In this document: piece by piece, positions 1-64,000 of the stretch
How the letters are laid out: each line of letters opens with the position of its first letter
Numbering within the stretch: position 1 is the stretch's first letter
DNA from: Pseudarthrobacter sp. NS4
GTDB lineage: Bacteria; Actinomycetota; Actinomycetes; Actinomycetales; Micrococcaceae
Assembly (NCBI RefSeq): GCF_024758005.1
Contig: NZ_CP103288.1
Location: 1,550,001-1,614,000, forward strand
Reading direction: 5' to 3'
Length of the DNA: 64,000 nt
Translations under genes and position numbers: made by a program
The notes under the pieces: generated by a model
Database searches by the model: none
The model's input: only the letters and a program-made list of their open reading frames with translations
What the model was told of the DNA's origin: nothing

Positions 1-337
1 GGGAATCTCCTGGGCCGCGAACATCCGGCCGGACCGGGACGGGACAGGATCCCACCTGTTGATCTATGACATGCAGTTGCCGGTCGATATCGAGATCACC
101 CGCAATAAGTTCCTGGGAGCAAAGGACCACTACGCCTACTGCAGCGGGAACTGGCAGATCCCGGCAGGGGTCAACACCCACCACAATACGATCGCGCTGC
201 ATTCGGGGAGGAAGATCGCGTATCGGAATCCCGAATCGATTGAACAGTACGAAGCCTGGCGCGCCCGTACCGGCAAGGAAAATGGCTCCAAAACTTCCGT
301 ACTGCCGGGACGCCGGCCCCAGCGTTTGACGCCCTGA
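1..337 (+). CDS. Unrecognised protein, C-terminal part only
   Basis: A reading frame is open from base 2 of the window to a TGA at 335-337, giving about 111 residues of a protein whose start lies off the left edge. I do not recognise the family. The visible part is mixed hydrophilic sequence with a stretch rich in aromatic and His residues (HYAYCSGNWQIPAGVNTHHN) and a basic, proline-containing tail, and it has no membrane segment. It converges on the Lrp-family gene, with only 21 bases between the two stops. Codon use is like the neighbours, so it is probably real. Confidence 0.5.
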   Translation, partial: GISWAANIRPDRDGTGSHLLIYDMQLPVDIEITRNKFLGAKDHYAYCSGNWQIPAGVNTHHNTIALHSGRKIAYRNPESIEQYEAWRARTGKENGSKTSVLPGRRPQRLTP

Positions 338-358
338 CGGTCCCAGCCCTGGGGGCGG

Positions 359-832
359 CTAGCTCCGCTGCGGCCCGCGTTCCAGCAGCGGCTGCACGCG
401 GAAGGGGATGAGTTCCCCCATTGCCAGGGCCGTATCCGTCCGTTCGACGCCGTCGCACGCGAGGATCTTTCCGTTGATGCGGAACAAATCTTCGGCGTCC
501 AGCGCCACCACGCGCAGCAGCAGGTCCGCGGATCCGGTAAGGCCGTAGCCCTCCAGGATTTCCGGAATGTCAGCCAACTCCTTCGCCAGCCGGGTCAGCT
601 TCTGCTGCTGGACGTGGACGGAAATGAACGCCATCAGCGGATAACCCAGCGAGGCCGGATTGATGCGCCGCTCAAAGGACAGGAAGACGTGTTTCTTTTC
701 CAGCTGGGACATCCGTGCCTGCACCGTGTTCCGGGACAGGCCAAGCTTTTGGGCGAGCGCCACCACCGTTCTCCGGGGGTCCTGCGCCAAAGCCGAAAGC
801 AGGCGGGTGTCAGTGCCATCCAGAGCTTGCAT
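359..832 (-). CDS. Lrp/AsnC family transcriptional regulator (BkdR-like)
   Basis: A small DNA-binding regulator of the feast/famine family, about 157 residues from the ATG at 832. An N-terminal helix-turn-helix (residues 5-50, DTRLLSALAQDPRRT...LGLSRNTVQARMSQLE) is followed by the alpha/beta ligand-binding and oligomerisation domain (residues 60-150). It is divergent from the branched-chain oxoacid dehydrogenase operon. By analogy with BkdR it probably controls that operon in response to a branched-chain amino acid or oxoacid (inference). In-frame GTG (850) and TTG (841) codons upstream are possible starts, with a GAGGA at suitable distance for the TTG. The ATG gives the usual family N-terminus. 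Confidence 0.85.
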   Translation of the reverse strand: MQALDGTDTRLLSALAQDPRRTVVALAQKLGLSRNTVQARMSQLEKKHVFLSFERRINPASLGYPLMAFISVHVQQQKLTRLAKELADIPEILEGYGLTGSADLLLRVVALDAEDLFRINGKILACDGVERTDTALAMGELIPFRVQPLLERGPQRS

Positions 833-871
833 AATGCGCAACGCTAGCACGGTCCTCAGTCTTCAAACAGA

Positions 872-934
872 GCATTGTGCTCAACGAATGCCATGGTGGT
901 TGTACCTCCTGTGCATTGTGAGTAGGGTCACAAT
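872..934. promoter_or_regulatory. Lrp-type operator pair between the regulator and the bkd operon
   Basis: A perfect inverted repeat, ATTGTG-N8-CACAAT, lies at 915-934. A weaker one, GCATT-N10-AATGC, lies at 872-891. The octamer GCATTGTG is repeated exactly at 872-879 and 913-920, and the two centres are 43 bp (about four helical turns) apart. This is the arrangement expected for cooperative Lrp-family binding, and the adjacent regulator gene is the natural candidate. Binding is inferred. Confidence 0.5.
900..928 (+). promoter_or_regulatory. Predicted promoter of the bkdABC operon
   Basis: TTGTAC (900-905) and TAGGGT (923-928) are separated by exactly 17 bp. The -10 element lies inside the ATTGTG-N8-CACAAT palindrome, so a regulator bound there would occlude or modulate this promoter. 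Confidence 0.45.
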
Positions 935-1026
935 ATCCGGGGCAACGGCGCCCGGGAGGCCTGCGGAATACGGGACCACAAGTTCCAACGCTGCGGGTCA
1001 ACGACGTGAGAAGGTTGCGGGCTATC

Positions 1027-2196
1027 GTGTCTACAGACGAAGCGGGCCAGGGCGGCGCACAGGCCCAGGGGAGCGCCCAAAGTACCCAGGGAACGGCCCA
1101 TGGGCTGGTCCAGCTGATCACTCCTTCCGGGGAACGGGTCAGCCATCCGGAATTCGATTTCTGGGTCAGGGACATCACCGACGAACAGCTGTGCTCGCTG
1201 TTCGAGGATATGAGCGTCATCCGGCGCATCGACGTGGAGGCTACAGCCCTCCAAAGACAGGGTGAGCTTGCCCTGTGGCCCCCGCTGCTCGGCCAGGAGG
1301 CTGCCCAGATCGGATCGGGCCGGTCCCTGCGCCCCGATGACTTTGTCTTCTCCAGCTACCGGGAAAACGGGGTGGCCTACTGCCGGGGCGTGCACCTGAC
1401 AGATCTGGTCCGCGTCTGGCGCGGCAATGCGTCCGCCGGCTGGGATCCCTACACGGTGAATATGGCAACGCCGCAGATCATCATCGGCGCCCAGACGTTG
1501 CACGCCACCGGTTATGCCATGGGCATCCAGAACGACGGCGCCGATTCCGTGGCTGTCACCTATTTCGGCGACGGCGCAACCAGCGAGGGCGACGTCAACG
1601 AGGCCATGGTGTTTGCCGCCAGCTTCCAGGTTCCGGTGGTGTTTTTCTGTACGAACAACCAATGGGCAATCTCCGAGCCGGTACGGCTCCAGTCGCACAT
1701 CCACCTGGCGGACAGGGCCACCGGCTTCGGAATTCCCAGCATGCGCGTGGATGGCAATGATGTCCTTGCCGTGATGGCTGCGACCCGGGTCGCGCTGGAC
1801 CGGGCACGGCGGGGAGGCGGTCCCACTTTCATCGAAGCCGTCAGCTACCGGATGGGTCCGCACACCACAGCTGACGACCCCACCCGCTACCGTGACCCCA
1901 ACGAGCTCGAGGACTGGGCTGCCAAGGACCCCATCAGCAGGGTGGCGGGCCTCCTGGAGCGGAAGGGACTGCTCACCGAAGAGCTGCAGCAACAGGTTAG
2001 GGACAAGGCCGACGCCGTGGCCCGCGAGATGCGCGACGGCTGCACCACCATGGCGGATCCGCAGCCGCTGGACGTATTCAAGCACGTGTACAGCACGCCC
2101 AACTCCTGGCTGGATCGGCAGCAGGACCACTATGCCCGTTACCTGGCCTCCTTCGGTGATCCCGCCGGGGCCACTCTTGAAGAAGGTGCACGCTGA
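1027..2196 (+). CDS. bkdA: Branched-chain 2-oxoacid dehydrogenase E1 component, alpha subunit
   Basis: Thiamine-diphosphate-dependent E1 alpha (about 389 residues) of a 2-oxoacid dehydrogenase complex; it decarboxylates the oxoacid and passes the acyl group to E2. The TPP/Mg motif starts with GDGATSEGD near residue 181 and ends in the NN pair near residue 210. The loop YRMGPHTTADDPTRYR matches the usual E1 alpha phosphorylation-loop region. GTG 1027 is preferred because GAGAAGG lies 12 nt upstream; GTG 1006 is also in frame but has no visible ribosome-binding site. The stop overlaps the next start (TGATG). Branched-chain rather than pyruvate specificity is inferred from the adjacent leucine-breakdown operon and the same association in M. 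tuberculosis (Rv2497c-Rv2495c). Confidence 0.88.
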   Translation: MSTDEAGQGGAQAQGSAQSTQGTAHGLVQLITPSGERVSHPEFDFWVRDITDEQLCSLFEDMSVIRRIDVEATALQRQGELALWPPLLGQEAAQIGSGRSLRPDDFVFSSYRENGVAYCRGVHLTDLVRVWRGNASAGWDPYTVNMATPQIIIGAQTLHATGYAMGIQNDGADSVAVTYFGDGATSEGDVNEAMVFAASFQVPVVFFCTNNQWAISEPVRLQSHIHLADRATGFGIPSMRVDGNDVLAVMAATRVALDRARRGGGPTFIEAVSYRMGPHTTADDPTRYRDPNELEDWAAKDPISRVAGLLERKGLLTEELQQQVRDKADAVAREMRDGCTTMADPQPLDVFKHVYSTPNSWLDRQQDHYARYLASFGDPAGATLEEGAR

Positions 2197-3206
2197 TGAC
2201 CCAGATGACCTTTGCCCGTGCCATTAATGCGGGCCTGCGAAAGTCCCTCGAGAACGATCCCAAGGTGGTCCTCCTGGGTGAGGACATTGGGATGCTCGGG
2301 GGCGTGTTCCGGGTGACTGACGGGTTGCAGAAAGACTTCGGAACACACCGGGTTGTGGACACGCCGCTTGCCGAGTCCGCCATCGTGGGGACCGCCGTCG
2401 GCCTCGCCTACCGGGGCTACCGCCCGGTGGTGGAAATCCAGTTTGACGGCTTTGTCTACCCCGCGTTCGACCAGATCGTCAGCCAGGTGGCCAAGCTGCA
2501 CTACCGCACCCGCGGAGCGGTGAAGATGCCCATTACCATCAGGGTTCCGTTCGGCGGTGGCATCGGTTCACCCGAGCACCATTCCGAATCACCGGAAGCG
2601 TACTTCACCCACACCTCCGGCCTGCGGGTGGTCACCGTTTCCAACCCGCAGGACGCCTACACCGTGATCCAGCAGGCCGTCTCCTGCGACGACCCCGTCA
2701 TCTACTTCGAACCCAAGCGCCGGTATCACGACAAAGCCGACGTGGACGAGACCGCCGACGCTCGAACGGCCGTTTCCATGGAGCAGGCCCGGGTCCTCAC
2801 AGAGGGTACCGATGTCACCCTGGTTGCCTACGGCCCGCTCGTAAAGACTGCCCTGGATGCCGCTGCCGCTGCCGCAGATGAGGGAATCTCCATCCAGGTC
2901 ATCGACCTGTGCTCACTGGCGCCCGTGGATTACGACACTGTTGTGGCATCGGTCCGGCGCACCGGCCGCCTGGTAGTCACCCATGAAGCCGGCCAGTCAG
3001 GCGGCCTGGGCGCGGAGGTGGCAGCCAGCATCACGGAGCGGTGCTTCTACTACCTGGAGGCAGCGCCCGTCCGGGTCACCGGCTTCGACATCCCGTATCC
3101 CTACTCAAAACTGGAAATGCACCACCTGCCGGGCCTGGACCGCATTCTCGATGGCGTGGACCGTACCCTGGGCCGGCCCAACTCCCTCAGCGGGCTGGAA
3201 GGATGA
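2196..3206 (+). CDS. bkdB: Branched-chain 2-oxoacid dehydrogenase E1 component, beta subunit
   Basis: E1 beta partner (336 residues, normal length) that completes the E1 alpha2-beta2 heterotetramer. Typical features are the early GEDIGMLGGVFRVTDGL segment, the DTPLAESAIVGTAVGLA region at the TPP site and the C-terminal transketolase domain (VVTHEAGQSGGLGAEVA). It is translationally coupled on both sides: its ATG overlaps the E1 alpha stop by one base, and its own stop overlaps the E2 start. Confidence 0.9.
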   Translation: MTQMTFARAINAGLRKSLENDPKVVLLGEDIGMLGGVFRVTDGLQKDFGTHRVVDTPLAESAIVGTAVGLAYRGYRPVVEIQFDGFVYPAFDQIVSQVAKLHYRTRGAVKMPITIRVPFGGGIGSPEHHSESPEAYFTHTSGLRVVTVSNPQDAYTVIQQAVSCDDPVIYFEPKRRYHDKADVDETADARTAVSMEQARVLTEGTDVTLVAYGPLVKTALDAAAAAADEGISIQVIDLCSLAPVDYDTVVASVRRTGRLVVTHEAGQSGGLGAEVAASITERCFYYLEAAPVRVTGFDIPYPYSKLEMHHLPGLDRILDGVDRTLGRPNSLSGLEG

Positions 3207-4645
3207 GCGCTACCATGATCAAGGAATTCCGGCTCCCGGACCTGGGCGAAGGGCTCACCGAGTCAGAGATTCTCAGCTGGAAGGTGGGAGTGGGTGACAC
3301 CGTCAGCCTGAACCAGGTCATCGCCGAGGTCGAAACTGCCAAGGCAGTGGTGGAACTTCCCTCGCCGTTCGCCGGGGTCATCAAGGAACTTCACGAACAG
3401 CCCGGCACCATCGTGGAAGTGGGCAAGCCGATCGTGTCCTTCGAGGTGGCGGACGACGCCGGGACGTCGCCTTCGGTGCCCGCGGACACTTCCGGCGGGG
3501 CCGGGGCAACGGTGAGGGAGGCCCCAAAAAGGGAACCCAACCTTGTGGGGTACGGCGCCGTCGTCGAAAGCTCCGGGCGTCCGGCACGCCGTCCGCGCGC
3601 CTTGGCGGGGGAGCGTGTCCAAACCAAGCCGGCCGAAGCCGCCCCGGTGGTTGAGTCTCTCGAAACCAAGCCTCTCGAAACCAAGCCTGTCGACACCGGG
3701 TCCGTTGAAACCGCGTCCCTGGAAACTAAGCCTGTCGAAACCCTGTCCGGCGAGCGCCCGCGCTCCACACCGCCGGTGCGCAAGCTGGCCAAGGACCTGG
3801 GGGTGGACCTGGCCGAAGTTGCGGGTACCGGCCCGTCCGGACTCATCACCCGCGAGGACGTGCAGGCCTACCTTCGCGGCACGCCGGCGGAAGCCGCGGC
3901 TGCCCGCCAGCCGGCCCCGGACGTACCGGGGGCCCGGACGGGGGAGCGGGAAACCCGGACCCCCGTAAAGGGTGTCCGCAAATTCACGGCCGCCGCGATG
4001 GTGCAAAGTGCTTTCACCGCACCTCATGTCACAGAGTTCCTCACCATCGATGTCACTCCCGCAATGGAACTCCTTGCCAGGCTCAAGGGCAGCAGGGAAT
4101 TTGCAGCGTTGAAGCTGACGCCGCTGACCCTCGCAGCGAAGGCGGTACTCATCGCCCTGCGCCGCAATCCAGCCCTGAACTCCCGCTGGGACGAAACCAA
4201 CCAGGAGATCATTACCTTCAACTATGTGAACCTGGGGATCGCGGCGGCCACGCCGCGCGGTCTCACCGTCCCCAATATCAAGGACGCCGATTCGCTGACC
4301 CTGCAGCAGCTCGCCGAAGCGCTGGCGGCTCTGGCCGAAACTGCCCGCGCGGGAAAGACCACGCCGGCCGACCTGTCCGGGGGGACCATCTCCGTCACGA
4401 ACATCGGCGTTTTCGGCATCGACGCAGGCACGCCGATCCTCAACCCGGGGGAGGCCGCCATCCTGGCCATGGGCGCCGTGCGGACCATGCCGTGGGAGTA
4501 CCGCGGCGAGGTAGCCCTCCGGCAGGTCATGACCCTGAGCCTGTCCTTCGACCACCGGCTGGTGGACGGTGAACAGGGCTCGCGGTTCCTTGCCGACGTC
4601 GGGGCCATCCTGGCCGACCCAGGCATGGTCCTGACCATGGTCTAG
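3203..4645 (+). CDS. bkdC: Dihydrolipoamide acyltransferase, E2 component of the branched-chain oxoacid dehydrogenase
   Basis: E2 core enzyme of 480 residues. It has one lipoyl domain (residues 5-80, lipoyl lysine 47 in VETAKAVVE), a long Ala/Pro/Thr linker, a peripheral-subunit-binding domain (about 192-228, VRKLAKDLGVDLAEVAGTG) and a catalytic domain from about 262 with the acyltransferase motif DHRLVDG at about 450. ATG 3203 overlaps the E1 beta stop. The linker is unusual: residues 152-181 are six five-residue repeats of the type (S/P)(L/V)ET(K/x), encoded by a 15-bp tandem DNA repeat. No E3 gene is in the window, so the lipoamide dehydrogenase must be shared. The TAG stop lies in a CTAG that also ends the convergent tetR gene. 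Confidence 0.9.
   Translation: MSATMIKEFRLPDLGEGLTESEILSWKVGVGDTVSLNQVIAEVETAKAVVELPSPFAGVIKELHEQPGTIVEVGKPIVSFEVADDAGTSPSVPADTSGGAGATVREAPKREPNLVGYGAVVESSGRPARRPRALAGERVQTKPAEAAPVVESLETKPLETKPVDTGSVETASLETKPVETLSGERPRSTPPVRKLAKDLGVDLAEVAGTGPSGLITREDVQAYLRGTPAEAAAARQPAPDVPGARTGERETRTPVKGVRKFTAAAMVQSAFTAPHVTEFLTIDVTPAMELLARLKGSREFAALKLTPLTLAAKAVLIALRRNPALNSRWDETNQEIITFNYVNLGIAAATPRGLTVPNIKDADSLTLQQLAEALAALAETARAGKTTPADLSGGTISVTNIGVFGIDAGTPILNPGEAAILAMGAVRTMPWEYRGEVALRQVMTLSLSFDHRLVDGEQGSRFLADVGAILADPGMVLTMV
3656..3745 (+). repeat. Six 15-bp tandem repeats coding the E2 linker
   Basis: Units begin at 3656, 3671, 3686, 3701, 3716 and 3731 and vary around TCTCTCGAAACCAAG. Being a multiple of three, they add the pentapeptide (S/P)(L/V)ETK to the flexible linker. 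The core resembles a short dispersed motif (GGTTGAG...TCGAAACC) that I recall as common between genes of Micrococcales. Confidence 0.8.
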
Positions 4646-5358
4646 CGGGAGGACTCCGAAGGCGGAACCGCCGACGGGTTGCCTGCGGTGAGGGCCGCCA
4701 GTGCCATCCCCTCAAGCAGCGGACGTGCAGCCGCGGCCGCGATCCTGCGGCCGTGGCTGCGCACCGAGTGGGGTGTGGAATTGATAAGGCCAAAGGTGGC
4801 GTGGGCGCGCATCCGGAGCTCTGAAGAGTCAGTCCCCGGGTGGATCCTGGCGAGGACGTCCACCCACACCTCCACGTAGCTGCGCTGGAGGGCACGTACC
4901 TCGGACTGGTCCTGCTCAGAGAGGTTGCTGAAATCCCGGTCCTGGACCCGGATTACATCCGGCTTTCCCAGGGCAAAGTCCACCTGGAACTCCACCAGCC
5001 GCCGCAGGGCGGCCAGCGGGTCGGGATTGTTCTCCACCACATGCCGGCCGCCCTCCAGCAGCTCCCGGCTGACTGTCACCAGCAGATCCGCCAGGACCGC
5101 CTGCTTGCCCGGAAAATGCCGGTATACGGCCGGGCCGCTGACCCCTGCAGCTGCCCCGAGGTCCTCCAGCGACACCCGGTTGAAACCGTCCGCCGCAAAC
5201 AGCGAAGCGGCAGCGGTCAGCAGCGCCTGGCGCCGGTTCTCCTTGGCCCTGCTGCGCTGGGTTGTACTGCCCTGCTGTGTTGTACTGCCGGGCCGGGTTG
5301 TGTTGCCCTTCTGGGCAGGGCTGCGCTCGCTGGTCTGCGTGGCGTCGGTGCTGGGCAC
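4642..5358 (-). CDS. TetR/AcrR family repressor of the leucine-catabolism operon (BkaR-like)
   Basis: A 238-residue TetR-type regulator. The helix-turn-helix lies around residues 44-90 ([23 protein letters not shown] followed by [17 protein letters not shown]), with an all-helical ligand-binding domain after it. Start GTG 5358 follows GAGGAGGAAAT, a clear ribosome-binding site. The gene diverges from the carboxylase operon and sits beside two copies of a TetR-like palindrome. The position matches the TetR repressor (Rv2506, BkaR) of the equivalent mycobacterial cluster, so control of that operon is a good inference. The first 40 residues are low-complexity and include short Gly-Ser-Thr-Thr-Gln repeats not typical of the family. 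Confidence 0.85.
5261..5314 (-). repeat. Three 18-bp tandem repeats in the 5' end of the tetR gene
   Basis: On the plus strand each unit begins GTTGTACTGCC or GTTGTGTTGCC (starts 5261, 5279, 5297). They encode the repeated (P/Q)GSTTQ-like N-terminal tail and are in frame, so repeat number could change without breaking the gene. Confidence 0.65.
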
Positions 5359-5379
5359 ATTTCCTCCTCGGACCCGCAG

Positions 5380-5408
5380 ATTCTAGCAAGACGCCTGTGG
5401 GTTGGACA
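5380..5408 (-). promoter_or_regulatory. Predicted tetR promoter
   Basis: On the minus strand TGTCCA (5403-5408) and TAGAAT (5380-5385) are 17 bp apart, followed by the GAGGAGG ribosome-binding site. The -35 end is six bases from the first operator copy, which suggests autoregulation. Confidence 0.35.
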
Positions 5409-5413
5409 TCACA

Positions 5414-5455
5414 GTTAATAGAGACTAACCTGAATTTCAGTTATTGGGCACTAAC
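5414..5455. promoter_or_regulatory. Duplicated TetR-type operator, GTTA-N8-TAAC
   Basis: Two 16-bp imperfect palindromes, GTTAATAGAGACTAAC (5414-5429) and GTTATTGGGCACTAAC (5440-5455), share the half-site GTTAGT and lie 26 bp centre to centre in the divergent promoter region of the tetR gene and the carboxylase operon. TetR proteins commonly bind such paired 16-bp palindromes. The repressor next door is the obvious ligand, but binding is inferred. Confidence 0.65.
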
Positions 5456-5501
5456 CGAGTTGGCCTTGGCCGGCCAGGATTACAAAGGAACGGACCCGTC
5501 G

Positions 5502-7109
5502 ATGGAGACCCTAGCCAGCCTGCTGGACCCAGCCAGTGAGGCGTTCGGTGCAAACCGCGAAGCGCAGCTCCAGCTGGCCGGGGAGCTGCGGAAAAGGCTT
5601 GCTGACGCGGCGCTGGGAGGTCCCCAAAAGTCCCGGGAACGCCACGTTGCACGGGGAAAACTCCTGCCCCGGGAACGCATCGACCAGCTGCTGGATGACG
5701 GCAGCCCGTTCCTGGAAATTGCCCCCCTCGCCGCCACCGGCATGTATAACGACGAGGCGCCCGGTGCCGGCGTCATTGCCGGTGTAGGACTGGTGCACGG
5801 CCGCCAGGTGCTGGTCATTTCCAACGACGCCACGGTCAAGGGCGGTACCTACTACCCAATGACTGTGAAGAAGCACCTTCGGGCCCAGGAGGTCGCCCTC
5901 GAAAACCGGCTCCCGTGCGTCTACCTGGTTGACTCAGGCGGAGCATTCCTGCCGAAGCAGGACGAGGTGTTTCCGGACAAGGACCACTTTGGCCGCATCT
6001 TCTACAACCAGGCACGCCTCTCAGCGGCAAAGATCCCGCAGATCGCCGCGGTGATGGGCTCCTGCACTGCCGGCGGCGCGTACGTTCCCGCCATGAGCGA
6101 TGAAACCGTCATCGTCCGCAACCAGGGCACGATCTTCCTGGGCGGTCCGCCGCTGGTGAAGGCAGCAATCGGTGAGATTGTCACCGCAGAGGAGCTCGGC
6201 GGCGGGGAAATCCATTCGCGGATCTCCGGCGTGACCGACCACCTGGCCGAAAACGACGAGCACGCGCTGCAAATCATCCGCGACATCGTGGCTACGCTGC
6301 CGCCTCCGGCCCCGCCCGCCTGGCAGGTGGAAGCCGCAATCGGCCCCGCCGCCGACCCCGAGGAGCTGTACGGTGCTGTGCCCACTGACGTGAACGCACC
6401 CTACGACGTCCATGAAGTCATCGCCAGGCTGGTAGACGGCAGCAAATTCCACGAGTTCAAAAAGGACTACGGCGCCACGCTGGTCACGGGATTCGCCCGC
6501 CTGCATGGGCACCCCGTGGGCATCGTCGCCAACAACGGCGTACTGTTCAGCGAGTCTTCCCTCAAGGGCGCACATTTCATCGAACTCTGTGACCAGAGGG
6601 GTATCCCCCTGGTCTTCCTGCAGAACATCTCCGGGTTCATGGTGGGCAGGGACGCCGAGCAGGGCGGCATCGCCAAGAACGGGGCAAAGATGGTCACGGC
6701 CGTGGCCACGGCCCGGGTACCCAAGCTGACGGTGGTCATCGGGGGCTCCTTTGGGGCCGGCAACTACTCAATGTGCGGCCGCGCGTATTCGCCGCGCTTC
6801 CTCTGGATGTGGCCCGCAGCCCGGATCTCCGTGATGGGCGGCAACCAGGCTGCCAGCGTGCTGGCCACGGTCAAGCGGGACCAGTATGAAGCGGCAGGCG
6901 AAGAGTGGACAGCCCAGGCAGAGGAAGAGTTCAAAGCGCCCATCCGCCGGCAGTACGAGGACCAGGGCAGCCCCTACTACTCCACGGCCCGCCTCTGGGA
7001 TGACGGCGTGATCGACCCCGCGGACACCCGCACCGTCCTGGGCCTCGCCCTGGACGTCGTCTCCCGCACCCCCTTGCCGGAAACCTCTTTCGGCCTCTTC
7101 CGGATGTGA
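5502..7109 (+). CDS. accD1: Methylcrotonyl-CoA carboxylase beta (carboxyltransferase) subunit
   Basis: A 535-residue biotin-dependent carboxyltransferase. It has the N-terminal and C-terminal crotonase-like halves of acyl-CoA carboxylase beta subunits, and the MCC-type segment [17 protein letters not shown] with [15 protein letters not shown]. The length and these motifs fit 3-methylcrotonyl-CoA carboxylase better than propionyl-CoA carboxylase. ATG 5502 has AAAGGA 12 nt upstream. It is the first gene of the leucine operon, which runs to 13498 with short gaps or overlaps, and it is probably repressed through the two upstream palindromes. Confidence 0.88.
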
Positions 7110-7116
7110 GCCAGCC

Positions 7117-9315
7117 ATGACCCTGCATTCAACCGCCAACGTTTCGCCAGCCAGTTCCTCCGCCGCCCGCGAGCCACTGTTCGGCACAGTCCTGGTGGCC
7201 AACCGCGGCGAGATCGCATGCCGGGTGATCCGGACCCTGCGCGCCCTGGGCATCCGCTCAGTGGCCGTATACAGCGACGCCGACGCCGGTGCCCGGCACG
7301 TGCGCGAAGCCGACACCTCCGTACGGATCGGTCCGGCCCCGGCCGCGGAAAGCTATCTCAACATCGAGGCGGTTATCGGCGCCTGCCGGCAAACGGGAGC
7401 CAAAGCCGTGCATCCGGGCTACGGCTTCCTGAGCGAGAACGTTGATTTCGCCCGCGCACTGGAAAAGGCCGGCATCACCTTTATCGGCCCCGGCGTGGAA
7501 GCCCTGAATGTCATGGGGGACAAGATCCGCTCCAAGAACCACGTCGCCGGCTACGGCGTCCCGGTGGTTCCCGGCGTGGCCCGCCCCGGGATGACGGACG
7601 CCGAACTGGTTGAGGCCGCGGCCGCCGTCGGATTTCCGCTCCTGATCAAACCCTCCGCGGGAGGTGGCGGCAAAGGCATGCACGCCGTGGAAAAAGCGGA
7701 AGACCTGCCGGCAGCCCTGGCTACTGCGCGGCGGGTGGCGGCCAGCGCCTTTGGTGACGACACCCTTTTCCTGGAACGCCTGGTCACCACTCCCCGCCAC
7801 ATCGAAGTACAGGTGCTGGCGGACAACCACGGCAACGTCATTCATCTCGGGGAACGCGAATGCTCCCTGCAGCGACGGCACCAGAAGGTCATTGAAGAGG
7901 CGCCCTCGCCCCTGCTGGAAAGCCTCCCGGATGGCGCTGCCGTCCGTGCCCGCATCGGCGAGGCGGCCTGCAACGCCGCCCGCAGCGTGAATTACAGCGG
8001 CGCCGGAACAGTGGAGTTCCTGGTTTCCGATGACGCCCCGGACGAGTTCTATTTCATGGAGATGAACACCCGCCTGCAGGTGGAGCACCCTGTCACGGAG
8101 ATGGTCACGGGCACCGACCTCGTCGAATGGCAGGTGCGGATTGCCGCAGGCGGGGAGTTGACCGTCCGGCAGGCCGACGTCGAACTTTCCGGCCACTCAG
8201 TGGAGGCACGCGTGTACGCCGAAGTGCCGGAAAAGAACTTCCTGCCGTCAACAGGGCGGGTATACCTGCTGGACGAACTGCCGTCCGGAACCGCCGGGAC
8301 GGTGCGGGTGGATTCCTCACTGGTCGAGGGGCTGCAGCTGTCGTCGAGCTACGACCCGATGATGGCCAAGGTTGTTGCCTGGGGTGCGGACCGGGCAGCG
8401 GCCCTCGACACTTTGGACCAGGCGCTCGCCGGTTACACCGCCCTCGGCCTGGCAACCAACGTGGAGTACCTCCGGCTGCTGATCAACGACCCCGACGTCC
8501 GGGACGGGCGCCTGGACACCGGCCTGATTGAGCGGAAGCTGCCGGGGCTGGCTTTCCGCCGTGTCAGCGATGCGGAGTTGGTGGCCGCTGCCCTGTTCGC
8601 CGTGCATGCCGGTGAACAGGCTCCGCACGGGCCAGGTCCCTGGCAGGGACGTAGCGGCTGGCGGCTGGGAGCCCCTGCCCCCCGCCGGGTCAGCCTGGGA
8701 ACGCCCGACGGCGGCCTGGCCACCGTTGCCGTCAGCGGCAGTCCCGGCGGGAGCATCGTGACGGTCGACGGCGGTAAACGCAGCAGGGCCTGCCTCCGCT
8801 TTCCTCGGCGCGGCCACATGGAGCTGACCCTCGACGGCGAAGTCCACGAGTATGCGCTGGCACCGGTCTACCCCGGGCCGGGGACCCCGCTGTCGGACGC
8901 TCCACTCCAGCTTTTCCTCGGCAACGAAGGCTGGTCCTGCCGGCTGGACGTGCTGACCCGCGAAGCGCGGCTGGAACGGGTCCTCGCGGCCATCCAGCAG
9001 GAGGAGGGATCCGCCGACCCGGCCGTACGTTCGCCCATGCCCGGCACCGTAGTGTCCGTAGCGGTTGCCGACGGGGACACCGTGAAAGCCGGCCAGGTCC
9101 TTGTTTCGGTGGAGGCCATGAAGATGGAACACCAGCTGCCGGCCCCGCTGGCCGGGACGGTGCACCTCAGCACGCGGCCCGGAGAGCTGGTGAAGGCTGA
9201 ACAGGTAGTAGCCACCATCCACCCCGACCCGGAGCACAAACCCGGGCCCGGTACTGCCGGCACCTTCCCCGGCGGCGATACAGCCCAGGAACCAACCCAC
9301 GGCAAAGGAGCCTAG
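7117..9315 (+). CDS. accA1: Methylcrotonyl-CoA carboxylase alpha subunit (biotin carboxylase plus biotin carrier)
   Basis: A 732-residue fusion of biotin carboxylase (about 20-470; ATP-grasp glycine loop KPSAGGGGKGM, EMNTRLQVEHPVTE) with a C-terminal biotinyl domain whose modified lysine is residue 669 in EAMKMEH. It carboxylates biotin with bicarbonate and ATP and supplies it to the beta subunit encoded just upstream (7-bp gap). The final 30 residues are a Gly/Pro-rich tail without known function. Confidence 0.9.
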   Translation: MTLHSTANVSPASSSAAREPLFGTVLVANRGEIACRVIRTLRALGIRSVAVYSDADAGARHVREADTSVRIGPAPAAESYLNIEAVIGACRQTGAKAVHPGYGFLSENVDFARALEKAGITFIGPGVEALNVMGDKIRSKNHVAGYGVPVVPGVARPGMTDAELVEAAAAVGFPLLIKPSAGGGGKGMHAVEKAEDLPAALATARRVAASAFGDDTLFLERLVTTPRHIEVQVLADNHGNVIHLGERECSLQRRHQKVIEEAPSPLLESLPDGAAVRARIGEAACNAARSVNYSGAGTVEFLVSDDAPDEFYFMEMNTRLQVEHPVTEMVTGTDLVEWQVRIAAGGELTVRQADVELSGHSVEARVYAEVPEKNFLPSTGRVYLLDELPSGTAGTVRVDSSLVEGLQLSSSYDPMMAKVVAWGADRAAALDTLDQALAGYTALGLATNVEYLRLLINDPDVRDGRLDTGLIERKLPGLAFRRVSDAELVAAALFAVHAGEQAPHGPGPWQGRSGWRLGAPAPRRVSLGTPDGGLATVAVSGSPGGSIVTVDGGKRSRACLRFPRRGHMELTLDGEVHEYALAPVYPGPGTPLSDAPLQLFLGNEGWSCRLDVLTREARLERVLAAIQQEEGSADPAVRSPMPGTVVSVAVADGDTVKAGQVLVSVEAMKMEHQLPAPLAGTVHLSTRPGELVKAEQVVATIHPDPEHKPGPGTAGTFPGGDTAQEPTHGKGA

Positions 9316-9317
9316 AC

Positions 9318-10481
9318 ATGGCAGGTTTTGAACTCAGCGAGGAGTACCAGGACCTCAGCGAAACCGTCCGCGATTTCGCGGACACGGTGGTGGCCCCGGT
9401 ATCGGCCAAGCACGACGAGGAGCACAGCTTCCCCTACGAAGTGGTGAAGCAGATGGCGGAGATGGGACTGTTCGGGCTGCCCTTCCCCGAGGCGTTCGGC
9501 GGGATGGGCGGGGACTACTTTGCCCTTGCCCTGGCGCTGGAGCAGCTCGGCCGGGTGGACCAATCGGTAGCCATCACCCTGGAAGCCGGCGTCTCCCTGG
9601 GCGCCATGCCCGTGTACCGCTTCGGTACCGACGCCCAGAAGGAGGAATGGCTGCCAATGCTGGCCTCGGGCCAGGCGCTCGCCGGCTTCGGGCTGACCGA
9701 ACCCGAGGCCGGTTCCGATGCGGGGGGTACCAAGACCACGGCACGCCGGGACGGCGGGGACTGGGTGATCAACGGCAACAAGGAGTTCATCACCAACTCC
9801 GGGACGGACATCACCCGGCTGGTCACGGTCACCGCCGTGACCGGACAGAAGGAACGGGCGGACGGCACCCTGCAAAAGGAAATCTCCACCATTCTTGTGC
9901 CCACCGACACGCCCGGCTTCAAGGCGGAAAAACCGTACAACAAGGTGGGCTGGAACGCCTCGGACACACACCCGCTCACCTTGCGGGATGTCCGTGTCCC
10001 GGAGGAAAACCTGCTGGGCGCCGAAGGGCGCGGTTACGCCAACTTTCTCTCCATCCTGGACGAGGGCCGCATTGCCATCGCGGCGCTGGCCACCGGCGCC
10101 GCGCAGGGATGCGCGGACCTCTCCGTCAAGTACGCCAGGGAGCGCAGGGCCTTCGGCCAGGAGATCGGCAAGTACCAGGCCATCTCCTTCAAGATCGCCC
10201 GCATGGAAGCCAGGGCCCACACCGCCCGCCTGGCCTACTACGACGCGGCTGCCCGGATGCTTGCCGGGAAGCCGTTCAAGACGCAGGCGGCCATCGCTAA
10301 GATGGTCGCAGGCGAGGCGGCCATGGACAACGCGCGGGATGCCACCCAGGTATTCGGCGGCTATGGCTTCATCAACGAGTTCACCGTGGCACGCCACTAC
10401 CGCGACTCCAAGATCCTTGAAGTGGGGGAGGGCACCACGGAGGTCCAGCTGATGCTGATCGCCCGCGAACTGGGACTGTAG
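9318..10481 (+). CDS. Acyl-CoA dehydrogenase, probably isovaleryl-CoA dehydrogenase
   Basis: A 387-residue FAD flavoenzyme with the normal three-domain layout: N-terminal helices, a middle beta domain ([16 protein letters not shown]) and a C-terminal helical domain ([10 protein letters not shown]...VGEGTTEVQ). It starts two bases after the carboxylase stop. In leucine breakdown this enzyme makes 3-methylcrotonyl-CoA, the substrate of the adjacent carboxylase. The family is certain; the isovaleryl-CoA substrate is inferred from context. Confidence 0.87.
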
Positions 10482-10516
10482 TACCTGGGACTGCAGCCGG
10501 CCTGAAAGGATCAATG

Positions 10517-11326
10517 ATGATTGACAAGGTTGTTGCCAGCGCCGACGAAGCAGTGGCGGACATACCGGACGGCGCCTCTCTGGCCGTGGGCGGGTTTGGA
10601 CTCTGCGGAATTCCCGTCACCCTGATCGATGCGCTGCACCGCGCCGGCACCTCGGAACTGGAAACCGTCAGCAACAACTGCGGCGTGGACGACTGGGGCC
10701 TGGGCATCCTGCTCCGGGATGGACGCATCCGCCGCACCATCAGCTCCTACGTGGGCGAAAACAAGGAGTTCGCCCGCCAGTACCTGGCCGGCGAACTGGA
10801 AGTGGTCCTCACGCCCCAGGGCACGCTTGCGGAGAAGCTTCGCGCGGGCGGCGCCGGCATCCCTGCCTTCTACACGAAGGCGGGGGTAGGCACGCAGGTG
10901 TCCGAGGGTGGCCTGCCGCAGAAGTACGACGCCGACGGCGGCATCGCGGTGGCATCAGAACCCAAGGAGGTGCGTTCCTTCGGCGATGTGGACTATGTCC
11001 TGGAGGAAGCCCTGACACCCGACTTCGGGCTGGTCCATGCCTGGAAGGGAGACCGGCACGGCAACCTCGTCTTCCACGCCACCGCCATGAACTTCAACCC
11101 GCTCTGCGCCATGGCCGGCCGGATCACCATCGCGGAGGTGGAGGAACTCGTGGAGCCGGGCGAACTGGACCCCGGGCGCATCCACACCCCCGGGATTTTC
11201 GTTCAGCGGGTGGTCCTTGCCCCCAACGCCGAGAAACGGATCGAGAAGCGGACCGTGGCCCTTGCTGTCCCCGCCGGCGGCGGATCCGCAACAGGACCCG
11301 GCAGCAACCAGCAGGCAGGAGCATAA
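10517..11326 (+). CDS. scoA: 3-oxoacid (acetoacetate) CoA-transferase, subunit A
   Basis: Subunit A (about 269 residues) of a class I CoA-transferase, with the early GGFGLCGIP motif and the nucleotide-like fold through [17 protein letters not shown]. It moves CoA to acetoacetate, the end product of leucine breakdown. Two ATG codons abut at 10514 and 10517; the second has better spacing (6 nt) from AAAGGA. The last 30 residues are a Gly/Ser/Gln extension beyond the usual end. Confidence 0.87.
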
Positions 11327-11328
11327 CG

Positions 11329-12105
11329 ATGGATCCCAACAGCCCCTACGCTCCCCGTCCGGAAGGCGTCCGGCCCGAGTTCCGGCGCGCGCCCTCCCAG
11401 CAGCAAGCCGCCCCCGGTGACGGAACCGGTGAGGCCGAAACCAAAGGCTGGACACGCAACGAGTTGGCCGCACGGGTGGCCATGGAGCTCAGCAACGGCC
11501 AGTATGTGAACCTCGGGATCGGCATGCCCACATTGATTCCCAACTACATTCCCGAGGGCGTTGAAGTGGTCCTCCACTCCGAGAACGGCATTCTGGGCGT
11601 AGGCCCGTATCCGGCAGAGGATGCCGTGGATCCGGACCTGATCAATGCGGGCAAGGAAACCGTCACCGTTAACAAGGGCGCCGCGTTCTTCGACTCCGCA
11701 GCTTCCTTCGGAATGATCCGGGGCGGCCATGTGGACGTTGCTGTCCTGGGTGCCATGGAGGTGGCCGCCAACGGCGACCTGGCCAACTGGATGATCCCGG
11801 GCAAGATGGTCAAGGGCATGGGCGGGGCCATGGACCTGGTGTTCGGCGCCAAGAAGGTCATCGTGATGATGGAACACGTGGACCGCAGCGGCAACCCCAA
11901 GATTGTCCAGCAATGTTCACTTCCGCTGACCGGCAAGGGGTGCGTGGACCGCATCATCACGGACCTCGCCGTCATCGACGTCGTCCAGGACACCTTCGGG
12001 TCCCGCCTGGTACTGCGCGAGCTGGCCCCCAACGTCTCGGTGGAGGACGTTGCCGCCGCCACCGGCGCCGAGCTGTTCGAGGAAGACCGGGAACTCACCG
12101 TATGA
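11329..12105 (+). CDS. scoB: 3-oxoacid (acetoacetate) CoA-transferase, subunit B
   Basis: Subunit B, 258 residues, carries the catalytic glutamate, residue 85 in [10 protein letters not shown], which forms the enzyme-CoA thioester. The core starts at about residue 40 ([14 protein letters not shown]); the preceding 38 residues, rich in Pro and Gln, are an unusual extension. It begins two bases after the scoA stop and overlaps the maoC start by ATGA. Confidence 0.87.
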
Positions 12106-12662
12106 CCGGCGGCAGCAACGGTCAGGATGCCCGGCAGAAGGACGACGGCGGACGGCGCGTCATCGAGCAGCGCGGGCTGTACTTCGATGAGCTCGAAGAG
12201 GGAGTGGTTTATGCGCATCGTCCCGGACGTACTGTGACGGAGGCGGACAACGTGCTGTTCACCACCCTCACCATGAACACGCAGGCACTGCACCTGGATG
12301 CGGCCTGGAGCGCCGCCCAGCCCTTCGGCCAGCGGCTGGTCAATTCCATGTTCACGCTCGCCACTGTGGTGGGCCAGTCCGTCACCCAGCTGACCCAGGG
12401 AACCATCATTGCCCAGCTGGGCCTGACTGACGTTTCCTTCCCGCACCCGCTGTACCACGGGGACACCCTCTATACGGAGACGGTGATCGCCGGCAAGCGG
12501 CTCTCCGAATCACGGCCGGGCCAGGGGATCGTCACCATGCAGCACACCGGCAGGAACCAGGACGGCACCGTGGTGGCGCTCGCCACCCGAAGCTGCCTGA
12601 TGTGGACGCGTGAGGCCCACAGGAGGCAGTCCGGCAGCGGACAGGAGAGAATTCCGGTATGA
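12102..12662 (+). CDS. MaoC-like hydratase (3-methylglutaconyl-/itaconyl-CoA hydratase candidate)
   Basis: A 186-residue hot-dog-fold enoyl-CoA hydratase of the MaoC family. The fold begins at about residue 20 ([25 protein letters not shown]), with a second conserved block around [22 protein letters not shown] 12102 overlaps the scoB stop (ATGA), and its own stop overlaps the lyase start the same way. In the syntenic M. tuberculosis locus the MaoC (Rv2499c) and CitE-like (Rv2498c) proteins act in leucine and itaconate dissimilation. I infer the same role here, in place of a crotonase-type LiuC. Confidence 0.8.
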
Positions 12663-13498
12663 CCTTTCTGATGGGCCCTGCCCTGCTCTTTTGCCCCGCT
12701 GACCGGCCGGAACGCTACCAGAAGGCTGCCACGCGCGCCGATGCCGTGATCCTTGACCTTGAGGACGCAGTTGCCCCCGCCGACAAGCAGCGCGCACGCG
12801 GTGCCATCCTCGCCCAGGTGGGAACCACCGGTGACATCCCGGAGCTGGAGCCCAGCCGGACCATCATCAGGGTGAATCCTGCCGGGACGGAGGAATTTGA
12901 AAAGGACCTGCACTGCCTGGCGCACACGCCCTACCGGACCGTCATGCTGGCGAAGGCGGAAAGCGCCGACCAGTTGAAAGCCCTTGGGGGCTACCAGGTC
13001 ATCGCGTTGTGCGAGACCGCCCTGGGTGTCCTGAATGCCCCGGCCATTGCAGCCGCACCCAATGTGGTGGCACTGATGTGGGGAGCCGAGGACCTGCTGG
13101 CGACCCTGGGCGGCACGTCCAGCCGAATGGACGACGGCGGCTACCGGGCAGTGGCGCTGCACGCCCGTTCAACCGTGCTGCTGGCAGCCCGTGCTTTTGG
13201 CAAGGAGGCCGTTGACGCCGTCTACGTCAACATCCCGGACCTTGCAGGCCTGGCGGCGGAAGCCGGCGACGCTGTCGCATCCGGATTCAGCTCCAAAGCC
13301 TGCATCCACCCCAGCCAGGCGGCAGTAGTACGGGGCGCGTATGCTCCCTCCGAAGCTGACGTGGCCGCGGCAACAGCCCTGCTGGAGGCCGCCCGGACGG
13401 CGGGTTCCGGGGTTTTCGAGCACAACGGAAAGATGATCGACGGACCAGTCATCAAACAGGCCGAGGCCATCATCCGTCGTGCAGGGAAGCACGCCTAG
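12659..13498 (+). CDS. HpcH/HpaI (CitE-like) beta-hydroxyacyl-CoA lyase
   Basis: A 279-residue TIM-barrel CoA-ester lyase of the CitE/Clybl type. Landmarks are the early LLFCPADRPERYQKAATRADAVILDLEDAV, where the Asp/Glu bind metal, and FSSKACIHPSQAAVV near the end. It is the last gene of the leucine operon. The M. tuberculosis homologue Rv2498c cleaves HMG-CoA and citramalyl-CoA, serving both leucine and itaconate breakdown. No classical DRE-TIM HMG-CoA lyase is present in the operon, which supports the same role here (inference). Confidence 0.82.
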   Translation: MTFLMGPALLFCPADRPERYQKAATRADAVILDLEDAVAPADKQRARGAILAQVGTTGDIPELEPSRTIIRVNPAGTEEFEKDLHCLAHTPYRTVMLAKAESADQLKALGGYQVIALCETALGVLNAPAIAAAPNVVALMWGAEDLLATLGGTSSRMDDGGYRAVALHARSTVLLAARAFGKEAVDAVYVNIPDLAGLAAEAGDAVASGFSSKACIHPSQAAVVRGAYAPSEADVAAATALLEAARTAGSGVFEHNGKMIDGPVIKQAEAIIRRAGKHA

Positions 13499-13515
13499 AA
13501 GCGCCCGACGCCGGG

Positions 13516-13600
13516 TGTTCGCCTCTGCGGGACGCTCACCTTTGCCCGCTGTTCACCTCTGCGGGATGCCCACCTTTGCCCGCTGCTCACCTTCGCCGGC
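13516..13600. repeat. Five tandem 17-bp repeats, hairpin-forming, between convergent genes
   Basis: Five consecutive 17-bp units start at 13516, 13533, 13550, 13567 and 13584. Two types alternate: TGTTCGCCTCTGCGGGA-like and CGCTCACCTTTGCCCGC-like, so units 1+2 and 3+4 form a 34-bp higher-order repeat. GCGGG of one type can pair with CCCGC of the next, giving a row of hairpins. They lie between the stop of the lyase gene and the convergent lipase-maturation-factor gene, whose stop codon (13587-13589) is inside the last unit. A transcription-ending or RNA-stabilising role is likely. Confidence 0.75.
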
Positions 13601-15062
13601 CGTGGGACCGCCGCAGGGAAATGGGCGGGATGGGTTCGTAGAGCAGTGTCCGCACCCACCGGTTTCCCGTCTCCCGGAACTCCTGCCGGGTGGCGAAGCG
13701 ATAGTGGTAGCTGAGCACGCGCACCCAGCGGGGTGGCTCGCCGTCGAACGGGTCGTGGCGCAGGAGCCGCAACGTTTTCCGGTCCGCCTCCAGCAGCTTG
13801 GTGAGGAACGCGTAGAACCACTCTTCGTGCACCGTCCTCAGCGGCAGGAACCACATCAGCCAGTCCAGCCGCAGGTGGTACGGCGCCCATTGCCGGGGGA
13901 TGCGCCTCACATCCCCGGGCTTGCCCTTGAAGCCATACTCTCGCCAGTCCGAGGAGTCGTCGGGATCTTCATCCAGGGTCCCCTCCACCACGATCTCGAT
14001 CCGCTGCTTGGTGACAGTCCCGAAGGCGCCGTACGTGTTGACCAGCTGCCAGCGGTTGAAGCTCGCGTTCATCAGCTGCCGGCGGGAGAACAGGTTCCGC
14101 AGTGGCCAGTAGCTGAGCACCACCAGCAACAGGGTGGCTGCGAGCGTGATGGCCAGCCACCAGACCGGAGTTTCCCTGTCCACACCCGCTCCGTGCCAAT
14201 CCAGGGGGATTGCCGGCAGCACCGCATGGGCCACCGGGTCGCTGACAGCGGCGAAGGCCAGCACAATGGCGATCCAGTTCAGCCAGGCGAAGTTTCCGGT
14301 AGCCACCAGCCACAGCTGGGTGAAAATGACAATTCCCGCCGCTACGCTGGCCACCGGCTGCGGTGCGAACAGGAAGAACGGGACCACCAGTTGGGCGAAG
14401 TGGTTGCCCACCACCTCCACCTTGTGGAGGGGCTTGGGCAGGAGATGCGCCTGCCGGCTGAGTGGACCGGGCATCGGCTGCGTTTCATGGTGGTAGTACA
14501 GGGCAGTCAGGTCCCGCCACTCCCGGCCGCCGCGGATCTTGATCATCCCGGCACCGAATTCCAGGCGGAACACGAGCCACACGATCAGGATCAGGATGGT
14601 GCGGGGCGGGTCCGTCTGGTCAGAACCGAGGAACGCCACGGTGAAGCCCGCTTCAAGGAGCAGCATCTCCCAGCCGAAGCCGTAGAACGTCTGGCCCACG
14701 TTCACGATGGACATGTACAGCAGCCAGAGCGCCAGGAATGCAATCAGCGGCACCCACGGCGGTCCCAGTTGCGGAATTCCGGCCATAAGCAACGCCGACA
14801 CCACGAGCCCTGCTGCGCAGACGGCCCGGAGCAGCCCGTCGGAGTACCGCCAACGGAACAGGGTGGGCCGGGGCATCCTGCTGAAGACGCCGAGGTACTG
14901 CGGGACCGGGAGGAGCCCCCGCTCACCCAGCAACGCGGGGAACTGGTTCAGTGAGGACAGAAATGCAACAAAGTACAGTGCTGCCACCCCTCGCTGCAGC
15001 ACTTGCCGGGCGAACTCGTATTCCGGCGCGTCGAACCATGACAGCCAGTCCACGGGATCCAC
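13587..15062 (-). CDS. Lipase maturation factor family membrane protein
   Basis: A multi-span membrane protein of about 491 residues resembling vertebrate LMF1 and its bacterial homologues. It has an N-terminal WFDAPEYEFARQVLQRGVAALYFVAFL segment, several hydrophobic spans through the first 300 residues and a conserved soluble C-terminal region (DWLMWFLPL, HDPFDGEPPRWVRV). The function in bacteria is not established. GTG 15062 is preferred: a longer frame to 15188 would overlap the divergent exporter gene by 85 bp. Confidence 0.8.
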   Translation of the reverse strand: MDPVDWLSWFDAPEYEFARQVLQRGVAALYFVAFLSSLNQFPALLGERGLLPVPQYLGVFSRMPRPTLFRWRYSDGLLRAVCAAGLVVSALLMAGIPQLGPPWVPLIAFLALWLLYMSIVNVGQTFYGFGWEMLLLEAGFTVAFLGSDQTDPPRTILILIVWLVFRLEFGAGMIKIRGGREWRDLTALYYHHETQPMPGPLSRQAHLLPKPLHKVEVVGNHFAQLVVPFFLFAPQPVASVAAGIVIFTQLWLVATGNFAWLNWIAIVLAFAAVSDPVAHAVLPAIPLDWHGAGVDRETPVWWLAITLAATLLLVVLSYWPLRNLFSRRQLMNASFNRWQLVNTYGAFGTVTKQRIEIVVEGTLDEDPDDSSDWREYGFKGKPGDVRRIPRQWAPYHLRLDWLMWFLPLRTVHEEWFYAFLTKLLEADRKTLRLLRHDPFDGEPPRWVRVLSYHYRFATRQEFRETGNRWVRTLLYEPIPPISLRRSHGRRR

Positions 15063-15091
15063 GTTACGCCCGCCCACCGGGAAGCTGCCAC

Positions 15092-15097
15092 TAGGAT
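15092..15097 (+). promoter_or_regulatory. TAGGAT -10 element, leaderless start for the exporter gene
   Basis: TAGGAT ends 6 nt before the ATG at 15104, so transcription should begin at or next to the start codon. Confidence 0.5.
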
Positions 15098-15103
15098 CGA
15101 GGG

Positions 15104-15847
15104 ATGTTTGTACTGGTGCTGATGGCCGTAATCGCAGGCGCGTTGGCCCAGCGGATCGCAGGCCTTGGCTTCGGGCTGCTCGTTGCACCGGTGCTGGTGG
15201 TTCTCCTGGGCCCCTTCGACGGCGTCATGATCGTCAATCTTTGCGGTGCGGCCTCGTCCCTGCTCATCCTCTCCCGGGTCTGGAGGCATGTGGCCTGGAA
15301 GAAGTACTTCGGACTGGCGCTCGCGGCCCTGGCCGGCGTCCTGCCTGGTGCGTGGCTGGCCAGCAACGTGCCCGAAGCGCCGCTGCAGATCTGCATCGGC
15401 ATTCTGCTCGTCATTGCCCTGCTCGCTTCACAACGGCTGACCAGGACATCGTGGCGTGCCAGTGGGGCGGTTCCCATGGTGTCGCTGGGGTTTTCCAGCG
15501 GTCTCATGAACGCCGCGGCGGGCGTGGGCGGTCCGTCCATCACGGCGTACGCCATCGCCACGCGCTGGGAGCAGAAAAGCTTTAGTGCCACCCTCCAGCC
15601 GTACTTCATCACCACGGGCTTAAGCTCGCTCATCAGCAAATACGTGCTGTCGGGCGGGCATGTTCCCGGCCTGGAAGGCTGGCAGTGGCTGGCGATCCTT
15701 GCGGCCATGATCGTTGGAATCGTGGCCGGGGATCTGTTGTCCGGCAGGGTGCCTGCAGCTGCCGCGCGGCGGATCGTCACGGCCATCGCCTACGTGGGAG
15801 CGGTGGCCACCCTGGGCAAGGGCCTGATGGAACTGGCAGCGGCCTGA
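15104..15847 (+). CDS. TauE/SafE (TSUP) family membrane exporter
   Basis: A 247-residue integral membrane protein with about eight hydrophobic segments and the paired family motifs near the start of each half (AQRIAGLGFGLLVAP, FSSGLMNAAAGVGGPS). Members export sulfite, sulfoacetate or other organic anions; the substrate here is unknown. It diverges from the lipase-maturation-factor gene. A second member of the family is encoded at 24288. Confidence 0.85.
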   Translation: MFVLVLMAVIAGALAQRIAGLGFGLLVAPVLVVLLGPFDGVMIVNLCGAASSLLILSRVWRHVAWKKYFGLALAALAGVLPGAWLASNVPEAPLQICIGILLVIALLASQRLTRTSWRASGAVPMVSLGFSSGLMNAAAGVGGPSITAYAIATRWEQKSFSATLQPYFITTGLSSLISKYVLSGGHVPGLEGWQWLAILAAMIVGIVAGDLLSGRVPAAAARRIVTAIAYVGAVATLGKGLMELAAA

Positions 15848-15888
15848 GTGCCGCGGTTCCTGCGGGCTGTCCGGGCACCCCGGTGGGA

Positions 15889-15894
15889 GATACT
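15889..15894 (+). promoter_or_regulatory. Possible GATACT -10 element before dxr
   Basis: GATACT ends 6 nt before the dxr ATG at 15901. It is one base off the TANNNT pattern, and there is no convincing ribosome-binding site, so a leaderless transcript is plausible. Confidence 0.3.
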
Positions 15895-15900
15895 TAAGCA

Positions 15901-17085
15901 ATGCAGCCACGCAGAATCGTCCTCCTCGGATCCACCGGTTCCATCGGCACCCAGGCGATTGACGTCGTCGACGGCGCCCCGCACCTGTTCGAGGTCGTGG
16001 CACTCAGCGCAGGCGGCGGCAACCTGGAACTCCTCGCCCGGCAAGCGGTCCACACGGGTGCTGCAGCGGTAGGAATAGCGGGCGGTGACCCGGGCCGGCT
16101 GGCAACGCTGATTGATGAAGCGGCCGCCGCAGCAGGAAAGCCCGGCTACCGGCCGGAGATCGTATCCGGCATCGATGCTTCCACCCGCATAGCGCAGATC
16201 GAGGCGGACGTGGTGCTCAACGGGATCACCGGTTCGATCGGCCTGGCACCCACCCTGGCGGCACTGGGCTCCGGCGCCACACTGGCCCTCGCCAACAAGG
16301 AGTCCCTTATTGTGGGCGGGGAGCTCGTCAAGGCTGCCGCCCGGGAGGGTCAGATTGTTCCCGTGGACTCCGAGCACTCCGCGATTGCCCAGTGCCTGCG
16401 CGCGGGCACTGCCGGCGAAGTGGAAAAATTGATCCTTACCGCGTCCGGAGGGCCGTTCCGGGGCAGGAGCCGGGAGGAGCTTCACGGGGTCACCCCGCAG
16501 GAGGCGTTGGCGCATCCCACCTGGGACATGGGCGTCATGGTCACCACCAATTCGGCCACGCTGGTGAACAAGGGCCTTGAGGTGATAGAGGCGCACCTGC
16601 TGTTCGATGTTCCGCTGGACCGGATAGACGTTGTTGTCCATCCCCAGTCCGTAGTGCATTCCATGGTCGAGTTCGTCGACGGTTCAGTCATTGCTCAGGC
16701 GTCCCCGCCGGACATGCGCCTGCCCATAGCCCTGGGGCTGGGCTGGCCTGAGAGGGTATCCAACGCCGCGGCAGCCTGCGACTGGACCAAGGCCGCCACC
16801 TGGACCTTTGAACCACTGGACGTGGCCGCTTTCCCCGCCGTCGAACTCGCCAAGGAGGCCGCCAAGCAGGGGAGCACCTTCCCCGCAGTCTTCAATGCGG
16901 CAAACGAGGAGGCGGTAACGGCCTTCCATGACGGCCGCATTCGGTTCACTGACATAGTGGACACCGTGGAAGACGTCCTCAGCGAACACTCAGGCTCCTC
17001 ACGGCTGACGGTGGAATCCGTACTCGATGCTGAGAGCTGGGCACGTGCCCGCGCACACGAACGTTTAGCAGTCAGCAGTCTCTAG
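15901..17085 (+). CDS. dxr: 1-deoxy-D-xylulose 5-phosphate reductoisomerase
   Basis: The second step of the MEP isoprenoid pathway: NADPH-dependent conversion of DXP to MEP in the cytoplasm. At 394 residues it is full length. The Rossmann motif [14 protein letters not shown] is near residue 10, and [19 protein letters not shown] and the metal/substrate region around SGGPFRG are intact. The site-2 protease and ispG follow, a common actinobacterial order that groups two MEP-pathway genes. Confidence 0.95.
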
Positions 17086-17102
17086 GAAGCAGCAGCACCT
17101 CC

Positions 17103-18434
17103 ATGACCCCCGTTCTTCTTTTTGTCCTCGGCGTCGTCTTTGTGGCCATCGGCATCGCTGCCTCCATCGCGCTCCACGAAGTGGGCCACCTGGTGCCCGC
17201 CAAGCTCTTCAAGGTGCGTGTGACCAAGTACATGATCGGCTTTGGCCCCACCTTGTGGTCCAAGCGGAGAGGCGAAACCGAGTACGGCGTAAAGGCCATA
17301 CCGTTGGGCGGTTACGTATCCATGATCGGCATGTACCCACCCAACAAGGACGACGGGTCCGTCCGCCCCTCCAGCACGGGGATGTTCCAGACCCTGGCCA
17401 CCGAAGCGCGGTCAATGGCGCACGAGGAAGTGGGCCCGGGCGACGAAAACCGCGTCTTCTACCGGCTCCCGGTATGGAAAAAGATCATTGTGATGCTGGG
17501 CGGACCGGCCATGAACATGGTCCTCGGCCTGATCCTGACCGCCGTCCTGCTGATGGGCTTCGGGATGGCAACGGCCACCACAACCATCTCCGACGTCTCC
17601 AAGTGCCAGGTGGCCGCGGGCGAGACAGTCGATCCTGATTCTGCTGATTGCCAGCTCACGCCTGCTGCTGCCGCGGGCCTGCAGCCCAATGACACCGTCA
17701 CTTCCTTTGATGGAAAGGACGTGACCAGCTGGGACCAGCTGACCGAGTGGATCCGCGCCTCCGCCGGCCGCGAAGTGGCCATCACCGTGGAACGCGGCGG
17801 GGCCCCGGTTTCGACGACGGTCACACCCGTTTTGTCAGCCCGGCCCATCATCGGCGTGGACGGCAGGCAGGAAACGGACGACGCGGGGAACCTCCGTTAC
17901 CAGGATGTCGGCTTCCTGGGAATCGGTGCGCAGACAGAACTGGTGCCCCAGCCGGCATCGTCCGTCCTGCCGATGGCGGGGGAGAACATCCGCCAGGTGG
18001 CCGGGGTGATCTTCAACCTGCCGGCACGGGTGGTAGGCGTGGCGAAAGCTGCCTTCAGCGAAGAGCCGCGCGACCCCAACGGTCCCATCAGCGTGGTGGG
18101 TGTGGGCCGGGTGGCCGGCGAAGTCGCTGCCATGGAGGAAATCCCGGTCCAGTCGCGGGTGGCCACCCTGGTCGGCCTGATGGCCGGGCTGAACTTTGCC
18201 CTGGCAGTCTTCAACCTGGTCCCGCTTCTGCCGCTCGATGGCGGCCACGTTGCCGGGGCGCTCTACGAAGGCGCCCGTCGACGGGTCGCCAAGCTCTTCG
18301 GACGGCCTGATCCCGGTGCCTTCGACATAGCCAAACTGCTGCCCGCGACCTATGTGGTGGTGGTCCTGCTGATGGGGATGAGCGCGCTGTTGATCTACGC
18401 GGATATCGTAAAGCCCATCAATCTCTTCGGCTGA
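17103..18434 (+). CDS. Site-2 intramembrane metalloprotease (RIP/RseP family, M50)
   Basis: A 443-residue membrane zinc protease. The HEVGH motif (residues 25-29) is in the first membrane helix; a PDZ domain spans about 190-275 (AAGLQPNDTVTSFDGKDVTSWDQL); and the third zinc ligand lies in FNLVPLLPLDGGH near residue 375. By homology with RseP and mycobacterial Rip1 it cleaves anti-sigma factors or other membrane proteins within the bilayer. The 17-bp gap after dxr suggests cotranscription. Confidence 0.92.
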   Translation: MTPVLLFVLGVVFVAIGIAASIALHEVGHLVPAKLFKVRVTKYMIGFGPTLWSKRRGETEYGVKAIPLGGYVSMIGMYPPNKDDGSVRPSSTGMFQTLATEARSMAHEEVGPGDENRVFYRLPVWKKIIVMLGGPAMNMVLGLILTAVLLMGFGMATATTTISDVSKCQVAAGETVDPDSADCQLTPAAAAGLQPNDTVTSFDGKDVTSWDQLTEWIRASAGREVAITVERGGAPVSTTVTPVLSARPIIGVDGRQETDDAGNLRYQDVGFLGIGAQTELVPQPASSVLPMAGENIRQVAGVIFNLPARVVGVAKAAFSEEPRDPNGPISVVGVGRVAGEVAAMEEIPVQSRVATLVGLMAGLNFALAVFNLVPLLPLDGGHVAGALYEGARRRVAKLFGRPDPGAFDIAKLLPATYVVVVLLMGMSALLIYADIVKPINLFG

Positions 18435-18437
18435 CCG

Positions 18438-18513
18438 TCAGTCATAAAAGGGTGATTCACAGGGATCAGTCATTTTTGGTTGATTATTGGTAGTCAGCCT
18501 CTTATGGTTGCTT
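18438..18513 (+). repeat. Three direct repeats at exact 28-bp spacing over the satD promoter
   Basis: TCAGTCATAAAAGGGTGATT (18438), TCAGTCATTTTTGGTTGATT (18466) and TCAGCCTCTTATGGTTGCTT (18494) begin 28 bp apart. Copies 1 and 2 differ at 5 of 20 positions; copies 2 and 3 agree at 14 of 20. They fill the gap between the protease stop and the SatD-like start. They look like an array of operator sites for a DNA-binding protein, possibly the SatD-like protein itself, which ends in a helix-turn-helix. Confidence 0.7.
18480..18508 (+). promoter_or_regulatory. satD promoter, leaderless
   Basis: TTGATT (18480-18485) and TATGGT (18503-18508) are 17 bp apart. The -10 ends 6 nt before the ATG at 18515 and no ribosome-binding site is visible, so the mRNA should start at the ATG. 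The -35 falls at the end of repeat 2 and the -10 within repeat 3. Confidence 0.6.
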
Positions 18514-18514
18514 T

Positions 18515-19189
18515 ATGTTCGTAATGACAATCGACCAGCAGGGCAGCACCGGTGACAGGGACCGGGTTCCGGACCTCATCTCGGAGCTTGCGGAACTGAC
18601 CCCTTCTGCCTTTGAGCGGTCGGTAGGCGACGAGCTCCAGGGAGCAGTCAGAGACGCGGCCGACGTCGTGGACATTGCCCTGCATGCACTGCGTACCGGT
18701 CGCTGGTACGTGGGCATCGGCGTAGGCACTGTATCCCTTCCCGCCGGCGCCAGCCCGCGGGAGGGGACGGGCACCGGGTTCGTTGCCGCACGAAAAGCCG
18801 TTGAACAGGCCAAAACCTCAGGCCATCAGGTTCCCTTGTCGGTGGTGTCGGGCACCATGGGCAAGGAAGCGGGAAGCCAATCCGCAGGCGGCGAGGGGGT
18901 AAGGGCATGTGCAAATGCCGAGGCAGTGCTGCGCCTGCTGGGCCGCCTCGTCCAGGAGCGCACGGAAGCCCAATGGCGGGTGGTGGATGCCCTCCGCCGC
19001 CAAGGTACGGGCAGGCATGGTCGCCAAAAACAGGTTGCGGCGGAGCTTGGAATCAGTGAACAGTCGGTGAGCCGTACCGTTCTTCGGTCCGGCTGGCAGG
19101 AAGAATGGGCAGCCAGGCCGGCAGCAGCGATGCTCCTGGACTATTCGCATTCAAGGATTGCCGGTTCCCATAGCGAAGGAGCGCAGTGA
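18515..19189 (+). CDS. SatD family protein with C-terminal helix-turn-helix
   Basis: A 224-residue protein. The N-terminal part matches the pattern of the poorly understood SatD family: a short DQQGSTGDRDRV segment, the SVGDELQGAV motif near residue 40 and WYVGIGVGTVS near residue 68. A putative DNA-binding helix-turn-helix lies at about 168-192 (GRQKQVAAELGISEQSVSRTVL). It is followed, with a GTGA overlap, by a membrane protein, a pairing seen in other SatD loci. Autoregulation through the upstream repeats is my inference; the function is unknown. Confidence 0.7.
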   Translation: MFVMTIDQQGSTGDRDRVPDLISELAELTPSAFERSVGDELQGAVRDAADVVDIALHALRTGRWYVGIGVGTVSLPAGASPREGTGTGFVAARKAVEQAKTSGHQVPLSVVSGTMGKEAGSQSAGGEGVRACANAEAVLRLLGRLVQERTEAQWRVVDALRRQGTGRHGRQKQVAAELGISEQSVSRTVLRSGWQEEWAARPAAAMLLDYSHSRIAGSHSEGAQ

Positions 19190-19713
19190 ACGCACTGTGG
19201 ATCACGGCCGCACTGCTCGTGGCGGGTTTTGCCGGCTGGCCCGTGACGGCGCTTGTCTTCAAGGTCGCCAGGACCATTGACGACAAGGCGGATGCGGCCA
19301 AGGCGGCAGAGCAGGCCCGGCGGGCTGCAGAGGATCCGTCCGCCGACGTCACTGTTGACCCTGCACGCGCAGGGCACCCGGACACAGCCGGCCAGAATGT
19401 GGACGGCGAGCTGACTGCCGGGCCGGACCATCCGGCGTCGGGCGCTTCAGCTGCAGAACCCTTGCTGCCAAGCCAACGGATCCTGCGCGGCGGGGCCATT
19501 ATCGGAATCCTTGAACGGCTGGGCGTGTGCCTGGCCATCCTCACCAGCCAGCCGGTGGCCATCGCCTATATTGTGGCCATCAAAGGCCTGGGCAGGTTCG
19601 CGGAGTTGAAGGAGACGCCAGTAGCGGCTGAGCGGTTCATTATCGGAACACTGACCTCCATGCTCTGGGCTGCCGGTATCGCGGCTGTGGTCAAGGTCCT
19701 CTTCCTCACCTGA
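19186..19713 (+). CDS. Membrane protein paired with the SatD-like gene
   Basis: 175 residues. One N-terminal hydrophobic segment (WITAALLVAGFAGWPVTALVF) is followed by a charged Ala/Asp-rich stretch (about 25-95) and then two or three C-terminal hydrophobic segments (IIGILERLGVCLAILTSQP, FIIGTLTSMLWAAGIAAVV). The C-terminal pattern resembles the end of DUF3307-type proteins that accompany SatD. GTG 19186 overlaps the satD stop, implying translational coupling. Function unknown. Confidence 0.65.
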   Translation: MNALWITAALLVAGFAGWPVTALVFKVARTIDDKADAAKAAEQARRAAEDPSADVTVDPARAGHPDTAGQNVDGELTAGPDHPASGASAAEPLLPSQRILRGGAIIGILERLGVCLAILTSQPVAIAYIVAIKGLGRFAELKETPVAAERFIIGTLTSMLWAAGIAAVVKVLFLT

Positions 19714-19775
19714 AACAGGGTTTGCCGTCCGGCCTGGAAGTGCCACCCGGATGGGTGGGAAGGCAGCCATGGCGA

Positions 19776-19781
19776 TAGGGT
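19776..19781 (+). promoter_or_regulatory. TAGGGT -10 element, leaderless start for the YciI gene
   Basis: TAGGGT ends 6 nt before the ATG at 19788. Just upstream lies a perfect hairpin, CCACCC-GGAT-GGGTGG (19743-19758), which may end transcription from the satD operon. Confidence 0.45.
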
Positions 19782-19787
19782 AGCGGT

Positions 19788-20081
19788 ATGACAGTTTTTG
19801 CCGTTGAGTACGTTTACGCCGCCGATTCCACCGAAGCCCGGAACGAGGCCCGCCCCGCCCACCGTGAATGGACCGGGACCCTGGCGCAGGACGGCGCCAT
19901 CCTTGCCAGCGGCCCCTACGGCGACGGCGCGGGCGCTCTGCTGATCTTCAAGGCAGCAGACGAAGCCGGGCTCAACTCAATCCTCAAGCAGGACCCCTTT
20001 GCAGCCGCCGGAGTCATTGCAGGAATCCGCATCACTGAATGGTCTCCGGTGACCGGCGTGCTTGCCGGGCTCGCCGCGTAA
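19788..20081 (+). CDS. YciI family protein
   Basis: A 97-residue single-domain protein of the YciI/YCII ferredoxin-like alpha+beta barrel family, with the conserved RPAHREW segment near residue 23 (the His is thought to be catalytic in relatives), [13 protein letters not shown] near 43 and [11 protein letters not shown] near 65. Relatives are small dehalogenase-like or stress-related enzymes of uncertain substrate. Confidence 0.8.
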
Positions 20082-20115
20082 CCGCTTCTTCACCCTTTCA
20101 ACTCTAGGAGTCCAC

Positions 20116-21282
20116 GTGACCTCGGTCAGCCTGGGAATGCCGTCAGCACCGCCACCCGTCCTTGCCCCGCGCCGGAAGACCCGCCAGATCAAGGTCGGAT
20201 CCGTTGGGGTGGGCTCAGATTTCCCTATCAGTGTGCAGTCGATGACCACCACACCCACCACTGACATCAACGCCACCCTGCAGCAGATCGCGGAGCTGAC
20301 GGCGTCCGGCTGCGACATTGTGCGCGTTGCCTGCCCCTCTGCGGACGATGCCGAGGCGCTGCCCATCATCGCCCGGAAATCCCAGATCCCGGTTATCGCG
20401 GACATCCACTTCCAGCCGAAGTACGTGTTCGCCGCTATCGAGGCCGGTTGCGCGGCGGTGCGCGTGAACCCCGGAAACATCCGCAAGTTCGACGATCAGG
20501 TCAAGGAAATCGCCGCTGCCGCGCGCGATCACGGCACATCCATCCGCATCGGCGTCAATGCCGGTTCACTGGAGCCGGGCATCCTCAAGAAGTACGGCAA
20601 GGCCACCCCCGAAGCGCTGGTGGAGTCCGCAGTCTGGGAAGCGTCGCTCTTCGAGGAGCACGGGTTCCATGACTTCAAGATCTCCGTGAAGCACAACGAC
20701 CCCGTCATAATGGTTGCGGCGTACGAAATGCTGGCGGAGAAGGGCGACTGGCCACTCCACCTTGGCGTGACCGAGGCAGGGCCTGCATTCCAGGGAACCA
20801 TCAAGTCGGCCACAGCTTTCGGAGCACTGCTGTCCCGCGGTATCGGCGACACCATCCGCGTCTCCCTCTCGGCCCCGCCGGTGGAAGAAATCAAGGTTGG
20901 AAACCAGATCCTGCAGTCCCTGAACCTGCGCCCCCGCAAGCTCGAAATTGTGTCCTGCCCGTCCTGCGGCCGCGCCCAGGTGGATGTGTACACGCTGGCG
21001 GAGCAGGTTACGGCAGGGCTGGAGGGTATGGAGATCCCGCTGCGTGTGGCTGTCATGGGCTGCGTGGTGAACGGGCCGGGCGAGGCACGTGAAGCCGACC
21101 TCGGTGTTGCTTCCGGTAACGGCAAGGGCCAGATTTTTGTGAAGGGTGAAGTCATTAAGACTGTCCCCGAGAGCGAAATTGTTGAGACACTGATCGAAGA
21201 GGCCATGCGTATCGCGGAAGAGATGGGGGAGGCCGATGGCGAAGATGCTGTCAAGGGTAGCCCCGTGGTTAGCGTCTCGTAG
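20116..21282 (+). CDS. ispG: 4-hydroxy-3-methylbut-2-enyl diphosphate synthase (flavodoxin)
   Basis: The penultimate MEP-pathway enzyme: a [4Fe-4S] protein converting MEcPP to HMBPP. At 388 residues it is the two-domain bacterial type, with a TIM barrel ([24 protein letters not shown]) and a C-terminal cluster domain whose ligands lie in CPSCGR and [14 protein letters not shown] 20116 has TAGGAG 5 nt upstream, so it is chosen over an earlier in-frame start. The 3' end overlaps the GNAT gene. Confidence 0.95.
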
Positions 21283-22135
21283 GGACGTTTCCGATCTGGC
21301 GGGGATGTCGGTCCGCACGCTGGACGGCCGGGATACTGATGCCCTGAAGCGGCTGGCACAGCAGGATCCGGTCACCAATGTGTTCATCCTGGCCCACCTG
21401 CGCGCCGCCGGCACGGCCGCCCCCACCAGCGGCGGTGCCGGCATTTTTGGAGTTTTCGACGACGGCGTCCTGGTGGGTGCGTGCTGGGCCGGTGCCAATC
21501 TGGTTCCGGTCCAGCTGGATCCTGCCCTGGCCGGGGCGGTGGCCGAGGCAGCCAACAGGTCCGGCCGCCGCTATGCCTCCGCCTTTGGTCCTGCAGACTC
21601 GGTGCTGGCCCTTCACACGGAACTTGTGGAGCGGGGCCACCGCGCACATGAAGTGCGGGCCGAGCAGCCCTTGATGATTATTGACGGGCCTCCCTGCGTT
21701 GAGCCGAACCCCGGCCTCGGACTGGGAAACCTCGCGGATTTTGACCGCATCCTTCCCGCCTGCGCCGCCATGTTCGAGGAGGAAGTCGGATATTCGCCTT
21801 TCCTGGGCGGGAGGGAATTCTACAGCCGCCGGGTGGAAGGGCTGATCCGGCAGGGCCATTCCCTCGTCCACCTCAATGACGCCCGCGAAGTGGTGTTCAA
21901 AGCGGAGCTTGGTGCTGTTACATCGGATGTCACCCAGATCCAGGGCGTTTGGATGAACCCGCTCTTCCGTGGACAGGGTTTAAGCTCCGGCTACATGTCT
22001 GCCGTTGTGGAGCAGGCACAAAAGGTTGCACCTGTCACCAGCCTCTACGTCAACGGATTCAACACCAGGGCGCGGTCAACCTACGAACGCGTCGGTTTCC
22101 GGCAGGTGGGCACGTTCGCTACCGTTCTCTTTTAG
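21236..22135 (+). CDS. GNAT family N-acetyltransferase with DUF4081-type N-terminal domain
   Basis: 299 residues. The N-terminal half ([30 protein letters not shown]...) is the DUF4081 type often found next to ispG in actinomycetes. The C-terminal half is an acetyltransferase fold with the acetyl-CoA loop in [27 protein letters not shown] and a late [25 protein letters not shown] 21236 follows GGGGAGG closely and overlaps ispG by 47 bp; ATG 21305 is an alternative start. The substrate is unknown. Confidence 0.85.
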
Positions 22136-22466
22136 TCCCGCGCTACCGCAGGTCGACAGGCCGAGGCGAAAAATTACTTGTCAACGTGCCGCCCATCACA
22201 TAGGTTCGATCTAGCTGCGCTGGAGTGGCGTGGGCGGTCTCACCAGTCCTCACCAGTACTTGGGCGATAACGGCGCTGAGCCACGTCCGGATGCGATGAC
22301 CAGCCTTTTGGGGGGCCAGGGGCTTTGTATTTCCGGGCGTGGCTCTTCTGTGTCCGCCTCAGGACAGCAGCAGTCTGAGCGGGGCGCCGTGTGCCGGTAG
22401 ATTAGTACCCAGACGAATTGTCCGGCCCTGCTGATCCAGCACTTCCCCAGAAACGGATACCCACCC
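22136..22466 (+). other. 331-bp gap before proS: structured, possibly non-coding RNA
   Basis: No convincing protein is encoded here. A good promoter lies at 22178-22206. Downstream, a 13-bp stem (22278-22290 with 22333-22345; twelve Watson-Crick pairs plus one G-U) encloses 42 nt. A shorter CTCAG/CTGAG hairpin follows at about 22358-22380. A second -10-like TAGATT (22398-22403) would give a short proS leader. T-box features (AGGGTGG and the TGGNACC bulge) are not seen. It may be a separate small RNA or a long proS leader; I cannot name a family. Confidence 0.35.
22178..22206 (+). promoter_or_regulatory. Predicted promoter upstream of the proS leader
   Basis: TTGTCA (22178-22183) and TAGGTT (22201-22206) are exactly 17 bp apart. 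Transcription would start about 250 nt before proS and run through the structured region. Confidence 0.5.
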
Positions 22467-24278
22467 GTGGTTACACGACTGTCCCAGCTGTTCCTGCGCA
22501 CCCTGCGTGAAGATCCCGTCGATGCCGAGGTGGCAAGCCACCGGCTCCTGGTCCGCGCAGGCTATATCCGCCGCGCGGCCCCCGGCATCTATACCTGGCT
22601 GCCGCTGGGACTGAGCGTCCTGCGCAAAGTGGAAGCCGTCATCCGTGAGGAGATGGCCGGCATCGGGGCCCAGGAGGTTCACTTCCCGGCTCTCCTGCCC
22701 CGCGAACCGTACGAGGCCACCAACCGCTGGACCGAGTACGGCGAGGGCCTGTTCCGGCTCCAGGACCGCAAGGGCGCCGATTACCTGCTGGCCCCCACCC
22801 ATGAGGAAATGTTCACGCTGCTGGTGAAGGACCTGTATTCCTCCTACAAGGACCTGCCGCTGAGCCTCTACCAGATCCAGAACAAGTACCGGGACGAAGC
22901 GCGTCCCCGCGCTGGCCTGCTTCGCGGACGCGAGTTCATTATGAAGGACTCTTACTCCTTTGACGTGGACGACGCCGGCCTCGACGCCAGTTACATGGCC
23001 CACCGAGGTGCCTACCTCCGCATCTTCGAGCGCCTCGGCCTGGAGGTCATTCCCGTTACCGCCACGGCCGGCGCCATGGGTGGCTCCAAGAGCGAGGAAT
23101 TCCTCCATCCCACGGACATCGGCGAGGACACGTTCGTGCGCTCCGCCGGCGGATATTCAGCCAATGTCGAGGCCGTCACCACCGTTGTCCCGAAGGATAT
23201 CGACTTCAGCGCGGCTCCCGCCGCCGAAGTCCTTGACACCCCGGATACCCCCACCATCGAAACGCTGGTGGCCGCGTCCAACGAACTCGCGCCGCGCAGC
23301 GAGGCCGACGGCGGCGCATGGACTGCCGCCGATACGCTCAAGAACGTGGTGCTCGCCGTCACCCTGCCCACCGGAGAACGCCAGCTGGTGGTCATCGGCC
23401 TTCCGGGTGACCGCGGCGTGGACCTGAAACGCGTTGAGGCAAACATCGGCTCCTTCCTGCCCATCGGCGGCGAAATCGGCCTTGAGGCTGCCAATGACGA
23501 TGACCTCAAGAAGCAGCCCCTCATCGTCAAGGGCTACCTTGGCCCCGGCCTGTCCCTGGATGAGCCGCTGCTGGGCGCCGAAAGCCCAACCAAGCTCCTG
23601 TACCTGGTGGATCCCCGCGTGGTCCGCGGCACAGCCTGGATCACCGGCGCCAACGAAGCCGGCAAGCACGTCTTCGGCCTGGTGGCCGGCCGTGACTTCA
23701 CCTGGGACGGCGTCATCGAATGCACCGATGTCCGCGCAGGTGATCCCGCCCCGGACGGTTCCGGCCCGCTGGAGATCGCACGCGGCATCGAGATGGGGCA
23801 CATCTTCCAGCTTGGCCGCAAGTACGCCGAAGCCCTGGAACTGAAGGTCCTGGACCAGAACGGCAAGCAGGTCACGGTGACCATGGGCTCCTACGGCGTG
23901 GGCGTTACCAGGGCGGTTGCGGCGCTGGCCGAGTCCAACCACGACGCAAGGGGCCTCGTTTGGCCCCGGACTGTTGCTCCCGCCGACGTCCATGTGGTGG
24001 CGGTGGGCAAGGGCGAGGAAATCTTTGCAACCGCGGAGCGCCTGGCAGCGGACCTTGAGGCAGCGGGCCTTGACGTTCTCCTCGACGACCGGCCCAAGGT
24101 GTCGCCCGGCGTCAAGTTCGGGGATGCCGAACTGGTGGGTGTTCCCACAATCCTGGCCGTCGGCCGCGGCCTGGTGGACGGCGTTGTCGAAATAAAGGAC
24201 CGGCGCACGGGCGAGGCAGAGAACGTAGCGGTTGACAAGGCGGTTGACTACGTGGTCAACGCCGTCCGCAACAGCTGA
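22467..24278 (+). CDS. proS: Prolyl-tRNA synthetase (bacterial type with editing insertion)
   Basis: A 603-residue class II synthetase. Motif 2 and the ATP region ([42 protein letters not shown]) are in the N-terminal part. The YbaK-like editing domain, which removes misacylated alanine, is inserted at about 230-390. Motif 3 ([14 protein letters not shown]) and the anticodon domain follow. GTG 22467 gives the normal [15 protein letters not shown] start. It follows a 331-bp gap with structured RNA potential. Confidence 0.95.
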
Positions 24279-24287
24279 TCCCCGGCG

Positions 24288-25082
24288 GTGGACCTGGGAC
24301 TTGAATCCCTCCAGCTGACAACGCTCCTCCTGCTGGTGCTGGCAGGTTTCGCTGCCGGCTGGGTGGATGCCGTGGTGGGCGGGGGCGGGCTGATCCAGCT
24401 GCCCGCCCTGCTGCTGGTCCCGGGCATCACGCCTGTGCAGGCCCTGGCTACCAATAAACTGGGCTCCATTTTCGGAACGGCCACCAGCGCCACCACCTAT
24501 TACCGGCGGGTGGGGCCGGACCTGAAGACGGCGCTGCCCATGGCCCTGATCGCCTTGGCGGGCAGTTTCGGCGGTGCCGTGTTGGCGGCCACCCTGCCCG
24601 CCAACGTCTTCAAACCCATCATCGTCACCGCGCTGGTCGCCGTCGCGCTTTTCACGGCACTCAAACCCTCTGTCGGAGACCTCACAGCACTGCGGCATGA
24701 CGGCCACAGGCACTACGTGGTGGCTTGCCTCATCGGCGCCGTCATCGGTTTCTACGACGGCCTCATCGGCCCGGGCACCGGCTCGTTCCTGGTCATCGCC
24801 CTGGTCTCGGCCATGGGTTACGCCTTCCTGGAAGCCAGCGCCAAAGCAAAGATCGTGAACATGGCCACCAACGCGGGCGCGCTGTTGTTCTTCCTGCCCC
24901 ACGGCTCCATTTTGTGGGGGCTGGGGCTGCTGCTGGGCCTGTCCAACATGGCCGGCGGGTACCTGGGCGCACGGACGGCCGTAAAGCAGGGGAGCCGCTT
25001 CGTCCGCGTGGTTTTCCTGGTGGTAGTGGCGGCCCTCATCATCAAACTCGGGTATGACATCTGGCAGGAAAATTTTGCCTGA
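24288..25082 (+). CDS. TauE/SafE (TSUP) family membrane exporter
   Basis: 264 residues, about eight membrane segments, with the family signature GFAAGWVDAVVGGGGLIQLPAL in the first half and IGFYDGLIGPGTGSFLVIAL in the second. It resembles the widespread YfcA-type subgroup; the substrate is unknown. The start follows the proS stop by nine bases, so the genes may be cotranscribed. Confidence 0.87.
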   Translation: MDLGLESLQLTTLLLLVLAGFAAGWVDAVVGGGGLIQLPALLLVPGITPVQALATNKLGSIFGTATSATTYYRRVGPDLKTALPMALIALAGSFGGAVLAATLPANVFKPIIVTALVAVALFTALKPSVGDLTALRHDGHRHYVVACLIGAVIGFYDGLIGPGTGSFLVIALVSAMGYAFLEASAKAKIVNMATNAGALLFFLPHGSILWGLGLLLGLSNMAGGYLGARTAVKQGSRFVRVVFLVVVAALIIKLGYDIWQENFA

Positions 25083-25125
25083 CCCTGGCCGGTTTTGGCC
25101 CCTCGTGGCTGACCGCGGCGAGGCG

Positions 25126-25131
25126 TAGCAT
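25126..25131 (+). promoter_or_regulatory. TAGCAT -10 element, leaderless start for the decarboxylase gene
   Basis: TAGCAT ends 6 nt before the ATG at 25138, and there is no other convincing ribosome-binding site. Confidence 0.45.
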
Positions 25132-25137
25132 GCAGGT

Positions 25138-26529
25138 ATGTCACGCGGCGACGAGGACTACGCCCGGGCCATGGCAGCTGCCGTGCGCCACTCCACGGCC
25201 TGGCTGCAAAGCCTTCCCGAGCGGCGGGTGGGACCCAGCGCCGCTGCCCATGACCTTACCGATGCTTTCGGCGGGCTCCTGCCCCGGCAGGGAATGCCGG
25301 CCGAAGACGTGGTGGACTTCCTGGCGCGGACGGCCGAACCCGGGCTGATGGCAATGCCCTCCGGCCGGTTCTTTGGCTGGGTTATCGGCGGCACCCTGCC
25401 GGCAGCACTTGCTTCCGACTGGCTGGTCAGCGCCTGGGACCAGAATGCCGGGCTCCGCTACGCCACCCCGGCCATGGCAGCCATCGAGGAAGGCGCCGGA
25501 AACTGGCTTCTGGACTTGCTGGGGCTGCCTGCGGGCTCCGACGTGGGATTTGTCACCGGTGCCACCATGGCCAACTTCACCGGGCTGGCCGCCGGGCGAT
25601 GGCGGCTTCTCACCGACGCGGGCTGGGACCTGGACCGGGACGGGCTCTCCGGTGCCCCGCGGATCCGCTGCTTCGTGGGCCGGGAGCGGCATGACACTGT
25701 GGACCTCGGCCTGCGGTACCTGGGGCTGGGGCGGCCCGCCGTGGTTGACGCCGATGGCCAGGGACGCCTGATTCCGTCAGCGCTGGATGCGGCGCTGCGG
25801 GAAGGTGCGGGGCCGGCTTTAGTATGCCTGCAGGCCGGGAACCTTCACTCCGGTGCCTTTGATCCGTTTGCCGACGCGATCGCCGTTGCGAAGAAGCATG
25901 GCGCATGGGTCCACATTGACGGGGCCTTCGGACTGTGGGCGGCCGCCGCGCCGGAGCTGCGCCACCTGACCAGCGGCTGCGAGGACGCGGACTCGTGGGC
26001 GACAGATGCCCACAAGACATTGAATGTGCCGTATGACTGCGGTGTCGCCATCGTCCGGGACGCCTCCGCACTTCGCTCGGCCATGGGCCTGCACACCAGT
26101 TACCTGGTGCACGACGCGGAAGGGCCCGGGGACCCCTTCGAAAGAGTCCCGGAACTGTCCCGCCGGGCCCGCGGCGTGCCGGTGTGGGCTGCGTTGAAAA
26201 GCCTTGGCCGCGACGGTGTGGCAGCCCAGGTCAGGGGTCTGGCTGCGGCTGCCTCTGACATCGCCGCCGGACTGGCCGGGCTGGACGGCGTGGAGGTGCT
26301 GAACGACGTCGACTACACCCAGGTGTGCGTGGCTTTCGGTGACGATGACACCACCCGCGCGGTAACAGCCCGCATCATCGAGGACGGCAGGGTTTGGATG
26401 TCGGGCTCCCGCTGGCGCGACCGGGACATCCTGCGGGTTTCAGTCAGCAACTGGCACACGGCCGGTGAAGATGTGGGCACGGCAGTGGATGCCGTCAGGT
26501 CCGCCCTGGCTGCCGTACGCGGTACCTGA
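25138..26529 (+). CDS. Pyridoxal-phosphate-dependent decarboxylase (group II)
   Basis: A 463-residue fold-type I PLP enzyme of the aromatic-L-amino-acid/glutamate decarboxylase group. The PLP lysine is in WATDAHKTLNVPYDCG, after the usual HIDGAFGLWAA aspartate that contacts the pyridine nitrogen. The N-terminal segment (LPERRVGPSAAAHDL) and GWVIGGTLPAALASDWL follow the group's pattern. The amino acid substrate cannot be told from sequence. Confidence 0.85.
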   Translation: MSRGDEDYARAMAAAVRHSTAWLQSLPERRVGPSAAAHDLTDAFGGLLPRQGMPAEDVVDFLARTAEPGLMAMPSGRFFGWVIGGTLPAALASDWLVSAWDQNAGLRYATPAMAAIEEGAGNWLLDLLGLPAGSDVGFVTGATMANFTGLAAGRWRLLTDAGWDLDRDGLSGAPRIRCFVGRERHDTVDLGLRYLGLGRPAVVDADGQGRLIPSALDAALREGAGPALVCLQAGNLHSGAFDPFADAIAVAKKHGAWVHIDGAFGLWAAAAPELRHLTSGCEDADSWATDAHKTLNVPYDCGVAIVRDASALRSAMGLHTSYLVHDAEGPGDPFERVPELSRRARGVPVWAALKSLGRDGVAAQVRGLAAAASDIAAGLAGLDGVEVLNDVDYTQVCVAFGDDDTTRAVTARIIEDGRVWMSGSRWRDRDILRVSVSNWHTAGEDVGTAVDAVRSALAAVRGT

Positions 26530-26549
26530 CCGGAACCCTCATCGGCACT

Positions 26550-27593
26550 TTATCCGGCGCCGGGTGCCTGTCCTGGTTCGCGCAGAGCATGCGCCGGCGG
26601 CAGCCCTTCCAGCGTCCGGCCGGCAAGGGTGCTGGCCACCCAAAGCGAGCGTGCCATGTCGCCCTGGTGGTCCGGCATACCGGCGTACCACAGCGCGTTG
26701 GCTACTTCCCTGGCAATGCCCCATTGCCGGGCCACATCAGTGTCCAGGTCCGCCGCCGCGCTGAAGTCGGCACACCGGCGCAGGAGCGCGTCCCCGGGCT
26801 GGCTGGCGGGCAGATCCCTGATCCGGTTCCACAGGAGCGGGGCCACGGCAAATTCCGGTTCGCCGATCATGGGCTGGGGATCGATGGCGGCGTATCCCGC
26901 CGCCGTCGGCCCTCCATCCATTGCGGGGACGCCGGGCCGGGCCAGGACATTGAGGAAGTGCAGGTCCGTATGCACCAGGGCATCGCGCCCGGAGCGCCGT
27001 CCCACCGCGCCGCGGGTCTGGCATACCTCCAGGGCCGCTTCGAGCAGCCAGCGGGGGAAGGGCCGCCCCAGCTGTTCCCAATCGGCGGGGAGGTCATCGC
27101 TCCACTGTTCAGCACGCGCTGCGATGTGCTGGAACTCGTGCCACTGGGGCCGGTCGTCCGGGCGGAGGCTTAGCTGCCGGACCAGTCCGCCCCAGACATT
27201 CACGGCGTCCTCCAGCGGCACGTTGTTGAGCGAGTGCATTGCCTCCAGCCGCTCCAGGAGCATGGCGCAGGTGCCCGCGTCCGATTCGAGCAAAGTTACC
27301 GCCCCGCGGCCCTGCCACAGAGCCAGGGCATGCCGTTCAACCCTTGCTTCATCATGCGGAAAAGCAACTTTGAGGACCGCAGGGGAGCCGTCCGCCTGAA
27401 GCACCGGGATCACCACTCCGCCATGGCCGTTCCACGGCAGCGTGCCGTCAGGAAGGTCGGGCTCCAGGCGCCAGTGTTCAAGCCGTCCCTGGATCAGGCC
27501 GGGAAGTGAGCCAAGCCATGCCCGTCCTGCACTGCTCCGGCGGTACCGTGCGGTGAGGTCCGGGGGAATGGGTACTGCTGTGTGCTGGCTCAT
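26550..27593 (-). CDS. Aminoglycoside/hydroxyurea phosphotransferase family protein (streptomycin 6-kinase-like)
   Basis: A 347-residue kinase of the APH(6)-like family. The N-lobe lysine is in GSPAVLKVAFPHDEA; the catalytic loop is LVHTDLHFLNVL, with the Brenner-type HxDxxxxN residues; and the metal aspartate lies in AAIDPQPMIGEPEFAVAPLLWN. Such chromosomal kinases can phosphorylate streptomycin but often have unknown natural substrates, so resistance should not be assumed. ATG 27593 has TAGGCT 7 nt upstream, consistent with a leaderless transcript. Confidence 0.82.
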   Translation of the reverse strand: MSQHTAVPIPPDLTARYRRSSAGRAWLGSLPGLIQGRLEHWRLEPDLPDGTLPWNGHGGVVIPVLQADGSPAVLKVAFPHDEARVERHALALWQGRGAVTLLESDAGTCAMLLERLEAMHSLNNVPLEDAVNVWGGLVRQLSLRPDDRPQWHEFQHIAARAEQWSDDLPADWEQLGRPFPRWLLEAALEVCQTRGAVGRRSGRDALVHTDLHFLNVLARPGVPAMDGGPTAAGYAAIDPQPMIGEPEFAVAPLLWNRIRDLPASQPGDALLRRCADFSAAADLDTDVARQWGIAREVANALWYAGMPDHQGDMARSLWVASTLAGRTLEGLPPAHALREPGQAPGAG

Positions 27594-27600
27594 CAGGTCC

Positions 27601-27606
27601 AGCCTA
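27601..27606 (-). promoter_or_regulatory. TAGGCT -10 element, leaderless start for the kinase gene
   Basis: On the minus strand TAGGCT ends 7 nt before the kinase ATG at 27593. Confidence 0.4.
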
Positions 27607-27669
27607 AGCGCAGCAGGGGCGCGAGCGGCTGCGGCCCGTCGGACGGAGCCGAAAGGCGGAGCTGGTGCC

Positions 27670-28734
27670 TTACCCGGGGAGGGGCGGAAGCTGTGCCTCA
27701 TCCAACGCCAGTCCCGGAACCGGACCGGGGTCACCGCCCCAGTGGAGGGCGCGGTCCGCCGCGGACTGCATCGCCGACAGTGCCCATGCGCGGGCAGGAC
27801 CATGCGTGAGTGCCACCACGTCTCCGTAGGCCGGCAGGGTTGCGGCTTCCAGCCGCGCCAGGCCGGCCGCCGGTGCGGCCAGGAAGCCGGCATCCAGAAC
27901 ATAGCCGGGCTGCTGTGGCGGGGGAGTGCCGCAGTAGAGGCGGCTGAGGGCTTCAGCGTCTACCGCGAGGACCTGGTGCCGGTCCAGGAATTCCGACGCC
28001 GGCCCGGCCTCCGCGGGAGGCAGCCGGGTCAGGGCGGCCTGGTAGCCGTAAACCGCCTCTTGTTCGGCGACGGCAGCCGCCGCAAGGGCAGTGCCCGGGC
28101 CCGTCGCGGCAGGCGGAACCGATGGGCAGGGTGTGGGGGGTGTCCCGGGCTCCGGTGCATTTGCCGCCGCCCGGCCGTACCCGGCTACAGCCTCCGGCGC
28201 GCCCGCGGCGGCTGCGAGGTCACGGGCCGCGAGAAGCTGGGCTGTGCCTGCCCCTGCCAGCAGCCGGGCCATTCCGCCGTCGGCAGTTTCCGCATCCTTC
28301 AACCGCTGGGAACCGCTGGCGGCCAATGCGGTGGCAAGCCCGGCCATCGTCATCTCCGGGGCAGCGGAGGCCGGGGGAGCAGTGGACGTGGCGGACGCGG
28401 ATGCCGGGGCTGCGTCCTCCGGCAGCAGCAGCGCACGGGCCTGGATGGTCAGCAAGGTCACAACCCGGTGTGCGGAGGCGGCAGCACCGCCATCGGTGGT
28501 TCCGGCAGCGAGCTGCCGCCCGGCTGTGCGGAGCTTCAGGGCGTCTTCGAAGGCCGCTGTACGCGCCTGCTCGGAGAACGGCGGCGCCTGCGGAGCCGGG
28601 GGTTCGGCGGGGATGAGGGCGAATCCCAGGCTAAGGACGAGGAGGGCTGCGAGCGACAGGACGGCGTACCGGAAATAGCGCATCCGGGGGCGGTTTTCCT
28701 GGTTGTCGTCGTTCACAACAGACCATGGTGTCAC
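27670..28734 (-). CDS. DUF4439 (ferritin-like) domain membrane-anchored protein
   Basis: Up to 354 residues. An N-terminal membrane anchor (RYFRYAVLSLAALLVLSLGFAL) is followed by an Ala-rich extracytoplasmic region and a C-terminal ferritin-like DUF4439 domain from about residue 220 (ALAAAAVAEQEAVYGYQAALTRL...). The function is unknown. The start is uncertain: GTG 28734, GTG 28716 and ATG 28683 (AGGAAA 11 nt upstream) are in frame, and the membrane segment is kept in all. It diverges from the rimP operon. Confidence 0.75.
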   Translation of the reverse strand: MTPWSVVNDDNQENRPRMRYFRYAVLSLAALLVLSLGFALIPAEPPAPQAPPFSEQARTAAFEDALKLRTAGRQLAAGTTDGGAAASAHRVVTLLTIQARALLLPEDAAPASASATSTAPPASAAPEMTMAGLATALAASGSQRLKDAETADGGMARLLAGAGTAQLLAARDLAAAAGAPEAVAGYGRAAANAPEPGTPPTPCPSVPPAATGPGTALAAAAVAEQEAVYGYQAALTRLPPAEAGPASEFLDRHQVLAVDAEALSRLYCGTPPPQQPGYVLDAGFLAAPAAGLARLEAATLPAYGDVVALTHGPARAWALSAMQSAADRALHWGGDPGPVPGLALDEAQLPPLPG

Positions 28735-28768
28735 GCCGGGGAGGGAACTCCGTGCACCACTAAGCCGG

Positions 28769-28774
28769 TAAAAT
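28769..28774 (+). promoter_or_regulatory. TAAAAT -10 element of the rimP-nusA-ylxR-infB operon
   Basis: TAAAAT lies 49 nt before the rimP start, and GGGAGG follows 15 nt before the GTG. No good -35 is visible. Confidence 0.4.
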
Positions 28775-28822
28775 AGCTACGCTAGTACACACAACATCAT
28801 CTATAGGGAGGCGGCCGGCATC

Positions 28823-29440
28823 GTGAGCAATGCAGAAGCCACGGCTTCACCAGACCACACCGGAACGGGTCGGCCTGACTCCGCAGCCGCACACAATCCG
28901 GAAGCTGCCCGGCTCCGGGCGCTCCTTGAACCCCCGGTCCGGGCAAACCGCCTGTACCTTGAGGACGTCGCCATTAGCGTTGCCGGCTCCCACCGGGTGG
29001 TCCACGTTGTGGTGGACCTGCCACAGGAGGAAACCGGCGGGGTCAACCTGGATGTCATTGCCGAGATTTCCAAGGTGCTCTCCGATGTGCTGGATAACGA
29101 CCCCGGTGACGACGGCCGCCCGTACGATCTTGAAGTGTCCTCACCTGGCGTGGGGCGCCCGCTGACGGAACCACGGCATTGGCACCGGGCCAAGGGCCGG
29201 ATGGTCAAGGTCAACGTGGTCCAGGGCGACAACATCACAGGCCGCATCCAGTCCGTGGACGACAGCGGCGTGACGCTCATCCCGGAGATCGCGGTCAAGA
29301 AGGGCATGAAGCCCAAGCAGGGCGACCCGGTAAAACTTCCTTTCGACAGGATCCGCAGCGGAAAAGTCGAGATCGAATTCAGCCACCTCGATGAGGGCGG
29401 TCTGGAACCTGAACACAATGGACCTTCTGAGGAGGCCTGA
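28823..29440 (+). CDS. rimP: Ribosome maturation factor RimP
   Basis: A 205-residue factor for 30S subunit maturation. The N-terminal alpha/beta domain ([23 protein letters not shown]) contains the conserved [11 protein letters not shown] segment near residue 110, followed by the SH3-like C-terminal domain. It is the first gene of the rimP-nusA-ylxR-infB unit, and its stop overlaps the nusA start (TGATG). Confidence 0.94.
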
Positions 29441-30420
29441 TGGATATTGACATGAGCGCACTGAGACTTCTGGAGCGTGAGCGTGAAATCCCGCTGGACC
29501 TCCTGATTCCCACCATCGAGCAGGCGCTCCTGGTGGCGTACCACAAGTCTCCCGGCGCATTTGAAAAGGCCCGGGCCGAGCTCGACCGCAAGAGCGGCCA
29601 CGTGACCATCTGGGCTGTCGAGATTGACGACGACGGCGCCCCCATTGGCGAGTTCGAGCACACGCCGGAAGGATTCGGCCGCATCGCCGCAAGCACCGCG
29701 CGCCAGATCATCCTGCAGCGGCTCCGCGACGTTGAAGACGACAACGTCCTGGGCGAGTTCAAAGGCCGCGAAGGTGAGCTGGTATCCGGCACCATCCAGC
29801 AGGGCAACAACCCGCACATGATCCAGGTCAACCTGGGGTCCGTGGAAGCGCTGCTGCCGCCGCCCGAGCAGGTCCCCGGTGAGAAGTACGTCCACGGCAA
29901 CCGGCTTCGTGCCCTGGTCATCGACGTCCACCGCGGCTCCAAGGGCCCGTCCGTCACGTTGTCCCGGTCCCACCCGGGCCTCGTGCGCAAGCTCTTCGAA
30001 CTCGAAGTGCCGGAGATCGCCGACCGCTCGGTGGAAATCGTTGCCCTCGCGCGTGAAGCAGGACACCGCACCAAGATCGCCGTCAAGGCCAACATTCCGG
30101 GCATCAACGCCAAGGGCGCCTGCATCGGTGAAATGGGTTCGCGGGTCCGTGCCGTCATGACCGAGCTCAACGACGAGAAGATCGACATCGTGGACTTCAG
30201 CGAGAACCCCGCCACGTTTATTGCCAGCGCTCTCTCACCTTCGCGGGTGAATTCGGTCACCATTACCGATGAGGCAACCCGGTCCGCGCGCGTGGTGGTT
30301 CCCGACTACCAGCTGTCCCTGGCCATCGGCAAGGAGGGCCAGAACGCCCGCCTGGCCGCGAAGCTCACCGGCTGGCGGATCGACATCGTTTCCGACGCCG
30401 CTACGGCCAAGGAAAACTGA
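29440..30420 (+). CDS. nusA: Transcription termination/antitermination factor NusA
   Basis: A 326-residue NusA with the short actinobacterial layout: an N-terminal RNA-polymerase-binding domain, S1 (around [18 protein letters not shown]), KH1 ([18 protein letters not shown]) and KH2 ([28 protein letters not shown]). The acidic C-terminal repeats of E. coli NusA are absent, as is normal in this phylum. Confidence 0.95.
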
Positions 30421-30582
30421 CCACCTTACCGGTGGACCTGCCACGCCGGAACACCAAGTGGTTCGGGCAGAACGGCCCGGAGGGGCTAGAATAGATAGGA
30501 CCGCGCCTAACGGTCGGCAGCCGTGCGCCTTGGGTGTGCCCTTTCCGTGACAGCGGGAGGGCAATACCTGTGGCCAGCAGAG

Positions 30583-30945
30583 ATGAACGTCAGGACGATG
30601 ACCGTGGCAGAAGTACTTACCAGCGGGAGTCAACCGGAACGGACCTGCATCGGATGCCGGAAGAAAGGGCTGCGGTCTGAGTTACTCCGGCTCGTCGCCG
30701 AAGGCAGCGGTTCAAACGCTGTCCTGGTGGATGAACGACGCCGGATGGCTGGCCGGGGTGCATGGCTGCATCCCAGCGAATCGTGCCTGGCTCTGGCGAT
30801 CAAGCGGCGAGCATTCGGGCGTGCCCTTCGGGGCGCAACCGGAACCTCCGCCGTGGAACACCGGATCAAGTCGGGCCCGAACGTCGCAGGCGCCCCGGTG
30901 GCTGCGACACCAACCGTCCAACCTGAAAGCGGGTCAGAAATCTGA
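30583..30945 (+). CDS. YlxR family (DUF448) RNA-binding protein
   Basis: A small protein of about 120 residues with the YlxR signature [21 protein letters not shown] near its start and [26 protein letters not shown] further on. It always sits between nusA and infB and may act in translation or RNase P regulation. ATG 30583 is chosen; ATG 30598 and an earlier GTG (30523) are also in frame. The 40-residue tail is Pro/Ala-rich. Confidence 0.85.
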
Positions 30946-31097
30946 TGGAAACCCGATGAGTTCCCAGCGATGAGTGCGTAACGATGACAACTTTGTTGCG
31001 CTCTGCAATGGGCCCTTCTGCAGCATGTGCGGCTGGGGCCCGCAGTAAGAAGTAGACGGTTCGTGCCTGGCTCGGTGCGGACCGAGACAGGAGAAAT

Positions 31098-34019
31098 GTG
31101 GCCAAGGTCCGCGTACACGAGCTCGCGAAAGAGCTCGGTATTACTTCCAAAGATGCAGTGACAAAACTGCAGGAACTGGGCGAATTCGTTCGCTCTGCCT
31201 CTTCCACCATTGAGGCCCCGGTGGTGCGCAAGCTGCGCAACGCCTACCCCGACGCCGCGGCCAAGTCCGCAGCTCCGGCAGCCGCGCCCAAGGCGCCGGC
31301 TCCGGCGGCAGAAGCACGCCCTTCAACCCCCGCTCCCGGCCCGGCTGCGCCCAAGGCTCCGGCCCCCACGGCGCAGGCACCTGCACCCGCTGCTGCTCCG
31401 GCAGCACCGGCACCGGCCGTTGCTCCGGCAGCACCCGCTGCCAGCACGCCTGAAGCACCGGCTGCACCCGCCGCGCCGTCCACAGGCGCCAAGCCTGGTG
31501 CACGCCCGGCTCCCAAGGCTGAAACCCCGGCTGCACCTGCTGCCCGCCAGGGTGGCTCCACTCCCGGTGCATCCGCACCCCGTCCCGGCGGTCCCCGTCC
31601 GGGCAACAACCCCTTCGCCACCTCGCAGGGCATGCCCCGCGGCCGTGGCGGCGACGGTGACCGCGCTCCGCGTCCGGGCAACAACCCGTTCGCTACGTCC
31701 CAGGGCATGCCCCGTGCGGGCGGCGGCCGTACCGACGGCGATCGTCCCGGTGGTCCGCGTCCCGCAGCCGGTGCCGGTGGTCCCCGTCCGGGTGGTCCGC
31801 GTCCCGCAGCCGGTGCCGGCGGCCCCCGTCCCGCAGCAGGCGCAGGTGGACCCCGCCCGGGTGCACCGCGTCCCGGTGGTGCAGGTGGAAACCGTCCTAC
31901 TCCCGGAATGATGCCCAACCGCACTGAGCGTCCCGCACCTGCCGGTGCCGGTGCCGGCCGTCCCGGTGGCGGTGGCCGTGGTCCCGGACGCCCAGGTGGC
32001 GCCCCGGGCACAGGTGCTCCCGGTACCGGCGGCGGTGCTCCCGCCGGCGGTGGATTCGGCAAGGGCGGCCGCGGCCGCGGCGGTACCCAGGGCGCCTTCG
32101 GCAAGGGCGGCGCCGGTCGCGGCAAGCAGCGCAAGTCGAAGCGTGCAAAGCGCCAGGAACTTGAGCAGATGAGTGCCCCGTCGCTGGGTGGCGTGAGCGT
32201 ACCCCGCGGCGACGGCAACACTGTCATCCGCCTGCGCCGCGGCTCGTCCATCACGGACTTCGCTGACAAGATCGAGGCAAACCCCGCAGCACTGGTAACT
32301 GTTCTCTTCCACCTCGGTGAAATGGCTACGGCCACCCAGTCGCTGGATGAAGAAACTTTTGCGCTGCTGGGCGAGGAGCTTGGCTACAAGCTCCAGGTTG
32401 TGTCGCCCGAGGACGAGGAGCGCGAGCTGCTCTCTGGGTTCGACATCGACTTCGACGCCGAGCTGGAAGCCGAAGGCGACGAGGAACTCGAGGCACGTCC
32501 TCCGGTTGTCACCGTCATGGGCCACGTGGACCACGGTAAGACCCGCCTGCTTGACGCCATCCGCAAGTCCGACGTCATGGCCGGCGAGCACGGCGGCATC
32601 ACGCAGCACATCGGTGCCTACCAGGTCACGCACCTCCACGAAGGCGACGATCGCAAGATCACCTTCATCGACACCCCGGGCCACGAGGCGTTCACCGCCA
32701 TGCGTGCCCGTGGTGCGAAGGTCACCGACATCGCCATCCTGGTGGTTGCAGCGGACGACGGCGTCATGCCGCAGACCGTTGAAGCCCTCAACCACGCCCA
32801 GGCAGCCAACGTGCCGATCGTGGTGGCAGTGAACAAGATCGACAAGGAAGGCGCCAACCCGGAAAAGGTCCGCGGCCAGCTGACCGAGTATGGCCTGGTT
32901 CCCGAAGAGTACGGTGGCGACACCATGTTCGTAGAGGTCTCTGCCCGGCAGAACCTCAACATCGACGAGCTGCTTGAGGCTGTCCTGCTGACCGCAGACG
33001 CTGCCCTGGACATGCGCGCCAACCCGAACAAGGACGCCCGCGGCATCGCGATCGAAGCCAACCTGGACAAGGGCCGCGGTGCGGTTGCTACCGTCCTGGT
33101 CCAGTCCGGTACGCTGCGCGTCGGTGACACCATCGTTGCAGGCACGGCCCACGGCCGCGTCCGTGCAATGTTCGACGACGACGGCAGCGCCCTGACCGAG
33201 GCCGGCCCGTCCCGCCCCGTCCAGGTGCTGGGTCTGTCCAACGTGCCGCGCGCCGGTGACACCTTCTTCGTGACCGCTGACGAGCGCACCGCCCGCCAGA
33301 TCGCCGAGAAGCGTGAAGCAGCCGACCGCAACGCCGCCCTGGCCAAGCGCCGCAAGCGCATCAGCCTCGAAGACTTCGACCAGGCAGTGGCCGACGGCAA
33401 GATCGACACCCTCAACCTCATCCTCAAGGGTGACGTGTCCGGTGCCGTGGAAGCCCTCGAAGACGCCCTGCTCAAGATCGACGTCGGAGAAGGCGTGCAG
33501 CTGCGCGTCATCCACCGCGGTGTTGGTGCCATCACGCAGAACGACGTCAACCTGGCAACGGTCGACAGCGCCGTCATCATCGGCTTCAACGTCAAGCCCG
33601 CCGAGCGGGTTGCCGAACTGGCAGACCGCGAAGGCGTGGACATGCGCTTCTACTCCGTCATCTACTCCGCAATCGATGACATCGAGATGGCGCTCAAGGG
33701 CATGCTCAAGCCGGAATACGAAGAATTCCAGCTCGGCACTGCCGAGGTCCGCGAAGTCTTCCGCTCCTCCAAGTTCGGAAACATCGCCGGCTCGATCGTC
33801 CGTTCCGGCATCATCCGCCGTAACACCAAGGCCCGCATCAGCCGCGACGGCAAGATCATCGGTGACAACCTCACCGTTGAGACGCTCAAGCGCTTCAAGG
33901 ATGACGCCACTGAAGTCCGCACGGACTTCGAGTGTGGTATCGGTCTTGGCTCGTACAACGACATCAACGAAGGCGACATCATCGAGACCTTCGAGATGCG
34001 TGAGAAGCCGCGCGTCTAA
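31098..34019 (+). CDS. infB: Translation initiation factor IF-2
   Basis: A 973-residue GTPase that delivers fMet-tRNA to the 30S subunit. The N-terminal IF2N domain (residues 1-55) is followed by about 300 residues of Ala/Pro- and then Gly/Pro/Arg-rich linker with internal repeats, a second IF2N-like segment near 365, the G domain (P-loop GHVDHGKT near residue 475, DTPGHE, NKID) and domains II-IV. GTG 31098 follows a good AGGAGA site. The long low-complexity linker is typical of actinomycetes but varies between strains. Confidence 0.96.
31588..31990 (+). repeat. Repeats in the IF-2 linker
   Basis: The peptide [16 protein letters not shown] occurs twice (starts near 31595 and 31669), followed by four or more copies of a GGPRP(AAGA/G) unit up to about 31900. 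They are in frame and G/C-rich. Confidence 0.8.
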
Positions 34020-34032
34020 GCGTTCTCACGGT

Positions 34033-34061
34033 GGGGCGCCTCCGAGTTTTGGGGGCGCCCC
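34033..34061 (+). terminator. Hairpin after infB
   Basis: GGGGCGCC (34033-34040) pairs perfectly with GGCGCCCC (34054-34061) 13 nt later, starting 14 nt after the infB stop. There is no T-tract. It could attenuate transcription between infB and rbfA. Confidence 0.4.
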
Positions 34062-34153
34062 GCCCCTACGCTGGGCGGCAAAGGATCTTGCGATCCTTTG
34101 CCGCCCAGCTCCGGTAGGCCCGATGCCACTCCCGGGCGCCCCCAAAAATTCTC
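34042..34153. repeat. Nested palindromic element between infB and rbfA
   Basis: The inner part is a perfect 18-bp inverted repeat (34070-34087 and 34092-34109, loop TTGC) built on GGCGGCAAAGGATC. Outer arms flank it: one reading CGAGTTTTGGGGGCGCCC (from 34043) and its near-complement GGGCGCCCCCAAAAATTCTC (34133-34152). It codes for nothing plausible. Its symmetry suggests a dispersed palindromic (REP- or MITE-like) element or a strong RNA structure. Confidence 0.6.
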
Positions 34154-34257
34154 CGGCATCGTCCCTGACTCACCAAGGCCGCGTGGCAGCGACGGCAACT
34201 CTTGAAGCCGAACCGCCTCCGCGCCGTCGTACGTCCCAATTTTTTTAGGAGTTGTTC

Positions 34258-34767
34258 ATGGCTGATCCGGCACGTGCTGCCAAGTTGGCGCAGCGGATTA
34301 AGGTTGTTGTTGCTGAGGCCCTGAGCCGGAAGGTTAAGGATCCCCGGCTGGAGGGGATTACTGTTACCGATGCACGGGTGACCAATGACCTTCAGCATGC
34401 CACCGTCTACTACACCGTCTTCGGTGACCAGGCTGTGCAGGCTGATGCTGCCAAGGGGCTTGAGAAGGCCAAGGGTGTGCTTCGGCAGGAAGTGGGCCGG
34501 AACGTCACTGTCCGGCTGACGCCCAGCCTCGAATTCGTGGCCGACCAGATTCCCGTAGTTGCCTCCAACCTTGAGGAATTGCTTCGGGAGGCCAAGAAGC
34601 GTGACGCTGAGGTGGCCGCCCTGGCTGCCAAAGCCAAGCACGCAGGTGACGCCGATCCCTACAAGAGTGACGCGTCCGCCGATGTGGACCTCGACGAAGA
34701 CGACTTCGACGAAGAGGACCTTGAACCCAGCGACGACGGGGATCTCGACGAAGACGGCAACAAGTAG
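34258..34767 (+). CDS. rbfA: Ribosome-binding factor A
   Basis: A 169-residue 30S maturation and cold-adaptation factor. The KH-like domain occupies residues 1-115 (RIKVVVAEALSRKVKDPRLEGITVTDARVTNDLQHATVYYTVF). The acidic tail rich in Asp and Glu (residues 130-169) is the usual actinobacterial extension. ATG 34258 has TAGGAG 6 nt upstream. A 238-bp gap with palindromes separates it from infB. Confidence 0.95.
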   Translation: MADPARAAKLAQRIKVVVAEALSRKVKDPRLEGITVTDARVTNDLQHATVYYTVFGDQAVQADAAKGLEKAKGVLRQEVGRNVTVRLTPSLEFVADQIPVVASNLEELLREAKKRDAEVAALAAKAKHAGDADPYKSDASADVDLDEDDFDEEDLEPSDDGDLDEDGNK

Positions 34768-34780
34768 CCCAGAACGCCAG

Positions 34781-34824
34781 CAGCAGAAGGCCCGGACCGC
34801 AGATGTGGCCCGGGCCTTCTGCTG
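34781..34824. terminator. Bidirectional terminator hairpin between rbfA and a convergent gene
   Basis: A perfect 15-bp stem pairs 34781-34795 (CAGCAGAAGGCCCGG) with 34810-34824, loop 14 nt. It lies between convergent stops, so it can serve both genes. Confidence 0.75.
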
Positions 34825-34845
34825 TGCTGGAAACTGTTTCCTTTG

Positions 34846-35970
34846 CTACTTCAGGCGGGCTTTGATCACCCTGCCTTGAGTGGGATCAGCGAAGCTGAAG
34901 CCAGCCGTGGCATAGAGGCCCGTTCCACGGATTTCCACTGCCGCTGGACCGTCGATCGCGAGGAACTGTGACCTGTGGCACGTGGAGGCGTCGAACTCAA
35001 TGATCTCGTTGCCGAACAGGGATGCCACGTAGACGTCGCCGTCATCAGCGATGGCCAGGCCGGTCGGGCTCAGGATGTCTTCCACCCATACGTGCGTGCT
35101 GCCGGTCGAAGGGTTCACACGGAAGATGGCACCCCGCGTTCCCAGGGAAGGATCCTCGGGCCCGCCGGGAAGGGACGTGACGTACAGCCGGCCGTCCGGA
35201 CCGAACTCCAGGTCCGTGGGCACGGGTTCAAAGGCGTATTCGTGTCCCACCACGCATGCAGGAACATCCACAGTGGTCCCATCCATATCCACGGGGATCT
35301 TGGTCCCGGCGGGGATCACCGCCGGGCGGGGCGGCAGGACTGCCAGCGTGGAAACATCCCCTGTTTCGATGTCCACTTCCAGGATTGCGTTTGCTCCGGC
35401 ATCCGCGATGTACGCCGTATCACCTCGTATTGCTACGGCGTAGGGATTCGAGTCCAGGCCGCCCTGGTAGCGGGCCGGCGGGAAGGCGGGCCACTCAGCC
35501 AGGCATGCATCCGGAACCTCGGGTCCAAAACCGTAGTGCTGGCCGCCGTCAGGGTTCTTTTCCCGTTCATGGCCGGCGAGGTCGGCCAGTGTATCCACGT
35601 CTCCCTGTGGGTCGATGGACTTCAAATACCCTTTGAGAGCGGCCGGGTCACCTTCCCCGGCGCCTGTATTCTCCACGAAGTACCTCGTGCCGTGCCGGGT
35701 TTCAACGCCTCCAACGCTCCAGCCCTCTGCGCCTTGATAGAGGGTAGTAGTCGAACCGTCGCCGTTGACACGGCTGAGGAGACCGGCGAAATTCTGGGTC
35801 ACCAGGACGGATTCATCGTAGGTTACGGTAAGGCTCAACGGCGCGGTCAAGCCCTCAGCCAACGTGCGCGGCTCCGAATGTTCAGCGGTGGACACTGCCA
35901 CGGCGGGCCCGGCAGGAATAACTATCGCCGCAGCAGCGAGACAAGCGACGATCTGAAACTTTGTTTTCAT
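34846..35970 (-). CDS. Secreted ScyD/ScyE-like beta-propeller protein
   Basis: 374 residues with a clear signal peptide (MKTKFQIVACLAAAAIVIPAGPAVA) and NHL/SMP-30-like propeller repeats (PYAVAIRGDTAYIADAGANAILEVDIETG; PTGLAIADDGDVYVASLFGNEIIEFD). Relatives are annotated ScyD/ScyE from cyanobacterial scytonemin clusters, but outside those the function is unknown. ATG 35970 is preceded by CGGAG; the frame extends further upstream but without a signal peptide start. A perfect 7-bp hairpin (36012-36028) lies in the presumed leader. Confidence 0.78.
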   Translation of the reverse strand: MKTKFQIVACLAAAAIVIPAGPAVAVSTAEHSEPRTLAEGLTAPLSLTVTYDESVLVTQNFAGLLSRVNGDGSTTTLYQGAEGWSVGGVETRHGTRYFVENTGAGEGDPAALKGYLKSIDPQGDVDTLADLAGHEREKNPDGGQHYGFGPEVPDACLAEWPAFPPARYQGGLDSNPYAVAIRGDTAYIADAGANAILEVDIETGDVSTLAVLPPRPAVIPAGTKIPVDMDGTTVDVPACVVGHEYAFEPVPTDLEFGPDGRLYVTSLPGGPEDPSLGTRGAIFRVNPSTGSTHVWVEDILSPTGLAIADDGDVYVASLFGNEIIEFDASTCHRSQFLAIDGPAAVEIRGTGLYATAGFSFADPTQGRVIKARLK

Positions 35971-36139
35971 TGGGTACTCCGGTTTGGCGCCCTTGACGGG
36001 CCGGATAAGGAGCCTCCCGGTGGGAGGCAAAAAATTCGGAAACCCCCGGCGCCAGATTATTCCTGCCGGGCAGGAAATGTCGCCGGGATTTCCCCCTATT
36101 CCACCCCCTAATCTCATCACCCAATGCCAGCGCCTTGGC

Positions 36140-36145
36140 TAGGAT
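36140..36145 (+). promoter_or_regulatory. TAGGAT -10 element, leaderless start for the deaminase gene
   Basis: TAGGAT ends 6 nt before the ATG at 36152. Confidence 0.5.
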
Positions 36146-36151
36146 CTAGCT

Positions 36152-36637
36152 ATGACCATGGGAAAAGACTCCGACGCCGCCGCCCATTACCTGAAGCAGG
36201 CCGTGGAGTTGGCCACCGGAAACGTTGGGAAAGGCGGCGGACCCTTCGGCGCCGTGGTGGTCACCCCGGACGGCCGCGTGTACGAAGGCGTCAACAGGGT
36301 CACACTCGACAATGACCCCACGGCCCACGCCGAGGTGGTGGCCATCCGCACCGCGGCCGCGGCACGGGCCACCTTTGATCTCCACGGCGCCGTCCTCTAC
36401 GCGAGCTGTGAACCCTGCCCGCTCTGCCTCGCCTCCGCCCTCTGGGCGCGCATCGACCGGGTTTACTTCGCCGCTGACCGGCACGGTGCCGCCGCCGCCG
36501 GCTTCGACGACGCCCTCTTCTACGAGTACTTCAGCGGGGCACGTCCGGAACTGATGCCGGTCACGCGCAGTGACATCCCGGCGTCGGACGCCCCGTTCCA
36601 GGCCTGGGGAGCCCATGAACGCCGGAAGGAGTACTAG
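36152..36637 (+). CDS. Nucleoside/guanine deaminase (CDA fold)
   Basis: A 161-residue zinc deaminase with HAE (zinc His and catalytic Glu, near residue 54) and CEPCPLCLA (two zinc Cys, near 89). Length and the C-terminal FYEYFSG...QAWGAHERRKEY resemble guanine deaminase (GuaD) of Bacillus type, better than the tRNA-adenosine deaminase TadA. Guanine as substrate is inferred. The thioredoxin gene follows after two bases. Confidence 0.82.
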   Translation: MTMGKDSDAAAHYLKQAVELATGNVGKGGGPFGAVVVTPDGRVYEGVNRVTLDNDPTAHAEVVAIRTAAAARATFDLHGAVLYASCEPCPLCLASALWARIDRVYFAADRHGAAAAGFDDALFYEYFSGARPELMPVTRSDIPASDAPFQAWGAHERRKEY

Positions 36638-36639
36638 GA

Positions 36640-37077
36640 ATGGAACCAACACTTATCGCCTGCCCTGCCTGCGGAAAGACCAACAGGATCCCTGCCCAGG
36701 CGGCCGGCCAGCCGCGCTGCGGCAACTGCAAGGCAGGACTGCCGTGGATCGTGAACGCCGGAGATGCGGACTTCGGGGCAGTAGCGGAACAATCGCCGGT
36801 ACCGGTGCTCGTGGACTTCTGGGCTGACTGGTGCGGCCCGTGCCGCACGGTGAGCCCCGTACTGGACAAGCTGGCGCGGGAACGGCCGGGCCTGATCAAA
36901 CTGGTCAAGGTTGACGTGGACAAGTCACCTGCCCTGTCCCGGCGGTTCGACGTGCAGGCCATCCCCACGCTGATGGTGCTGGTTGATGGCAAGGTCGCGG
37001 CCCGGCAGGCCGGAGCTGCGCCCGCCGACGTCCTGCGGTCCTGGCTGGACGGGGCACTCGCGGGAGCTGCCCGCTGA
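36640..37077 (+). CDS. Thioredoxin 2-like protein with N-terminal zinc ribbon
   Basis: 145 residues. Two Cys pairs in the first 30 residues (CPACGK and CGNC) form a zinc ribbon as in E. coli thioredoxin 2 (TrxC), followed by a thioredoxin domain with the active site WCGPC near residue 65 and the cis-proline in IPTLMV. It reduces protein disulfides in the cytoplasm, and the ribbon may make it redox-sensing. It is coupled to the deaminase gene. Confidence 0.88.
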   Translation: MEPTLIACPACGKTNRIPAQAAGQPRCGNCKAGLPWIVNAGDADFGAVAEQSPVPVLVDFWADWCGPCRTVSPVLDKLARERPGLIKLVKVDVDKSPALSRRFDVQAIPTLMVLVDGKVAARQAGAAPADVLRSWLDGALAGAAR

Positions 37078-37096
37078 TTCTGTCCAGCTGAAGTGG

Positions 37097-38260
37097 CTAG
37101 CCGTGCTGCTCCCTGGCCGGCAGCCGGGACAGGCCCTCCATCAGGTCCTGTTTCCGGCCGCACAGCGCGATGCGGACCCAGCCCTCGCCAATGGAGCCAA
37201 AAGCTGTGCCGGGTGCCAGGGCCACCCCGGAGTCTGCCAGGAACCGGCGCACCCAGCTCCGCACGTCGCCGCCGCTGACGTGGGAGACGTCGGCCCACAA
37301 GTAGAACGCGCCCTGGGCCTGCAGGTAGGGAATGCCGAGGGAATCGAGGATTGCAGAGGCTGCGTCGCGGTTCCCGCGGTAATGCCTGGACGCGTGCTGG
37401 ACGTAGTCCTGCGGGCCGGTGAGGGCAGCGAGCGCGGCATACTGCGATGGTGCCGCCACGCAGGAAACTATGGATTCCATCACGTTGTCCATCTTCTGCT
37501 TGAGCTCCGGCGGACAGACCAGGGCACCGATCCGCAGCCCTGTGAGGCCGTAGGTCTTGGACAGCGTAAGGGAGGTGAAGACCCGCGCCTCCCCGGGCGT
37601 CCCGACGTCGAACCTTGCCGGGCTGATATGTGGCACATCGTAGGTAAACGCCTCGTAGCATTCATCCGAAATGACCCAGAGATCGTGCCGGCGGGCCAGC
37701 TCCATCAGTTCCCGGGTCAGGTCCCCGGCCAGGACGGCACCCAGCGGATTGGACGGCGAGTTCAGGACCAGAACCCTTGTCCGGTCGGTGATGAGGGCTT
37801 CGAGGTCTTCCGTCCTGGGCTGGAAGCCGTGGTCCGGGTAGAGCGGGTAGCCCACAGGGACGGCGTTCAGGAGCCGGCCCGTCATGGCGAACGTGGGATA
37901 ACCCGGATTGGGGATCAGGATCTCATCGCCGGGGGAGAGCAGCAGGCTCATGGCGAGGTGCAGGCCCTGCTGGGCGCCGGCCACCACGTAAACCCGGTCG
38001 GCACCGACGTCGCAGCCCTGCTCTTCCCGGAACCTGGCAGCAAAAGCTTCGCGCAGGGCCGGAATGCCGGCGTTGGGGGTGTAGTTGGTCTCGTCCCGGT
38101 CGAGGCAGGCCATCCCGGCATCCAGGACGTGGCGGGGGAGCGGGAAGCCAGGTTCACCGATGCTGAGGACCAGCGCGCCCGGGGTGCGCCACGCCAACTC
38201 GGTGATTTCGCGGATCTGGTTGACGGGCACGTCGCGGACATGGGCGGCAAGCTCAGGCAT
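37097..38260 (-). CDS. Class I/II pyridoxal-phosphate aminotransferase
   Basis: A 387-residue aspartate-aminotransferase-fold enzyme: SIGEPGFPLP and YTPNAGIPALREAF near the start, NSPSNPLGAV, SDECYEAFTYD, and the PLP lysine in SLTLSKTYGLTGLRIGAL. The substrate cannot be assigned. ATG 38260 is preferred over ATG 38269 because TAGGAT lies 7 nt upstream of it, the leaderless pattern seen across this window; the 38269 codon would fall inside that element. Confidence 0.87.
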   Translation of the reverse strand: MPELAAHVRDVPVNQIREITELAWRTPGALVLSIGEPGFPLPRHVLDAGMACLDRDETNYTPNAGIPALREAFAARFREEQGCDVGADRVYVVAGAQQGLHLAMSLLLSPGDEILIPNPGYPTFAMTGRLLNAVPVGYPLYPDHGFQPRTEDLEALITDRTRVLVLNSPSNPLGAVLAGDLTRELMELARRHDLWVISDECYEAFTYDVPHISPARFDVGTPGEARVFTSLTLSKTYGLTGLRIGALVCPPELKQKMDNVMESIVSCVAAPSQYAALAALTGPQDYVQHASRHYRGNRDAASAILDSLGIPYLQAQGAFYLWADVSHVSGGDVRSWVRRFLADSGVALAPGTAFGSIGEGWVRIALCGRKQDLMEGLSRLPAREQHG

Positions 38261-38267
38261 GCCTGCC

Positions 38268-38273
38268 ATCCTA
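38268..38273 (-). promoter_or_regulatory. TAGGAT -10 element, leaderless start for the aminotransferase gene
   Basis: On the minus strand TAGGAT ends 7 nt before the ATG at 38260 and decides between two nearby ATG codons. Confidence 0.45.
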
Positions 38274-38351
38274 ACTGGCGAATTTGCAGCAGTCGGCGTT
38301 GCCGCTCTCCGGCCGGCCCCTTGTGTGCGCGGGCGCGCCAACCAGCGCCGA

Positions 38352-38357
38352 TATACT
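38352..38357 (+). promoter_or_regulatory. TATACT -10 element, leaderless start for truB
   Basis: TATACT ends 7 nt before GTG 38365. The only Shine-Dalgarno-like string, GGGAGG, is one base from the start codon, too close to work, which favours leaderless initiation. Confidence 0.5.
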
Positions 38358-38364
38358 GGGAGGC

Positions 38365-39303
38365 GTGCTTTCTGGACTGGTGATAGTGGACAAGCCGCAG
38401 GGATGGACCAGCCATGATGTGGTTGGCCGGATGCGGCGCCTCGCAGGTACCCGGAAAGTGGGGCACGCAGGGACCCTGGATCCGATGGCCACCGGAGTCC
38501 TGGTGGTCGGCATCAACAAGGCCACGCGCCTGCTCACCTACATCGTGGGCACCTCCAAGACCTACACGGCCACCATCCGCCTGGGCCAGTCCACAGTGAC
38601 GGACGACGCCGAGGGTGAAGTGATTGCCACGGCCGGGACCGCCGCCGTAACAGGGCAGGCAATCCACGACGGCGTTGCAGCGCTTACGGGCGCTATCCAG
38701 CAGGTGCCCAGCAGTGTCAGTGCCATCAAGGTCAACGGCGAACGCGCCTACGCACGGGTCCGCTCCGGCGAGGACGTGAAGCTTGCCGCCCGTCCCGTCA
38801 CCATCCACCGCTTTGAGGTGCATGGCATCCGACGGGATGAAGAGGCCGATGTGCTGGATGTGGACGTTACGGTCGAGTGCTCCTCGGGCACGTACATCCG
38901 CGCCCTGGCCCGGGACCTGGGCAATGTGTTGGGCGTGGGCGGGCACCTCACCGCGCTCCGCCGGACGCATGTTGGTCCGTACTCGCTCGACCATGCCCGC
39001 ACCCTCGAACAGCTGGCCGAGGAGCTCAACGTCCTGGAAATGTCCCAGGCGGCCCGGGCGCTCATGCCAAACCGGGAGCTCACCGCTGAAGAAACAACGG
39101 AAATCTCCTTCGGCCGGCGCATTGCCGCCGGCGCAGCTCCCGGAAGTCCCCTGGCAGCCACAGCAGACCATCCGGCCGCTGCTTTCGCCCCCGACGGCAG
39201 CCTGGTCGCGCTGCTGGCGGACGCCGGCAGTTACGCCAAACCTGTCCTGGTCTTCGCCCCCGGCAACGGCAGTGACACAGTGCCCAACTCCGCGGAGGCG
39301 TAA
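38365..39303 (+). CDS. truB: tRNA pseudouridine-55 synthase
   Basis: A 312-residue enzyme making the T-loop pseudouridine. It starts LSGLVIVDKPQGWTSHDVV as is typical, with the catalytic Asp in KVGHAGTLDPMATGVL and later TYIRALARDLGNVL. GTG 38365 is chosen; longer in-frame starts lack signals and would cross the divergent aminotransferase gene's promoter. It belongs to the rbfA-truB-ribF-rpsO-pnp backbone. Confidence 0.94.
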   Translation: MLSGLVIVDKPQGWTSHDVVGRMRRLAGTRKVGHAGTLDPMATGVLVVGINKATRLLTYIVGTSKTYTATIRLGQSTVTDDAEGEVIATAGTAAVTGQAIHDGVAALTGAIQQVPSSVSAIKVNGERAYARVRSGEDVKLAARPVTIHRFEVHGIRRDEEADVLDVDVTVECSSGTYIRALARDLGNVLGVGGHLTALRRTHVGPYSLDHARTLEQLAEELNVLEMSQAARALMPNRELTAEETTEISFGRRIAAGAAPGSPLAATADHPAAAFAPDGSLVALLADAGSYAKPVLVFAPGNGSDTVPNSAEA

Positions 39304-39657
39304 GTGGACGCATATTTCTGGATCATCCTGGTGACTGGGCTGGTGTCCACGGGCATCTGCCTCGCCGCGGGCATCATGAAGAAGGCCCCCAACGACATCA
39401 CCATCCTGTCCGTGGCCGCCGTGGAAGTTGCCCTGGTGGTTTACCTGGTGGGTTCCATCATCCGCGTCGTAGCCGGCGAACCCATTGCCGGTGAGGCATG
39501 GGAATTCTGGGGTTATCTGGCCACGGCCATGCTCCTGCCCCCGGCCGCCGTCTACTGGTCCATCCTGGAACGGACGCGGTGGAGCAATTTCGTCCTGGCC
39601 GCCGTCGGTGTAACCGCCCTGGTGATGGCCGCCCGAATGAACCAGATCTGGTACTGA
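39304..39657 (+). CDS. Small four-span membrane protein
   Basis: A 117-residue hydrophobic protein with four predicted membrane helices (FWIILVTGLVSTGICLAAGI; ITILSVAAVEVALVVYLVGS; GYLATAMLLPPAAVYWSIL; FVLAAVGVTALVMAA). It starts directly after the truB stop and is followed after one base by another membrane protein, so the three are probably cotranscribed. Conserved in relatives as far as I can judge, but the function is unknown. Confidence 0.7.
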   Translation: MDAYFWIILVTGLVSTGICLAAGIMKKAPNDITILSVAAVEVALVVYLVGSIIRVVAGEPIAGEAWEFWGYLATAMLLPPAAVYWSILERTRWSNFVLAAVGVTALVMAARMNQIWY

Positions 39658-39658
39658 A

Positions 39659-40129
39659 GTGGAAGAAGCACAAAACGTGAAAGACCAGCGTTCCTCCGTC
39701 CCTATGGGCGACGCCCCCGCCCGGAGCACCCGCAATACGGGTCCGGGGCGCCTGCTGATAGCTGTCTATGCCGTCTTCGCCATCTCGGCCTCGGCCCGTG
39801 CCGGCTACCAGATCCTCACCAAGTTTTCCGAGGCCCCGCTGGCATACCTGCTGTCCGCGTTCGCCGCCCTGGTGTACGTGGTGGCCACGGTGTCCCTGGC
39901 CAAGGCCGGCAGCACCTGGTTCAAAGTGTCCGTCGCGGCCGTCCTGGTTGAACTCGTGGGCGTGCTGGTGGTCGGTGCGCTGAGCGTCTTCGATTCCGTG
40001 GCATTCCCGCATGAAACCGTGTGGTCCCTCTTTGGCCGCGGCTACGGCTTCATCCCCCTGGTACTTCCGGTCCTCGGCCTGGTGTGGCTGTACCGGCGCA
40101 GGCCGGGTGCGGAACGCGCCGCTTCCTGA
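39659..40129 (+). CDS. Four-span integral membrane protein
   Basis: 156 residues. A hydrophilic N-terminus of about 30 residues is followed by four hydrophobic segments (LLIAVYAVFAISASARAGY; PLAYLLSAFAALVYVVATVSL; VSVAAVLVELVGVLVVGAL; GFIPLVLPVLGLVWLYRRR). It pairs with the preceding gene, one base away. GTG 39659 is used; GTG 39677 is also possible. Function unknown. Confidence 0.7.
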   Translation: MEEAQNVKDQRSSVPMGDAPARSTRNTGPGRLLIAVYAVFAISASARAGYQILTKFSEAPLAYLLSAFAALVYVVATVSLAKAGSTWFKVSVAAVLVELVGVLVVGALSVFDSVAFPHETVWSLFGRGYGFIPLVLPVLGLVWLYRRRPGAERAAS

Positions 40130-40154
40130 CAGCCCGGCCCTCCCTTGTCCGAAC

Positions 40155-40182
40155 ACATGAATTATGTTTCACTATTTCATGT
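40155..40182. promoter_or_regulatory. 28-bp inverted repeat ACATGAA-N14-TTCATGT before the riboswitch
   Basis: The two 7-bp arms (40155-40161, 40176-40182) are perfect and lie just upstream of the riboswitch, in the promoter region of terC. They could be an operator; the regulator is unknown. Confidence 0.4.
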
Positions 40183-40280
40183 TGGAGGGGAGTATCCCCG
40201 AATGCCTTGTCGTCAATCCGGCCGCCCCTGAGCGGCCCGGCGGGGCAGGCTTCCCTGGCGGGGCCGGGAAAGACCTCCGG
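40182..40280 (+). ncRNA. yybP-ykoY-type manganese riboswitch before terC
   Basis: The region has the hallmarks of the yybP-ykoY (Mn2+) aptamer. The conserved GGGGAGTA (40187-40194) follows the 5' strand of a closing stem. GGAGG (40184-40188) pairs with CCTCC (40274-40278), extended by wobble pairs. GTCAA (40212-40216) and a perfect GGCCGC/GCGGCC hairpin (40220-40237) lie between, and AAAGACCTCC closes the aptamer. It ends about 30 nt before terC, a family often controlled this way because many TerC proteins move Mn2+. Identification is by eye; a covariance search would settle it. Confidence 0.7.
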
Positions 40281-40311
40281 TTGGTACATCTGACTGGAAG
40301 TGGGTTCCCCA

Positions 40312-41412
40312 ATGATCGTTCCTTTATGGGCCTGGCTTGCCGTACTTCTCTTCATCGTTCTGATGCTTGCCGTTGACCTTTTTGCCCACCGCAGGGCCCA
40401 CGTCATCGGGGCCCGCGAAGCGGCGCTGTGGTCGGCGGTGTGGGTCGCCTTCGGGGTTGGCTTCGGGGTCCTCGTGTGGCAGGTCTACGGCGCGGAGTTT
40501 GGCCAGCAGTACTTCGCCGGATACCTGATAGAGAAGTCCCTCGCCGTGGACAACGTGTTCATCTGGGCCATCATCTTCACCTACTTTGCCGTGCCCCGCG
40601 AATATCAGCACCGCGTCCTGTTCTTCGGCGTCCTGGGTGCACTGGTGTTCCGGGGCATCTTCATCGCAGCCGGCGCTGCCATTATCGCCAGCGCCGGCTG
40701 GGTGCTGTACTTCTTCGCCGCATTCCTGCTTGTTACCGGCTACCGGATGCTCCGGCAGCGGAACAGCCACCTGGATCCGGAGAAGTCCCGCGCACTCCGG
40801 CTCTTTCGGAAACATGTGCCCATGACTGACGACTTCCACGGGCAGCGGTTCCTGGTCCGGCGGCCGGGAGTTTTACTGGCCACCCCGCTGCTCGCGGTCC
40901 TGGTCCTTGTTGAGGCGACGGACATCATCTTCGCCATCGATTCCATCCCCGCTATCTTTGCCGTGACGGACGACGTGTTCCTGGTCTTCACCGCGAACGC
41001 GTTCGCCATCCTGGGGCTCCGGGCCATGTACTTCCTCCTGGCCGACCTCATCCACCGCTTCATCTACCTCAAGACCGGTTTGGCGCTGGTGCTGATCTGG
41101 GTGGGCATCAAAATGCTCCTCAAAATTGACGTCTACTACATCCCCACTCAGGTCTCGCTGGCCGTCATTGCCGCGATCCTCTCCGTATCGGTGGCAGCAA
41201 GCCTGTGGGCTACCCGCGGGCAGGGGCGCCGGCCGCTCCCCGCGCCGGCGCGGCCACCATTCGGGACCGCGTCCCCGCAGGACATCGCGGACCTGGAACC
41301 ACTGTGGCGTCGTCCCGGGACTGGTTCGGCACCGGTACTTCACGCAGTCCCGAAACAGCAAGGGGACGATGCCATTGACCAGCAGTCACGCAGTGGGCCT
41401 GACAACGTATGA
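40312..41412 (+). CDS. TerC family membrane protein, probable manganese exporter
   Basis: A 366-residue membrane protein with eight or nine spans and TerC signatures: FAGYLIEKSLAVDNVFIWAIIF and VLVEATDIIFAIDSIPAIFA, both with conserved acidic residues in helices. The last 70 residues are a hydrophilic tail. ATG 40312 gives the usual MIVPLWAWLAVLLF start; GTG 40300 is the alternative. The riboswitch upstream supports Mn2+ efflux or metallation of secreted proteins rather than tellurite resistance (inference). Confidence 0.88.
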   Translation: MIVPLWAWLAVLLFIVLMLAVDLFAHRRAHVIGAREAALWSAVWVAFGVGFGVLVWQVYGAEFGQQYFAGYLIEKSLAVDNVFIWAIIFTYFAVPREYQHRVLFFGVLGALVFRGIFIAAGAAIIASAGWVLYFFAAFLLVTGYRMLRQRNSHLDPEKSRALRLFRKHVPMTDDFHGQRFLVRRPGVLLATPLLAVLVLVEATDIIFAIDSIPAIFAVTDDVFLVFTANAFAILGLRAMYFLLADLIHRFIYLKTGLALVLIWVGIKMLLKIDVYYIPTQVSLAVIAAILSVSVAASLWATRGQGRRPLPAPARPPFGTASPQDIADLEPLWRRPGTGSAPVLHAVPKQQGDDAIDQQSRSGPDNV

Positions 41413-41433
41413 AACCGAAAGGGCGGGGCACCG

Positions 41434-41814
41434 ATGACAGCTGAAGATTCCGCCGGCAGCCGCCAGGAGGAAGCCCCGCCTTCGACGCCGGGCGGGCCGG
41501 CCCGGCCCGCCTGGACGTTCCTGACGAACCATGGGCACGTCCTGCTGTCCGTGGCGCAGGACCCCGGGATCCGCGTCGCTGACATCGCCGGGCGGGTGGG
41601 CATAACCCCGCGGGCGGCCCTGCAGATCCTTAAGGATCTTGAAGACGGGGGCTACCTGCACCGGACCAGGGTGGGACGCCGCACCCGCTACACCATCGAA
41701 CCCCACCAGCATTTCCGGCACCCCGCCACCGCGTCCCAGGAAGTGGACGGGCTGATCCGCCTGTTCTCCGGGACCGCGCCGGGCACAACATCGGAGCCGC
41801 AGGTTGACCGCTGA
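41434..41814 (+). CDS. MarR-like winged-helix regulator
   Basis: A 126-residue protein with a single winged helix-turn-helix at about 30-95 (WTFLTNHGHVLLSVAQDPGIRVADIAGRVGITPRAALQILKDLEDGGYLHRTRVGRRTRYTI shows the full fold). N- and C-terminal tails are Pro/Ala-rich. It lies 21 bp after terC. The target is unknown; regulation of terC or of drug transport is possible but unsupported. Confidence 0.75.
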   Translation: MTAEDSAGSRQEEAPPSTPGGPARPAWTFLTNHGHVLLSVAQDPGIRVADIAGRVGITPRAALQILKDLEDGGYLHRTRVGRRTRYTIEPHQHFRHPATASQEVDGLIRLFSGTAPGTTSEPQVDR

Positions 41815-41936
41815 CGGCCCAACCGGGTGCTTCCCGGCCGTCATGGCACAGCCCGGAATGCAGGTAACCTTGAAGAGTTCCGCGGCCGCTTTGGTTGCGG
41901 ATTGTTGATGCTTGCAGGCAGTTTAAGGCGAGGGTG

Positions 41937-42920
41937 ATGGTCTACATCTGGAACGATCCGTCCGAGGTCCCGGCGGACTTCGGCCCATCTGTTGTCACCT
42001 TTGGGAACTTCGACGGCGTTCACCGCGGGCACCAGCAGGTGCTGTCCCAGCTGATCCGCTCGGCACGGCTCAACCACGCCAGGGCGGTTGCCGTGACCTT
42101 CGACCCGCATCCCGCCCTGGTCCACCGGCCCGAAGCCGCGCCGGAGATGATCATGGGCCTCGACGACAAACTGGAGGCCCTGGGCGAACTCGGCCTGGAC
42201 GCCGTCCTGGTGGTGAAGTACTCACTGGACCTGGCCAGCCTGACCGCTGAAGAATTCGTGGAGCAGTACCTGGTGGACTGCCTGCACGCCAGCCACGTGG
42301 TGATCGGCCACGACGCCCGCTTTGGCCGCGGCAACTCCGGAGACCTGGATACCATGAAGGCGCTCGGCCAGAAATTTGGGTTCGAGGTGCAGGTGATCAG
42401 CGAGTTTGGCTCCGAGGGCTACCCCCTGCACGACGACGACGGCAAGGACCGCCGCTGCTCGTCCACCTGGGTGCGCGAGGCCCTTCAGGAAGGCGACGTC
42501 GCCACAGCCGCCGCCGTGCTGGGCCGGCCGCACCGGATGCGCGGCGAAGTTGTCCACGGTGCTGCACGGGGACGCGCCCTTGGCTTCCCCACTGCCAACC
42601 TCGCCTCCAACGCGAGCGGCCTGATCCCGGCCGACGGGATTTACGCCGGCTGGCTCGTGGACCAGGCTGGCAAACGCTGGCCCGCTGCCATCTCAGTGGG
42701 CTCAAACCCCACCTTCGACGGCGTCAGCCGGCAGGTGGAGGCGCATGTCATTGACCGGCCAAAGGAAGCCGTGGAGGACTTCGATCTCTACGGCCAGACA
42801 GTAGTTGTGGAATTCGTGGACCGCCTCCGCGGCATGGTGGCCTATCGTGGGCCTGAGGCGCTGGTGGACCAGATGAAGCTGGACGTCGTCCAGGCGCACG
42901 ATCTCCTGATCAGGCGCTGA
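41937..42920 (+). CDS. ribF: Bifunctional riboflavin kinase / FAD synthetase
   Basis: 327 residues. The N-terminal FAD synthetase (nucleotidyltransferase) domain has VVTFGNFDGVHRGHQQVL near residue 20 and GHDARFGRGNSGD. The C-terminal riboflavin kinase domain has HGAARGRALGFPTANLA and VGSNPTFDG. It makes FMN and FAD. ATG 41937 follows GGCGAGGG closely. No FMN riboswitch is seen upstream. Confidence 0.94.
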   Translation: MVYIWNDPSEVPADFGPSVVTFGNFDGVHRGHQQVLSQLIRSARLNHARAVAVTFDPHPALVHRPEAAPEMIMGLDDKLEALGELGLDAVLVVKYSLDLASLTAEEFVEQYLVDCLHASHVVIGHDARFGRGNSGDLDTMKALGQKFGFEVQVISEFGSEGYPLHDDDGKDRRCSSTWVREALQEGDVATAAAVLGRPHRMRGEVVHGAARGRALGFPTANLASNASGLIPADGIYAGWLVDQAGKRWPAAISVGSNPTFDGVSRQVEAHVIDRPKEAVEDFDLYGQTVVVEFVDRLRGMVAYRGPEALVDQMKLDVVQAHDLLIRR

Positions 42921-43001
42921 CCGGCCACCTGGACAGCAGCAGTCCCGGCCGCGGCCACCCGGCGGCGTGCCCGCCAGGGCGGCAGCAAGGAAAGGCAGAA
43001 T

Positions 43002-43856
43002 GTGTCCGTCGAAAAGAACACCCGCAAGCTGGACGAGGGCATCGTCCGTGATTTCAGCTCACGGATGAGCTACGCCTCCTATCTTCAGCTGCCCACCCTG
43101 CTGAGCGCCCAGCAGCCGGTCAGCAAACCGGAACACCATGACGAACTGCTGTTCATCATCCAGCACCAGACCACGGAACTATGGCTGAAACTGGTGTTGC
43201 ATGAACTGCGCAGCGCCGCCGCGTGGCTTCGTACAGACGATCTCGGTTCGGCGCTGAAGGGCATCGCCCGGGTCAAGCACATCCAAAAGACCCTGACGGA
43301 GCAGTGGTCCGTGCTGGCCACGCTGACGCCCACGGAATATTCGCAGTTCCGCGGCTTCCTGGGCAACTCTTCGGGCTTCCAGTCCGCCCAGTACCGCGCC
43401 GTGGAGTTCGTGCTGGGCAATAAGAACCGCAAGATGCTGCCGGTGTTCGAATCCGATCCAGAGGCGCACGCCATGCTCGAAGAGCTGCTCGGCGCGCCCA
43501 GCATCTACGACGAATTCCTCGCCTACCTTGCCCGGCAGGGATTCGACGTTCCGGCCGCCGTTCTGGAACGGGACGTCACCAAGGCACACCAGTTCACCCC
43601 CGAACTCGTGCCGCTCTTCAAACACATCTACGAGCATGCGGCGGACAACTGGGGCGCCTACGAGGCATGCGAGGAACTGGTTGACCTTGAGGACAACTTC
43701 CAGCTGTGGCGCTTCCGCCACCTGCGGACGGTCCAGCGGACCATCGGCATGAAGTCCGGGACCGGCGGATCCAGCGGTGCGGCCTTCCTGCAGAAAGCCC
43801 TGGAGCTGACCTTTTTCCCGGAACTGTTCGCCGTGCGGACGGAGATCGGGCAGTGA
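43002..43856 (+). CDS. kynA: Tryptophan 2,3-dioxygenase
   Basis: A 284-residue haem enzyme opening the indole ring of tryptophan to N-formylkynurenine. Recognisable blocks are SYASYLQLPTLLSAQQPVS, HHDELLFIIQHQTTELWLKLVLHEL (containing the distal His), FRGFLGNSSGFQSAQYRAVEF and, near the end, the proximal-His region WRFRHLRTVQRTIGMKSGTGGSSG. GTG 43002 has AAGGAAAGG 7 nt upstream. It is followed by kynU; no formamidase gene is adjacent. Confidence 0.94.
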   Translation: MSVEKNTRKLDEGIVRDFSSRMSYASYLQLPTLLSAQQPVSKPEHHDELLFIIQHQTTELWLKLVLHELRSAAAWLRTDDLGSALKGIARVKHIQKTLTEQWSVLATLTPTEYSQFRGFLGNSSGFQSAQYRAVEFVLGNKNRKMLPVFESDPEAHAMLEELLGAPSIYDEFLAYLARQGFDVPAAVLERDVTKAHQFTPELVPLFKHIYEHAADNWGAYEACEELVDLEDNFQLWRFRHLRTVQRTIGMKSGTGGSSGAAFLQKALELTFFPELFAVRTEIGQ

Positions 43857-43927
43857 ACGGACAGCCGCCAGCCGGCACCAGCCAGAAAGTCAGCACTGGC
43901 CTGCCGACCACAAGGGAAGAGGCAAAC

Positions 43928-45148
43928 ATGAGCCTGCAGCAGCGCGCAGCAGAGCTCGACCGCCAGGATCCGCTGGCCGGTTACCGCAGCCACTTCATCG
44001 GCACCGATACCCCGCTGTCCTACCTGGACGGCAACTCCCTGGGCCGTCCACTCAAGAGGACACCCGAGGATATCGGCGTGTTTATCAGGGATGGCTGGGG
44101 AGGGCGCCTGATCCGCGGCTGGGACGAGGAGTGGTTGAACCTGCCGCAGGCCATTGGCGACCAACTGGGCCGGGCGGTCCTGGGAGCAGCGCCGGGACAG
44201 ACCGTCATCGCTGACTCCACCACCGTGGTCCTCTACAAACTGATCCGCGCTGCCCTGGCCGCCGTGGCTGATCCGGACCGCAACGAACTCGTTCTGGACA
44301 CCGAAAACTTCCCCACCGACCGTTACCTCGTGGAGGGCATAGCGCTGGAGGAGGGCCTCACGCTCCGCTGGATCGAAACGGATCCCGCAGCCGGGGTGAC
44401 CGCTGAACAGGTGCGCGACGTGACGGGGCCGCGCACCGCCGTGGTACTTCTGAGCCAGATCGCCTACCGCTCCGGCCACCTGGCGGACCTCCCGGCCATC
44501 ACCGCCGCAGTGCACGACGCCGGCGCGCTGGTGGTATGGGACCTCTGCCATTCCGCGGGGTCGGTGGAGATCGACCTGGACGGCGCAGGCGTGGACTTCG
44601 CCGCAGGCTGCACGTACAAGTACCTCAACGGCGGTCCGGGTTCTCCCGCGTTCGCCTATGTCAACCGGCGCCACCTGTCCTCCCTTAACCAGCCCATCTG
44701 GGGGTGGATGGGCCGGAAGGACGCCTTTGAGATGGCCGCGGGGTACGAACCCGCGCCCGGCATCCGCGGCTTCCTGAGCGGCACGCCCGCCATCTTCGGG
44801 ATGCTCGCCACGCGCGGCACCCTGGACCTCATAGAAGAAGCATCGATGGCGGCCATCCGGGAGAAGTCGGTGAAACTGACGGGATTCGCCGTTGAGCTGT
44901 TCGACGCCTGGCTGGCACCCCTCGGCGCTGAATTGGCCACGCCCCGTGATCCGGGGGAGCGGGGCAGCCACATCACTGTTGACCATCCACGGTTCACGAA
45001 AGCGACGGTGGCATCGCTGTGGGAGGACGATGTGATCCCCGATTTCCGGTCGCCGCGCGGCATCCGGGTGGGCCTTTCGCCGCTGAGCACCAGCTTCCAG
45101 GAGGTGCTGCAGGGGATGGCGGCGATCCGGGACCGGCTCCAGGGCTGA
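43928..45148 (+). CDS. kynU: Kynureninase
   Basis: A 406-residue PLP hydrolase cleaving kynurenine to anthranilate and alanine. YLDGNSLGRP, the PLP-aspartate block LVVWDLCHSAGSVEIDL and the Schiff-base lysine in GCTYKYLNGGPGSPAF are intact. ATG 43928 is chosen because GAAGAGG lies 6 nt upstream and gives the usual length; GTG 43853, overlapping the kynA stop, would add 25 residues. With kynA it makes anthranilate from tryptophan. Confidence 0.93.
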   Translation: MSLQQRAAELDRQDPLAGYRSHFIGTDTPLSYLDGNSLGRPLKRTPEDIGVFIRDGWGGRLIRGWDEEWLNLPQAIGDQLGRAVLGAAPGQTVIADSTTVVLYKLIRAALAAVADPDRNELVLDTENFPTDRYLVEGIALEEGLTLRWIETDPAAGVTAEQVRDVTGPRTAVVLLSQIAYRSGHLADLPAITAAVHDAGALVVWDLCHSAGSVEIDLDGAGVDFAAGCTYKYLNGGPGSPAFAYVNRRHLSSLNQPIWGWMGRKDAFEMAAGYEPAPGIRGFLSGTPAIFGMLATRGTLDLIEEASMAAIREKSVKLTGFAVELFDAWLAPLGAELATPRDPGERGSHITVDHPRFTKATVASLWEDDVIPDFRSPRGIRVGLSPLSTSFQEVLQGMAAIRDRLQG

Positions 45149-45209
45149 CGCGGCACGGTCCAGGCATCACCTGTTTCAGGCACTGACTGCCTGGTGCTGC
45201 CGGGCTGTT

Positions 45210-45239
45210 TCGACAACATTAGGCAGGGGCCGGTAAACT
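45210..45239 (+). promoter_or_regulatory. Predicted rpsO promoter and long leader
   Basis: TCGACA (45210-45215) and TAAACT (45234-45239) are 18 bp apart. The resulting leader of about 135 nt before rpsO contains a CCCGG/CCGGG hairpin and could carry S15 autoregulation, which is known in other bacteria. Confidence 0.45.
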
Positions 45240-45380
45240 GGACGATGGATCCGGCTGCAGTCCGTGGCGGCTGGTTCCTGTTGCGTACGGCACCCCGGTT
45301 CTTCCGGGACCAGGCCGCGGCGGCAGACCCGGCAGTGAATTTCTGACCTGGGCCCACACGGCACATTTCTAGGAGTTATT

Positions 45381-45650
45381 GTGGCACTTGACGCCGCTGT
45401 AAAGCAGTCCATCATCAAGGAATACGCAACCGTAGAAGGCGACACCGGTTCACCGGAGGTCCAGGTTGCTGTCCTGACCCAGCGGATCAAGGATCTGACT
45501 GAGCACATGAAGGAGCACAAGCACGATTACCACACCCAGCGCGGTCTGCTGGCAATGGTTGGTCGTCGCAAGCGTATGCTGGGCTACCTTAAGAAGACCG
45601 ACATCGCCCGCTACCGTGCGCTCATCGAGCGCCTCGGCCTGCGCCGCTAG
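45381..45650 (+). CDS. rpsO: 30S ribosomal protein S15
   Basis: 89 residues, the universal length. [21 protein letters not shown] and the RNA-binding [25 protein letters not shown] block are canonical. GTG 45381 has AGGAG upstream. It is followed by a terminator-like hairpin and then pnp, the common rpsO-pnp pair. Confidence 0.97.
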
Positions 45651-45662
45651 TCGGACTTCGGG

Positions 45663-45693
45663 GGCGGCCCTTTCCAGTTCGGAACGGGCCGCC
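45663..45693 (+). terminator. Hairpin after rpsO
   Basis: GGCGGCCC (45663-45670) pairs with GGGCCGCC (45686-45693), followed by TTCTTC. It may act as a partial terminator or RNA-processing site between rpsO and pnp. Confidence 0.6.
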
Positions 45694-45757
45694 TTCTTCA
45701 AATAAAACTAAACAGGAGGATCAACCGCATCACGCATTCGCGGTCCTCGGTAGTGAT

Positions 45758-45790
45758 CCCCGGGAAAGGCTTCTTCGACTGAAGCCCCGG
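45758..45790 (+). other. Stem-loop in the pnp leader
   Basis: GGCTTC (45768-45773) and GAAGCC (45781-45786) form a perfect stem with a 7-nt loop, extended after a small bulge by CCGG pairs. Long pnp leaders with stems are RNase III processing and autoregulation sites in other bacteria; the role here is inferred. Confidence 0.4.
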
Positions 45791-45877
45791 CCCGTGGGTC
45801 TCGATCGATGACCGGGTGCAGGGCCAGTAGACAGATGCTGGCTGGGTTGATGCGGCTGGACTCCGTGAAACAGAAAC

Positions 45878-45885
45878 GGAGGTGA
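45878..45885 (+). promoter_or_regulatory. Strong ribosome-binding site fixing the TTG start of pnp
   Basis: GGAGGTGA, a full anti-Shine-Dalgarno match, sits 8 nt (from GGAGG) before TTG 45891. The in-frame GTG at 45882 lies inside this site and cannot be the start. Confidence 0.75.
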
Positions 45886-45890
45886 CTCTC

Positions 45891-48152
45891 TTGGAGGGTC
45901 CCGAAATCCAGTTCTCAGAAGCAGTCATTGACAATGGCCGCTTCGGCAAGCGTGTAATCCGCTTCGAAACCGGCCGCCTCGCCAAGCAGGCAGCCGGCGC
46001 AGCCATGGTGTACATCGACGATGACACCGCGCTGCTGTCCGCCACCACCGCCGGCAAGCACCCGCGTGAAGGCTTCGACTTCTTCCCGCTGACGGTCGAC
46101 GTTGAAGAGCGCATGTACGCAGCCGGCCGCATCCCGGGCTCGTTCTTCCGCCGCGAAGGACGCCCTTCCACCGAAGCCATCCTGGCCTGCCGCCTGATGG
46201 ACCGTCCGCTGCGTCCCGCCTTCATCAAGGGCCTGCGCAACGAGGTCCAGATCGTGGTGACCGTCCTGGCCATCAACCCGGACGAGCTGTACGACGTGGT
46301 GGCCATCAACGCCTCCTCGATGTCCACGCAGCTTTCCGGCCTGCCCTTCTCCGGCCCCATCGGCGGCGTCCGCGTTGCCCTGGTCGCCGACGAAAACGGC
46401 TCCCAGTGGGTCGCTTTCCCCAAGCACTCCCAGCTGGAAAACTCCGTCTTCAACATGGTGGTTGCCGGCCGCATCGCCGGCGACGACGTCGCCATCATGA
46501 TGGTGGAAGCAGAAGCTACCGACAACTCCTGGAACCTCATCAAGGAACAGGGCGCCACCGCCCCCACCGAAGAGGTCGTCTCCGAGGGCCTTGAGGCTGC
46601 CAAGCCGTTCATCAAGGCACTTTGCGAAGCCCAGGCGGACCTGGCTGCCCGTGCAGCCAAGCCCACCGTCGAGTTCCCGGTCTTCCTCGACTACGAGGAC
46701 GACGTCTACGCCGCTGTTGAGGCTGCTGCCGCTGAGAAGCTGGCCGCTGTCTTCCAGATCGCCGACAAGCAGGAGCGGGACAACGCTTCGGACGCCCTGA
46801 AGGACGAGGTCACCGCTTCCCTGGCCGGCCAGTTCGAAGGCCGCGAGAAGGAGCTGTCCGCAGCATTCCGCTCGGTCACCAAGCACGTTGTGCGCCAGCG
46901 CATCCTCAAGGACCAGATCCGCATCGACGGCCGTGGCCTGACGGACATCCGCCAGCTCACCGCCGAGGTTGAGGTCCTGCCCCGCGTTCACGGTTCCGCC
47001 ATCTTCGAGCGCGGCGAGACCCAGATCATGGGTGTCACCACGCTGAACATGCTGAAGATGGAACAGCAGATCGATTCGCTGTCGCCGGTCACGCGCAAGC
47101 GCTACATGCACAACTACAACTTCCCGCCGTACTCCACCGGTGAAACCGGCCGTGTGGGTTCGCCCAAGCGCCGCGAAATCGGCCACGGTGCCCTGGCAGA
47201 GCGTGCACTCGTGCCGGTCCTGCCGTCCCGCGAGGAATTCCCGTACGCCATCCGCCAGGTATCCGAGGCCCTCAGTTCCAACGGTTCCACGTCGATGGGC
47301 TCCGTCTGCGCCTCCACCCTGTCCATGCTGAACGCCGGCGTGCCCCTGAAGGCTGCCGTCGCCGGTATCGCCATGGGCCTGGTTTCCGACCAGGTTGACG
47401 GCCAGACCCGTTACGCAGCCCTGACCGACATCCTCGGTGCCGAAGACGCCTTCGGTGACATGGACTTCAAGGTCGCCGGCACGTCCGAGTTCGTCACCGC
47501 CATCCAGCTGGACACCAAGCTGGACGGCATCCCCGCCTCGGTCCTGGCAGCAGCGCTCAAGCAGGCCCGCGAAGCCCGCCTGCACATCCTCGAGGTCCTC
47601 AACTCGGCCATCGACACCCCGGACGAGCTCTCCGAGTTCGCACCGCGCGTCATCGCCGTGAAGATCCCCGTGGACAAGATCGGCGAGGTCATTGGCCCCA
47701 AGGGCAAGATGATCAACCAGATCCAGGAAGACACCGGCGCCGACATCTCCATCGAGGACGACGGCACGGTCTACATTGGCGCCACCAACGGCCCGTCTGC
47801 AGATGCAGCACGCTCCGCCATCAACGCCATCGCGAACCCGCAGGTCCCGGAAATCGGCGAGCGTTACCTGGGTACGGTCGTCAAGACCACCACCTTCGGT
47901 GCCTTCGTGTCGCTGACCCCGGGCAAGGACGGCCTCCTGCACATCTCCGAACTGCGCAAGCTGGCCAACGGCAAGCGCGTGGACAACGTGGATGACGTCG
48001 TTTCCGTCGGCCAGAAGGTCCAGGTGGAAATCACCAAGATCGACGACCGCGGAAAGCTCTCCCTCGCTCCGGTGGTAGCCGAGGAAGAGGGCGCCGAGGT
48101 CGAAACCGAGCGCAGCCACACCACGGAACCCGCTGAAGGCGCTGACGTCTAA
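45891..48152 (+). CDS. pnp: Polyribonucleotide nucleotidyltransferase (PNPase)
   Basis: A 753-residue phosphorolytic 3'-5' exoribonuclease, full length. There are two RNase PH domains (the first from residue 15; the second contains [20 protein letters not shown] and [15 protein letters not shown]), then KH ([19 protein letters not shown]) and S1 ([28 protein letters not shown]) domains. The start is TTG 45891, set by an ideal ribosome-binding site. It follows rpsO after a 240-bp leader with a stem-loop. Confidence 0.96.
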
Positions 48153-48183
48153 CAGCTCCGGTTTCCGGCGCACAAGCATGAAT

Positions 48184-48218
48184 CGGCGGGGCCGGTGGAT
48201 GATCCACCGGCCCCGCCG
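48184..48218 (+). terminator. Terminator hairpin after pnp
   Basis: A perfect 15-bp G/C stem (48184-48198 with 48204-48218, loop ATGAT) begins 32 nt after the pnp stop. It lacks a T-tract, as is usual for actinomycetes. Confidence 0.75.
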
Positions 48219-48222
48219 CTGT

Positions 48223-48228
48223 TACGAT
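48223..48228 (+). promoter_or_regulatory. TACGAT -10 element before the M16 peptidase gene
   Basis: TACGAT directly follows the pnp terminator, 39 nt before ATG 48268, which has AAAGG as ribosome-binding site. Confidence 0.35.
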
Positions 48229-48267
48229 GGCAGCCAGATCCGGCTGCCCGCTTTTTGAAAGGCCTCA

Positions 48268-49611
48268 ATGACTGTTGTACCCCTGCCTCTTGAGCAGAAC
48301 CACCGCGGCGACACCCTGGTCCACGGTTCGGACGGCGGCTCCGAAGTCCGCCGTTCCGTGCTGCCCGGGGGATTGCGGGTGCTGACAGAGGCGATGCCCG
48401 GGCAAAGGTCGGCCACCATCGGTTTTTGGGTTGGCGTGGGGTCCCGCGACGAAGCCCCCGGCCAGCACGGGTCCACCCACTTCCTGGAACACCTGCTGTT
48501 CAAGGGCACCAAACGCCGCACCGCCCTGGAAATCGCGTCAGCTTTCGACGAGGTGGGCGGAGAATCCAACGCGGCCACCGCGAAGGAAAGCACCTGCTAC
48601 TTCGCACGGGTCCTCGATACTGACCTGCCGATGGCTATCGACGTCATCGCAGACATGATCACCGGCGCGGTCCTGGACCCCGCGGAGATGGAGCAGGAAC
48701 GGGACGTCATCCTTGAGGAAATCGCCATGGACAGCGACGACCCCACCGACGTCGCCCACGAGCACTTCGTTTCGGCAGTCCTCGGCAGCCATCCCCTCGG
48801 CCGGCCCATCGGCGGCACTCCGGCTGCGATCAAGGCCGTAGCCCGTGATTCCGTGTGGGAGCACTACCGCCGTTATTACCGGCCCGATGAACTCGTAATC
48901 ACTGCCGCAGGCGGCCTGGACCACGATGTTGTCTGCGATCTTGTGGTTGATGCCCTTGGATCGGCCGGCTGGGCGCTGGAATCGAACGCCTCGCCCGTGA
49001 AGCGCCGCTCCACGGAGCGGGCACTGATTACTGGAAGCGCCGGTCTTCAGGTGGTGAAGCGGGCGGTGGAGCAGGCCAACATCATCATGGGCTGCCCAAC
49101 CATCGTTGCCACGGACGAGCGCCGCTATGTCATGAGCGTCCTCAACGCTGTCCTGGGCGGGGGCATGTCCTCCAGGCTCTTCCAGGAGATCCGCGAGAAG
49201 CGGGGCCTGGTCTATTCCACCTATTCCTTCGCTTCCTCCTACGCTGATGCCGGCTACTTCGGAATGTACGCCGGGTGCACGCCGTCCAAGGTACGGCAGG
49301 TGCTGGACCTGTTGGGCGTTGAGCTGGACAAGCTCGCGGAGCACGGCATCTCCGACGACGAGCTCCGCAAGGCGGTGGGCCAGCTCTGCGGCGGCATCGT
49401 CCTTGCGCTTGAGGACACCGGCTCACGGATGTCCCGGCTCGGCCGCGCTGAGCTCGTTTCCGGTGAGTACCAGGACATCGACGAAACGCTTCGTCTCATC
49501 AAGGCCGTCACGGCCGAGCAGGTCCAGGATCTGGCAGCTGAGCTCGCCGCGGCCCCACGGACCGTTACGGTCGTTGGGCCGTTCGAAGAGACGGAAACGT
49601 TCGGTCTCTGA
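48268..49611 (+). CDS. M16 family zinc metallopeptidase (processing-peptidase-like)
   Basis: A 447-residue peptidase with the inverted zinc motif HFLEH in GSTHFLEHLLFKGT (near residue 75) and the downstream zinc glutamate region EQERDVILEEIAMDSDDP. The C-terminal half has the usual GGGMSSRLFQEIREKRGLVYS. It belongs to the mitochondrial-processing-peptidase-like group found after pnp in many actinomycetes. The substrate is unknown. Confidence 0.92.
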   Translation: MTVVPLPLEQNHRGDTLVHGSDGGSEVRRSVLPGGLRVLTEAMPGQRSATIGFWVGVGSRDEAPGQHGSTHFLEHLLFKGTKRRTALEIASAFDEVGGESNAATAKESTCYFARVLDTDLPMAIDVIADMITGAVLDPAEMEQERDVILEEIAMDSDDPTDVAHEHFVSAVLGSHPLGRPIGGTPAAIKAVARDSVWEHYRRYYRPDELVITAAGGLDHDVVCDLVVDALGSAGWALESNASPVKRRSTERALITGSAGLQVVKRAVEQANIIMGCPTIVATDERRYVMSVLNAVLGGGMSSRLFQEIREKRGLVYSTYSFASSYADAGYFGMYAGCTPSKVRQVLDLLGVELDKLAEHGISDDELRKAVGQLCGGIVLALEDTGSRMSRLGRAELVSGEYQDIDETLRLIKAVTAEQVQDLAAELAAAPRTVTVVGPFEETETFGL

Positions 49612-49730
49612 CCTACGCCAACTGCACGACCGACTGTAGGACGAAGGCTGTAGCGGGCGGGCTTAGGATGGAGCCATCCGTGGTCAATGTGTCACGGTGT
49701 GGGTGAGTGGATCGTGTGAGGGGTGAACGC

Positions 49731-50348
49731 ATGAGCGGATCCCGTCCGGACGACGAGCACCAGAATCATGACCACGAGGGCCATGAGCATCAGAACCACG
49801 ACCGTCCTGGCGAGGACCATCCGGCCCTTTCCGGCCTGCTCGGCCACTGGCAGGGAACAACGCGCCTCGCCGCAGGCCCTTGGGGTCCGGAGCGCACCGT
49901 CCACGCGGAGGTAACGTACAGGGCGGTGGCCGGCGGGTTTGCCGTGGTGCAGACTTACCGTCACAGCGAGGCAGATGGGACGCACTTCGAGGGACACGGT
50001 GTTTTCACCGTCGATCCGGATCACCAGGATATTTTCTGGTACTACGTGGACAGCAAAGGCCCGGCGGCCGAAGGCCCGTCCCGTTGCACCTGGCACGACG
50101 GCGTCCTTCGCGTGGAGCGCCGTGGCAGTGGCGGATGGACACGGCACGCTCTTTACGTGCGCGGCGACGTTCTCACACACGTCACGGAGCTACGCGTTCT
50201 GACACATGCCACCGAACGGCGACCGGACAGCAACCCCCGGGTTCACTTAGGCGGTGCTGACAGCGTTCCAGGAGTGGAAAGCGACGGAACTTCTGGGGAG
50301 TACCGGCCTTTTATGGAGTCCCGCTACCGCCGTACCAGCGCACCCTAG
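49731..50348 (+). CDS. DUF1579-like protein with histidine-rich N-terminus
   Basis: 205 residues. After a His/Asp/Glu-rich stretch (residues 6-28, DDEHQNHDHEGHEHQNHDRP) comes a beta-rich fold like DUF1579/heme-binding lipocalin types: LSGLLGHWQGTTRLAAGPWGPE, AEVTYRAVAGGFAVVQTYRH and FTVDPDHQDIFWYYVDS. The His-rich tail could bind metal. ATG 49731 follows GAGGGGTGA. Function unknown. It is the last intact gene before the decayed HNH/IS region. Confidence 0.72.
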   Translation: MSGSRPDDEHQNHDHEGHEHQNHDRPGEDHPALSGLLGHWQGTTRLAAGPWGPERTVHAEVTYRAVAGGFAVVQTYRHSEADGTHFEGHGVFTVDPDHQDIFWYYVDSKGPAAEGPSRCTWHDGVLRVERRGSGGWTRHALYVRGDVLTHVTELRVLTHATERRPDSNPRVHLGGADSVPGVESDGTSGEYRPFMESRYRRTSAP

Positions 50349-50822
50349 GGTCCGACAGTGCCAGCTGGAGATCCCCAGCTGGTATTCCGGCCTGGCGGCT
50401 TCCTATCGGACTTTTCCACCACAGTATGCCCGGACAGGGCGAGCATGAGGTAGAACTCCGCGAAGGGATCCTGGGGCAATTCGCTTTCCGGCACCCCTGG
50501 ATCTTCGGGGAATTCCAGCTCAGGCGCCTCCAGCCCGGCCAAGTCCTCGTCAGCAACGTATCCGCCAGGTAAGACTCTCCCAGGCATGCCCAAGCCGGGT
50601 GAAGAGTGTTCCTGAAGACGCGCCACTTCCGCACGATGCGAGACGTGCTCCAGCAGCCGTTGGGGAAGGTGCAGGTCCAGGCTTCGGCTGATCCGGTACA
50701 AAACCTGAGGGCCAGTGTGGTGGTTCCCGTCCTGGTGTTTGCTGGTGTAGTGCCGGCCGGTGGGGGAGGTCCAGCCGGGTGGTTCGTTTTTGGTGGCGGG
50801 GGTGGGTGTCCAGGTGCTGGTG
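50345..50822 (-). pseudogene. Distal (C-terminal) fragment of a DUF222/HNH endonuclease gene
   Basis: On the minus strand the frame entering from the IS element reads TSTWTPTPATKNEPPGWTSP, the segment that normally follows the HNH motif in actinobacterial DUF222-HNH proteins, and ends near LPQDPFAEFY. In the middle (around 50710) a base appears to be missing relative to the usual HQDWEPPHWP, so the frame shifts and later returns. It is separated from the rest of the gene by the IS110 element and is not functional. Confidence 0.65.
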
Positions 50823-50835
50823 ACCCTTCTATAGT

Positions 50836-50841
50836 TGTCAA
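50836..50841 (-). promoter_or_regulatory. Outward-facing -35 box (TTGACA) at the IS 3' end
   Basis: A perfect TTGACA overlaps the transposase stop codon and points out of the element. In a circular form it would face the start of the element's 5' end and could drive the bridge RNA and transposase; only a weak GAGGAT lies at 19 bp across the junction. Confidence 0.45.
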
Positions 50842-51908
50842 CCGCTGCAGGGGCTTGGGTTTGCGGCATTGAGGGTCCGGTAGATTCGTCGGGCGAGATA
50901 GCGTTTCACGCACCGGCGAATTTCCCTTGGGGTCCGTCCGCTGGCTTGTCGTTTCTCGACGTATTCGACGGTCCGGGCGTCGAATGTCATCCTGCTGCGA
51001 GCGACCATGTGCAGGGCTTTGTTCAGGGTTCTGTCGCCGCCGCGGTTGAGACGGTGCCGGACGGTGTTGCCGGAGGAGGCCGGGATCGGGTTGACCCCGG
51101 CGAGGGAGGCGAAGGCGGCCTCGGAACGGACCCGGCCGTGGTGGGACCAGGCGGTGAGGCATATGGCGGCGGTGACAGGACCGAATCCGGTTTCCTGGAG
51201 CAGTGGTGCGGCTTCGCTGATTCCGACCAGTTCGGTGATCTGGGCGTTGTTGGTTTTGATGTCCGTGTCGAGCTGGCTGATGTGTTTGGCGAGCCGGACT
51301 GCTTCGGAGCGGGCCACGGACAGGGCCAGCGGTTCTTCACGGGCACGCCAGCGGGAGACCTCGGCGATCTGGGTTCCGGTCAGTTTTTTGCGGGCGTCAA
51401 GACCGAGCTCGTTCACCCGTGCCAGCGCGGTCAGCGCGTTTACGGCCCGGGTGCGGTCGGTGGTCATGGATTCACGTGCGCAGACCAGGATCCGCAGGGC
51501 TGCGCGGACCCCTTCGTTGAGCCGGGGCCGGCGCAGCTGCTGCTCTTCCATGGGCAGGACGGCGGCGGCGATCCGGTGCGCGTCCAAGGTATCGGACTTG
51601 CCGACCCCGTGATGGGCCCGGGCATCCATTCGCGGCGCTTCGGCGACATGATAGCCAGCTGCGCCGGCAGCACCGGCCAGCAGCGCCCCGTAGGAGGCGG
51701 CGCCCTCGATCACCCACAGGGTGGCCAAGTCAGCGCCGGTAAGCCGCGCGACCCAGGCGATGGCCCGGTTGATGCCGGCGCTCGTGGTGGGGAATTCCCG
51801 GGTCTGAAGCAGTTCACCGGTTGCGGTGGCGATGATGGCGTAGACATGGTTTTTGGCGTGAGTGTCGATGCCGACGACAAATGGGCGGGAATGAGCAACG
51901 ATAGACAT
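50838..51908 (-). CDS. IS110 family transposase (DEDD recombinase)
   Basis: A 356-residue recombinase. The N-terminal RuvC-like DEDD domain has VGIDTHAKNH, IEGAASYG and KSDTLDAHRIA. The C-terminal Tnp20 domain has LAGVNPIPASSGNT, which contains the family's catalytic serine, and LNRGGDRTLNKALHMVA. All key residues appear present and the frame is intact, so the element may be active. ATG 51908 gives the usual start just before the first aspartate; the frame is open further upstream. Confidence 0.9.
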   Translation of the reverse strand: MSIVAHSRPFVVGIDTHAKNHVYAIIATATGELLQTREFPTTSAGINRAIAWVARLTGADLATLWVIEGAASYGALLAGAAGAAGYHVAEAPRMDARAHHGVGKSDTLDAHRIAAAVLPMEEQQLRRPRLNEGVRAALRILVCARESMTTDRTRAVNALTALARVNELGLDARKKLTGTQIAEVSRWRAREEPLALSVARSEAVRLAKHISQLDTDIKTNNAQITELVGISEAAPLLQETGFGPVTAAICLTAWSHHGRVRSEAAFASLAGVNPIPASSGNTVRHRLNRGGDRTLNKALHMVARSRMTFDARTVEYVEKRQASGRTPREIRRCVKRYLARRIYRTLNAANPSPCSG

Positions 51909-51989
51909 AGCGGTTCTGGCACTTTCCTCTATTTCGCGGATATGGTCAGGGCCGCGCACGGCCGGTACCAGTCCGGGTAGAGGTCACTT

Positions 51990-52195
51990 CGGAACAGCAC
52001 TGTGACGAGCCACGCCCCCAGTCATTTGAGGGGCGGGCAACCTTCTGATCAAGTTACCGAGGTGGGCCGGGCAGGTACCGGCCGCCCCACCCCACGGACG
52101 GACAAGTCACCAGCAGAGCACCCACGGGGGCCATGTGTTTGATGAGTCACGACTACAGGGCAGAACGACCAGTACCTACTCTGCCAGCCAGTCCC
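51990..52195 (-). ncRNA. Putative bridge RNA of the IS110 element
   Basis: Read on the minus strand. A 5' stem (GGCAGA/TCTGCC, 52159-52185) comes first. A target loop follows: left guide TCAAACAC (52135-52142 region) equals the left flank of the insertion, and right guide TGCTGGTG (52108-52115) is the complement of the right flank CACCAGCA. A stem (52061-52091) is next. Then a donor loop: AGAAGG (52041-52046) equals the element's 3' end, a perfect CGCCCC/GGGGCG hairpin (52013-52035) intervenes, and TCACAGTG (51998-52005) is the complement of the element's 5' start with CA. The order left guide, hairpin, right guide in both loops matches the bridge RNAs known from IS621. Confidence 0.7.
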
Positions 52196-52220
52196 AGACC
52201 AGCCACCACAATCCTCACAG

Positions 52221-52562
52221 TGTTTGAGTCTGTGGTGTTTGGGGCAGGCCTGGCCGAGGTTGCTGACCCCGGTGGTTTCGCCGTGGTGCCAGGCGAGGAG
52301 GTGGTTGGTTTCGTTGTCGAGGGTGTGGTTGGTGCAGCCGGGGAAGGTGCATTTTCCGTCCCGCATCCGCAGCCAGCGCTTCACCGCTTCCGGGAGCCGG
52401 TAGTTCTTGCGGCCGATCTCCAGCGGCGCCCCGTCTCTCGGGTCGACCAGGACCCGGTAGAAGGAGTTGGTTCCGTCCGTGACCAGTTTCCGGGCCCAGC
52501 GCGGCCAGCTGCGCTTCCAGCTCCATTGCCGATGCACCACCGTTGCCGATTCCCATACTCAC
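52221..52562 (-). pseudogene. Proximal fragment of the interrupted DUF222/HNH endonuclease gene
   Basis: On the minus strand this piece reads LVTDGTNSFYRVLVDPRDG, then the HNH zinc motif KCTFPGCTNHTLDNETNHLLAWHHGE and ACPKHHRLKH, stopping at the IS junction. Just upstream, ELEAQLAALGPE is in another frame, so a frameshift separates it. The whole DUF222 N-terminal domain (about 250 residues) is missing. The gene had therefore already lost its 5' part; the IS and the distal fragment complete the wreck. Confidence 0.7.
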
Positions 52563-52645
52563 AGCATCCCAGCACCCACCGAGATTTGAGTGCGAGGGGC
52601 GATGAGCCCAGGTGGTTCAGGTGGAAGCCCGGACTGCTGGTTGCA

Positions 52646-52912
52646 TTACCCGCCGGCGAACGGGGGCAGCACGTCCACCACGTCATCCGGGCCGAGGACA
52701 GCCGACTGGTCCCGGACCGCAACCTCGTTGAGCAGGAAGCTGCTCCTGGACAGGATGCGGGGCAGCGGGGGAGTACCGGCAGGAGGTTCGGGGCGTTCCA
52801 CGGACAGCACGGCCTCCAGGAGCTCCGCCACGGTGGCGCCTTCCGGCAGGTCGAACTTTTCCTCGTCGAGGCCTGCAGCAGCGCGTGCGGCAGCGAAGTA
52901 ACGTACGTTCAT
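52646..52912 (-). CDS. moaD: Molybdopterin synthase sulfur-carrier subunit (MoaD/ThiS family)
   Basis: An 88-residue ubiquitin-like protein ending in the GG needed for thiocarboxylation (LPPFAGG). It supplies sulfur to MoaE (encoded at 58078) in molybdopterin formation. It lies 5 bp after moaA on the same strand, so they form an operon divergent from the rest of the molybdenum-cofactor genes. Confidence 0.9.
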   Translation of the reverse strand: MNVRYFAAARAAAGLDEEKFDLPEGATVAELLEAVLSVERPEPPAGTPPLPRILSRSSFLLNEVAVRDQSAVLGPDDVVDVLPPFAGG

Positions 52913-52917
52913 AGTTG

Positions 52918-54048
52918 TCAGCCCCCGATGGCGCTCATGCTGCGGTCCGGCTGGACGAAGTCCGGAGCGTCAAGTCCCACATGGTCCATGCCGTGAGCTT
53001 TTGGTTTGAGCCACATGGCATCCTGCCACCGCCTGGCCAGGTCATCATCGCCGGCACCTGAACGCAGGAGACCCAGGAGGTCGAACTCCTCCCGCGAGAA
53101 CAGGCAGCTCATAATCTTGCCCTCGGCAGTGATGCGCGTGCGGCGGCAATCCGAACAGAACGGCTCCGTGACGGAGGCGATGATTCCTACCGTGCCCAGC
53201 ACCGGACCGGTGGCATCCGCCGACCCGGCCACCCGCCGTCGTACTTCAAAACGCTCGGCAGGGGCGCCGTCGCGGGCCCGGGGATCCGGGGTGAGGACGA
53301 AGTCGGCGGACAGCAGTTGGCGAATCTCCGCTGCCGTGATCATGTCGCGGCGCGTCCAGCCGTGGTCGGCGTCCAGCGGCATCTGTTCGATGAAGCGCAG
53401 CTCGTAGCCACGGCCCAGCGCCCAGGCGAGCAGTGACGGGGCTTCGGCGTCGTTGATGCCGCGCATCAGTACGGCATTAAGCTTGACGGGGCCCAGCCCG
53501 GCGGCCCACGCCGCGTCCACCCCGGCCAGGACCTGGTTTAGGAACGGCCGGCGGGTCAGCTTGGTGAAGGTTTCCTCGTGCAGTGAATCCAGCGACACAT
53601 TGATCCGGGTCAGCCCGGCTGCCTTGAGCGGCGCCGCCTTCTTCGCGAGTCCCACCGCATTGGTGGTCATGGAGATGGGCAGGCCGGGATGGTTGCGCCG
53701 CAACTGGGCGATGATGTCCAGCAGGTCGTGGCGGACCAGGGGTTCACCCCCGGTGAGCCGCAGCTCGCGGACTCCGAGGCTCTCCACTCCGATCCTGACA
53801 ATCCGGACAATCTCGTCGGCTGACATGACCGCCTGCTTCGCCAGCCATTCGAGGCCTTCAGCCGGCATGCAGTATGTGCAGCGCAGGTTGCATTTATCGG
53901 TGAGGGACAGGCGCATGTCCGTGGCGCGGCGCCCGTAGCGGTCCACAAGTCCGGCACCAGCGCCGGCCGGACGGGCAGCAGGCGCGGACAGGGCAGAATT
54001 CTGCGCTGCTTCTTCCCGGGGCTGTGGCATGCCTAGCTGGACACTCAT
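52918..54048 (-). CDS. moaA: GTP 3',8-cyclase (radical SAM)
   Basis: 376 residues. The radical-SAM cluster motif is CNLRCTYC near residue 50, followed by LRLTGGEPLVR. The second cluster motif near the end reads EPFCSDCRRTRIT with a later MSCLF. It makes the first intermediate of molybdenum-cofactor synthesis from GTP. ATG 54048 has TAGCCT 6 nt upstream, implying a leaderless transcript. Confidence 0.94.
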   Translation of the reverse strand: MSVQLGMPQPREEAAQNSALSAPAARPAGAGAGLVDRYGRRATDMRLSLTDKCNLRCTYCMPAEGLEWLAKQAVMSADEIVRIVRIGVESLGVRELRLTGGEPLVRHDLLDIIAQLRRNHPGLPISMTTNAVGLAKKAAPLKAAGLTRINVSLDSLHEETFTKLTRRPFLNQVLAGVDAAWAAGLGPVKLNAVLMRGINDAEAPSLLAWALGRGYELRFIEQMPLDADHGWTRRDMITAAEIRQLLSADFVLTPDPRARDGAPAERFEVRRRVAGSADATGPVLGTVGIIASVTEPFCSDCRRTRITAEGKIMSCLFSREEFDLLGLLRSGAGDDDLARRWQDAMWLKPKAHGMDHVGLDAPDFVQPDRSMSAIGG

Positions 54049-54054
54049 GAATTC

Positions 54055-54060
54055 AGGCTA
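54055..54060 (-). promoter_or_regulatory. TAGCCT -10 element, leaderless start for moaA
   Basis: On the minus strand TAGCCT ends 6 nt before the moaA ATG; the six bases between are GAATTC. Confidence 0.45.
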
Positions 54061-54152
54061 CGCCACGGTGGGCTGTAGATCACACCCATGACCACGGAGT
54101 GGGCTGCAGGCAGAATCCGGGAAACACCGGCGCTACCTGCCACCCCCGAACC

Positions 54153-54158
54153 TAAGCT
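54153..54158 (+). promoter_or_regulatory. TAAGCT -10 element, leaderless start for the molybdoenzyme gene
   Basis: TAAGCT ends 6 nt before GTG 54165. The GGAGG between them is too close to the start to act as a normal ribosome-binding site. Confidence 0.45.
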
Positions 54159-54164
54159 GGAGGT

Positions 54165-55793
54165 GTGAACAGCTACCAGCCCCAGCAGGCAATGCACGAC
54201 GACGGCACGGGCGCTGGGGAGCACGCCGGCGGCCACGTGCAGCAACAGTTAACACAAGGTTCGCGGCGCCGCCTTGCGGCGGCCGCCGGTGCTGTTGCCG
54301 TAGGTGCCGCTGTGGTGGTGGGAGAACTCCTGGCGGGAGTGTTGAGTCCCTCGCTCTCACCGCTGACCGCCGTCGGCGGCGCCGTCATCGACACCGTTCC
54401 TCCGGGCGTCAAGGATTGGGCTGTGGTGCTGTTCGGGACGGCGGACAAGGCTGCCCTCCTGGTGGGCATGGGGCTGGTCATCGCCGCCCTGGCGGCCCTG
54501 GCCGGGAGTGCAGAAGACCGCCGCAAATTTGCCGGCGCAGCGCTTATCGGGGTGTTCGGGGTGGTGGGAGTGGTGGCCGTCCTGACGCGTGCACAGCTCA
54601 CGCCGGCCGCCCTTGCCCTGCCTGTGGTCACCGCGATCGTTGCGGTGGTCTTGCTGGTATACCTGATCCGCAGGCTGCAGGAATGGGCTGACCCAACCTC
54701 CAACAACTCCAGCCCGCCCGCCTCCGGACGCCGCCGCTTCCTGCAGAACCTGGCCGCAGGTGCAGCAGCCACGGTGACCGGCGGAATCTTTGCCGGCATC
54801 TGGCGCGGAGCCACTGCGGGAGTCAGCGAAGCCAGGGAGCGCTTGACGCTTCCTGAACCTGCGGTGCAGGCACCGGCCATACCGGCAGGTGCTGAAGCGG
54901 GTGTCGAGGGGATGCCGCCCCTGGTCACCCCCAACCGTGACTTCTACCGCATCGACACAGCCTTGTCCGTGCCGACGGTCAACCCTGACACTTGGGTCCT
55001 CAAAGTGACAGGCATGGTGGACCGTGAGATCGAACTGGACTTCGCCGGGCTCCTGGCCAAACCACTGACCGAACGCCACGTGACCATCGCCTGCGTGTCC
55101 AATAACGTGGGCGGCGACCTCATCGGCAACGCCCGCTGGCTGGGCTGGCCAGTCCGCGATCTGCTGGCCCTGGCCGGCCCACGGGCGGGCGCTGACATGG
55201 TGCTCTCGCGCAGCGCTGACGGATGGACTGCCGGGACTCCATTGGACGTACTCACCGACAGTAGGGATGCGCTGCTGGCCGTGGGCATGAACGGAGAACC
55301 GCTGCCGCTCGAACACGGTTTCCCTGTCCGTCTGGTGGTGCCGGGGCTGTACGGGTACGTCTCCGCAACAAAGTGGGTCACGGAACTCAAGGTGACCAGG
55401 TTCGCCGATGACGTCGCCTACTGGACACCCCGGGGCTGGTCCGGGCGCGGACCCATCAAGACGTCGTCCAGGATTGACGTGCCACGGAGCGGGAGGTCCG
55501 TGCGGACGGGCACTGTCATGTTCGGTGGCGTCGCCTGGGCGCAACATACGGGCATCGGAAAAGTGGAACTCCGCATCAACCGCGGACAGTGGCGGGAGTC
55601 CGAACTGTCTCCGGGTATCTCAGTGGACACCTGGTACCAGTGGAAGCTTGGCATGGACCTGGCCCCCGGCCAATATGAGGTCCAGGTTCGGGCCACCGAC
55701 CTCCGTGGCGCAGTCCAGGACGAAGAAACAAGGCCGGTCGTGCCGGACGGGGCCACAGGGTTCCACACAGTTAGAGTGGACGTGAATTCCTGA
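54165..55793 (+). CDS. Membrane-bound molybdopterin-dependent oxidoreductase (sulfite-oxidase fold)
   Basis: 542 residues. About 200 N-terminal residues hold four or five membrane helices, followed by a sulfite-oxidase/YedY-type molybdopterin domain (NRDFYRIDTALSVPTVNPDTW; the molybdenum-ligating Cys in HVTIACVSNNVGGD; FPVRLVVPGLYGY) and a C-terminal immunoglobulin-like dimerisation domain. The substrate is unknown. It heads the run of cofactor genes on the plus strand and is the likely user of the cofactor made by its neighbours. Confidence 0.9.
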   Translation: MNSYQPQQAMHDDGTGAGEHAGGHVQQQLTQGSRRRLAAAAGAVAVGAAVVVGELLAGVLSPSLSPLTAVGGAVIDTVPPGVKDWAVVLFGTADKAALLVGMGLVIAALAALAGSAEDRRKFAGAALIGVFGVVGVVAVLTRAQLTPAALALPVVTAIVAVVLLVYLIRRLQEWADPTSNNSSPPASGRRRFLQNLAAGAAATVTGGIFAGIWRGATAGVSEARERLTLPEPAVQAPAIPAGAEAGVEGMPPLVTPNRDFYRIDTALSVPTVNPDTWVLKVTGMVDREIELDFAGLLAKPLTERHVTIACVSNNVGGDLIGNARWLGWPVRDLLALAGPRAGADMVLSRSADGWTAGTPLDVLTDSRDALLAVGMNGEPLPLEHGFPVRLVVPGLYGYVSATKWVTELKVTRFADDVAYWTPRGWSGRGPIKTSSRIDVPRSGRSVRTGTVMFGGVAWAQHTGIGKVELRINRGQWRESELSPGISVDTWYQWKLGMDLAPGQYEVQVRATDLRGAVQDEETRPVVPDGATGFHTVRVDVNS

Positions 55794-55816
55794 CGGCCGC
55801 AACCAAAGGCGTATCC

Positions 55817-57070
55817 ATGACCAGCCCGCATACCCGCAACCATCTTGGGCAGAAAACAGCGCACCGGGCCCGGCCCATCGCCGACCACCTGGCGGCCGTC
55901 ATCGAGCTCTTGCGCCCCCTTGGAACTCCGTCACGGACCGAAGTCTTGCCGCTTTCCAGGGCACTCGGCAGGGGGCTGGTGCACGATGTCGTGGCGCCGG
56001 TGAGCCTCCCGCCCTTCGCCAACTCCCAGATGGACGGCTACGCCATCCGCTGCAGTGACGTGCCCGACGGCGGCGCGGAGTTGCGTGTCGCCGCCCCCGT
56101 TCCGGCAGGGGCCAGCGCCGCTGCCTTGGGCCCCGGCATGGCGGTCCCCATCATGACAGGCGCGATGATCCCGGCAGGTGCCGACGCCGTCGTACCTATT
56201 GAGCGGGCCGTTCCGGACCGCTTCCTTCCCCCGGGGGAAGGAAGCTTCGTGAAGCTGCCGGCTGCCGTCCCGGGAACGTTTGTCCGTGTTGCCGGGAGCG
56301 ACATCGCCGAGGGGGAGCGGGCGCTGGCCGCCGGAACGTTCCTGGGTCCTGCCCAGCTGGGGCTGCTCGCCGCATTGGGCATCCCTGAGGTCACGGTGTA
56401 CCGAAGCGTCAAGGTGCTGCTGGTGGCCACAGGGGACGAGGTGGTGGAACCGGGCCAGGCGCTCTCCGCCGGCAAGATCTATGACGCCAACGGCACGCTC
56501 CTGGAAACGGCCATGACGCAGGCCGGACTGCAGGTCCTGCGCGCCGGAATTTCCACGGACAACCCTGAAGCGCTGCAGAACCTGCTGCAGGCTGAAGGTG
56601 TGGCAGCTGACCTGATTGTTACCACCGGCGGCGTAAGCAAAGGCGCCTACGAAGTGGTGCGGCAGGCAATGGCCGGCCAGCCTGTCGAGTTCCTGCACGT
56701 GGCAATGCAGCCCGGCGGTCCGCAGGGCATCGGCACCTTCGACGGGATCCCGTTCCTGGGTTTCCCTGGAAACCCGGTCAGCTGCCTGGTCTCGTTCGAA
56801 ATGTTCCTCCGCCCCGCACTGGCGGTGCTACTGGGTGCGCCGGCACCACGCCTCCCCGTCCGCGCCCGGCTCCGCCACGGGCTCACGTCGCCGGAACACA
56901 AGCACCAGGTCCGGCGCGGCAGCCTGCAGCCGGACGGCACCGTGCAGCTGGAAGGCGGCGAAAGTTCGCACCTGATGCACGCCCTGGCCGGATCAAACAC
57001 GCTGGTGCACGTACCGGAAGGGGTCTCCGTGCTCTCAGCCGGGGATGAGGTGGAAGTATGGATGCTGTGA
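55817..57070 (+). CDS. moeA: Molybdopterin molybdotransferase
   Basis: 417 residues. It inserts molybdenum into adenylated molybdopterin. The domain signatures [45 protein letters not shown] and [17 protein letters not shown] are all present, with [14 protein letters not shown] near the end. ATG 55817 follows AAAGG. Its end overlaps moaC by 13 bp. Confidence 0.93.
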
Positions 57071-57552
57071 ATGCAGAACAGAACCCCGCCGCACTGACGC
57101 ATCTGCGCCAGGACGGCAGCGCCCAGATGGTGGATGTCTCCAGCAAGGCAGAAACCACCCGCGAGGCCACAGCCGCCGCCACCGTCCGCACCACTCCGGA
57201 GGTGATGGGGCTCCTCGGTTCCGGCGGGCTTCCTAAAGGAGACGCCCTGGCCGTGGCCCGCGTGGCCGGGATCATGGCGGCCAAGAAGACCCCTGAACTG
57301 ATCCCGCTGTGCCATCCGCTGCCGCTGTCGAAAGTCACGGTGGACTTCGAACTGGCGCCGGACTCCGTCGCCATCCTGGCCACCGTGAAAACGCGTGGGG
57401 TCACCGGCGTGGAGATGGAAGCGCTCACCGCGGCATCCGTAGCCGCACTGAGCGTTTACGACATGATCAAGGCCGTGGACAAACACGCGGTCCTTACCGA
57501 TATCAAGGTGCTGGCCAAGAGCGGCGGCAAGAGCGGAGACTGGGCACTGTGA
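57058..57552 (+). CDS. moaC: Cyclic pyranopterin monophosphate synthase
   Basis: 164 residues, the usual length. [18 protein letters not shown] and [27 protein letters not shown] carry the catalytic residues. It acts directly after MoaA. It overlaps moeA (13 bp) and the next gene (GTGA). Confidence 0.95.
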
Positions 57553-58088
57553 CCACCCCAAGCACCCCCACCACTTACAGTGCCCCCGAGCCGCACCGGC
57601 ACGGCGACGTGCAGGGCCGCAAGGCAGGCGTTGTCATCGCCTCCACCCGGGCAGCCGCAGGAATTTACGACGACGAGACCGGCCCCGTGATCACCGACTG
57701 GCTGATCGAGCATGGCTTCGACGTGTTCCCCGCCATGGTGGTTCCCGACGGTGAGCCCGTGGGCGCCGCCATTCGCGCCCTCCTGACCCAGCATCCCGCC
57801 GTCGTGATCACCAGTGGGGGCACGGGCCTGAGCCCGGATGACCGCACCCCCGATGTCACACTTCCGCTGTTGGACCGGGAAATTCCCGGGATCATGGAGG
57901 CCATCAGGCGCGCCGGCGCGGCCAAAACACCCCTGGCCGCGCTAAGCCGCGGGTACGCCGGGGCTGCGGGAAATACCTTTATTGTTAATTTGCCCGGATC
58001 ACCGAAGGGGGTCATGGACGGACTGGCCGTCCTGGACCCGGTCATCGGGCACCTTTGCGACCAGTTGGAAGGCGGACATGGGCACTGA
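57549..58088 (+). CDS. mog: MogA/MoaB family molybdopterin adenylyltransferase
   Basis: 179 residues, with the MoCF-binding signature [33 protein letters not shown]. It activates molybdopterin with AMP before metal insertion by MoeA. GTG 57549 overlaps the moaC stop. The first 30 residues are a variable hydrophilic lead. Confidence 0.9.
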
Positions 58089-58548
58089 ATCAGCATTCGA
58101 GGTGGTCTCCGCAGTACTCAGCGCGGAACCCATCTCCGTGGACCAGGCCATCGCCGCCGTGGAAAGCGACACCGCCGGTGCCGTGGTCAGCTTCAGCGGC
58201 GTGGTGCGCAACCACGACGCCGGGAAACCAGTGGACCAGCTCAGCTACAGTGCGCATCCCACGGCCCATCAGGTGATGGCCGACGTCGTGGCGCGCCTCG
58301 TGGCGGAACAGCAGGCAATGGGGCCCGAGGACTCCGAAACTCCGCCGGTCCGCATCTGGGCCGCCCACCGGATCGGCATGCTGGAAATCGGTGACCCCGC
58401 ACTGGTCTGTGCCGTTTCCGCCGCCCACCGCGGCCAGGCCTTTGCCGTGTGTTCGGAGCTGGTGGACCGGATCAAGGAGCAGGTGCCCATCTGGAAGGAG
58501 CAGTTCTTCTCCGACGGAACCGTTGAGTGGGTGGGTGCCGGCGGCTGA
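58078..58548 (+). CDS. moaE: Molybdopterin synthase catalytic subunit
   Basis: 156 residues. GAVVSFSGVVRNHDAGKPVDQLSYSAHPTA, AAHRIGMLEIGDPALVCAVSAAHRGQAF and the IKEQVPIWKEQFF lysine region are typical of MoaE. It works with MoaD, whose gene is on the other strand at 52646. It overlaps mog by 11 bp and ends the cofactor operon. Confidence 0.94.
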   Translation: MGTESAFEVVSAVLSAEPISVDQAIAAVESDTAGAVVSFSGVVRNHDAGKPVDQLSYSAHPTAHQVMADVVARLVAEQQAMGPEDSETPPVRIWAAHRIGMLEIGDPALVCAVSAAHRGQAFAVCSELVDRIKEQVPIWKEQFFSDGTVEWVGAGG

Positions 58549-58610
58549 CGCCCGGACATCCTGCGAGGTAACGCACATCCTCCGGTTCCTTGGCGTGCGG
58601 GGCCCGACGG

Positions 58611-58616
58611 TAGGGT
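58611..58616 (+). promoter_or_regulatory. TAGGGT -10 element, leaderless start for dapB
   Basis: TAGGGT ends 6 nt before the dapB ATG at 58623, with no ribosome-binding site between. Confidence 0.5.
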
Positions 58617-58622
58617 TAAGCC

Positions 58623-59393
58623 ATGACCGAACAACACTCCGATCCCAAGCTGGTGGCCGTGCTCGGCGCCAACGGACGTATGGGCGCCGAAGCCGTAAAA
58701 GCCGTTGAAGCCGCACCTGACATGAAGCTCGTCGCAGCCTTGGGGAGGGGCGATGACCTAGGGCAGGTGACAGCCGCCGGGGCCCGGTTCCTGGTGGACC
58801 TGACCGTTCCGGAAAGCACCGAAGCGAACGTTCGTTTCGCCGTCGAGAACGGTATCCACGCTGTTGTGGGCACCACGGGATGGGACGCCGGCCGCCTGGC
58901 CGCCCTGCAAGCGCTGCTCGCCGAACACCCGGAAACCGGCGTCCTGATCGCGCCAAACTTTGCCTTGGGTTCAGTGCTGGCGTCGGCTTTCGCCGCAAAG
59001 GCCTCCAAGTACTTCGAGTCCGTGGAGATTATCGAGCTGCACCATCCGGACAAGGTTGACGCGCCCTCGGGTACAGCCGTCCGTACTGCCCAGTTGATCG
59101 CTGCCGAGCGCAGCGGCGCCCAGGTGGCGCCGGGTCCGGACGCCACCATCAGCGAACTTCCCGGCGCAAGGGGCTGTGAGGTTGACGGCGTGCGGGTCCA
59201 CAGCGTGCGGCTTCGCGGGCTGGTGGCACACCAGGAAGTACTGCTTGGCGGTCCCGGCGAGCAGCTGACGCTCCGGCACGATTCCTTTGACCGTGCCTCC
59301 TTTATGCCCGGGGTCCTCCTGGGCGTGCGCAACGTAGCCAGCCACCCGGGCCTCACGGTGGGCCTGGACGGCTATCTGGACCTGGGGCTCTAG
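58623..59393 (+). CDS. dapB: 4-hydroxy-tetrahydrodipicolinate reductase
   Basis: 256 residues. This is the second committed step of the lysine/diaminopimelate pathway. The NAD(P) motif VLGANGRMGAEAV is near residue 13, VGTTGWD and APNFALGSVL follow, and the substrate motif EIIELHHPDKVDAPSGTA is intact. A membrane protein gene follows after three bases. Confidence 0.95.
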   Translation: MTEQHSDPKLVAVLGANGRMGAEAVKAVEAAPDMKLVAALGRGDDLGQVTAAGARFLVDLTVPESTEANVRFAVENGIHAVVGTTGWDAGRLAALQALLAEHPETGVLIAPNFALGSVLASAFAAKASKYFESVEIIELHHPDKVDAPSGTAVRTAQLIAAERSGAQVAPGPDATISELPGARGCEVDGVRVHSVRLRGLVAHQEVLLGGPGEQLTLRHDSFDRASFMPGVLLGVRNVASHPGLTVGLDGYLDLGL

Positions 59394-59396
59394 GCA

Positions 59397-59876
59397 GTGG
59401 GCGGGTTACTGGCAGCTTTCCGGAAGAACCGCACCAAGATCTGGGTGGGGGCGGTGACGCTGCTGCTGGTCTTCTACCTGGTGGTGTCCTTCCAGCGCTC
59501 CATCCTGCTCCTGACGGACAGCAACCTGGCGGCGCAGGCTATTGGAGCGGCATACCTGGTGCTGCCCGTTATCGGCGCCTGGGCGCTCATCCGCGAGCTG
59601 ATGTTCGGAGCGCGCACCGAGCAGATGGCAAAGGTCCTGGAGGCTGAAGGCGGCCTGCCCGTGGACGAACTGCCGCGTACGCCTGCCGGCCGGATCGTCC
59701 GTGCGGCTGCCGACGCAGAGTTTGAAAAGTACCGGGCCGAGGCCGAAGCCGCTCCTGAGGACTGGCGCTCCTGGTTCCGGCTGAGCTGCGCCTATGACGC
59801 CGCCGGCGACCGGAAAAGGGCGAGGGCGTCCATGCGTGACGCCGTCCGGCTCTTCCAGGGCAAGGTTCCTGCGTAA
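59397..59876 (+). CDS. Two-span membrane protein with a C-terminal helical repeat
   Basis: 159 residues. Two membrane helices (IWVGAVTLLLVFYLVVSF; AIGAAYLVLPVIGAWALI) are followed by a cytoplasmic helical domain whose end (DWRSWFRLSCAYDAAGDRKRARASMRDAVRLF) reads like a single TPR unit. It is often next to dapB in related actinomycetes as far as I recall. Function unknown. Start GTG 59397. Confidence 0.75.
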   Translation: MGGLLAAFRKNRTKIWVGAVTLLLVFYLVVSFQRSILLLTDSNLAAQAIGAAYLVLPVIGAWALIRELMFGARTEQMAKVLEAEGGLPVDELPRTPAGRIVRAAADAEFEKYRAEAEAAPEDWRSWFRLSCAYDAAGDRKRARASMRDAVRLFQGKVPA

Positions 59877-59937
59877 CTGGGCAGGCATAAAAGTACGGGC
59901 AACGGCCTCCAGCGGGCAGAGCCCAAGGGGCCCGGCG

Positions 59938-61173
59938 TCATCGGATGGCGTTGACCTGGCCCCGGCCCACCTGGCTGGCTGCGTGGCCCAGCCATTCCAG
60001 CGGGCCGCGCCACCTGAGCAGGACGAACACCATGCCGACGATGATCGCGGCGGCCGCGTGGGCGAAGTACATTCCGTCCTCCGTCCACCCGGCAGGCAGT
60101 GGTTTCAGGTAGAAGCCTGACACCACCCAGACGTGAACCGTGTACAGGGTCAGCGTCATCGCGCCGGCCCCGCGCAGGGGCAGCAACAGGTCCAGGTCAA
60201 CCCACTCGGCCAGCCGGCCCAGGAGCAGGCAGGCACCGATCACCGCCGCTGCAACACCCGAGGTGTGCAGGAGGTCCAGGGAGGTTGCCGAGTGTGGTGC
60301 CGCGGACGCCAGCCACCACCACGAGCCTTCCTGCGGGATTCCCGTCAGGTTGACCTGCAGGACGCTGTCCAGCGGGTACCCCGGAGAATCCAAAATCCCT
60401 TCCAGGGCAGCCCTGCCGCCCCAGTTCTCCATCGCCGTTACACCCAGGGCTTTTGCTGCTGCTGCCACTACTGATCCCGCCGCCAGCAGCACCACCGGCA
60501 CCAGTGCCTTGTTGAGCATCAGGCGGCCGACGACAAGCCCCACCAGCAGGTAAGACAGCCACTGGAACACAGGGTAGTAGCCGGTGAAGAACAGGTCGGC
60601 GAGCAACCGGGCAGGGGTTCCCAGGTCCTCCCACTTCGGATTGTGACCCAGCTTGAGGGGAGGTTCGGCGGCCAGCAGCCACGGACGCAGCAGGTAGGCA
60701 AGGACCGGCGAAGCCAGGATCCAGCCGCCGGCCCAGGCACAAAGCCGTTTCAGCCCCATGCCCAGGAACGGCAGGACGCACAGGAACAGCACCGCGTAGT
60801 GGACCAGGATGATGGCCAGGTTCACTTCCAGGCCGCCCAGGGTGAGTCCGGCGGCGGCGATCACCAGGGCGCGCATTGCCACGCCGCGCTGCGCTGCCGA
60901 CAGTCCGGTGCCGTCAAGGGGCTTGTGTTTCCCCGTGGACAGTGCCAGTCCGACGCCGGCCAGGACCGCGAACAGGGCTGCCGCCCGTCCCGAGAACGTG
61001 AGGCCGATCCACGTAGGGGTGAGGTCCGCATTCGACTCGAAGGTGGGCAGCAGATGGGTGGCCATCATGCCCAACAAGGCAAGCCCGCGGGCAGCGTCGA
61101 TACCGTTGAGCCGGGCCGGAGCCGCCGTGCCTGCCGTCTTCCGGGATGCTCTGGCGGGGGTGCGGGACGTCAT
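59938..61173 (-). CDS. Multi-span membrane protein, DUF1624/heparan-alpha-glucosaminide acetyltransferase-like
   Basis: 411 residues with about ten membrane helices. The N-terminal signature RLNGIDAARGLALLGMMATHL is shared by DUF1624/DUF418-type putative acyltransferases, and the C-terminal part (LRGAGAMTLTLYTVHVWVV) matches DUF418-like ends. These may transfer acyl groups across the membrane to surface sugars; the substrate is unknown. It converges on the dapB-linked membrane protein gene. Confidence 0.8.
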   Translation of the reverse strand: MTSRTPARASRKTAGTAAPARLNGIDAARGLALLGMMATHLLPTFESNADLTPTWIGLTFSGRAAALFAVLAGVGLALSTGKHKPLDGTGLSAAQRGVAMRALVIAAAGLTLGGLEVNLAIILVHYAVLFLCVLPFLGMGLKRLCAWAGGWILASPVLAYLLRPWLLAAEPPLKLGHNPKWEDLGTPARLLADLFFTGYYPVFQWLSYLLVGLVVGRLMLNKALVPVVLLAAGSVVAAAAKALGVTAMENWGGRAALEGILDSPGYPLDSVLQVNLTGIPQEGSWWWLASAAPHSATSLDLLHTSGVAAAVIGACLLLGRLAEWVDLDLLLPLRGAGAMTLTLYTVHVWVVSGFYLKPLPAGWTEDGMYFAHAAAAIIVGMVFVLLRWRGPLEWLGHAASQVGRGQVNAIR

Positions 61174-61266
61174 GACCAGATCGTCTCACACCTGCCTTTG
61201 AACCTTCTGTCAAGAGCCGGTCCACCTGTTCAAGGCTTGGTGCCTTCCGGAAAAGAATCCTTGTAT

Positions 61267-61282
61267 TCGAATATATGTTCGA
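61267..61282 (+). promoter_or_regulatory. LexA/SOS box before the DUF222-like gene
   Basis: TCGAATATATGTTCGA differs by one base from the actinobacterial LexA consensus TCGAAC-N4-GTTCGA and lies inside a perfect 8-bp inverted repeat (TATTCGAA/TTCGAATA, 61264-61285), 14 bp before ATG 61297. The local A/T-rich stretch is striking in this G/C-rich region. LexA control is inferred. Confidence 0.65.
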
Positions 61283-61296
61283 ATAGGATGGGCGCC

Positions 61297-61671
61297 ATGC
61301 ACACCCCATCACACGGAATCCCTGGAGACGGACAACACCGCTCCGAATCCGGCAGCACCGGCCTCCTGAAGGCCATGAGCCCGGGAGTCGTGGACTTCCT
61401 CTTCCGCCAGATGGTCGCAGGCCGGCCGGCAGAAGACGTCCACTGGGAGCAGGAAGGCATCAGCCTGTCTTCCCAGCCCGAAGGGGCCGAGCTGGCCCGG
61501 CGCCTGGCCGAAACGGACCTCGACGCACTGACGCCCGTGGAATTGTTCCACTACGTCAGGGCAGCGCAGCGGCTGGCATCCTGGGCGGAGGGCCTGAGGC
61601 AGGCGGCGGTCGGGCGGTATTGCCACACGCCGGGGGAGGTGCCGCGGCAGGACGGGAGCCCTGCCTCCTGA
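61297..61671 (+). CDS. Orphan DUF222-like N-terminal domain protein
   Basis: 124 residues. The middle (LAETDLDALTPVELFHYVRAAQRLASWAEGLRQAAVGRY) matches the N-terminal part of DUF222/HNH (mycobacterial 13E12-type) proteins, but the rest of DUF222 and the HNH nuclease are absent. It may be a truncated relic or a small stand-alone protein. ATG 61297 has AGGATGG upstream; ATG 61288 would fall in that site. The SOS box fits known LexA control of 13E12-type genes. Confidence 0.65.
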   Translation: MHTPSHGIPGDGQHRSESGSTGLLKAMSPGVVDFLFRQMVAGRPAEDVHWEQEGISLSSQPEGAELARRLAETDLDALTPVELFHYVRAAQRLASWAEGLRQAAVGRYCHTPGEVPRQDGSPAS

Positions 61672-61738
61672 CGGTCTGCTGCCCACGGCACTGGATGTTC
61701 GGATGCGGCCGGCCCGCCCGGGGCCTTGCCGTCCTGCC

Positions 61739-61744
61739 TAGGAT
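61739..61744 (+). promoter_or_regulatory. TAGGAT -10 element, leaderless start for the nitrilase-like gene
   Basis: TAGGAT ends 6 nt before GTG 61751. Confidence 0.5.
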
Positions 61745-61750
61745 AAAGAC

Positions 61751-62515
61751 GTGAGCGAGACACTTCCCGTTGCGGTCGTCCAATACGAACCCGTGCACGG
61801 GGCCCTTGCCGGGGGGATCGCAAAGAACGCGGCAGAACACGTGCGCCTCATCGAGGATGCCGACTCGCACGGTTCCCGGCTTGTCCTCTTCCCGGAACTG
61901 TCCCTCACCGGCTACCGCCTGGACCTTTTGTCAGATGCGGACTGCTGGCTGGTGCCTGGTGACGCCCGGCTGGATCCAGTCCGTGAAATCTGCCGGCGCA
62001 CCGGAATCACAGCGGTAGTCGGCGCTCCTTTTCGCGAGGCCTCCGGTGCGGCGCGGCTGGCCTCGTTGGTGCTGCACCCCGACGGCAGCACCGAAACAGC
62101 GTTCAAAACGCACCTGCATGGCCAGGGGCAGGAGCTGTTTGAGCCGGGGGACGGACCCAGCCTTATTGAGGTGGACGGCTGGCGGATTGCGCTGGCGTTG
62201 TGCTTTGATGCCGCAACGCCGGGCCACGCTGCCGCAGCTGCCGATGCCGGGGCGGATGCCTACTGCGTGTCCGCGCTCTACACCCGTAACGAGGAGCACC
62301 GGCTTGCCCTGCATCTCGGCGCCCGCGCCATGGACTACCGGATGTTCACCCTCCTGGCCAACCTGGGTGGCAGCACCTCGCTGGGGGAGTCCTGCGGGCT
62401 GAGCGGTATCTGGAGTCCCGACGGACTCCGCCTGAAGGGCGCATCGGGTATCCGAACCGAAGTGGTGACCTGCCTCCTGCAGCGCAGCGTCGTCAGGAGA
62501 TTCCGCAGCAAGTAG
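61751..62515 (+). CDS. Carbon-nitrogen hydrolase (nitrilase superfamily)
   Basis: 254 residues. The Glu-Lys-Cys triad is visible: Glu in LFPELSLTGY (near residue 43), Lys in FKTHLHGQGQELFEPG, and Cys in ALCFDAATPGHAAAAADAGAD. It hydrolyses an amide or nitrile bond; the substrate is unknown. The first residues (VAVVQYEPVHG) are the normal family start. Confidence 0.88.
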   Translation: MSETLPVAVVQYEPVHGALAGGIAKNAAEHVRLIEDADSHGSRLVLFPELSLTGYRLDLLSDADCWLVPGDARLDPVREICRRTGITAVVGAPFREASGAARLASLVLHPDGSTETAFKTHLHGQGQELFEPGDGPSLIEVDGWRIALALCFDAATPGHAAAAADAGADAYCVSALYTRNEEHRLALHLGARAMDYRMFTLLANLGGSTSLGESCGLSGIWSPDGLRLKGASGIRTEVVTCLLQRSVVRRFRSK

Positions 62516-62591
62516 GCAATTCCGCACTGGGCAAGGCCTTATTTGACGTTCATCACGCCCGTGGCATTGTCCTAACCAGCCGGGGACAGGG

Positions 62592-62597
62592 TAACGT
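62592..62597 (+). promoter_or_regulatory. TAACGT -10 element before dapA
   Basis: TAACGT ends 7 nt before ATG 62605, again the leaderless pattern. Confidence 0.4.
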
Positions 62598-62604
62598 TTT
62601 TTCC

Positions 62605-63513
62605 ATGGCTGATTCTTCCGCGCACATCCCTGCCCTCGGTACCCTCCTGACCGCCATGGTCACGCCGTTCACCAAGGACGGCGCAGTGGATTACGACCAG
62701 GCAGCAGAACTGGCCACCAAGCTGGTCGACGACGGCTGCGACGGCCTCGTTGTCACTGGAACTACCGGCGAAACCTCCACCCTCACGGACGAAGAGAACC
62801 TGGGGATGTTCCGCGCCGTCAAGGAGGCCGTTGGTGGACGGGCTGCCATCATCGCCGGCACCGGAACCAATGACACCGCGCACTCGGTACACCTTTCCCA
62901 GCAGGCTGCAGCCCTCGGCGTCGATGGCCTCCTGCTGGTCACGCCCTACTACAACAAGCCCAGCCAGGCAGGCGTCCGCGCCCACTTCGAGGCTGTCGCC
63001 TCCGCCGTCGACGTGCCCGTCATGCTCTACGACATCCCCGGCCGCTCCTCCATCCCGATCGAACCCGACACAATGATCCGCCTGGCGCAGCACCCCAACA
63101 TCGTGGCCGTCAAGGACGCCAAGGCCGACTTCGTCGCCGCAACCCGGGTTATGGCAGAAACGGACCTTCTCTTCTACTCCGGCGATGACGGGCTGACCCT
63201 GCCGTGGATGGCGCTGGGCGCCGTCGGACTGGTGGGTGTTACAACGCACGTGGCTACGCGGCGCTTCCGCGAACTCATCGATGCGGTCAACGCCAACGAC
63301 CTCGGAACCGCCCGGAAGATCAACTTTGAACTCCAGCCGGTAGTCCGCGCCACCATGACCCGCGTCCAGGGGGCCGTGGCGGCCAAGCAGATTCTTAAAT
63401 GGCAGGGAGTCCTGCCCAACTCGATTGTCCGTTTGCCCCTCGTGGAGCCGGACGAAGCCGAGATCGAAATCATCCGCGGGGATTTGGCGGAAGCGGGGCT
63501 GGTCTACTCCTGA
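62605..63513 (+). CDS. dapA: 4-hydroxy-tetrahydrodipicolinate synthase
   Basis: 302 residues, a TIM-barrel lyase condensing pyruvate with aspartate semialdehyde. GLVVTGTTGETSTLTDEE, the catalytic Tyr region VMLYDIPGRSSI and the Schiff-base Lys in NIVAVKDAKADF are intact. It is the first committed step of the lysine/DAP branch and works upstream of DapB (58623). The rnj gene follows, a conserved actinobacterial order. Confidence 0.96.
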   Translation: MADSSAHIPALGTLLTAMVTPFTKDGAVDYDQAAELATKLVDDGCDGLVVTGTTGETSTLTDEENLGMFRAVKEAVGGRAAIIAGTGTNDTAHSVHLSQQAAALGVDGLLLVTPYYNKPSQAGVRAHFEAVASAVDVPVMLYDIPGRSSIPIEPDTMIRLAQHPNIVAVKDAKADFVAATRVMAETDLLFYSGDDGLTLPWMALGAVGLVGVTTHVATRRFRELIDAVNANDLGTARKINFELQPVVRATMTRVQGAVAAKQILKWQGVLPNSIVRLPLVEPDEAEIEIIRGDLAEAGLVYS

Positions 63514-63554
63514 GGGCGAAGACCGGCACCCTTCCGCCTGGAAAGTAGTGCAAT

Positions 63555-64000
63555 ATGACCCAAATCGCCCTAACCGGCCTTGTCACCCCTCCCCGCCTGC
63601 CCCAGGGCGCGCTGCGGATTGTTCCGCTCGGCGGACTGGGGGAAATCGGCCGGAACATGGCTGTGTTCGAAATCGACGGCAAGCTGCTGATCGTGGACTG
63701 CGGCGTCCTCTTCCCGGAGGAAACCCAGCCCGGCGTTGACCTGATCCTGCCTGACTTCTCGTACATCGAGGACCGGCTGGACGATGTTGTGGCCGTTGTC
63801 CTCACGCACGGCCACGAGGACCACATCGGCGCTGTCCCGTACCTGTTGCGGCTCCGCAACGACATTCCCCTGGTGGGCTCGCAGCTGACCCTCGCCCTGA
63901 TCGAGGCGAAGCTGCAGGAGCACCGCATCCGGCCCTACACCCTCACGGTGGAGGAAGGGCAGGTGGAAAAGTTCGGGCCGTTCGAGTGCGAGTTCGTTGC
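63555..64000 (+). CDS. rnj: Ribonuclease J, N-terminal part
   Basis: The frame runs from ATG 63555 off the right edge (149 codons visible of about 560). It begins the metallo-beta-lactamase fold of RNase J: LRIVPLGGLGEIGRNMAVFE, DCGVLFPEETQPGVDLILPDFSYI and the zinc motif LTHGHEDHIGA. It is a 5'-3' exo- and endoribonuclease. GGAAAG upstream supports the start. Confidence 0.94.
   Translation, partial: MTQIALTGLVTPPRLPQGALRIVPLGGLGEIGRNMAVFEIDGKLLIVDCGVLFPEETQPGVDLILPDFSYIEDRLDDVVAVVLTHGHEDHIGAVPYLLRLRNDIPLVGSQLTLALIEAKLQEHRIRPYTLTVEEGQVEKFGPFECEFV

Follow-up and report, generated by a model that had tools for sequence, protein, structure and literature searches.

The IS110-group element and the gene that it interrupts

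The window analysed here is a stretch of 64,000 nt from the genome of Pseudarthrobacter sp. NS4, and it contains on its minus strand an insertion sequence whose parts are listed in Table 1. The length given there includes one copy of a C that is shared by both junctions; the other copy is position 52220. The ends of the element were set by its relatives, with which the full-length alignment stops at exactly these ends, and uninterrupted paralogues of the interrupted gene agree with this placement. The recombinase gene is preceded by about 260 nt of non-coding DNA and followed by 16 nt. Its product combines PF01548, a RuvC-like DEDD domain, with PF02371 according to Pfam, and the G--P----SG motif described for the IS110 group (PMC11187229) reads GVNPIPASSG in the translation. 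Weak alignments were obtained with the solved IS621 enzyme (E 3.1e-8) and with the ISCro4 enzyme (PDB 9t56, E 1.5e-6). Judged by its sequence, the element is a member of the IS110 family (IS110 group). A search against Rfam gave two matches, both far below their gathering scores.

Table 1. Features of the element and its flanks (positions in the window)
Feature	Position	Strand	Remarks and evidence
IS110-group element	50822..52219	-	1398 bp including one copy of the shared C
Recombinase gene	50838..51959	-	373 aa, intact frame, start codon provisional; PF01548 and PF02371
Left flank: 5' part of DUF222/HNH-type gene fragment	52220..52496	-	Paralogue homology
Right flank: 3' part of DUF222/HNH-type gene fragment	50710..50821	-	Paralogue homology
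Predicted bridge RNA region: 5' stem-loop, target loop, donor loop	51965..52194	-	Consensus fold, covariation
Left target guide TCAAACACA	52134..52142	-	Matches left flank 9/9; covariation
Right target guide TGCTGGTG	52108..52115	-	Pairs with right flank 8/8; covariation
ACT behind right target guide, putative guide in the handshake with donor bases 8-6	52105..52107	-	Pairing counts
Left donor guide AGAAGG	52041..52046	-	Equals AGAAGG in element end AGAAGGGTC; covariation
Right donor guide TCACAG	52000..52005	-	Complement of CTGTGA
TG behind right donor guide, putative guide in the handshake with target bases 8-7	51998..51999	-	Weak covariation
TTGACA, -35-like motif if ends are joined in a circle	50836..50841	-	Near right end
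GAGGAT	52211..52216	-	Near left end, 17 nt from TTGACA across joined ends

Both flanks belong to one gene, as homology to its paralogues spans the insertion from position 52496 down to 50710 with 1–2 gap positions. Since this homology stops near these two positions and holds gaps, the interrupted gene was already a fragment. The HNH label of the gene is a motif-based reading; the fragment in the window had no match in Pfam, and an intact 606-aa paralogue matches DUF222.

An orthologous empty site beside the moaD-like gene was sought by comparing positions 52221–52900 with 204 genomes, where among the matches listed only the element's own genome matched the whole stretch, the other matches covering either the gene-fragment part or the moaD-like part. 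We therefore used paralogous empty sites instead. The pattern CTCAAACACNCCAGCA occurs in the window's genome at six sites with at most one mismatch (three exact, three with one), all of which coincide with the places of the flank paralogues; five further sites have two mismatches, and a backward control pattern has five sites at up to two. The uninterrupted paralogue G000:C1:4135155 reads CTCAAACACACCAGCA, which is exactly the left flank joined to the right flank with the C counted once, while two others read CTCAAACACGCCAGCA and three more are one base off the pattern. The initial annotation had predicted CACACC at the junction in the intact gene and a preserved target, and this paralogue bears out both. 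Its further expectation that the insertion had broken an HNH frame holds in part: the joined flanks are open across the junction (...HHRLKHTSTW...), but the gene so restored is only a fragment with gaps.

Guides in the left end and the predicted RNA

The non-coding left end holds four short guides, all of which had been put forward in the initial annotation and are present in the sequence. The first loop fits both flanks of the insertion, where the right junction reads CACCAGCA and the right target guide TGCTGGTG is its reverse complement, and the second loop fits the element's own ends, which is the proposed target-loop/donor-loop logic of the IS621 type. The TG at 51999-51998 is complementary to the target CA that precedes the shared C. 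Two details had to be corrected, as the gap between the target guides measures 19 nt rather than 18 and AGAAGG is not the last part of the element, where it is followed by GTC. The target addressed by the predicted RNA is conserved within a multicopy gene family, of which a decayed copy was hit.

For the fold we used 28 left ends, namely 27 of 54 representatives and the left end of locus L030. The RNAalifold consensus consists of a 5' stem-loop, a stem-loop with the target guides in an internal loop and a long stem-loop with the donor guides in an internal loop, and 96.2% of its cells are paired. Changes on both sides of a pair are found in 21 of the 59 pairs, compared with 7.3 in shuffles that do not remove relatedness and at most 8 when slid. 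The covariation check that had been suggested for the fold hence yields two guide-bearing loops on covarying stems. Folded alone, the window sequence has a different best structure (z -2.1), and 3 of 200 shuffles were as good.

The window's genome contains one full-length copy of the element and thus no sign of recent movement, and the host gene fragment shows decay on either side of it. Both observations would suit a bridge-RNA element by descent of which this copy is now inactive, so that its target match would be the record of the last insertion. They are countered by the recombinase, whose frame and two domains are intact, and by the guides, which still fit both the target and the element's own ends; we consider inactivity of the copy conceivable but not likely.

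A single base is common to both junctions

Relatives of the element were searched in 199, 206 and 395 genomes (overlapping sets, two candidates scored per genome), and 23 loci from one species-genome scan as well as 60 fetched regions were added. Among the resulting 153 loci with a recombinase match, the left end was found in 130, the right end in 101 and both in 87. Left junctions were parsed at first with a C required before TGTGAG, and a repeat without this requirement gave five cases with T, which lie outside the 130 rows used for the guide counts. One base is common to both junctions. Among the 114 unique left junctions it is C in 109 and T in the remaining 5 (L095, L144, L089, L156 and L123), where the T could form a wobble pair with the G in the right target guide. 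With the shared C placed at position 9 of the IS621 numbering, the unique right ends have C at position 9 in 87/87 and T at position 8 in 85.

The target neighbours of the shared C vary. At the right junction the base after it is A in 15, G in 13, C in 7 and T in 4 of the 39 distinct right guides, and in 37 of these the guide carries the complementary base; at the left junction the base in this place is a T that belongs to the element itself. A CA core, which the initial annotation had considered, was rejected on these grounds, the neighbours of the C being free in the target. The CA before the element, part of the dinucleotide said to stand at both junctions, is indeed present, but it represents target positions 7-8, opposite the nucleotides that follow the right donor guide, so that the two CAs are different things. 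A CT core in the target was discarded as well, with C followed by T in just 4 of the 39 guides.

In IS621 the core is CT at positions 8-9 with the cut after 9, and the nucleotides adjoining a right guide form a handshake with positions 6-7 of the opposite DNA molecule (PMC11208158). In the relatives analysed here, the right target guide is followed by A, which faces donor T8, in 124/124 parsed rows (6 unparsed; A was not required). Pairing between the nucleotides behind this guide and donor bases 8 and 7 was seen in 84 of the 86 loci, two of them by wobble; at donor base 7 the pairing with the target-loop base is Watson-Crick in 82/86 rows and wobble in 2, the target-loop triplets ACT, ATC and AAT going with GT, AT and TT, respectively, at donor positions 7-8. 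For 40 unique sets, agreement at donor position 7 is 0.90 versus 0.59 in shuffles, with 0/2000 as high. Donor position 6 is not significant (352/2000 shuffles as high), and position 8 is invariant. The nucleotides that follow the right donor guide pair with target position 8 in 46% versus 35% in shuffles (9/2000 as high) and with position 7 in 41% versus 28% (27/2000), and their pairing falls below the shuffles at position 6; with wobble allowed, 52 and 183 of 2000 shuffles are as high at positions 8 and 7. These values give a weak indication that the nucleotides behind the right donor guide may pair with the target.

We lean slightly towards a one-base core, C at position 9, in this actinobacterial branch, with position 10 freely guide-encoded and position 8 now part of the handshake, to which it appears to have moved from the core. 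Among the papers listed in a search of open-licence literature, none was found to describe such a one-base core in this branch. The same system might instead retain the two-base core of IS621 (donor CT, target CN) and acquire its one-base look by mismatch repair after exchange; joining the ends does give CT in the donor, repair of mismatched bases is suggested by the IS621 authors (PMC11208158), and in the window and some relatives the left guide extends beyond the C by one base. A cut after CN should, however, sometimes leave the target N at the left junction, where TGTGAG of the element (TGTAAG in two loci) comes directly after the C; the target N is T in just 4/39. The right guide ends on the C, and the A that follows it in 124/124 parsed rows fits donor T8 but target base 8 in only 8 of 55. 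Retention of a two-base core is in our opinion improbable.

Target guides covary with insertion sites and donor guides with element ends

The left target guides were compared with their flanks using one locus per distinct guide, which gave 55 guides (4 of the 130 rows were unanchored). Guide and flank agree on average in 7.31 of 9 positions (best of three registers), against a shuffled mean of 3.86/9 and a maximum of 4.51 in 2000 shuffles, in which relatedness is not fully removed. The target loop thus covaries with the insertion site, as the initial annotation had anticipated. At least 7 of 9 positions agree for 43 of the 55 guides and fewer than 7 for the other 12. The 43 good guides end on the C in 31 cases, at +1 in 7, among them the window's own guide, and at -1 in 5, and when guide and flank were compared without an assumed register, the strongest cells lay on one diagonal. 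Counted as unique guide-flank pairs, 74/93 reach 7 of 9 and 19/93 stay below. An unchanged loop at unrelated sites, which had been named as evidence against guidance, is confined to a minority: 20 guides occur with more than one flank, and 47 of their 58 unique guide-flank pairs still match in at least 7/9 positions. Clear misses are L133 (3; it adjoins another IS end), L079 (4) and L091 (5), while the miss in L043 (3) has the same letters shifted by two.

Copies that share one guide sit at one motif within otherwise different flanks. The guide AAAGAAACTA is found at AAGAAACTAT, AAGAAACT and AAGAAAC in L043, L075 and L104, each directly before the C, with GGA following in all three. As one guide here occurs in three registers that each end on C and then GGA, the right guide seems to set the insertion register. 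For the right guides themselves (39 distinct guides from 86 rows), agreement at the five bases beyond the C is 0.95, 0.92, 0.79, 0.67 and 0.69, compared with 0.24-0.30 in shuffles, and drops to 0.10 at the sixth base (0.24 shuffled), so that the right guide consists of the C plus five bases.

That the guide matches arose by chance, or that guide and target were co-inherited without function, can practically be dismissed: short matches are possible by chance in a single element and related elements share guide and target through descent, but the guides are distinct and their position is fixed, 0/2000 shuffles come near the observed value, and same-guide copies sit at one motif amid otherwise different flanks.

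The donor guides follow the element ends. In the left donor guide, AGAAG is followed by the same base as in the element end in 50/52 unique elements (A, G and C types), and the right donor guide is complementary in 124/130 rows, with 3 rows unparsed and 3 mismatched; one compensated change, in two rows, was observed for the latter.

Arthrobacter sp. NtRootA1 harbours six copies at GTAAGTGAC followed by CCCGC[G/A]TTG. A search of this genome with the joined one-C motif alone, allowing one mismatch and no indels, found 41 sites, 11 of them exact, and none with the control. This target motif is a palindrome-edge motif (e.g. at L168 and L169).

Several further loci deserve mention. Two additional IS110 copies in the window's genome (L002 and L004) are 64–65% identical to the element, have the common left guide GAAAAAACAA and both sit at AAAAAACAAC. 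Right ends of the subgroup with this guide, to which both belong, were not found with the end motif, and the right-side comparisons cover loci outside this subgroup. A sub-branch formed by L118, L119, L120 and L141 lies between TTGACAGAC and ATAGAAG, which also applies to the right flanks of L055 and L089; together, these two sequences look like the right end of a further element from this IS branch. The left guide of the sub-branch fits this target only in 6/9 positions, and L120 has a second recombinase fragment on its left side. Relatives that share the right guide of L103 have GATAACCGG at the beginning of the right flank, and L103 itself has TGTGACCGG there, which looks as though part of the element's own start had taken the place of the target. 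Locus L064 is in the same genome, and a second element lies about 1 kb away.

A promoter-like motif across the joined ends

If the two ends are joined, TTGAC[A/G] and GAGNNT stand 17–18 nt apart in 52/52 unique pairs, a count in which the end-parsing pattern already required GAC or GAA within the first motif. The -10-like half of this putative promoter is weak. Within the integrated region no promoter motif was found (0.3 in shuffles). The motif resembles the circle promoter of IS110, which forms across the joined ends (PMC11208160).

Proposed mechanism

Taking the sequence evidence together, we assign a probability of roughly 0.93 to the reading that this IS110-group insertion sequence moves by bridge-RNA-guided recombination of the IS621 type. 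It builds on the boundaries, the empty sites, the covariation of guides and ends and of RNA stems, the shared C and the junction motif observed here. By analogy with IS621, the element would leave as a circle, whose joined ends would, under a one-base core, read AGAAGGGTC-TGTGAGGAT with a single C and would form a promoter from which the left end is transcribed into an RNA. This transcript would be bound by the DEDD/serine recombinase. Its target loop would pair with the bottom strand on the left side of the crossover and with the top strand on the right side, and the donor loop would pair likewise with the circle junction. Following the chemistry and cut position of IS621, the top strands would be cut just after the single shared C and then exchanged, whereupon the nucleotides behind each right guide would pair, as the handshake, with the bases left of the C in the other molecule.

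Comparison with known systems and significance

The element has the same recombinase domains as IS621 of E. coli and shares with it a non-coding left end with 5' stem-loop, target loop and donor loop, in an RNA that is predicted here (PMC11208160, PMC11208158). In both, the left guides match the top strand and the right guides pair with it, and both have a joined-end promoter, here as a motif, and handshake pairing behind the right guides, here putative. Some members of the branch, like IS621, insert at repetitive palindromic elements. In contrast, the IS621 core is CT, with a nearly invariant T and a cut after it, whereas the branch studied here has one common C with free neighbours, and position 8 is core in IS621 but apparently a handshake position in this branch. 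The recombinases of the two are distantly similar.

The name of ISAar29 probably points to an Arthrobacter host. The IS621 authors drew six further elements, among them ISAar29, which, compared by its figure legend alone, is like the present element an IS110-group member with a predicted bridge RNA (PMC11208160); among the matches listed, the open-licence literature held no further information on it. The seekRNA system of ISEc21 likewise involves an upstream non-coding region, a linear target within a conserved coding stretch, insertion without target duplication and a natural redirection in a relative (ISMch6), but the target of ISEc21 lies in IS3-family transposase genes, and the core is not treated there in such terms (PMC11187229). 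ISCro4, compared by its recombinase match alone, has an IS110-type recombinase as well.

The bridge-RNA mechanism is already known from E. coli, and it is the crossover rule that seems to differ here. If true, the enzymes of this branch would accept nearly any target with one C, which would broaden target choice relative to CT, and the right guide rather than the left would set the register. The relatives form a natural set of dozens of guide, target and end combinations in a branch distantly similar to IS621, on which guide rules are testable without engineering, and the covariation of target loop and donor end provides evidence from natural sequences for the handshake step.
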